20,415 nt of DNA from a virus. Where the stretch lies: IMG/VR virus record IMGVR_UViG_3300035698_002706, positions 1 through 20,415 of that record; one strand, 5' to 3'. The notes under the pieces are model-generated. The model saw nothing but the letters and a program-made list of their open reading frames with translations. It did no database searches and was not told the DNA's origin. A program made the translations under genes and the position numbers. Below are positions 1 through 20,415 of this stretch, piece by piece; the stretch's first letter is position 1, and the number at the start of each line of letters is the position of its first letter.

Positions 1-75
1 CTGAATTTTGTTTTGAACGGGGAACATTTCCAGGTGACCGTCAAACCTATCGAACACCATGTCCGTGCCGCCTGA
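1..75 (+). CDS. C-terminal end of an unidentified protein (cut by window edge)
   Basis: Frame 1 is open from the first base to a TGA at 73-75, giving 24 residues that end HHVRAA. No start is visible, so the gene begins left of the window. It lies in the same direction as the late operon and stops 34 bases before the next start. The fragment is too short to name. It could also be chance open frame, but direction and spacing fit a real gene end. Confidence 0.4.
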   Translation: MNFVLNGEHFQVTVKPIEHHVRAA

Positions 76-109
76 TCTGCGCGCGTGACCGAAAGAGTAG
101 GCCCCTGAC

Positions 110-442
110 ATGCCAACAACCGTTCACGTCCACCACTACCGTGGCCTGGCCCAACTGCCAAAATTCGTAAGCCGTCAGTTCTCATCTGATTCCGTGGTCG
201 CGCTGCTTGAACCACCGATTAGTGGTGGAGCCAATTCGATCAGTACAAGCCAGACCACAACGACCGCGGCGCCGGCCAACACCCAGATCGCCCGTATTCA
301 GGTCGCCGACGGTGGCAAGGTCCGGTACGCCGTCATCAATGAGGCCAGTTCGGCGGTTGCTGACTCTGATAGCCCCGCCATAACCGGTGAGGCGATCATC
401 CTGTTCAACGCCGGCTGGCAACTCAGCCTGATTGAGGCCTGA
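110..442 (+). CDS. Small hypothetical phage protein, 110 aa
   Basis: ATG start, 110 residues, stop TGA two bases before the next gene's ATG (TGATCATG), so it is probably co-transcribed and translationally coupled with it. The N-terminus is histidine-rich (VHVHHYRG), followed by a Ser/Thr/Ala-rich stretch around residues 42-58. The C-terminal half alternates polar and hydrophobic residues (RIQVADGGKVRYAVI, then AIILFNAGWQLSLIEA), which suggests a small beta-rich fold. No signal peptide or membrane segment is seen. I do not recognise the family. Its place just ahead of the terminase pair is compatible with a minor virion or accessory protein, but that is position only. The minus-strand frames over it look like shadows. 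Confidence 0.6.
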   Translation: MPTTVHVHHYRGLAQLPKFVSRQFSSDSVVALLEPPISGGANSISTSQTTTTAAPANTQIARIQVADGGKVRYAVINEASSAVADSDSPAITGEAIILFNAGWQLSLIEA

Positions 443-444
443 TC

Positions 445-915
445 ATGATCTATCGCTGGGCTCCACGCTGGCAGTTTCTTGACCGGGACGACCTCCTGCA
501 CCTGTTCTGCATGTTGAGCATTCGGATATCAGGCACACAGATGGACGATCGGGAATTCCCGCCGCGGCTGAAACGTCAATTTACCAAACAGCGCAACGGC
601 TGGCGTTTCGATGGTCAAGTGAACCAACTCGAATATGACGACATTGCCTATCTGAGCAGCTTCCTGAAAATTCGGGTGCCGGCGGACGTAGCAGAGGCAT
701 CAAGCTTCTCCAGCCGGCTCCGTGTTCATCTCACGCGTGACGAAGAAACCGGCGATTACAATTGGACACCCGATCCAAGCTTCCTGGACTGCGGAGAGGT
801 GCCGCATATCCTCCCGTGGCTACAGCTTCACGTGTGTGAAACCAGGTTCAATGCCGGCACATTTCCGGCACGCCTCAAATGCCATTTCAAGGCAGACCAA
901 GCAGAGGCGGCGTAA
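445..915 (+). CDS. Hypothetical protein made of three ~50-residue repeats, 156 aa
   Basis: The protein contains three copies of one unit. Each opens with a hydrophobic stretch (residues 11-28 FLDRDDLLHLFCMLSIRI, 61-78 QLEYDDIAYLSSFLKIRV, 113-130 FLDCGEVPHILPWLQLHV) and, exactly 27 residues after the unit starts, has F-x-x-RL-(K/R)-x-(Q/H)-(F/L) (38-46 FPPRLKRQF, 88-96 FSSRLRVHL, 140-148 FPARLKCHF). Units 1 and 2 also end in an aromatic pair (WRF, YNW). No gap is needed within units; the periods are 50 and 52 residues. No known domain comes to mind. The start sits two bases after the previous stop and the gene ends six bases before the small terminase gene, so it belongs to the same transcription unit. 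Possible roles include DNA or protein binding near packaging, but nothing in the sequence proves one. Confidence 0.7.
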   Translation: MIYRWAPRWQFLDRDDLLHLFCMLSIRISGTQMDDREFPPRLKRQFTKQRNGWRFDGQVNQLEYDDIAYLSSFLKIRVPADVAEASSFSSRLRVHLTRDEETGDYNWTPDPSFLDCGEVPHILPWLQLHVCETRFNAGTFPARLKCHFKADQAEAA

Positions 916-921
916 TCTGGC

Positions 922-1539
922 ATGCCCGCCGACAAACTGACGCCGAAACAGGATCGTTTCGTCCAGGAGTACCTGATCGATCTGAACGCCACACAGGCCG
1001 CGATACGAGCCGGATACAGCAAAAAAACCGCAAAAGAGATTGGGTTTGAGAACCTGACCAAACCTCACATAGCGGCGGTAATAGCGGATCATCAGGGCAA
1101 ACAGCTTGATCGAACCGAACTTTCCGCGCGCCGTGTACTCGAGGAACTGGGCAACATCGGCCTGTCAGATGTGCGCCAGGTGTTCGACGAGCACGGGCAG
1201 ATCAGGCCGCCTAAAGATTGGCCGGATGCTTTTGCCGCGGCTGTCTCATCAGTCGAAGTGGTCGAGCGCCCAACCAATCTGAAAAACGAGGATGGAACGC
1301 CAAAAGTCGAGCTTACCTACAAGGTGAAGCTGTGGAGCAAAACCGCGGCGGTGGAAACGCTGGCCAGGCACTTTGGACTGGTTCGCCGCGACGGGCCGGC
1401 AGTGCAGATCAACAATACGACCGTGATCAACGAGGATCACCGCACCGTCGTCGTCCAGGTGAGGGACGAGCTATCGGAGTTGTTCGAGGAGACACATGGA
1501 CAGATCAAAGCTCCCGACGACGCGCAACGCCTCAATTGA
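922..1539 (+). CDS. terS: Terminase small subunit
   Basis: The protein (205 aa) opens with the typical small-terminase helix-turn-helix region: LTPKQDRFVQEYLIDLNATQ followed by AAIRAGYSKKTAKEIGFENL (about residues 6-45), the pattern of the Terminase_2/XtmA-type family. These proteins form a ring that recognises the packaging site on concatemeric DNA and regulates the large subunit. The middle (about 60-150) is a mixed, mainly helical region; the C-terminus is charged and probably contacts the large subunit. The length is normal for the family. Its last 44 bases overlap the start of the large terminase gene in another frame, so the two are probably translationally coupled. There is no strong Shine-Dalgarno before the ATG; a GAGG sits about 14 bases upstream. 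Confidence 0.9.
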   Translation: MPADKLTPKQDRFVQEYLIDLNATQAAIRAGYSKKTAKEIGFENLTKPHIAAVIADHQGKQLDRTELSARRVLEELGNIGLSDVRQVFDEHGQIRPPKDWPDAFAAAVSSVEVVERPTNLKNEDGTPKVELTYKVKLWSKTAAVETLARHFGLVRRDGPAVQINNTTVINEDHRTVVVQVRDELSELFEETHGQIKAPDDAQRLN

Positions 1540-3067
1540 ATTCTATCGGAAATTCCTGACAGGGGCGGCAGAGAAGGGCGAGGAGCACGTTCAGCAAGCA
1601 AAGCGGTGGCTTGCGCGAAACGATCTGTTCTATCTCATGGTGGCCGTTTGCGGCCGAAAGGATGTCAATCGCGACTGGCTATTCGACCGGTGCCGTGAAG
1701 TTGAAGCCGCGCCGAACGGGTTTCTTGACCTATGGGCGCGTGAACATTTTAAGTCCAGCATCATCACCTTCGGAATGAACCTGCAGGATATTCTGGCCAG
1801 CCACGGAGAGGACCCAGAACCGCGATACAACGGCCAGGAAGTCACGATCGGCATATTCAGCCACACACGGCCGATCGCGAAGGCTTTCCTGCGCCAGATC
1901 AAAAACGAGTGCGAACAGAACCAGACACTGAAGGATTTGTTCCCGGATGTGGTCTGGGCCTATCCGAAGTCAGAAAGCCCGAAATGGTCCGAGGACGAGG
2001 GCCTTGTCTTCAAACGGAAGGGCAACCCGAAAGAAGCGACAATAGAAGCTTGGGGCCTGGTAGACGCGCAGCCCACATCAAAGCACTTCCAGGTGCTGTG
2101 CTACGACGACATCGTGACCAAGGAATCGGTCACCTCGGAAATGATCAAGAAGACGACCGAGGCATGGGAACTGTCCACAAACCTGGGCACGGAAGGCGGT
2201 GTTTCCAGGTACGCCGGCACCCGATACGCGGCATTCGACACTTACTACACGATGATGGAACGGGGCGTCCCCAGCCGCGTGCATGCTTGCACATCGGACG
2301 GATCGGAGGACTGGTCGAAGTCGGTGCTCATGAAGCCGGAAACACTGGCGGAAAAACGGAGAAAGCAGGGCGTCTATACATTTGGCGCCCAGATGCTGCT
2401 GGATCCAACAGCGGACAAGACTCAGGGGTTCCGCAAGGAATGGCTGAAATACTGGCCTTGCGAGAGTTTCGCCGGTCTGAATTTCTACATTGTGGTCGAT
2501 CCGGCCAGCAAGAAAAAGAAGGACAGCGACTGGACGGCCATGTGGGTCGTCGGCGTCGGTGGCGATGGCAACTGGTACATCTGCGACGTGATCCACGATC
2601 GCCTGAACCTGACAGAGCGCGCAAAGGCCTTGATGGGCCTGCACCGCAAGTGGCGCCATTTCGGGCCGATCAAGGAAGTAGGCTACGAGCGATACGGCAA
2701 AGACAGCGACATCGAGCATATCGAGTACGTCCAGGGCGAGGACAATTACAGGTTCGACATCACGGAAGTCGGCGGCGGCATGCACAAGCATGACAGGATC
2801 CGGCGGCTTGTTCCCAAATTCGAGGATGGCCGGATCTTCCTGCCCGAATGCGGGATCATCAGGAAGAACCACGAAGGCCTGACGATCGATATCATCCACA
2901 AGTTTGTGCATGACCAATACACGATGTTCCCGGTGAGCCAGTTCGATGACCTTCTGGATAGCCTGGCACGCATGCACGATCTGCCGATCACGATCCCCGA
3001 GCCGGTCCCGGTGACTAGTCGCGGCCAGCACAGGTCGAAGCCGAGGCGGTCCGCCTGGGCGGCCTGA
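1496..3067 (+). CDS. terL: Terminase large subunit (packaging ATPase and nuclease)
   Basis: This 523-aa protein has the parts of a large terminase in order. An N-terminal ATPase carries a deviant Walker A at AREHFKSSII (81-90), with Lys and Ser in place, a Walker B at VLCYDDIVT (acidic pair 204-205), and a coupling-type motif RYAGTRY (238-244). A C-terminal RNase H-like nuclease starts at YIVVDPASKK (Asp335), with further acidic candidates near GYERYGKD (397-403) and FDDLLD (483-488). It would dock on the portal, pump DNA into the procapsid and cut it. The start at 1496 is supported by GAGGAG at 1486-1491, four bases upstream, and it overlaps terS by 44 bases. The Walker A form without the usual GxxxxGK resembles T7- and N4-like terminases. 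The C-terminus is basic (SRGQHRSKPRR). Confidence 0.95.
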   Translation: MDRSKLPTTRNASIEFYRKFLTGAAEKGEEHVQQAKRWLARNDLFYLMVAVCGRKDVNRDWLFDRCREVEAAPNGFLDLWAREHFKSSIITFGMNLQDILASHGEDPEPRYNGQEVTIGIFSHTRPIAKAFLRQIKNECEQNQTLKDLFPDVVWAYPKSESPKWSEDEGLVFKRKGNPKEATIEAWGLVDAQPTSKHFQVLCYDDIVTKESVTSEMIKKTTEAWELSTNLGTEGGVSRYAGTRYAAFDTYYTMMERGVPSRVHACTSDGSEDWSKSVLMKPETLAEKRRKQGVYTFGAQMLLDPTADKTQGFRKEWLKYWPCESFAGLNFYIVVDPASKKKKDSDWTAMWVVGVGGDGNWYICDVIHDRLNLTERAKALMGLHRKWRHFGPIKEVGYERYGKDSDIEHIEYVQGEDNYRFDITEVGGGMHKHDRIRRLVPKFEDGRIFLPECGIIRKNHEGLTIDIIHKFVHDQYTMFPVSQFDDLLDSLARMHDLPITIPEPVPVTSRGQHRSKPRRSAWAA

Positions 3068-3087
3068 CAACAACCACAAATTATTCT

Positions 3088-3121
3088 TAGGCGCCAGGGG
3101 TGCCCCGCCACACCCGGCCTA
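3088..3121 (+). promoter_or_regulatory. Predicted stem-loop in the leader of the next gene
   Basis: The 78-base gap between terL and the next gene can fold. TAGGC (3088-3092) pairs with GCCTA (3117-3121), and GGGTG (3098-3102) pairs with CACCC (3111-3115). A competing fold pairs GGCG (3090-3093) with CGCC (3106-3109). No T-run follows, so it is not an intrinsic terminator. It could be an mRNA stability or processing element that raises expression of the downstream virion gene. Confidence 0.35.
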
Positions 3122-3145
3122 GACCCACGTAAGGTTGAAACAGCC

Positions 3146-3634
3146 ATGTACGAGATGACGATTACACCGTCGGCCTCATTCACGAGGCCTGCGAACACGA
3201 CAGCCTATGGCGCTGGTGACCTGGTCGCCAATTCTGCGACGTCCGGCGAAGTCGTGCCCATGGAGTTCATGGTGTCGAAGTTGAGCCATGGGCGGGGGAA
3301 AGCCCGGCGAGCCCGGTTGCATAAGAACGACGCGACGACGACCAACGCTTCATTCACGCTGCACCTGTTCACGGCAGCGCCGACTGTGACGAACGGCGAC
3401 AATGGCGCCTTGGCCGTGTCGACAGCGGCCGCCTATCTGAGCGCGGTGGCGATCGACATGACGTCTGGTGCGTTTGCCGGCACCAGTGACCTGATCGACT
3501 TCGCCGCGGTCAATCCTGAAATCAATTTCGACCTGGAGAGCGGCCGGAAGATCTACGGCCTCCTGGAAGCGGAAGCGGCCTACGTCCCAGCCTCCGGTGA
3601 GGTGTTCACCGTCACCCTGGAAATCGAAGGCTGA
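3146..3634 (+). CDS. Small virion-associated protein, 162 aa (hypothetical)
   Basis: The protein starts MYEMTITPSASFTRPANTTA and continues with YGAGDLVANSATSGEVVPM. The phrase 'FTRP(A)NTTAY..GDLVA' is one I recall from small phage proteins encoded beside terminase, portal or capsid genes, annotated as hypothetical or structural. The rest is beta-rich with a predicted low-charge core (FTLHLFTAAPTVTNGDN, then GRKIYGLLEAEAAYVPASGE and a final TVTLEIEG). No signal peptide or membrane segment is seen. It lies between terL and the portal gene, five bases before the portal's GTG, so it is expressed with them. A decoration or head-surface protein is plausible. Only a weak AAGG lies upstream, 11 bases from the ATG, so the start is probable but not certain. 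Confidence 0.75.
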   Translation: MYEMTITPSASFTRPANTTAYGAGDLVANSATSGEVVPMEFMVSKLSHGRGKARRARLHKNDATTTNASFTLHLFTAAPTVTNGDNGALAVSTAAAYLSAVAIDMTSGAFAGTSDLIDFAAVNPEINFDLESGRKIYGLLEAEAAYVPASGEVFTVTLEIEG

Positions 3635-3639
3635 TCGGC

Positions 3640-5640
3640 GTGGCGGATCCGCTGCTTACGCATGCCGACGAGGGTTTGACCGGTATGGCGCCGGACCCGG
3701 ACAGCCGGGAGGCTGGAAACTCCAAAAGGGCGTTGTTCCGGCGCCTCAAACGGGACGTGATCACCGACCTTAGGAACTCGGCAGAATGGCGCAGGGAGGC
3801 GCGAGAAAATTACGACATGTTCGCGGGCAAACAATGGTCAAAGGCAGAGGAAGGCGACATTTCGGATTCCGGCAAGGTGCCGATCATCTTCAACCGCATC
3901 CTGTCCGTCATCAAAGCCGTTGCCGGGCATGAGATCAACAACCGCCATGTGCAGAAGTTCTTTCCGCGGGGTGTGGAGGACACGGCCGCCAATGAGGTTC
4001 TGAACGCCGCGTCCAAATGGATGGGCGATATTTGCGATGCAGAGGATGAGGAGTCAGACGCGTTCGAAGACACCACCATCTGCGGCATGGGTTGGACGGA
4101 ACATTTCCTGAGCTACGATGAGGACCGGGAAGGCAAGTATCAGGAGGTCCGCACTGATCCGCTGGAAATGGCTTGGGATTCCTCGGCGAAGCGCAAGAAC
4201 ATTGTTGACGCCGAACGCATCCACCGAATTCGCCGTGATGTGAAAGTCACCAAAGCGCGGCAGATGTTCCCGGGTAAGCATGACATTGAACTCGACGCAA
4301 GCTGGGTGATCGGGGAAAGCGACGGGCAGGATCCAGTCCCGATCGAGGAACGCCGCGAGCACCGGTCCGGATTGTCTGAGGGGCCGGGTTTCGGCGAAGA
4401 AAAGAAAATCACTCTGGTCGAGACTCAGTGGTGGGAGCACGAACCTTATTATCTTGTTGCGGCTGGTGGCGAGCCGATCGAGATGGACGCTTCGAAGTTT
4501 CAGACGTTCAAGACCCGGGCAAAAGATATCGGGTTTGCATTCGAGTCCATTCGCCTGCAGCGAAAGGTCTTTCACCGGGCGTTTCTGGGCGCGACCGGCA
4601 TTCTGGAGCAGCACGAGTCACCGGCCGGCAACAGCTTTACTTACACCTGCATCACCGGCGAACGCGATCGCAACGCCAAGAAATGGTTTGGCCTGGTCCA
4701 GGTCATGAAGGATCCGCAGAAGTTCTCCAACAAATGGCTGTCGAACACCCTGCACATTCTGGACACGACCGCCAAGGGCGGGCTCATGGCCGAGGAGGAT
4801 GCTTTCGAGGATCAGCGCCAAGCAGAAGATAGCTGGGCGCAGCCTGATGCCATCACATGGTTAAAGAAAAAGGCGCTGCAGGAAAACAAGATCAAGGAGA
4901 AAACCGCGGGCCAATTCCCAGTCGGGTATTTCCAGCTTTCGCAAGTCGCATCCAGCGCCGTGCTGGACGTTGTCGGGATCAACCTGGAATTCCTCGGTAT
5001 GGTCGACCGGAACCAGCCCGGCATTCTCGAGGCTCAGCGCAAACAGGCTGCCGTGACAATCCTGGCGACCCTGTTCAACAATCTGAGGCGGTTCCGGAAA
5101 GGTGTTGGCAGGATCCGTCTGCATTTCATCCAGAATTACATGTCAGATGGCCGTTTGGTCCGGGTGGTTGGGCCGATGGGCGCCAAATCGGTTCCTCTGG
5201 TCAAAGACAAGACACTCGGCCGCTACGATGTGGTGATCGACGAATCCACGTCCGGCATCAATCAGAAGGCGGAAACATGGGCAATCCTGACTTCCATCCT
5301 ACCGCTGATAAAGGAATTCATCACACCTGAAATCCTGATGCTGGTCCTGAAATATTCGCCACTGCCGGCAAGCCTTCTGGCTGAGATCGAAGCCATGGTT
5401 ACGGAAGGTGGGGAAGATCCGCAAGCCGAACAGCAACGCAAGATGATCACACAGCAGATCGTCACGGCGCTGGAAAAGGACAAGGCATCGACTGCCAAGG
5501 ATCAGGCATCAGCACAGAAACTCACTGCCGAGGCGGCCAAGACGGTCGCAGAGACTGAACAGATGGGCACGGTCATCGATCCGAAGGTGCAGGACCTCCT
5601 GCGTATGGTGGGTGAAGCCGGCGGTGCCCAAGCCGCATAA
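3640..5640 (+). CDS. Portal protein (P22-like portal family)
   Basis: This 666-aa protein matches the P22-like portal pattern. A helical N-terminus (residues about 28-62, ending in NYDMFAGKQW) precedes PIIFNRILSVIKAVAGHEIN (81-100), the 'N-R-I-...-G-x-x-x-N-R' signature of these portals. A long stem and wing region follows, and then an Ala/Gln/Lys-rich helical C-terminus (about 575-650) that may form the barrel or a coiled coil. Twelve copies would form the channel at one capsid vertex where the terminase docks and the adaptor and nozzle later attach. The start is GTG at 3640, five bases after the previous stop, with GAAGG nine bases upstream; no better ATG is available before the conserved region. 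The length is close to P22 gp1 (about 725 aa). The order terL, portal, scaffold, capsid supports the call. Confidence 0.88.
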   Translation: MADPLLTHADEGLTGMAPDPDSREAGNSKRALFRRLKRDVITDLRNSAEWRREARENYDMFAGKQWSKAEEGDISDSGKVPIIFNRILSVIKAVAGHEINNRHVQKFFPRGVEDTAANEVLNAASKWMGDICDAEDEESDAFEDTTICGMGWTEHFLSYDEDREGKYQEVRTDPLEMAWDSSAKRKNIVDAERIHRIRRDVKVTKARQMFPGKHDIELDASWVIGESDGQDPVPIEERREHRSGLSEGPGFGEEKKITLVETQWWEHEPYYLVAAGGEPIEMDASKFQTFKTRAKDIGFAFESIRLQRKVFHRAFLGATGILEQHESPAGNSFTYTCITGERDRNAKKWFGLVQVMKDPQKFSNKWLSNTLHILDTTAKGGLMAEEDAFEDQRQAEDSWAQPDAITWLKKKALQENKIKEKTAGQFPVGYFQLSQVASSAVLDVVGINLEFLGMVDRNQPGILEAQRKQAAVTILATLFNNLRRFRKGVGRIRLHFIQNYMSDGRLVRVVGPMGAKSVPLVKDKTLGRYDVVIDESTSGINQKAETWAILTSILPLIKEFITPEILMLVLKYSPLPASLLAEIEAMVTEGGEDPQAEQQRKMITQQIVTALEKDKASTAKDQASAQKLTAEAAKTVAETEQMGTVIDPKVQDLLRMVGEAGGAQAA

Positions 5641-5658
5641 CCACGAAACGAGGACACC

Positions 5659-5835
5659 ATGGCACCCTTAAACCGAGCGGCGAAGATGTCCGCCGAGGAT
5701 CTCAAATGGCAAGCTGAGAGCGATGTTCGCACACTCATCGATGCCGAGAAGATCAAATCCGAACCCGCTCGCCTGAAACGGGCGATGGAATGCGCCAAAG
5801 AACAGCAGCAAGCACTGAAGAAGGTGGGCAAATAA
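5659..5835 (+). CDS. 58-aa helical protein between portal and scaffold
   Basis: ATG at 5659 with GAGGA four bases upstream, stop TAA at 5833-5835 sharing its last A with the scaffold ATG (TAATG). The product starts MAPLNRAAKMSAEDLKWQAE and continues with a stretch rich in Lys, Glu, Ala and Leu, ending KEQQQALKKVGK. It should be almost entirely alpha-helical and is weakly amphipathic. No membrane segment. Small proteins of this kind occur next to scaffold or portal genes in phages, but their role is not known to me. A scaffold cofactor or assembly chaperone is possible. The good ribosome site, the tight spacing and the overlap make it a real gene despite its size. Confidence 0.75.
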   Translation: MAPLNRAAKMSAEDLKWQAESDVRTLIDAEKIKSEPARLKRAMECAKEQQQALKKVGK

Positions 5836-7019
5836 TGGTCGACAAAGGTGGCGACACCCTCAACCGCGAAGACTTCGATCTGATCACTGGCATGGACCAG
5901 GATCCGGATATGCCGGAATTTCTGCGAGGCAGTTCGGATGAATTGACCGCTGACGAAATGCAACTTCTGGAGGCCGATAAGCGAGGCGAAACCCTTGAGG
6001 AGCCAGGCGATGGCACGACCCAAACCGAAACCGAAACCTCGACCGAGGCCGAAACCGGGTTACTGAACGAGCAGGGTGCCGAAGGTGATCAGGAGAACGC
6101 CGACGGCCAGGGCGACGATGACGACGTCGATGCGGACGGCAAGCCAAAGATGGTCGACCACCGCGCTTTGCACAAAGAACGCGAAGGGCACAAAACGACC
6201 AAGAAGGAACTGGCTGAATGGCGGGACAAGTTTTCCCGACTTGAAGGCAGGATCGACGCTCTGCAAGACCTGGGCAAAGCAGGTCAGTCCAAGGGCGACG
6301 GCGACGAGGCCACCGAGAGTGCCGACGAAGACCCGATGCCGGACGCCGAAGAGGATATTTTCGGGTATGCGAAATGGCAGGGCCGAAGGATCGAACGATT
6401 GGAAGCGGCCAATAAGCAAACCGCCGATACGGTCGCAGAAGGCCAACGCCAAACAGCAACCGCCACAGAGAAGACCGAGATCGTTCGAGCGTTCCAGCAG
6501 GACGCCCAAACATTTTCGGGCGAAACCCCCGAATTCGCGCAGGCCTACACGTTCCTGGTTGCGTCTCGGACCAACGAACTCAAGAGATTGGGCTACACGG
6601 ATCCGAAGGAACAGGTTGCCAAAATAAATGAAGACGAGATGTCGATCGTTAGAACAGCGATCGCGAATGGCGAGAGCCCGTCCGAGATCCTGTATGAACT
6701 TGCCCGAGAACGTGGGTTCCAGCCGGGTTCGACATCGGAACAACAGAACTCCGAAACAAAAACCGATGCGGCCGCTCAGTCGGAAACCTCAAGCCAAAAC
6801 GCCAAGGGAGCCGACACAGCCACAACGAAGGCCCAGTCGGGCGCCAAGACAATCGAAGATCTCAAAAAGGCCCAGAACGCCGCCATGTCGCTTTCCAGCG
6901 CTGGTGGAGCGGACGCCTTGGAGATCACCGCAGAATCATTGATCGCCATGAGCGACGAACAGTTTGATGCATTCTACGCAAAGCACAAAGCCGAGGTAGA
7001 CCGCGTCATGGGGAAATAG
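5835..7019 (+). CDS. Capsid scaffolding protein
   Basis: The start chosen is ATG 5835 (MVDKGGDTLN), which overlaps the stop of the 58-aa gene; an upstream ATG at 5790 lies inside that gene and is less likely. The 394-aa product is very acidic and low in complexity at first (residues about 45-110, rich in Thr, Glu, Asp, Gly). A charged helical stretch follows with coiled-coil character (HRALHKEREGHKTTKKELAE, then KFSRLEGRIDALQDL). A Gln/Thr/Ala-rich linker leads to a compact helical end (ITAESLIAMSDEQFDAFYAK). This architecture is typical of phage scaffold proteins: an unfolded acidic part, a helical oligomerising part and a C-terminal capsid-binding helix pair. It would guide coat assembly around the portal and then leave or be degraded. 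Its position directly before the major capsid gene supports the call; there is no protease domain. Confidence 0.8.
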   Translation: MVDKGGDTLNREDFDLITGMDQDPDMPEFLRGSSDELTADEMQLLEADKRGETLEEPGDGTTQTETETSTEAETGLLNEQGAEGDQENADGQGDDDDVDADGKPKMVDHRALHKEREGHKTTKKELAEWRDKFSRLEGRIDALQDLGKAGQSKGDGDEATESADEDPMPDAEEDIFGYAKWQGRRIERLEAANKQTADTVAEGQRQTATATEKTEIVRAFQQDAQTFSGETPEFAQAYTFLVASRTNELKRLGYTDPKEQVAKINEDEMSIVRTAIANGESPSEILYELARERGFQPGSTSEQQNSETKTDAAAQSETSSQNAKGADTATTKAQSGAKTIEDLKKAQNAAMSLSSAGGADALEITAESLIAMSDEQFDAFYAKHKAEVDRVMGK

Positions 7020-7195
7020 TCCCCACTTCCGCCACGGGGGCGCAAGCCCGTTACGGTTGAGCCACCGTTATCAGCTCGACTCCGGCAGAGCACCGTATCC
7101 GCTCAGGTCCACGCCCGACCTACAGGCGTTCCGTCTGCCCTGGACGTCAATCAGCGCGCCAAACCCAAAATCTTCACAAATCTTAGGAACCACAA
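7020..7195 (+). promoter_or_regulatory. Non-coding, structured leader of the capsid gene
   Basis: This 176-base gap holds no convincing gene. Two adjacent stem-loops lie near its left end: ACGGG (7034-7038) with CCCGT (7047-7051), which can instead form GGGC-GCAA-GCCC with a GNRA loop, and ACGGT (7053-7057) with ACCGT (7064-7068). Neither is followed by a T-run, so they are not ordinary terminators. Further right, AAATCTT occurs twice ten bases apart (7168-7174, 7178-7184) just before the ribosome site AGGA (7185-7188). I found no good sigma70 promoter on the + strand. The gap may act as an mRNA processing or stability element for the most abundant virion protein. Confidence 0.4.
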
Positions 7196-8266
7196 ATGTC
7201 CTATTCGAGCTACGGCGTTAATGACGCTATGGCCGTCAAGTTGTGGTCGAAAAAGACTTACCTTCAGGCGCTGAAATCCACTGCAATCGCACCGCTGGTC
7301 GGGAAGTCCGAGAATTCGATCATTCACCACAAAGACGAGCTGGAAAAGGGGCCGGGCGATCTCGTCCGCTGTTCACTTTTCACCACACCGACCGGCGACG
7401 GCTTCACGGCAAATGAATCTGTCGAAGGCCGCGGCGAAGCCATCACAAACTTTACCGATGATCTCCGCGTCGACGAACTTGGCCATGTGCTGGGACTTCC
7501 ATCGGAAAACACCATCGACCAACAGCGCGTTCCTTTCGGCCTTCGCGACAAGGGAATGGGCTTGATGGCTCAATGGTGGGCCAATCGGCATTCGGTCACG
7601 TTCTTCAACCAGGTCTGCGGCAATACAGCGGTGTCCAACGTGAAGTTTACGGGCATGCAGGCTGCAGTTGCGCCATCCACGAACCGGATCATCCGGGCCG
7701 GCGGGCAGGCGACTGACGAGGCATTGACGGCCTCCGACACTTTCACTCTCGATCTGATCGATAAAGCCAAGGAACTGGCAGAAACCGCCGATGTTCCGCT
7801 GGTCCCGGTCATGATCAACGGCGAAAAGAAGTTCGTCATGTATCTGCACAACCGGCAGGTCACGTCGTTGCGAACCAACACGTCGACCGGTCAGTGGCAG
7901 GACATCCAGAAGGCTGCGATGGCCGGGGGGAAGGTTGAGAATAACCCGATCTTCAAATCGGCGTTGGGCGAATACAACGACGTCATCCTGCGCAAAGCCT
8001 TCGATGTGACCCAGGGCGTCAACTCCAGCTCCAACGCGGCCGTACCCCTGGTCCGGCGAGCGGTTTTGCTGGGCGCTCAGGCTGCAGTTGTCGGCTATGG
8101 CCAAAAGAATGGCACCGACAAATTGCGGTGGAATGAAGAGCTGCTGGATCACAAGCGCAAGCTTGAGATTTCGGCCTGGTCCATCTTCGGTCTCAAAAAG
8201 TGCGTCTACAATTCCGAGGACTTCGGAACTGTGGTGGTGAGCACTTACGCGGCCGCTGCGGCATAA
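7196..8266 (+). CDS. Major capsid protein, N4-gp56 family
   Basis: The 356-aa product fits the N4-gp56 family (HK97-fold capsids first named from phage N4). Near the start it has SYSSYGVNDAMAVKLWSKKT, then an N-arm with PGDLVRCSLFTTPTGDGFT and ESVEGRGEAITNFTDDLRVD, the 'G...LEG.E......d.i.vD' pattern of the family. The middle has WANRHSVTFFNQVCG, and the end has a conserved-looking WSIFGLKKCVYNSEDFGTVV. Hundreds of copies would form the icosahedral shell around the scaffold. AGGA seven bases before the ATG supports the start. The length is close to the family norm (about 330-400 aa). Poly-Ala ends the protein. The scaffold lies upstream and a decoration-like gene downstream with a very strong ribosome site, as expected for head genes. 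Confidence 0.9.
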   Translation: MSYSSYGVNDAMAVKLWSKKTYLQALKSTAIAPLVGKSENSIIHHKDELEKGPGDLVRCSLFTTPTGDGFTANESVEGRGEAITNFTDDLRVDELGHVLGLPSENTIDQQRVPFGLRDKGMGLMAQWWANRHSVTFFNQVCGNTAVSNVKFTGMQAAVAPSTNRIIRAGGQATDEALTASDTFTLDLIDKAKELAETADVPLVPVMINGEKKFVMYLHNRQVTSLRTNTSTGQWQDIQKAAMAGGKVENNPIFKSALGEYNDVILRKAFDVTQGVNSSSNAAVPLVRRAVLLGAQAAVVGYGQKNGTDKLRWNEELLDHKRKLEISAWSIFGLKKCVYNSEDFGTVVVSTYAAAAA

Positions 8267-8279
8267 GGAGGATACCAAA

Positions 8280-8696
8280 ATGCCTTCCAACACTCAGGGC
8301 CGGCAAACCCAACAGTTTGTCACCCGTCAAACTGCATACTTCGCCAACAAGGTGGTGTTCGGCGACGACGCCACCCAGATCTCCATGGGCTGGGTACCCG
8401 CAGGTTCGGTCATTCTGAACGCAAGGGCCGAAGTCAAGACCCTGTTCAATGATACCGGGTCGGACCTCATCGACATCGGCTATGGCGCCGATCCGGATGA
8501 GTTCTGCGCCAATCTCGATGTTTCGGCGGTCGGCACCAAGTTTGATGCCACAACGTTCAATGCGGCAGGAAACAAAGTGTTCACGGCGGATACCGAGATC
8601 GTCTGTCAATACGACGGCGCCAACTCGGATGCATCGACCGGCCTGGCCTATGTGGTCGTCGAGTACGCCTTTGATGCGTCTGAAATCGACGCCTAA
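8280..8696 (+). CDS. Head decoration-like virion protein, 138 aa
   Basis: A near-perfect Shine-Dalgarno (AAGGAGG, 8265-8271) lies eight bases before the ATG, suggesting high expression like the capsid gene 13 bases upstream. The protein contains QQFVTRQTAYFANKVVFGDD, then GWVPAGSVILNARAEVKTLF and GYGADPDEFCANLD, and ends ASTGLAYVVVEYAFDASEID. Alternating hydrophobic residues and Gly/Asp turns suggest a beta-sandwich. The 'P.Gs.I......V...F......l.iGt..d' pattern is one I recall from small phage structural proteins that follow a major capsid gene. A head decoration or minor capsid function is therefore likely, but no family is certain. No signal peptide or membrane segment. Confidence 0.75.
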   Translation: MPSNTQGRQTQQFVTRQTAYFANKVVFGDDATQISMGWVPAGSVILNARAEVKTLFNDTGSDLIDIGYGADPDEFCANLDVSAVGTKFDATTFNAAGNKVFTADTEIVCQYDGANSDASTGLAYVVVEYAFDASEIDA

Positions 8697-8703
8697 GCGA
8701 ATT

Positions 8704-8727
8704 GAGGGGAGGGCTCCGGCTCTCCTC
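8704..8727 (+). promoter_or_regulatory. Stem-loop between two virion genes
   Basis: GAGGGGAG (8704-8711) pairs with CTCTCCTC (8720-8727), eight pairs with one G-U, around an eight-base loop. It lies in the 62-base gap between the decoration-like gene and the next one, eight bases after the stop codon. No T-run follows, so it is not a standard intrinsic terminator. It may protect or help process the upstream capsid mRNA. Confidence 0.45.
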
Positions 8728-8758
8728 TCGAACTGCTTCCATTCCAAGGAGAAATTCC

Positions 8759-9313
8759 ATGAAATTCATCAAGTGCGCCCTTGCGGCGCTGTTCCTGCTG
8801 GCCGGTGCCGGATTTTTGTTCGCTCAGTCAGGTACCGAAAGCCGTTGGCAAAACAGCATCATGAGCGTGTTGCAGTTGAAGTTGGGCGGAACGTTGCTCA
8901 CTTCCTCGGCCGCGGAACTCAATCTGACGGACAATATGTCGGCTGCGGTCAATGTCGGCCTGGCCGCTTCGGTGACGACCGACGGCATGGACATCACCCT
9001 TACGGTTCAGGACGCCGCCGGCAGTACGATCGCATCCACGGCCACAATCCTGGTTTGGATCAGCGAGGCGGCCACCTGTGCCGGCCTCACAGCAGATACC
9101 TATTCCGGGGACGTCACAATCGTTTCCGGTGTGGAGGTGGCCGAGCATACGGCCAAAAAGGCCTTCCTTGTCCAAACCGCCGCCACAGGCATTGCAACCA
9201 TGCTTGCCGTGGCGTCCGCGAACCCGGCTGATCAATATGTCTGCGCCCAGGTTTACGGTGATGGCGGTGTGAGCGTATCGGCTGTTTCCGGAACGAATTG
9301 GGAAGGTGCCTGA
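8759..9313 (+). CDS. Virion-like beta-rich protein with an N-terminal signal peptide, 184 aa
   Basis: ATG 8759 is preferred over an upstream in-frame start at 8702 because AAGGAG (8746-8751) sits seven bases before it and because it exposes a clean Sec signal peptide: a basic start MKFIK, a hydrophobic core about residues 6-20, and a cleavage-like site after FAQS or near it. The mature part has SSAAELNLTDN, a phrase common in phage fibre proteins, and then beta-rich repeats such as TTDGMDITLTVQDAAG and ILVWISEAATCAGL, ending in a Gly/Val-rich stretch. This resembles small beta modules found in phage fibres or head-surface proteins. A signal peptide is odd for a virion subunit, which normally assembles in the cytoplasm. 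It may be an exported phage protein, or the hydrophobic start may be used as an anchor. The function is unproven. Confidence 0.7.
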   Translation: MKFIKCALAALFLLAGAGFLFAQSGTESRWQNSIMSVLQLKLGGTLLTSSAAELNLTDNMSAAVNVGLAASVTTDGMDITLTVQDAAGSTIASTATILVWISEAATCAGLTADTYSGDVTIVSGVEVAEHTAKKAFLVQTAATGIATMLAVASANPADQYVCAQVYGDGGVSVSAVSGTNWEGA

Positions 9314-9330
9314 TCGCTCGGGCTTCTCAA

Positions 9331-9348
9331 ACGACTTCAAGCAGTCGT
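9331..9348 (+). promoter_or_regulatory. Perfect 6-bp stem-loop before the DHH gene
   Basis: ACGACT (9331-9336) and AGTCGT (9343-9348) form a perfect stem with a six-base loop in the 71-base gap between the signal-peptide protein and the DHH gene. No T-run follows. This could be an mRNA element setting different levels of the two genes, or chance. Confidence 0.35.
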
Positions 9349-9384
9349 GGGGCACCGGTTCCACTGCAAACTCCAGGAGCAACA

Positions 9385-10275
9385 ATGTCCATTCTTTGCA
9401 TCTATCACGGTAATTGCGCCGACGGTTTCACGGCCGCATGGGTTGTCCGAAATGTCTTCGGTGACAAGGTTGAATTCCATGCCGGTGTTCACCAAAACCG
9501 GCCGCCCGATGTTGCTGGTCGCCACGTCCTGATTGTGGATTTCTCGTACAAACGCCATGTCCTAGCGGAGATGGCACAATCGGCCGCGAGCATCGTTATT
9601 CTGGACCACCACAAGTCGGCTCGGAACGATCTGATCGGGCTGGATCAGCCTGTGGCGTTCGACCGTTGGCGCGACGACAAGTATGCGGTTATTGGTGCCC
9701 TTCATGCATTGTTTGACATGGACCGATCAGGTGCGCAGATCGCGTGGGATTACTTCCACCCAGGAGATCCGCGTCCTGATCTTGTCAATTATGTTGGCGA
9801 TCGGGATCTGTGGCGGTTCGAAAAACCGATGTCGCGCGAAGTGAACGCCTACATCTTCGCCCACGAATACGGTTTCGACAATTGGGACAATCTCCACGCA
9901 CTGCTGTCCGGTGACAAGGGCGTAAGGCACGTCGGCAATCTTGGTAATGCGATCGAGAAAAAGCATCACAAGGATGTGGCCGAATTGGTCGGTGTTTTGC
10001 AACGGCGGGTGAACATCGGCGGCCATGACGTACCGGTTGCGAATCTCCCTTACACGCTGACGAGCGATGCCGGCCACCGGATGGCCCAAGGCGAGCCTTT
10101 TGCTGCTTGTTATTGGGATACGCCCGAAGGCCGCGTTTTCTCGCTCCGTTCTTCTGCAAACGGTCTCGATGTGAGCGCAATTGCGGCGGATTACGGTGGC
10201 GGTGGGCACGACAACGCAGCCGGTTTCCGCATGCCGATCGGCTGGGAAGGCGATGTCTCCACCACAGCCCCGTGA
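9385..10275 (+). CDS. DHH/DHHA1-family phosphoesterase
   Basis: ATG 9385 (MSILCIYHGNCADGFTAAW) is chosen because it opens directly at motif I and has GGAG seven bases upstream; an in-frame start at 9298 would add an unrelated tail. The 296-aa product shows the DHH motifs in order: His8 and Asp13 in YHGNCADGFTAA, Asp52 in LIVDFS, Asp74-His75-His76 in VILDHHKSA, and Asp139 in NYVGDRDLW. A C-terminal DHHA1 substrate-binding motif GGGGHDNAAG lies at 271-280. All metal ligands appear intact, so it should be an active Mn-dependent phosphoesterase. Relatives (RecJ, NrnA, GdpP) cut short oligonucleotides or cyclic dinucleotides. The length fits the stand-alone NrnA-type class. An enzyme amid structural genes is unusual; nucleotide salvage or removal of a defence signal are possible jobs, both inference. 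Confidence 0.88.
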   Translation: MSILCIYHGNCADGFTAAWVVRNVFGDKVEFHAGVHQNRPPDVAGRHVLIVDFSYKRHVLAEMAQSAASIVILDHHKSARNDLIGLDQPVAFDRWRDDKYAVIGALHALFDMDRSGAQIAWDYFHPGDPRPDLVNYVGDRDLWRFEKPMSREVNAYIFAHEYGFDNWDNLHALLSGDKGVRHVGNLGNAIEKKHHKDVAELVGVLQRRVNIGGHDVPVANLPYTLTSDAGHRMAQGEPFAACYWDTPEGRVFSLRSSANGLDVSAIAADYGGGGHDNAAGFRMPIGWEGDVSTTAP

Positions 10276-10302
10276 ACGCTGAGCTTTAACTGGAGCGGAG
10301 CT

Positions 10303-10935
10303 ATGACCACCCTGGCAATCATGAAGGCGAGAATCGCAGATGATCTCGCCCGCTCCGACCTTGAAAACCAAATTGCGTCGGCGATCAACACGGCGATCGA
10401 GGCCTACCAGACGGAACGGTTCTTCTTCAACGAAACCCGGACGGTCACCTTTCCGACGGTGGCCAGCCAGGACTTCTATGGAGCAGACGACAATTCCAAT
10501 ATCCCCGATTTGCTCAACATCGACTGGATGACGATTCTGATCAGCGCCGGCAATCAGTGGGACCTGGAGTATCGGCGGCCGGAAGTCATTGACTATGACG
10601 CTGGCAACACTTCGTCCATCGGCCAGCCCTACGACTACACCTATTACGAGCAGCAAATACGGCTCTATCCGACGCCCAACCAGGTCTGGACGGTTCGGGT
10701 AAACGGGCAGATCGTGAAGGCGGCCCCGGCATCCGATGATGAGGCGAGCAACCCATGGATGACCTATTGCGAACGCATGATCCGGTCCCGGGCAAAACTG
10801 GAACTGGCATCACATGTTCTTCGCGACAAGGACATGGCCAACACGATGCGAGGCGCTGAAATTGAAGCGTTCGACCAACTGAAACGCCGGACGAACCGAC
10901 AGGTGTCTAACGGCAAGATCAGGCCCTATCGCTGA
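10303..10935 (+). CDS. Head-tail adaptor (connector) protein
   Basis: This 210-aa protein begins with a helical region (LAIMKARIADDLARSDLENQ, then IASAINTAIEAYQTERFFFN). This is the pattern of podovirus adaptor proteins (P22 gp4-like or SU10-adaptor-like), in which short helices precede 'I..Ai..Ai..y...rf.fne'. A central beta part contains QDFYGADDNSNIPDLLNIDW, and aromatic-rich segments (YDYTYYEQQIRLYPTPNQVW) match the 'w.......irlyPtP' phrase of these proteins. A helical C-terminus follows. Twelve copies would sit under the portal and connect it to the nozzle, closing the filled head. GGAG sites lie just before the ATG (10303). Its stop overlaps the next start (TGATG at 10933-10937), so the adaptor and nozzle are probably coupled. 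Confidence 0.8.
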   Translation: MTTLAIMKARIADDLARSDLENQIASAINTAIEAYQTERFFFNETRTVTFPTVASQDFYGADDNSNIPDLLNIDWMTILISAGNQWDLEYRRPEVIDYDAGNTSSIGQPYDYTYYEQQIRLYPTPNQVWTVRVNGQIVKAAPASDDEASNPWMTYCERMIRSRAKLELASHVLRDKDMANTMRGAEIEAFDQLKRRTNRQVSNGKIRPYR

Positions 10936-12410
10936 TGCCAGTAATCCCATGGTCGGAGTGGAGACCCGATGTATCCGATTATCAGGGCAACCATAGCCAG
11001 TTGATCAAAAACGTGGTCCCGCGCGCAGATGGGTATGGGCCGTTCAAAGATTTCGCTGCGCTGACAAACACTCTGCCGGCAGCATGCCGGGGTTATGCCG
11101 TGGCGCTCGACGATGACGGCTCTGTGGTGATTTTCGCCGGGACTGCCACCAAGCTCTACAAACTCGATAACTCCGACTTCACATGGGACAACGTGTCGAA
11201 GTCGAGCGGGGCATTTGACTACGCGGTGCCGTCGACCGATCAATGGCAGTTCGCCCAGTTCGGGACCAATCTTGTGGCGACGAATTCGGCGAATCCGGTT
11301 CAGGTCTTCGCCCTTGGGTCATCGTCCAATTTTGCCGATTTGGGCGGGTCGCCACCCCAGGCCAAATACGTTGCTGTCGTGAATGTCTATCTGGTCCTGT
11401 CCGGGCTGGCCAGTAACCCGTTTAGGGTCCAGTGGTCCGCCAATGGCGATATCACCGGCTGGACGAGTGGGACCAATCAGGCTGGGCAACAAGACTTTCC
11501 TGACGGCGGTATTGTGCGCGGTTCGGTCGGTGACGACTTCGGCGGGCTCGTGTTCCAGGATAACGCAATCCGGCGCATGGTGCTGTCTCCCGGATCACCG
11601 ATCGTCTTTGCATTTGACAGGATTTCGGAGGACCACGGCCTTGGAGCGCCGTTGTCGCTGATCCGGTCCCGAGGCCGAGTGTTTTTCCTTGGTCTGTCCG
11701 GCTTTTACGAAATGCAGGCATCGGGCGGCGACCCTCAACCGATCGGAAAAGAACGGTTTGATCGGACGTTTTTTGCGGACTGGGACGACTCGGCGCCACA
11801 ACTGATGATTGGGGCCAACGATCCGAACGAGACCCGTGTCATGTGGGCCTATAAGTCAGTGAATGGGGCCTCAGACGCATTTGACCGCATCATCCTTTAC
11901 GATTGGGTGCTGAAGCGCGCCACACTGATCGACGGTATCAGCGGGCAGTACATCACGTCATTGGCTCAGCCTGGCCAGACGCTCGAAGGGTTGGACACGC
12001 CATTCCCCAATCTGGACACCGATGTCCCGGTCTCGCTGGATGAATTCCAGATCGCGTTTGCTCGGAAAGTGTCGATCGCAGGGTCAACCAATTCCATCGG
12101 GTTTTTCTCCGGTGATGAGCTGGAAGCAACTCTGGAAACGCCCGAAAGATCAGGTGAGTACCGGCATTCGTTCATTCGAGCACACAGGCCACTGACAGAC
12201 GCATCGAATGTAGTCGGCGCGGTCGGCAGCCGAGAGCGGATCCAGGACCCCAGGGTGTGGAGCGCGGAATCGGCGCTCGAACCTATTGGCGAGATCCCGC
12301 ACCGAGTCGAGACTCGTCTATTCCGCTTCCGAAACCGGATCCCGGCCGGGGAAGATTGGACATTCTCGATTGGGGTCGAGCCGGACATTGTTCCAACGGG
12401 GGCACGATGA
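10935..12410 (+). CDS. Tail nozzle / stabilisation protein (P22 gp10-like)
   Basis: This 491-aa beta-rich protein starts with WSEWRPDVSDYQGNHSQLIK and NVVPRADGYGPFKDF, the 'P D.......i.NV.P...GY.p...' opening shared by podovirus tail hub or nozzle proteins (P22 gp10, SU10-type nozzle). Repeating segments such as FAGTATKLYKL, FAQFGTNLVATNSANPVQVF and VVNVYLVLSG look like beta-propeller blades: a Trp/Phe followed by 'g..l....' hydrophobic strands. Six copies would form the tube below the adaptor that carries DNA and binds fibres. The start overlaps the adaptor stop by one base, and the end overlaps the next gene in ATGA. The length is close to P22 gp10 (472 aa). No signal peptide or membrane segment. 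Confidence 0.82.
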   Translation: MPVIPWSEWRPDVSDYQGNHSQLIKNVVPRADGYGPFKDFAALTNTLPAACRGYAVALDDDGSVVIFAGTATKLYKLDNSDFTWDNVSKSSGAFDYAVPSTDQWQFAQFGTNLVATNSANPVQVFALGSSSNFADLGGSPPQAKYVAVVNVYLVLSGLASNPFRVQWSANGDITGWTSGTNQAGQQDFPDGGIVRGSVGDDFGGLVFQDNAIRRMVLSPGSPIVFAFDRISEDHGLGAPLSLIRSRGRVFFLGLSGFYEMQASGGDPQPIGKERFDRTFFADWDDSAPQLMIGANDPNETRVMWAYKSVNGASDAFDRIILYDWVLKRATLIDGISGQYITSLAQPGQTLEGLDTPFPNLDTDVPVSLDEFQIAFARKVSIAGSTNSIGFFSGDELEATLETPERSGEYRHSFIRAHRPLTDASNVVGAVGSRERIQDPRVWSAESALEPIGEIPHRVETRLFRFRNRIPAGEDWTFSIGVEPDIVPTGAR

Positions 12411-12718
12411 CGACAAACGCACTCCGTGGCGGCGAGACAAACCAACAGCGGATCAACGATGCCATTCGAGACCTGCAACAAGGGCGCAGCAACGCGCACG
12501 GGTCGTTCACCCTGACCGGGAACGGCGCGGCCACAAATCTGGTCGTCACGGCGGAAACCTGTGCTGCTGGCAGCCAGATCAATGTAACGCCGAAGACTGC
12601 GAATGCGGCGGCCTTGATGACGGGGCTCTATATCGTTGCCGCAAATAAGTTGTTCACCGTCAACCACGCGACCACGAGCAACAGCGATTGCATCTTCACC
12701 TGGTCGATGAATGGCTGA
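12407..12718 (+). CDS. Small beta-rich virion protein, 103 aa
   Basis: The start is taken at ATG 12407 (MTTNALRGGE), which overlaps the nozzle stop in ATGA; the longer frame from 12257 lies wholly inside the nozzle gene. A short helical start (RINDAIRDLQQGRSNAHGSF) is followed by TLTGNGAATNLVVTAETCAA, then VTPKTANAAALMTGLYIVAA and FTVNHATTSNSDCIFTWSMNG. The phrase 'P.TanAAa....Y......f.itHa.t...D..F.y...G' is one I recall from many small phage virion and fibre modules. It is probably a minor tail or fibre-associated protein. It ends with an eight-base overlap with the next gene, so both are probably translated together. There is no other functional clue. Confidence 0.72.
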   Translation: MTTNALRGGETNQQRINDAIRDLQQGRSNAHGSFTLTGNGAATNLVVTAETCAAGSQINVTPKTANAAALMTGLYIVAANKLFTVNHATTSNSDCIFTWSMNG

Positions 12719-13115
12719 ATTGCTGCAGATTCCGGCAGACCGGGCCGAGGAAGCCTGGCCGACGGTCTTGCCCATGCTGGAACGTGTTGCAAAACGCGGT
12801 TGTGACGTGCCGACGGAGGCGCTCAAAAAGAGCATCATTGATCGTTCGCGCCAATTGTGGGTGGTCTGGTCCGGCAAACTCGAGGGCGTGCTTGTGACTG
12901 AGTTGGCCGAAACGGCACAGGGCAGGGTGGCGAACCTTGTCGCCTTCGCCGGCACTGATCGAGCGAACTGGATTGACCTCATCGGGACGGTGGAAGATTG
13001 GGCCCGCAAAGAAGGCTGCGTGTCCGTGGAGATCATTGGCCGGAAGGGTTGGGCGCGGATCCTGCCCGGTTACGAAATCACAGCATACGTTCTGAACAAA
13101 AGGCTTCAGACATGA
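12711..13115 (+). CDS. GNAT-like small internal virion protein (T7 gp13-like)
   Basis: The 134-aa protein has the outline of a small GNAT-fold domain: helices at residues 12-30 and 36-47, central strands (LWVVWSGKLEGVLVTEL, 49-65, and RVANLVAFAG, 72-81), a helix with WIDLIGTVEDWARKEGC (87-103), and the end SVEIIGRKGWARILPGYEIT. The phrase 'GR.GW...L.GY' followed by 'vl.K.L' is typical of phage proteins of this type, and T7 gp13 is a known internal virion protein of similar size. I see no clear acetyl-CoA pyrophosphate loop, so enzymatic activity is doubtful. The position before three ejection-type proteins matches podovirus gene order. Its start overlaps the previous gene by eight bases and its stop overlaps the next start (ATGA). 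Confidence 0.7.
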   Translation: MAELLQIPADRAEEAWPTVLPMLERVAKRGCDVPTEALKKSIIDRSRQLWVVWSGKLEGVLVTELAETAQGRVANLVAFAGTDRANWIDLIGTVEDWARKEGCVSVEIIGRKGWARILPGYEITAYVLNKRLQT

Positions 13116-14113
13116 AATCGAAGAACAAGACAACGACCGAACAGTTGAGCGAGCAGGAGCAGCAGGCCAGCCAGTCGTCCGATCAGTCGCAGGCCTTCAC
13201 CGGCTCCACGACGGCGACCAGCAATCCGTTTGCTGCCTCTGAACCTTTGCTTCAGGCCATACTGGGCCAGGCCGGAGGGCTCTTGAACAACTCGGGCTTG
13301 ACCGGGCTTGAAAGTGCCGGTGTGGAGGGGTTGGCCGGGACCGGAGACGTTGCAGCGGGTTTCGTCCCCGAAGTCGGCGGACTGCTCACCAAGTTTCTGC
13401 AAGGCCAGGGCGCCGTCGGCCAGGCCGCGTCTACAGTAACTGATGCGCTGAACCCAATTGCCCGCGGCGACTTCTTGGATCCGGGCAACAACACGATTTT
13501 GCAGGAAGCCATACAACGCGGGCAGAATGATGCCTTGAATGCCGTGACGTCCCGGTTCTCTGCCGGCGGTCGGTCGTTCTCACCAGCCGAGGCGCGAGCG
13601 GTCGCTGAGGGCACCTCTGATGTCTCTGCGCGCGCCAATCTGCAGCAACATCAGACTGAAATCGCCCGTCAACTCCAGGCAATGGGCTTGCTCAATTCGA
13701 CTGCGCAGGGTGTGGAAGCCTCGCAGGCCGCCGGTGCTTCAATGATCCCGGGGCTCACCCAACTGGAACAGTCGCCATTCCGAGCCGATCTCGAGGCCGC
13801 GGCGATCGAGCGTGGTATTCCACTGCAGAACCTCGGCATGCTCAGCAACATCGTTTTGCCGATCGCATCGCAATTTGGCACCCGTACCGTCGACGAAACC
13901 CGTGACAGTTCCGGTTCCACCAGCGGCGACTCCAGCGGGTTCAGCACAGGCAACGTGCTTGGCACCAACACGCAGTACAAGACGGGCAACGCGCTGCAGA
14001 CCGCTCTGGGCGCGGCCATTGGTATTGGCGGCCTGATGACCGGCAACCCAATGTTGATGGCCAGTGGCCTAGGCACAGCCGCCGGCGGAATCGGTGGTGG
14101 TGGGGCAACGTAA
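13112..14113 (+). CDS. Internal virion / DNA-ejection protein, 333 aa
   Basis: ATG 13112 (MKSKNKTTTE) overlaps the previous stop, which decides the start against a longer frame from 12998. The first 45 residues are Gln/Ser/Thr-rich and disordered. The middle contains DFLDPGNNTILQEAIQRGQN, then DALNAVTSRFSAGGRSFSPA and a long helical Ala/Gln-rich part. That stretch is typical of podovirus internal proteins, in which 'N......i....d.....s.fs..GR.gs......a' recurs. The last 50 residues are Gly/Ala/Met-rich and hydrophobic (LGAAIGIGGLMTGNPMLMA), able to insert in a membrane. Such proteins (the T7 gp14 and P22 gp7 class) leave the head ahead of DNA and build a channel through the host envelope. No direct match is claimed; placement and composition give the call. 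Confidence 0.72.
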   Translation: MKSKNKTTTEQLSEQEQQASQSSDQSQAFTGSTTATSNPFAASEPLLQAILGQAGGLLNNSGLTGLESAGVEGLAGTGDVAAGFVPEVGGLLTKFLQGQGAVGQAASTVTDALNPIARGDFLDPGNNTILQEAIQRGQNDALNAVTSRFSAGGRSFSPAEARAVAEGTSDVSARANLQQHQTEIARQLQAMGLLNSTAQGVEASQAAGASMIPGLTQLEQSPFRADLEAAAIERGIPLQNLGMLSNIVLPIASQFGTRTVDETRDSSGSTSGDSSGFSTGNVLGTNTQYKTGNALQTALGAAIGIGGLMTGNPMLMASGLGTAAGGIGGGGAT

Positions 14114-14124
14114 GGAATCTGAAC

Positions 14125-15978
14125 ATGGCTCTTCTCGACGGTTTGTTTAACCGACAACAGCCCGCTACGGCACCCGTCGCCGGCCTGCTGGCTCCGCAGA
14201 AAAGCGGGCTATTCGGCATTTCCAGTCCGACGCTTATGGCTCTCGGTGCCGGCATCGCGAGCGGCGATGGCATTGGTGACGGGATCGGCAAGGGTTTGGC
14301 GCTGGCATCGCAGACAAAGCAGCGTGAGACGGACAGGGAGGCCTCTTTGGCACCGTTGCGAGCCAATTACGCGGCCCTGGTCCAAAGCGGCATGAAGCCT
14401 CAGGAAGCACTCCTGCAGGTCACATCACCGGGTACAGCGAAAGCGCTGGACGACCGTAAGCGCAAATCCGAATGGCAGCAATTCCTTCTTGGTAAGCCAT
14501 CTGCTGCGCCGGGCACCGATTTCGCTGCAAACCTTCGTGCAGCCGAAAGCGGTGGGGACGACACCGCGAAAAACCCAAATTCCAGTGCAACGGGTCGGTT
14601 CCAGTTCACCGACGGCACATGGGCAGGGTTGCAAAAGAACCATCCTCAGCTCGGTTTGACTGATGACGGCCGTACAGACCCAGCGCAACAGGAAAAGGCG
14701 TTGGCTGCTCTGACGGCGGAGAACGCCACGACACTCAAGAATGCGGGCATCCCGGCGACAGCTGCGAACCTGCATGGTGCGCACTTCCTCGGCGGGCCGA
14801 CAGCGGCCAAGGTCTTGGCAGCGCCGGACGATGCGCTGATCTCGTCCTTTGTCGGCGCCGATGCAATCACGGCAAATCCGTTTCTGCAAGGCATGAACGT
14901 CGGCGATTTCAAGAACTGGACTGCCGGCAAACAAGGTGCACAACCCGTCCAGGTCGCCCAGGCTCCGACAGGCGACATACGCGACGGGTTGACGAACCGG
15001 CAAAAGACGATCGCTGCAAGATTAGAACCCGAAAAGGGTCTGGCGCTCATCATGGATTTCCAGGCGGAGAACGCGGCCAAGGCCAAAACGGAAGCGGAAA
15101 AGGCGAAGGCCAATGGGGCCATGCGGACGCTCTTGATCAATCAGGGTGTTGATGAAGGGCAGGCAGACACCATGATCAACGCTGGCATCGCCGGGGATAT
15201 GGTCAAAGCCGGGATGAAGCCGGAAAAACTGCCTGCGCCTGTGCAAGAATACCTTTTTGCGGTTTCGAAAGGATTCCCTGGCTCGATCCTGGAATACAAG
15301 CAGGCAAGTAGGGGCAAGGGCCTATCCATCAAAACGAACCCGGACGGAACGATGGAACTCGTTCAAGGTGGATCGCTGTCAGATGCGCAACAGCCAACCA
15401 CGAAGACAACGAGCGATCTGCAAAAGAGTTTGGTTTCAGCGGAGGAAACGCTGGCACTCGTCAAGGATTTGAAAGAGGGCTTCAAGACCGAGTATTTCAC
15501 TTATGCGGGCGCTGCTAAAGCCGGGGCCGCGCGTGTCGCTGACAATACCCAAGGCATCCCGATCGTTGAAGACGCAACCCGGTATCTGGCTGACAAGGTT
15601 GGCGGTGATGAGAAGTTCCTTGCTGAACGCCGCGCCTATCTTGAGCAGGTCGCCCAGAGCTTCAATGCCTACCGCAAGGAAATCACCGGGGCAGCGGCGG
15701 CGGTCCAAGAGCTTGAGGACCTGAAAAAGGCAACACTGAACGCTGATCTTGGCCCCGCTGAATTCAAGGCATCTCTGGAGCTGCTGGAAAAGAAGGTGAA
15801 GCGAAGCCGTGCCATCAAACGCAAGTTGCTGCGAGAAGGTATCAGCGTCGGCGACCCAAGATTTGGGCCGCGTTTCGATCAGGAGTATTTCGCTCAAGGT
15901 GATGGCCAGCAGGCTTCAGCGGCACCATTCGGTAATGATGACATCATGAAGGAACTCCAGCGCAGGGGTGGGGAATAA
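14125..15978 (+). CDS. Internal virion protein with lytic transglycosylase domain
   Basis: The 617-aa protein carries a muramidase/SLT-like domain at about residues 131-225: FAANLRAAESGGDDTAKNPN with the likely catalytic Glu141, then SSATGRFQFTDGTWAGLQKN, the 'A.GryQF...TW' signature, and ANLHGAHFLGGPTAAKVLAA. This domain cuts glycan strands so the ejection apparatus can cross the cell wall, as in the T7 gp16 class. The first 60 residues are Gly/Ala-rich (LGAGIASGDGIGDGIGKGLA) and resemble membrane-seeking starts. After about residue 300 the protein is mainly alpha-helical with coiled-coil stretches near 300-330 and 500-560. AAGGAA eight bases upstream supports ATG 14125. It shares one base with the next gene's start. 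The domain is virion-borne and not an obvious free endolysin. Confidence 0.83.
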   Translation: MALLDGLFNRQQPATAPVAGLLAPQKSGLFGISSPTLMALGAGIASGDGIGDGIGKGLALASQTKQRETDREASLAPLRANYAALVQSGMKPQEALLQVTSPGTAKALDDRKRKSEWQQFLLGKPSAAPGTDFAANLRAAESGGDDTAKNPNSSATGRFQFTDGTWAGLQKNHPQLGLTDDGRTDPAQQEKALAALTAENATTLKNAGIPATAANLHGAHFLGGPTAAKVLAAPDDALISSFVGADAITANPFLQGMNVGDFKNWTAGKQGAQPVQVAQAPTGDIRDGLTNRQKTIAARLEPEKGLALIMDFQAENAAKAKTEAEKAKANGAMRTLLINQGVDEGQADTMINAGIAGDMVKAGMKPEKLPAPVQEYLFAVSKGFPGSILEYKQASRGKGLSIKTNPDGTMELVQGGSLSDAQQPTTKTTSDLQKSLVSAEETLALVKDLKEGFKTEYFTYAGAAKAGAARVADNTQGIPIVEDATRYLADKVGGDEKFLAERRAYLEQVAQSFNAYRKEITGAAAAVQELEDLKKATLNADLGPAEFKASLELLEKKVKRSRAIKRKLLREGISVGDPRFGPRFDQEYFAQGDGQQASAAPFGNDDIMKELQRRGGE

Positions 15979-18128
15979 TGGACATCACGAAAGTTCCTAC
16001 TGACCAACTGAAGGCGATGCTGGCAAAGATGGATGCCGTTGATGCCGCCCCGCCAACCGACATCACCCAGGTGCCGACCAGCGAACTCCAGGCGATGCTG
16101 GAAACCCAAGCCGCCAATGGGCGTGTAGCGCGTGGATTCGCGGCTGTCGACCAGGCGGCGCCGACCAGTCCTGAATTGCAGGAGGAGACCGAAGGCCGTG
16201 CGCAAAGCGGCGATCCGCGGTTCAACTCGAACCTGCTCGATGCGGGTGCGACGGGCATAGCCCAGGGCCTGACATTCGGGACATCGGATGAAATACAGGC
16301 GGCATTGCAATCTGGGTTCGGTCTACTGTCCGATTTCGACGAAACCCATGAGAACGTCTCTGCCGAAATGGAAGCGGCGCGGCGGAAGTATCCGTGGTTG
16401 TTCCTTGGCGGTGAACTGGCAGGCGGCGTTACCAATGCGGCTGGGCTCATCAAGTCGGGGCTTTCAGCTTCGGCAAGGTTCGCAGGTAGTAAGATCGGGA
16501 CGCGCATCGGCGCTGCCGCAGGGGATGGCGCTCTTGCTGGGGCAGCTTTCGGTGCGGGGTCCGGTGACGGTCTCCAAGACCGATGGGATCGTGCCCAGAC
16601 GGGATTTGCAGTCGGCGGGCTAACTGGGCCGATTGTTGAAGCTGCCGGCAACCAGGTCGCCAAGATCTTCTCGAAAAAGGTGCCGGGCCCTGGTTCTGAA
16701 GCGGTCGCCAAAGCAGACGAATTTGGAATCCCGCTGACGCGGGGGCAGGCGACCGGTGATGTCAAACAGCAGGCGTTCGAACAGGCCGCACTTAACGAAG
16801 CGAAAGGCGAAAAGGCGGGGAAGATCATTCGTGATTTCGCTGAACGCCAGCGACAGGCCATCACACACGCCGGCGAAGATCTCGGGGATGAATTTGGTGG
16901 AGGCGATAAACTCATCGAGGCGGTCGACGATGCTGGTCGTATCGTCCGGGACTCGGTCTCTGATCTCGCTGCAACGCTCAAGGATGACGGGAACCAGGCT
17001 TACAACGCTGTGGGAAGGCGTGACGCAACGATCGCCGCGTCTGCAGTGCGAGATTTGCCCAATCAGGTTAAAGGGGCTCTCGGGGTCACTGACGACATTC
17101 TGGACCCGTCGATCGCACCCGTTGCGACACGAGCTCAAAAGCTGATCTCCGATTTTGCCGCAAAGGCTGACGGCGATGCGGTTGGTGTCAGCATCCACGG
17201 GATGGAGCGGTTACGCCAAGGATTGAACCGCCTCAAAGCGGCGCCGGGTACCACCGATGCCATGGCGATGAAGGAAATCAAGAAAGGATTCGATACGTGG
17301 CTTGACGACACGGTCGACAATGCCCTGTTCTCAGGTGACCCGAGAGTTCTGGCTGACCTGAAAGACGCACGGGGCATATGGACTCAGTATCTCGGGATCG
17401 TCCGACCGAAAGCCAAAGATGACGCCGGCCGTGTTATCGAAAAGTTCGCGACACAAGACGTTGATGCAGTCGAAGCAGTGAACTGGATGATCGGGTCCGC
17501 GAATTTTGGAGCGTCCGGCCGTCCAGTCCGAGTGGTCAAACGCGTGAAGGAACTGTTCGGGCCTGACAGTGATCAAATCAACTCACTGCGCCAGGCTGCA
17601 TGGCTCCGGATCACTCAAGCCCCGCGCGGTGGGAACGCTCCTGGAGCCGCGGAGGTCGCAAACCGGGTCAATGATTTTGTGCTGAGGAAGGGCAAGCCAC
17701 TTGCGAACGAACTCTTTGCTCCAAAAGAGCGAACGCAAATGCTCAGGTATGTGAGTGCATTGAGGCAGACCATTCCAAAGCCGGAGGCCACAAATCCTTC
17801 AAAATCCGGGTTTGCTGCATCACGGCTGCTGGCAAGTGTCGGCGACAATATCAGCGCCCTCCTGGGGTATTCGGCCGGCGGGGTGGATGCTGGCATAGCA
17901 ACCCGCTTGGCTCTGCCCATATTCAGAAACACCCGCCACGCGTCTCAGGCCCGAACGGCGATAACAAAGCCGACGCTGCCCGCTCGGACGACTGGTGGCG
18001 GTTTGGTCGGCGGTGGGCTGGCTGGCGGCTCTGAAAAGCAGTTCGGAATGGCGCCAAGTCGATCGGCAACCGGCCCGTTGGAAATTACGATCAGGCCTAG
18101 CGATATACCAAAAAGGGCGACACGATAA
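15978..18128 (+). CDS. Large internal virion / DNA-ejection protein, 716 aa
   Basis: The start overlaps the transglycosylase gene stop (TAATG). Residues 2-15 and 28-41 repeat one motif (DITKVPTDQLKAML and DITQVPTSELQAML), joined by a short Ala/Pro linker. Residues about 85-145 contain GIAQGLTFGTSDEIQAALQS and a YPWLFLGGELAGG segment that I recall from large podovirus internal proteins. A Gly/Ala-rich hydrophobic stretch (131-200) could insert into membranes. From about 230 to 640 the protein is mostly helical, with many charged residues, and the C-terminus is Gly- and Thr-rich, then basic. It is the last gene of the + strand ejection block, and its stop abuts the stop of an opposite-strand gene with no base between. 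It probably forms part of the periplasmic channel with the two preceding proteins. Confidence 0.75.
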   Translation: MDITKVPTDQLKAMLAKMDAVDAAPPTDITQVPTSELQAMLETQAANGRVARGFAAVDQAAPTSPELQEETEGRAQSGDPRFNSNLLDAGATGIAQGLTFGTSDEIQAALQSGFGLLSDFDETHENVSAEMEAARRKYPWLFLGGELAGGVTNAAGLIKSGLSASARFAGSKIGTRIGAAAGDGALAGAAFGAGSGDGLQDRWDRAQTGFAVGGLTGPIVEAAGNQVAKIFSKKVPGPGSEAVAKADEFGIPLTRGQATGDVKQQAFEQAALNEAKGEKAGKIIRDFAERQRQAITHAGEDLGDEFGGGDKLIEAVDDAGRIVRDSVSDLAATLKDDGNQAYNAVGRRDATIAASAVRDLPNQVKGALGVTDDILDPSIAPVATRAQKLISDFAAKADGDAVGVSIHGMERLRQGLNRLKAAPGTTDAMAMKEIKKGFDTWLDDTVDNALFSGDPRVLADLKDARGIWTQYLGIVRPKAKDDAGRVIEKFATQDVDAVEAVNWMIGSANFGASGRPVRVVKRVKELFGPDSDQINSLRQAAWLRITQAPRGGNAPGAAEVANRVNDFVLRKGKPLANELFAPKERTQMLRYVSALRQTIPKPEATNPSKSGFAASRLLASVGDNISALLGYSAGGVDAGIATRLALPIFRNTRHASQARTAITKPTLPARTTGGGLVGGGLAGGSEKQFGMAPSRSATGPLEITIRPSDIPKRATR

Positions 18129-18341
18129 TTATGCCGGATCGATGAACATCCAGGCGGATCCGAGGAGCATTACCAATGGGGCAAAGAAGCAGAAGTTCGC
18201 TACGTACTTCACCCCGGCGTCCTTCCATCCGTCGCGTTCGGCCATGTGCTTTGCAATCAGACTCCACGCGAAGAGGATCGCCAGAATGTTCGCCAGGAGG
18301 ATAGGGGCAGCTTCACGGATGATTTCGGTCATAAGCAACAC
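18129..18341 (-). CDS. Small two-helix membrane protein (unknown; holin possible)
   Basis: The - strand frame gives 70 residues from GTG 18341, or 67 from ATG 18332 (MTEIIREAAPILLANILAIL); neither has a strong ribosome site. Two hydrophobic helices are clear: about 10-29 (with FAWSLIA at its end) and about 50-66 (FCFFAPLVMLLGSAWMF). Between them is a charged loop (KHMAERDGWKDAGVKY). The size and the two membrane segments suit a class II-type holin, and no other lysis gene is visible here, but many small phage membrane proteins look alike. It is convergent with the long + strand block, stop to stop, and is the last of three genes in the same direction. Superinfection exclusion or envelope modification are alternatives. 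Confidence 0.6.
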   Translation of the reverse strand: MLLMTEIIREAAPILLANILAILFAWSLIAKHMAERDGWKDAGVKYVANFCFFAPLVMLLGSAWMFIDPA

Positions 18342-18374
18342 ATAACCACGAAGGGAGAAATTTCCAAGCGGGGA

Positions 18375-18812
18375 CTATTTGACGAGACAATGACCATAAT
18401 ACTGGGACGGGACACCAACTGAACCTATGCCGGTTGCGCGAGAATGAACGGAAGGGTTGGAGCCCAGTGTTTTGCCAAAGAGCGTTGTTACTTGAACGGT
18501 CGAATTGCCAGTGACCTCTATGAAAGTGATCTTGTCGGCGCCCCACACCACATGAACTTTTGCGGCACCCTGGTTTGCGTGGAGGAAGGCGGTGCTTTCG
18601 CCAGGCTCTACGACGAATGAGAGCTTGAATTCAGAATCCTGGTGCAATTCCATCGCAATCGTAGGGCTGGATTTCTCCGTCTTGGCGGTAAGCGTGGCAC
18701 TCGCACTTTTTGGGTACTCGCAAGTGATCGCTATCGGGTTGGCTGAAGCTTGGGCCAACCCCAGTGCAAAAGTCGCAGTTGCCCAGGCCACGAGTTTGAA
18801 AAAATCGTCCAT
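18375..18812 (-). CDS. Secreted protein with Sec signal peptide, 145 aa (accessory/moron candidate)
   Basis: Start ATG at 18812 (MDDFFKLVAWATATFALGLA) gives a clear signal peptide: a hydrophobic core about residues 7-20 and a cleavage site after QASA (residue 24). The mature chain begins NPIAITCEYP and is beta-rich (EFKLSFVVEPGESTAFLHAN, then VHVVWGADKITFIEV). It has only two cysteines, Cys31 and Cys142, near both ends, which could form one disulfide in the periplasm. The frame extends to 18908, but that extension lacks a signal peptide and the promoter below would lie inside it. The promoter sits so close to this ATG that the mRNA would be leaderless. I do not recognise the family. Opposite strand, own promoter and export signal are the profile of a lysogenic-conversion or superinfection-exclusion gene, which is inference. 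Confidence 0.68.
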   Translation of the reverse strand: MDDFFKLVAWATATFALGLAQASANPIAITCEYPKSASATLTAKTEKSSPTIAMELHQDSEFKLSFVVEPGESTAFLHANQGAAKVHVVWGADKITFIEVTGNSTVQVTTLFGKTLGSNPSVHSRATGIGSVGVPSQYYGHCLVK

Positions 18813-18818
18813 CGGCGG

Positions 18819-18847
18819 AATATAGCCACCCAGCAGGCAAACGCCAA
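18819..18847 (-). promoter_or_regulatory. Sigma70-like promoter for the secreted protein gene
   Basis: Read on the - strand, TTGGCG (18847-18842, four of six with TTGACA) is followed by a 17-base spacer and TATATT (18824-18819, five of six with TATAAT). Initiation about seven bases past the -10 would fall at 18812, the first base of the ATG. Spacing is ideal and no Shine-Dalgarno fits before that ATG, so a leaderless transcript is expected. It was found by eye. Confidence 0.5.
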
Positions 18848-18864
18848 GGGGTGCGGCATGAACG

Positions 18865-19053
18865 TCAGTGAGAACGAGGAGGAGCAACTTTTGCCTTGGC
18901 CGCCTCATCTATTAATTGTTGGCCGAGTTCCGTTGCGTGATCGGGGGCAATCGCAAATCCGATCTCAGTTGGTAGATTGTGATCCATTATCAGAGCCACT
19001 TTTTCGCCGTCTGCGGTCGGGAGTGTACCAACATCGTACTTCTCCGCAGTCAC
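18865..19053 (-). CDS. Small conserved-looking hypothetical protein, 62 aa
   Basis: GTG start at 19053; in the same frame a stop lies at 19099-19101, and no better start is available. The product reads like a genuine domain: YDVGTLPTADGEKVALIMDH is strand-rich, then LPTEIGFAIAPDHATELGQQ and LIDEAAKA form a helix. This matches the shape 'v.l.l....g.....l....a..La..LleaA..a', which I recall from small uncharacterised proteins in proteobacteria and their phages. No membrane segment or signal is present. It lies upstream of the secreted protein gene in the same direction, 52 bases away, but that gene seems to have its own promoter. Function unknown. Start uncertain because no clear ribosome site was seen. 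Confidence 0.5.
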   Translation of the reverse strand: MTAEKYDVGTLPTADGEKVALIMDHNLPTEIGFAIAPDHATELGQQLIDEAAKAKVAPPRSH

Positions 19054-19100
19054 AAATCGCCCGCTCGTCCATTCACCGGTTTGTTGACGACGAAGGATTT

Positions 19101-19445
19101 ATGTCGGCGATGTTGAACCTGCTTGGAACTAGAACGGCTTGGGAGTTGTTTTATGTGCCAACACTTCTTGAGATGAGAACATCACCGTTGGGGCGGCCTA
19201 ATTTCGAGGTGCAGGGCATTGCGGAAGCGAAAGGAAATTCGCTTCTGACCAGTCTGGAGCACATGACTGGTGGAAAGGTTGGCTACCTTTATGACCACTA
19301 CCTACCGGATCAGAAGCCCGACCCGCTTTCGCTTGTGGTGTCCGAAGAAGACTCGCACCCAAACCCTAAAGGAAATCGAGTCTTGGTTGATGCGATCGTC
19401 GACGCGCTGAAAGACGCCCCGCCAACGAAACACTTGTTCGAGTAA
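19101..19445 (+). pseudogene. C-terminal fragment resembling an SGNH/GDSL hydrolase
   Basis: From ATG 19101 the + frame gives 114 residues. Its end, VVSEEDSHPNPKGNRVLVDA followed by IVDALK, closely matches block V of SGNH hydrolases, where Asp and His of the catalytic triad sit before 'PN..G......a'. The N-terminal GDS block with the catalytic serine is missing; the frame is open further left to 18750, but that part mirrors the opposite-strand genes and has no SGNH features. GAAGGA lies three bases before the ATG, so a short product may still be made. The simplest reading is the stump of an esterase or lipase-like gene, perhaps a former fibre-associated deacetylase, cut when the opposite-strand cassette arrived or by deletion. 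A complete short protein of unknown role cannot be excluded. Confidence 0.5.
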
Positions 19446-19485
19446 GCGGCGAGTAACACGACTTCAAAACACGCGTAACGAAACC

Positions 19486-19509
19486 AAGCGGCTCCAGGGC
19501 CGCTTTTTT
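19486..19509 (+). terminator. Intrinsic (Rho-independent) terminator
   Basis: AAGCGGC (19486-19492) pairs with GCCGCTT (19499-19505), seven pairs around a six-base loop, followed by a run of six T (19504-19509). This is a textbook intrinsic terminator on the + strand, 40 bases after the SGNH-like frame ends and 21 bases before the tail-collar gene ATG. The complementary strand lacks a T-run, so it works one way. Confidence 0.8.
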
Positions 19510-19530
19510 CATGGAAAATCGGAGATTGAA

Positions 19531-20415
19531 ATGAAGAACTTCCGGATGCCTTTCGGGGCACTGGTCGCGATGGCGCTTGTCTTGGTGACAGCGCCGGCGG
19601 CCGCCACACTTTGGAAATGGTCCACAACCGCGGCATCGAACGCAACTTCGGATTCCACAATCAATTGGGCGGAAGGACAGTCGCCGGGCTCTGTAAATGA
19701 CTCCGCGCGTGCGATGATGGCGGCCGTCGCCAAATACCGTGATGATGTCGCCAATGCGGGCACGACAGGCGGCACGGCATCCGCCTACACCCTGACGACG
19801 ACGCAATCACTCACGGTGTTGACGAACAAGTTTTCGGTCGCATTGACCGCCCACGCAGCGAACAACGCGGGTGCCACGATCGCAGTTGACGGGCTCACCG
19901 CCAAGCCCCTGGCAACGACATCGGGCGACGCGATCGGCGCCGGTGTTCTTGCACAGGGTGGCCGGTACACCATCAGTTACGATTCCGGTGAGGACGAGTG
20001 GGTCGTCCACTCGATCCAGGCGGACCCGTCGCCGTTCCCGGTAGGCGCCTATCTGGACTATTCCGGGTCGTCGGCGCCGTCTGGCTGGCTTCTGGCCAAT
20101 GGCCAGGCCGTTTCTCGCACGACCTATGCGGACCTGTTCACGCTTCTAAGCACGACTTACGGCGTCGGTGATGGTTCCACCACGTTCAATCTTCCAGACT
20201 TCCGCGGCCGGGTTGCTGCTGGATCTGACACGATGGGAACGACGGCGGCGAGTCGCCTAACTGCTACCACGATGAGCGGCAACGGGCAGGGTTTGGGTGA
20301 AACGGGCGGCACGGAAACGCACGCTCTTATCACGGCAGAACTCGCTGCTCATACGCATAGCGGGTCGACTCTTACGGCATCCTCTGCGGGAGCGCACACC
20401 CACGGGACAACGGAA
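19531..20415 (+). CDS. Tail-collar domain fibre protein with N-terminal signal peptide (3' end beyond window)
   Basis: ATG 19531 has GGAG (19521-19524) six bases upstream. The frame stays open to the window edge (295 residues visible). It begins MKNFRMPFGALVAMALVLVT, a Sec-type signal peptide with a likely cut after APAAA (about residue 25). Next comes INWAEGQSPGSVNDSARAMM, then AAVAKYRDD, a segment I recall from phage fibre starts. A beta-rich shaft follows, then a phage tail-collar domain: GAYLDYSGSSAPSGWLLANG, then YADLFTLLSTTYGVGDGSTT and FNLPDFRGRV. The end is His/Thr-rich (HTHSGSTLT, AHTHGTTE), as in metal-binding fibre tips. It should be a receptor-binding tail fibre or knob. The signal peptide is odd for a virion protein. 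The gene lies just after a terminator, so its transcription needs read-through or an unseen promoter. Confidence 0.88.
   Translation, partial: MKNFRMPFGALVAMALVLVTAPAAATLWKWSTTAASNATSDSTINWAEGQSPGSVNDSARAMMAAVAKYRDDVANAGTTGGTASAYTLTTTQSLTVLTNKFSVALTAHAANNAGATIAVDGLTAKPLATTSGDAIGAGVLAQGGRYTISYDSGEDEWVVHSIQADPSPFPVGAYLDYSGSSAPSGWLLANGQAVSRTTYADLFTLLSTTYGVGDGSTTFNLPDFRGRVAAGSDTMGTTAASRLTATTMSGNGQGLGETGGTETHALITAELAAHTHSGSTLTASSAGAHTHGTTE

What the first reader, a model, noticed from the sequence alone, without database searches (positions are those of the whole stretch)
18129..19053. Opposite-strand accessory cassette between the ejection genes and the tail fibre gene
Three small genes on the - strand interrupt an otherwise single-direction late region: a two-helix membrane protein, an exported protein with one possible disulfide, and a short conserved-looking protein. 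Envelope-directed products, opposite direction and a dedicated promoter are typical of moron genes active in lysogens. Likely roles are superinfection exclusion, receptor masking or host fitness. None of the proteins matches a family I recognise, so this is the strongest candidate for an undescribed system here.
Basis: partly seen in the sequence, partly recalled or inferred. Interest (0 to 1): 0.65.

Follow-up and report, generated by a model that had tools for sequence, protein, structure and literature searches.

The report
SieA-like locus beside phage ejection gene
A short stretch of backwards-facing genes in a P22-type phage sits where phage P22 keeps its gene for locking out rival phages, and many related phages carry different small membrane-protein genes at that same spot, so it probably protects infected bacteria from further infection.

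Summary
The minus-strand block is real. TM70 (18129-18341), a two-helix membrane protein, has gene-like codon usage, and its stop abuts the ejection gene's stop. Sec145 (18375-18812), an exported two-cysteine protein, has relatives in two alphaproteobacterial genomes. The third ORF, p62 (18865-19053), is doubtful. A plus-strand ORF (19101-19445) is apparently the C-terminal remnant of a 466-aa protein, and a terminator-like hairpin precedes the collar gene.

Relatives with both flanking genes intact show the site is variable. It is empty in several phages. In others it holds one small minus-strand membrane protein, tail-to-tail with the last ejection gene, from at least four unrelated families. 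Two of these families, searched separately, sat there in 30 of 30 viral contigs. One lies unannotated in the GenBank record of Bradyrhizobium phage ppBeUSDA76-2. P22 has the same layout: gene 16 (+), sieA (-), other immunity genes, terminator, tailspike gene. SieA blocks DNA injection through the ejection proteins.

Best reading: a lysogen-expressed envelope cassette, with TM70 a SieA-type (not SieA-homologous) exclusion protein and sec145 an accessory. Function and expression are inferred. New variant of a known kind.

The parts
15978..18128 (+). last ejection-type structural gene (716 aa), 5' flank of the site
   Evidence: phrog_5880 3.9e-12; homologues in L016, L098-L101 and L005
18129..18341 (-). 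TM70: two-helix membrane protein, proposed SieA-type exclusion protein; its stop abuts the ejection gene's stop (alternative start ATG 18332)
   Evidence: codon score 0.321 vs antisense maximum 0.286; 2-TM ORF in 8/1000 shuffles; small minus-strand TM genes at the same site in relatives
18375..18812 (-). sec145: exported all-beta protein with two cysteines (a 177-aa form would start at 18908)
   Evidence: relatives in G290 and G024 with motif VHS...P.Q..G.C; low-confidence model, signal helix plus 8 strands
18819..18847 (-). sigma-70-like promoter candidate (TTGGCG-17-TATATT) placed for near-leaderless sec145-TM70 transcription
   Evidence: frequency at chance level
18865..19053 (-). p62: doubtful ORF, no relatives
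   Evidence: codon score 0.02; no match
19101..19445 (+). 114-aa ORF, probable remnant: C-terminal part of a 466-aa protein
   Evidence: 34% over 98 aa to residues 350-447 of a 466-aa protein in G227, E 6e-10
19486..19505 (+). terminator-like hairpin followed by a T run, upstream of the collar gene
   Evidence: count not above chance for the region
19531..20415 (+). tail collar / fibre gene, 3' flank of the site (cut by the contig end)
   Evidence: PF07484 4.8e-22; homologues in relatives

Best explanation
The block is a lysogenic-conversion cassette at the position where P22-type phages carry sieA. Proposed mechanism: sec145 and TM70 are transcribed leftward, opposite to the late operon, from their own promoter in the prophage. 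TM70 inserts in the inner membrane. There it interferes with assembly or function of the DNA-injection conduit that the ejection proteins of a related incoming phage form across the envelope, so that phage's DNA does not enter. Sec145 is exported to the periplasm and helps or adds a second envelope effect. p62 and the plus-strand remnant are leftovers of the exchanges that load this site. Shown here: anatomy, coding signal, variable occupancy, recurrent convergent small membrane-protein genes, P22 synteny. Inferred: expression, localisation, exclusion, and the role of sec145.
For: (1) P22 layout: gene 16 (+), then sieA (-) 22 bp later with its own promoter, mnt (-), arc and ant (+), terminator, gene 9. 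The window has ejection gene (+), TM70 and sec145 (-), plus-strand ORF, terminator-like hairpin, collar gene. [quoted passage not shown] escape mutations lie in ejection-protein genes 16 and 20; every SieA examined lies between the homologues of genes 16 and 9, in types only about 25% identical (PMC10883804). (3) Relatives of the window phage carry a minus-strand 1-2 TM gene convergent with the ejection gene: family A in 7 loci, B in 8, C in 4, D in 2 of the first set, plus singletons L016, L081 and L103. New searches with A and B gave 30 further viral contigs, 30 of 30 convergent with a large opposite ORF, almost all matching known ejection proteins. Other junctions: 9 of 403, several of these being minus-strand genes beyond the collar gene, three confirmed as acyltransferases. 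(4) Codon-position differences in the minus frame: A 227/171/335, B 205/117/357, C 114/81/179 at positions 1/2/3. (5) The closest relative with the site read (L016) has an integrase and a 2-TM plus lipobox-type pair there. (6) Local G+C is 52-55% against 57.9% overall.
Against: TM70 has no sequence relative and does not match SieA (hmmsearch E 0.28). It is 70 aa with two helices against 164 aa and three predicted helices. No expression or exclusion data exist. No integrase was found in the window or its 5-kb upstream extension, so temperate lifestyle is not shown for this phage. The promoter site is at chance level. The families may not share one function.
Confidence: 0.5

Rival explanations
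1. General lysogenic-conversion morons: the products alter the envelope or benefit the host (receptor masking, fitness) without blocking ejection proteins.
For: Sec145 belongs to a family with a member between branched-chain amino-acid transporter genes in an alphaproteobacterial genome. Some relatives carry minus-strand Acyl_transf_3 genes just beyond the collar gene, typical of surface modification.
Against: Does not explain why unrelated small TM proteins repeatedly sit tail-to-tail with the ejection gene or the P22 sieA synteny.
Confidence: 0.25
2. Lysis-related genes: TM70 is a small two-helix holin, pinholin or antiholin, and the exported partner a spanin-like or endolysin-modulating protein.
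For: Two-helix proteins of about 60-70 aa resemble class II holins in size; a virion-type lysozyme gene often follows on the plus strand.
Against: Wrong strand for late lysis genes; separate lysozyme genes lie on the plus strand beyond the collar gene in relatives; no PHROG, Pfam or NCBIfam lysis match; family B has one C-terminal helix.
Confidence: 0.08
3. Counter-defence or early host-takeover proteins expressed from a leftward promoter during infection rather than in the prophage.
For: Variable small-gene content is typical of counter-defence loci; no integrase seen in the window or its extension.
Against: The closest relative is temperate and many carriers are in Bradyrhizobium genomes; no PADLOC match.
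Confidence: 0.1
4. Chance ORFs in intergenic DNA.
For: p62 has no support; ORF length of sec145 alone is not unusual.
Against: TM70 codon score and 0.8% shuffle rate; sec145 homologues; conserved genes at the same site in relatives.
Confidence: 0.05

Closest known systems
P22 sieA (superinfection exclusion A) and its locus between genes 16 and 9
   Same: Minus-strand membrane-protein gene tail-to-tail with the last ejection gene, followed by further accessory genes, a plus-strand terminator and the tail receptor-binding gene; P22 synteny checked in the annotated genome. Sequence-diverse proteins share the locus (PMC10883804).
   Different: No sequence similarity; two helices and 70 aa against three predicted helices and 164 aa; an exported partner is present; hosts are alphaproteobacteria or unknown rather than enterobacteria; no functional test.
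HK97 gp15, Tuc2009 and TP-J34 superinfection-exclusion membrane proteins or lipoproteins (as cited in PMC10883804)
   Same: Small membrane or lipoprotein product of a prophage proposed to block DNA injection; L016 pairs a 2-TM protein with a lipobox-type protein.
   Different: Those act on long-tailed phages through other targets; no homology found here.
Unnamed exported-protein family of sec145 (G290, G024)
   Same: N-terminal hydrophobic signal, cysteines near both ends, VHS...P.Q..G.C C-terminus.
   Different: The two relatives are in alphaproteobacterial genomes with no phage genes seen nearby; their function is unknown.

Membership tests
P22 SieA | gene on the opposite strand between homologues of gene 16 (last ejection gene) and gene 9 (tail receptor-binding gene) | tested here: met
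   window coordinates against NC_002371 annotation; equivalence of the flanking genes is by position and function, not by sequence homology to P22
P22 SieA | sequence homology to SieA types A-C | tested here: not met
   single-sequence P22 SieA profile vs TM70 E 0.28; no Pfam, NCBIfam or PHROG match. Types B and C were not compared directly.
P22 SieA | motif FxRYPxEAxxFNK near the C-terminus | tested here: not met
   absent from TM70 by reading; motif as given in PMC10883804
P22 SieA | inner-membrane protein with about three helices | tested here: inconclusive
   TM70 has two hydropathy segments; location not testable
P22 SieA | blocks DNA injection; escape through ejection-protein mutations | not testable with these tools
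   needs plating and escape-mutant experiments
Phage moron (lysogenic conversion gene) | present or absent at one site with flanking genes intact in relatives | tested here: met
   empty in L006, L012, L054, L068, L074, L095, L105; other genes in L005, L016, L098-L100 and others
Phage moron (lysogenic conversion gene) | own promoter and terminator, expressed from the prophage | tested here: inconclusive
   one promoter-like site, chance level; expression not testable
Class II holin / lysis cassette | in the late operon next to endolysin, same strand | tested here: not met
   opposite strand; plus-strand lysozyme genes elsewhere in relatives
PADLOC anti-phage defence systems | profile match to a known defence protein | tested here: not met
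   no match at E up to 1

The most novel reading that the evidence does not exclude
A P22-type phage lineage of alphaproteobacteria keeps a dedicated exclusion slot, locked tail-to-tail with the last ejection gene. Many unrelated miniature (about 50-100 aa) membrane proteins rotate through it, each matched to the ejection proteins encoded next door. It would be a set of convergent SieA analogues that define superinfection groups.
Probability: 0.4. Interest if true: 0.75.

Novelty: new variant of a known kind. Interest (0 to 1): 0.5.

Why it matters
If true, the exclusion slot known from P22 sieA is a shared architectural rule of P22-type phages far beyond enterobacteria, filled by convergent, very small proteins that current annotation misses; family A is unannotated in the GenBank record of ppBeUSDA76-2. 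It gives short, cheap-to-test candidates for how one small membrane protein can stop an ejection conduit, and a reason why exclusion gene and ejection gene are physically linked.

Tried and rejected
Direct homologue searches for TM70, sec145, the 716-aa ejection protein and the plus ORF in viral contigs found nothing usable. The one TM70 hit (L002) is a 19-residue coiled-coil-like match in a plus-strand 149-aa ORF and was rejected. Sec145 in genome contigs: nothing. Relatives were therefore reached through the nozzle protein. Hydrophobic minus ORFs that mostly overlap plus genes were distrusted, because the antisense of charged codons reads as hydrophobic; so the L003 minus ORF overlapping the ejection 3' end and the 2-TM ORFs flagged in L028 and L102 were not counted as cases. 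TM70 overlaps no plus gene. The AlphaFold model of sec145 (pLDDT 49.6) suggests a signal helix and eight strands but is too weak for a fold search, which was not run. An antisense-regulator reading was considered and set aside because homologues and codon bias point to proteins. The two genome loci without a convergent ejection ORF (L157, L158) have short flanks and were not pursued. The shared-promoter idea rests only on a consensus match. Literature searches found no description of these genes in rhizobial P22-type phages; only open-licence papers are covered.

Full report
What the window is. It is a 20,415-base linear IMG/VR fragment carrying terminase, portal, head and tail genes of a P22-type podovirus: portal phrog_156, nozzle phrog_3287, transglycosylase-type ejection protein, collar PF07484. 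Nearest named phages by portal are Rhizobium phage RHph_Y1_10, an uncultivated podovirus from Manatee Spring, Microcystis phage Mae-JY35 and Paracoccus phage KLEP18-1, at 34-40% identity. Two other IMG/VR contigs are the same phage (100% portal). One extends 5 kb upstream (a toprim-like ORF by reading, DnaB with an intein) without a visible integrase.

The observation. Three minus-strand ORFs lie at 18129-19053 between the last ejection-type gene and the collar gene. TM70 has two hydrophobic segments, codon usage like the phage's own genes and above all 40 antisense control ORFs, and its stop codon directly abuts the ejection gene's stop. A minus ORF of this kind appears in 0.8% of shuffles of the intergenic DNA. 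Sec145 is exported by its N-terminus and has relatives in two alphaproteobacterial genomes: G290 (41% over the C-terminal half, E 1.6e-4) and, through a two-row profile, G024 (E 1.7e-4), where it sits between branched-chain amino-acid transporter genes. All three share VHS...P.Q..G.C and cysteines near both ends. p62 has neither codon support nor relatives. G+C over the block is 52-55% against 57.9% for the window, as expected of acquired DNA.

The site in relatives. Using the nozzle protein as anchor I collected 80 viral loci and 11 loci in Bradyrhizobium or related genomes. Between the last ejection gene and the next plus gene (a lysozyme-type gene or the collar gene) the site is empty in several (L006, L012, L054, L068, L074, L095, L105). 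In many others it holds a small minus-strand gene with one or two hydrophobic segments, convergent with the ejection gene. These fall into at least four families by profile: A (7 loci), B (8), C (4), D (2, including Mae-JY35), plus singletons L016 (97-aa two-helix protein with a 121-aa lipobox-type protein), L081, L103 and the window's own TM70. No profile found a copy elsewhere in the held loci. At other junctions in the same loci only 9 of 403 had a two-helix minus ORF, several of them beyond the collar gene; three of those are Acyl_transf_3 genes.

Independent test. Separate collection searches with families A and B, which know nothing of the neighbours, returned 42 loci. After removing contigs already seen, 30 viral contigs remained. 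In 30 of 30 the small gene is convergent with a large opposite-strand ORF, and almost all of those ORFs match ejection proteins of the reference phages (a few contigs are near-duplicates of one another, and L140 and L148 share a contig with loci of the first set). Two of four loci from Bradyrhizobium genomes agreed; the other two have short flanks. Codon-position differences within families are highest at position 3 of the minus frame (A 227/171/335, B 205/117/357, C 114/81/179), so these are proteins. Part of each family A gene overlaps the ejection gene's 3' end, which weakens the codon test there but not in the intergenic part. The GenBank record of Bradyrhizobium phage ppBeUSDA76-2 has a family A gene (64 aa) at this site with no annotation.

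Comparison with P22. In NC_002371 the order is gene 16 (+), sieA (-) 22 bp later with its own promoter, orf59a and mnt (-), arc and ant (+), a plus-strand terminator, gene 9, then gtrC (-) for O-antigen conversion. The window matches this order in outline up to the collar gene (it has no recognisable mnt, arc or ant), and some relatives have a minus-strand acyltransferase where P22 has gtrC. The SieA study (PMC10883804) reports an inner-membrane protein, block of DNA injection, escape mutations in ejection genes 16 and 20, position between genes 16 and 9 in all cases examined, and sequence types only about 25% identical. TM70 is not a SieA by sequence, so I do not file it as a member; the claim is that it works like one.

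Mechanism and confidence. Most likely TM70 acts in the inner membrane of a lysogen on the ejection conduit of related phages, with sec145 as a periplasmic partner or separate envelope factor. The position, orientation, class of protein and turnover are shown; expression, localisation, exclusion and the partner role are inferred. Temperate lifestyle is shown for the closest relative whose site was read (integrase in the L016 record) and implied for the Bradyrhizobium prophages, but not for this fragment. Rivals are general envelope conversion, counter-defence, lysis and chance, in that order.

Verdict. The wider result, a recurrent slot for unrelated small membrane proteins beside the ejection gene, is the part worth following up.

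Noticed in passing
window 19531-19605: The collar protein starts with a signal-peptide-like stretch (MKNFRMPFGALVAMALVLVTAPAAA) that aligned relatives lack; either a different start codon is used or a virion protein carries an export signal.
   Followed up: partly
window 8759-9313: A gene in the structural region also begins with a signal-peptide-like sequence (MKFIKCALAALFLLAGAGFLFAQ); no Pfam match.
   Followed up: no
window 9385-10275: A DHH phosphoesterase gene (phrog_4771, 3.5e-104) lies within the structural gene block.
   Followed up: no
L008 900-3404: DnaB helicase of the same phage with an apparent homing-endonuclease intein inserted at the ATP-binding loop.
   Followed up: partly
L020 16392-17447, L038 11188-12330, L103 17011-18228: Minus-strand Acyl_transf_3 genes just beyond the collar gene, in the place where P22 has gtrC: probable surface-modification conversion genes.
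   Followed up: partly
L163 5128-5322 (OP596614 record 33630-33824): Unannotated 64-aa two-helix gene (family A) in Bradyrhizobium phage ppBeUSDA76-2.
   Followed up: yes
L016 15905-16270: 121-aa minus-strand protein with a lipobox-like AGC motif, beside the 2-TM gene; sub-threshold AsnC-type Pfam match probably spurious.
   Followed up: partly
L012 16488-16718: Long alternating Met-Ala repeat ORF at the contig end, probably a simple-repeat or assembly artefact.
   Followed up: no
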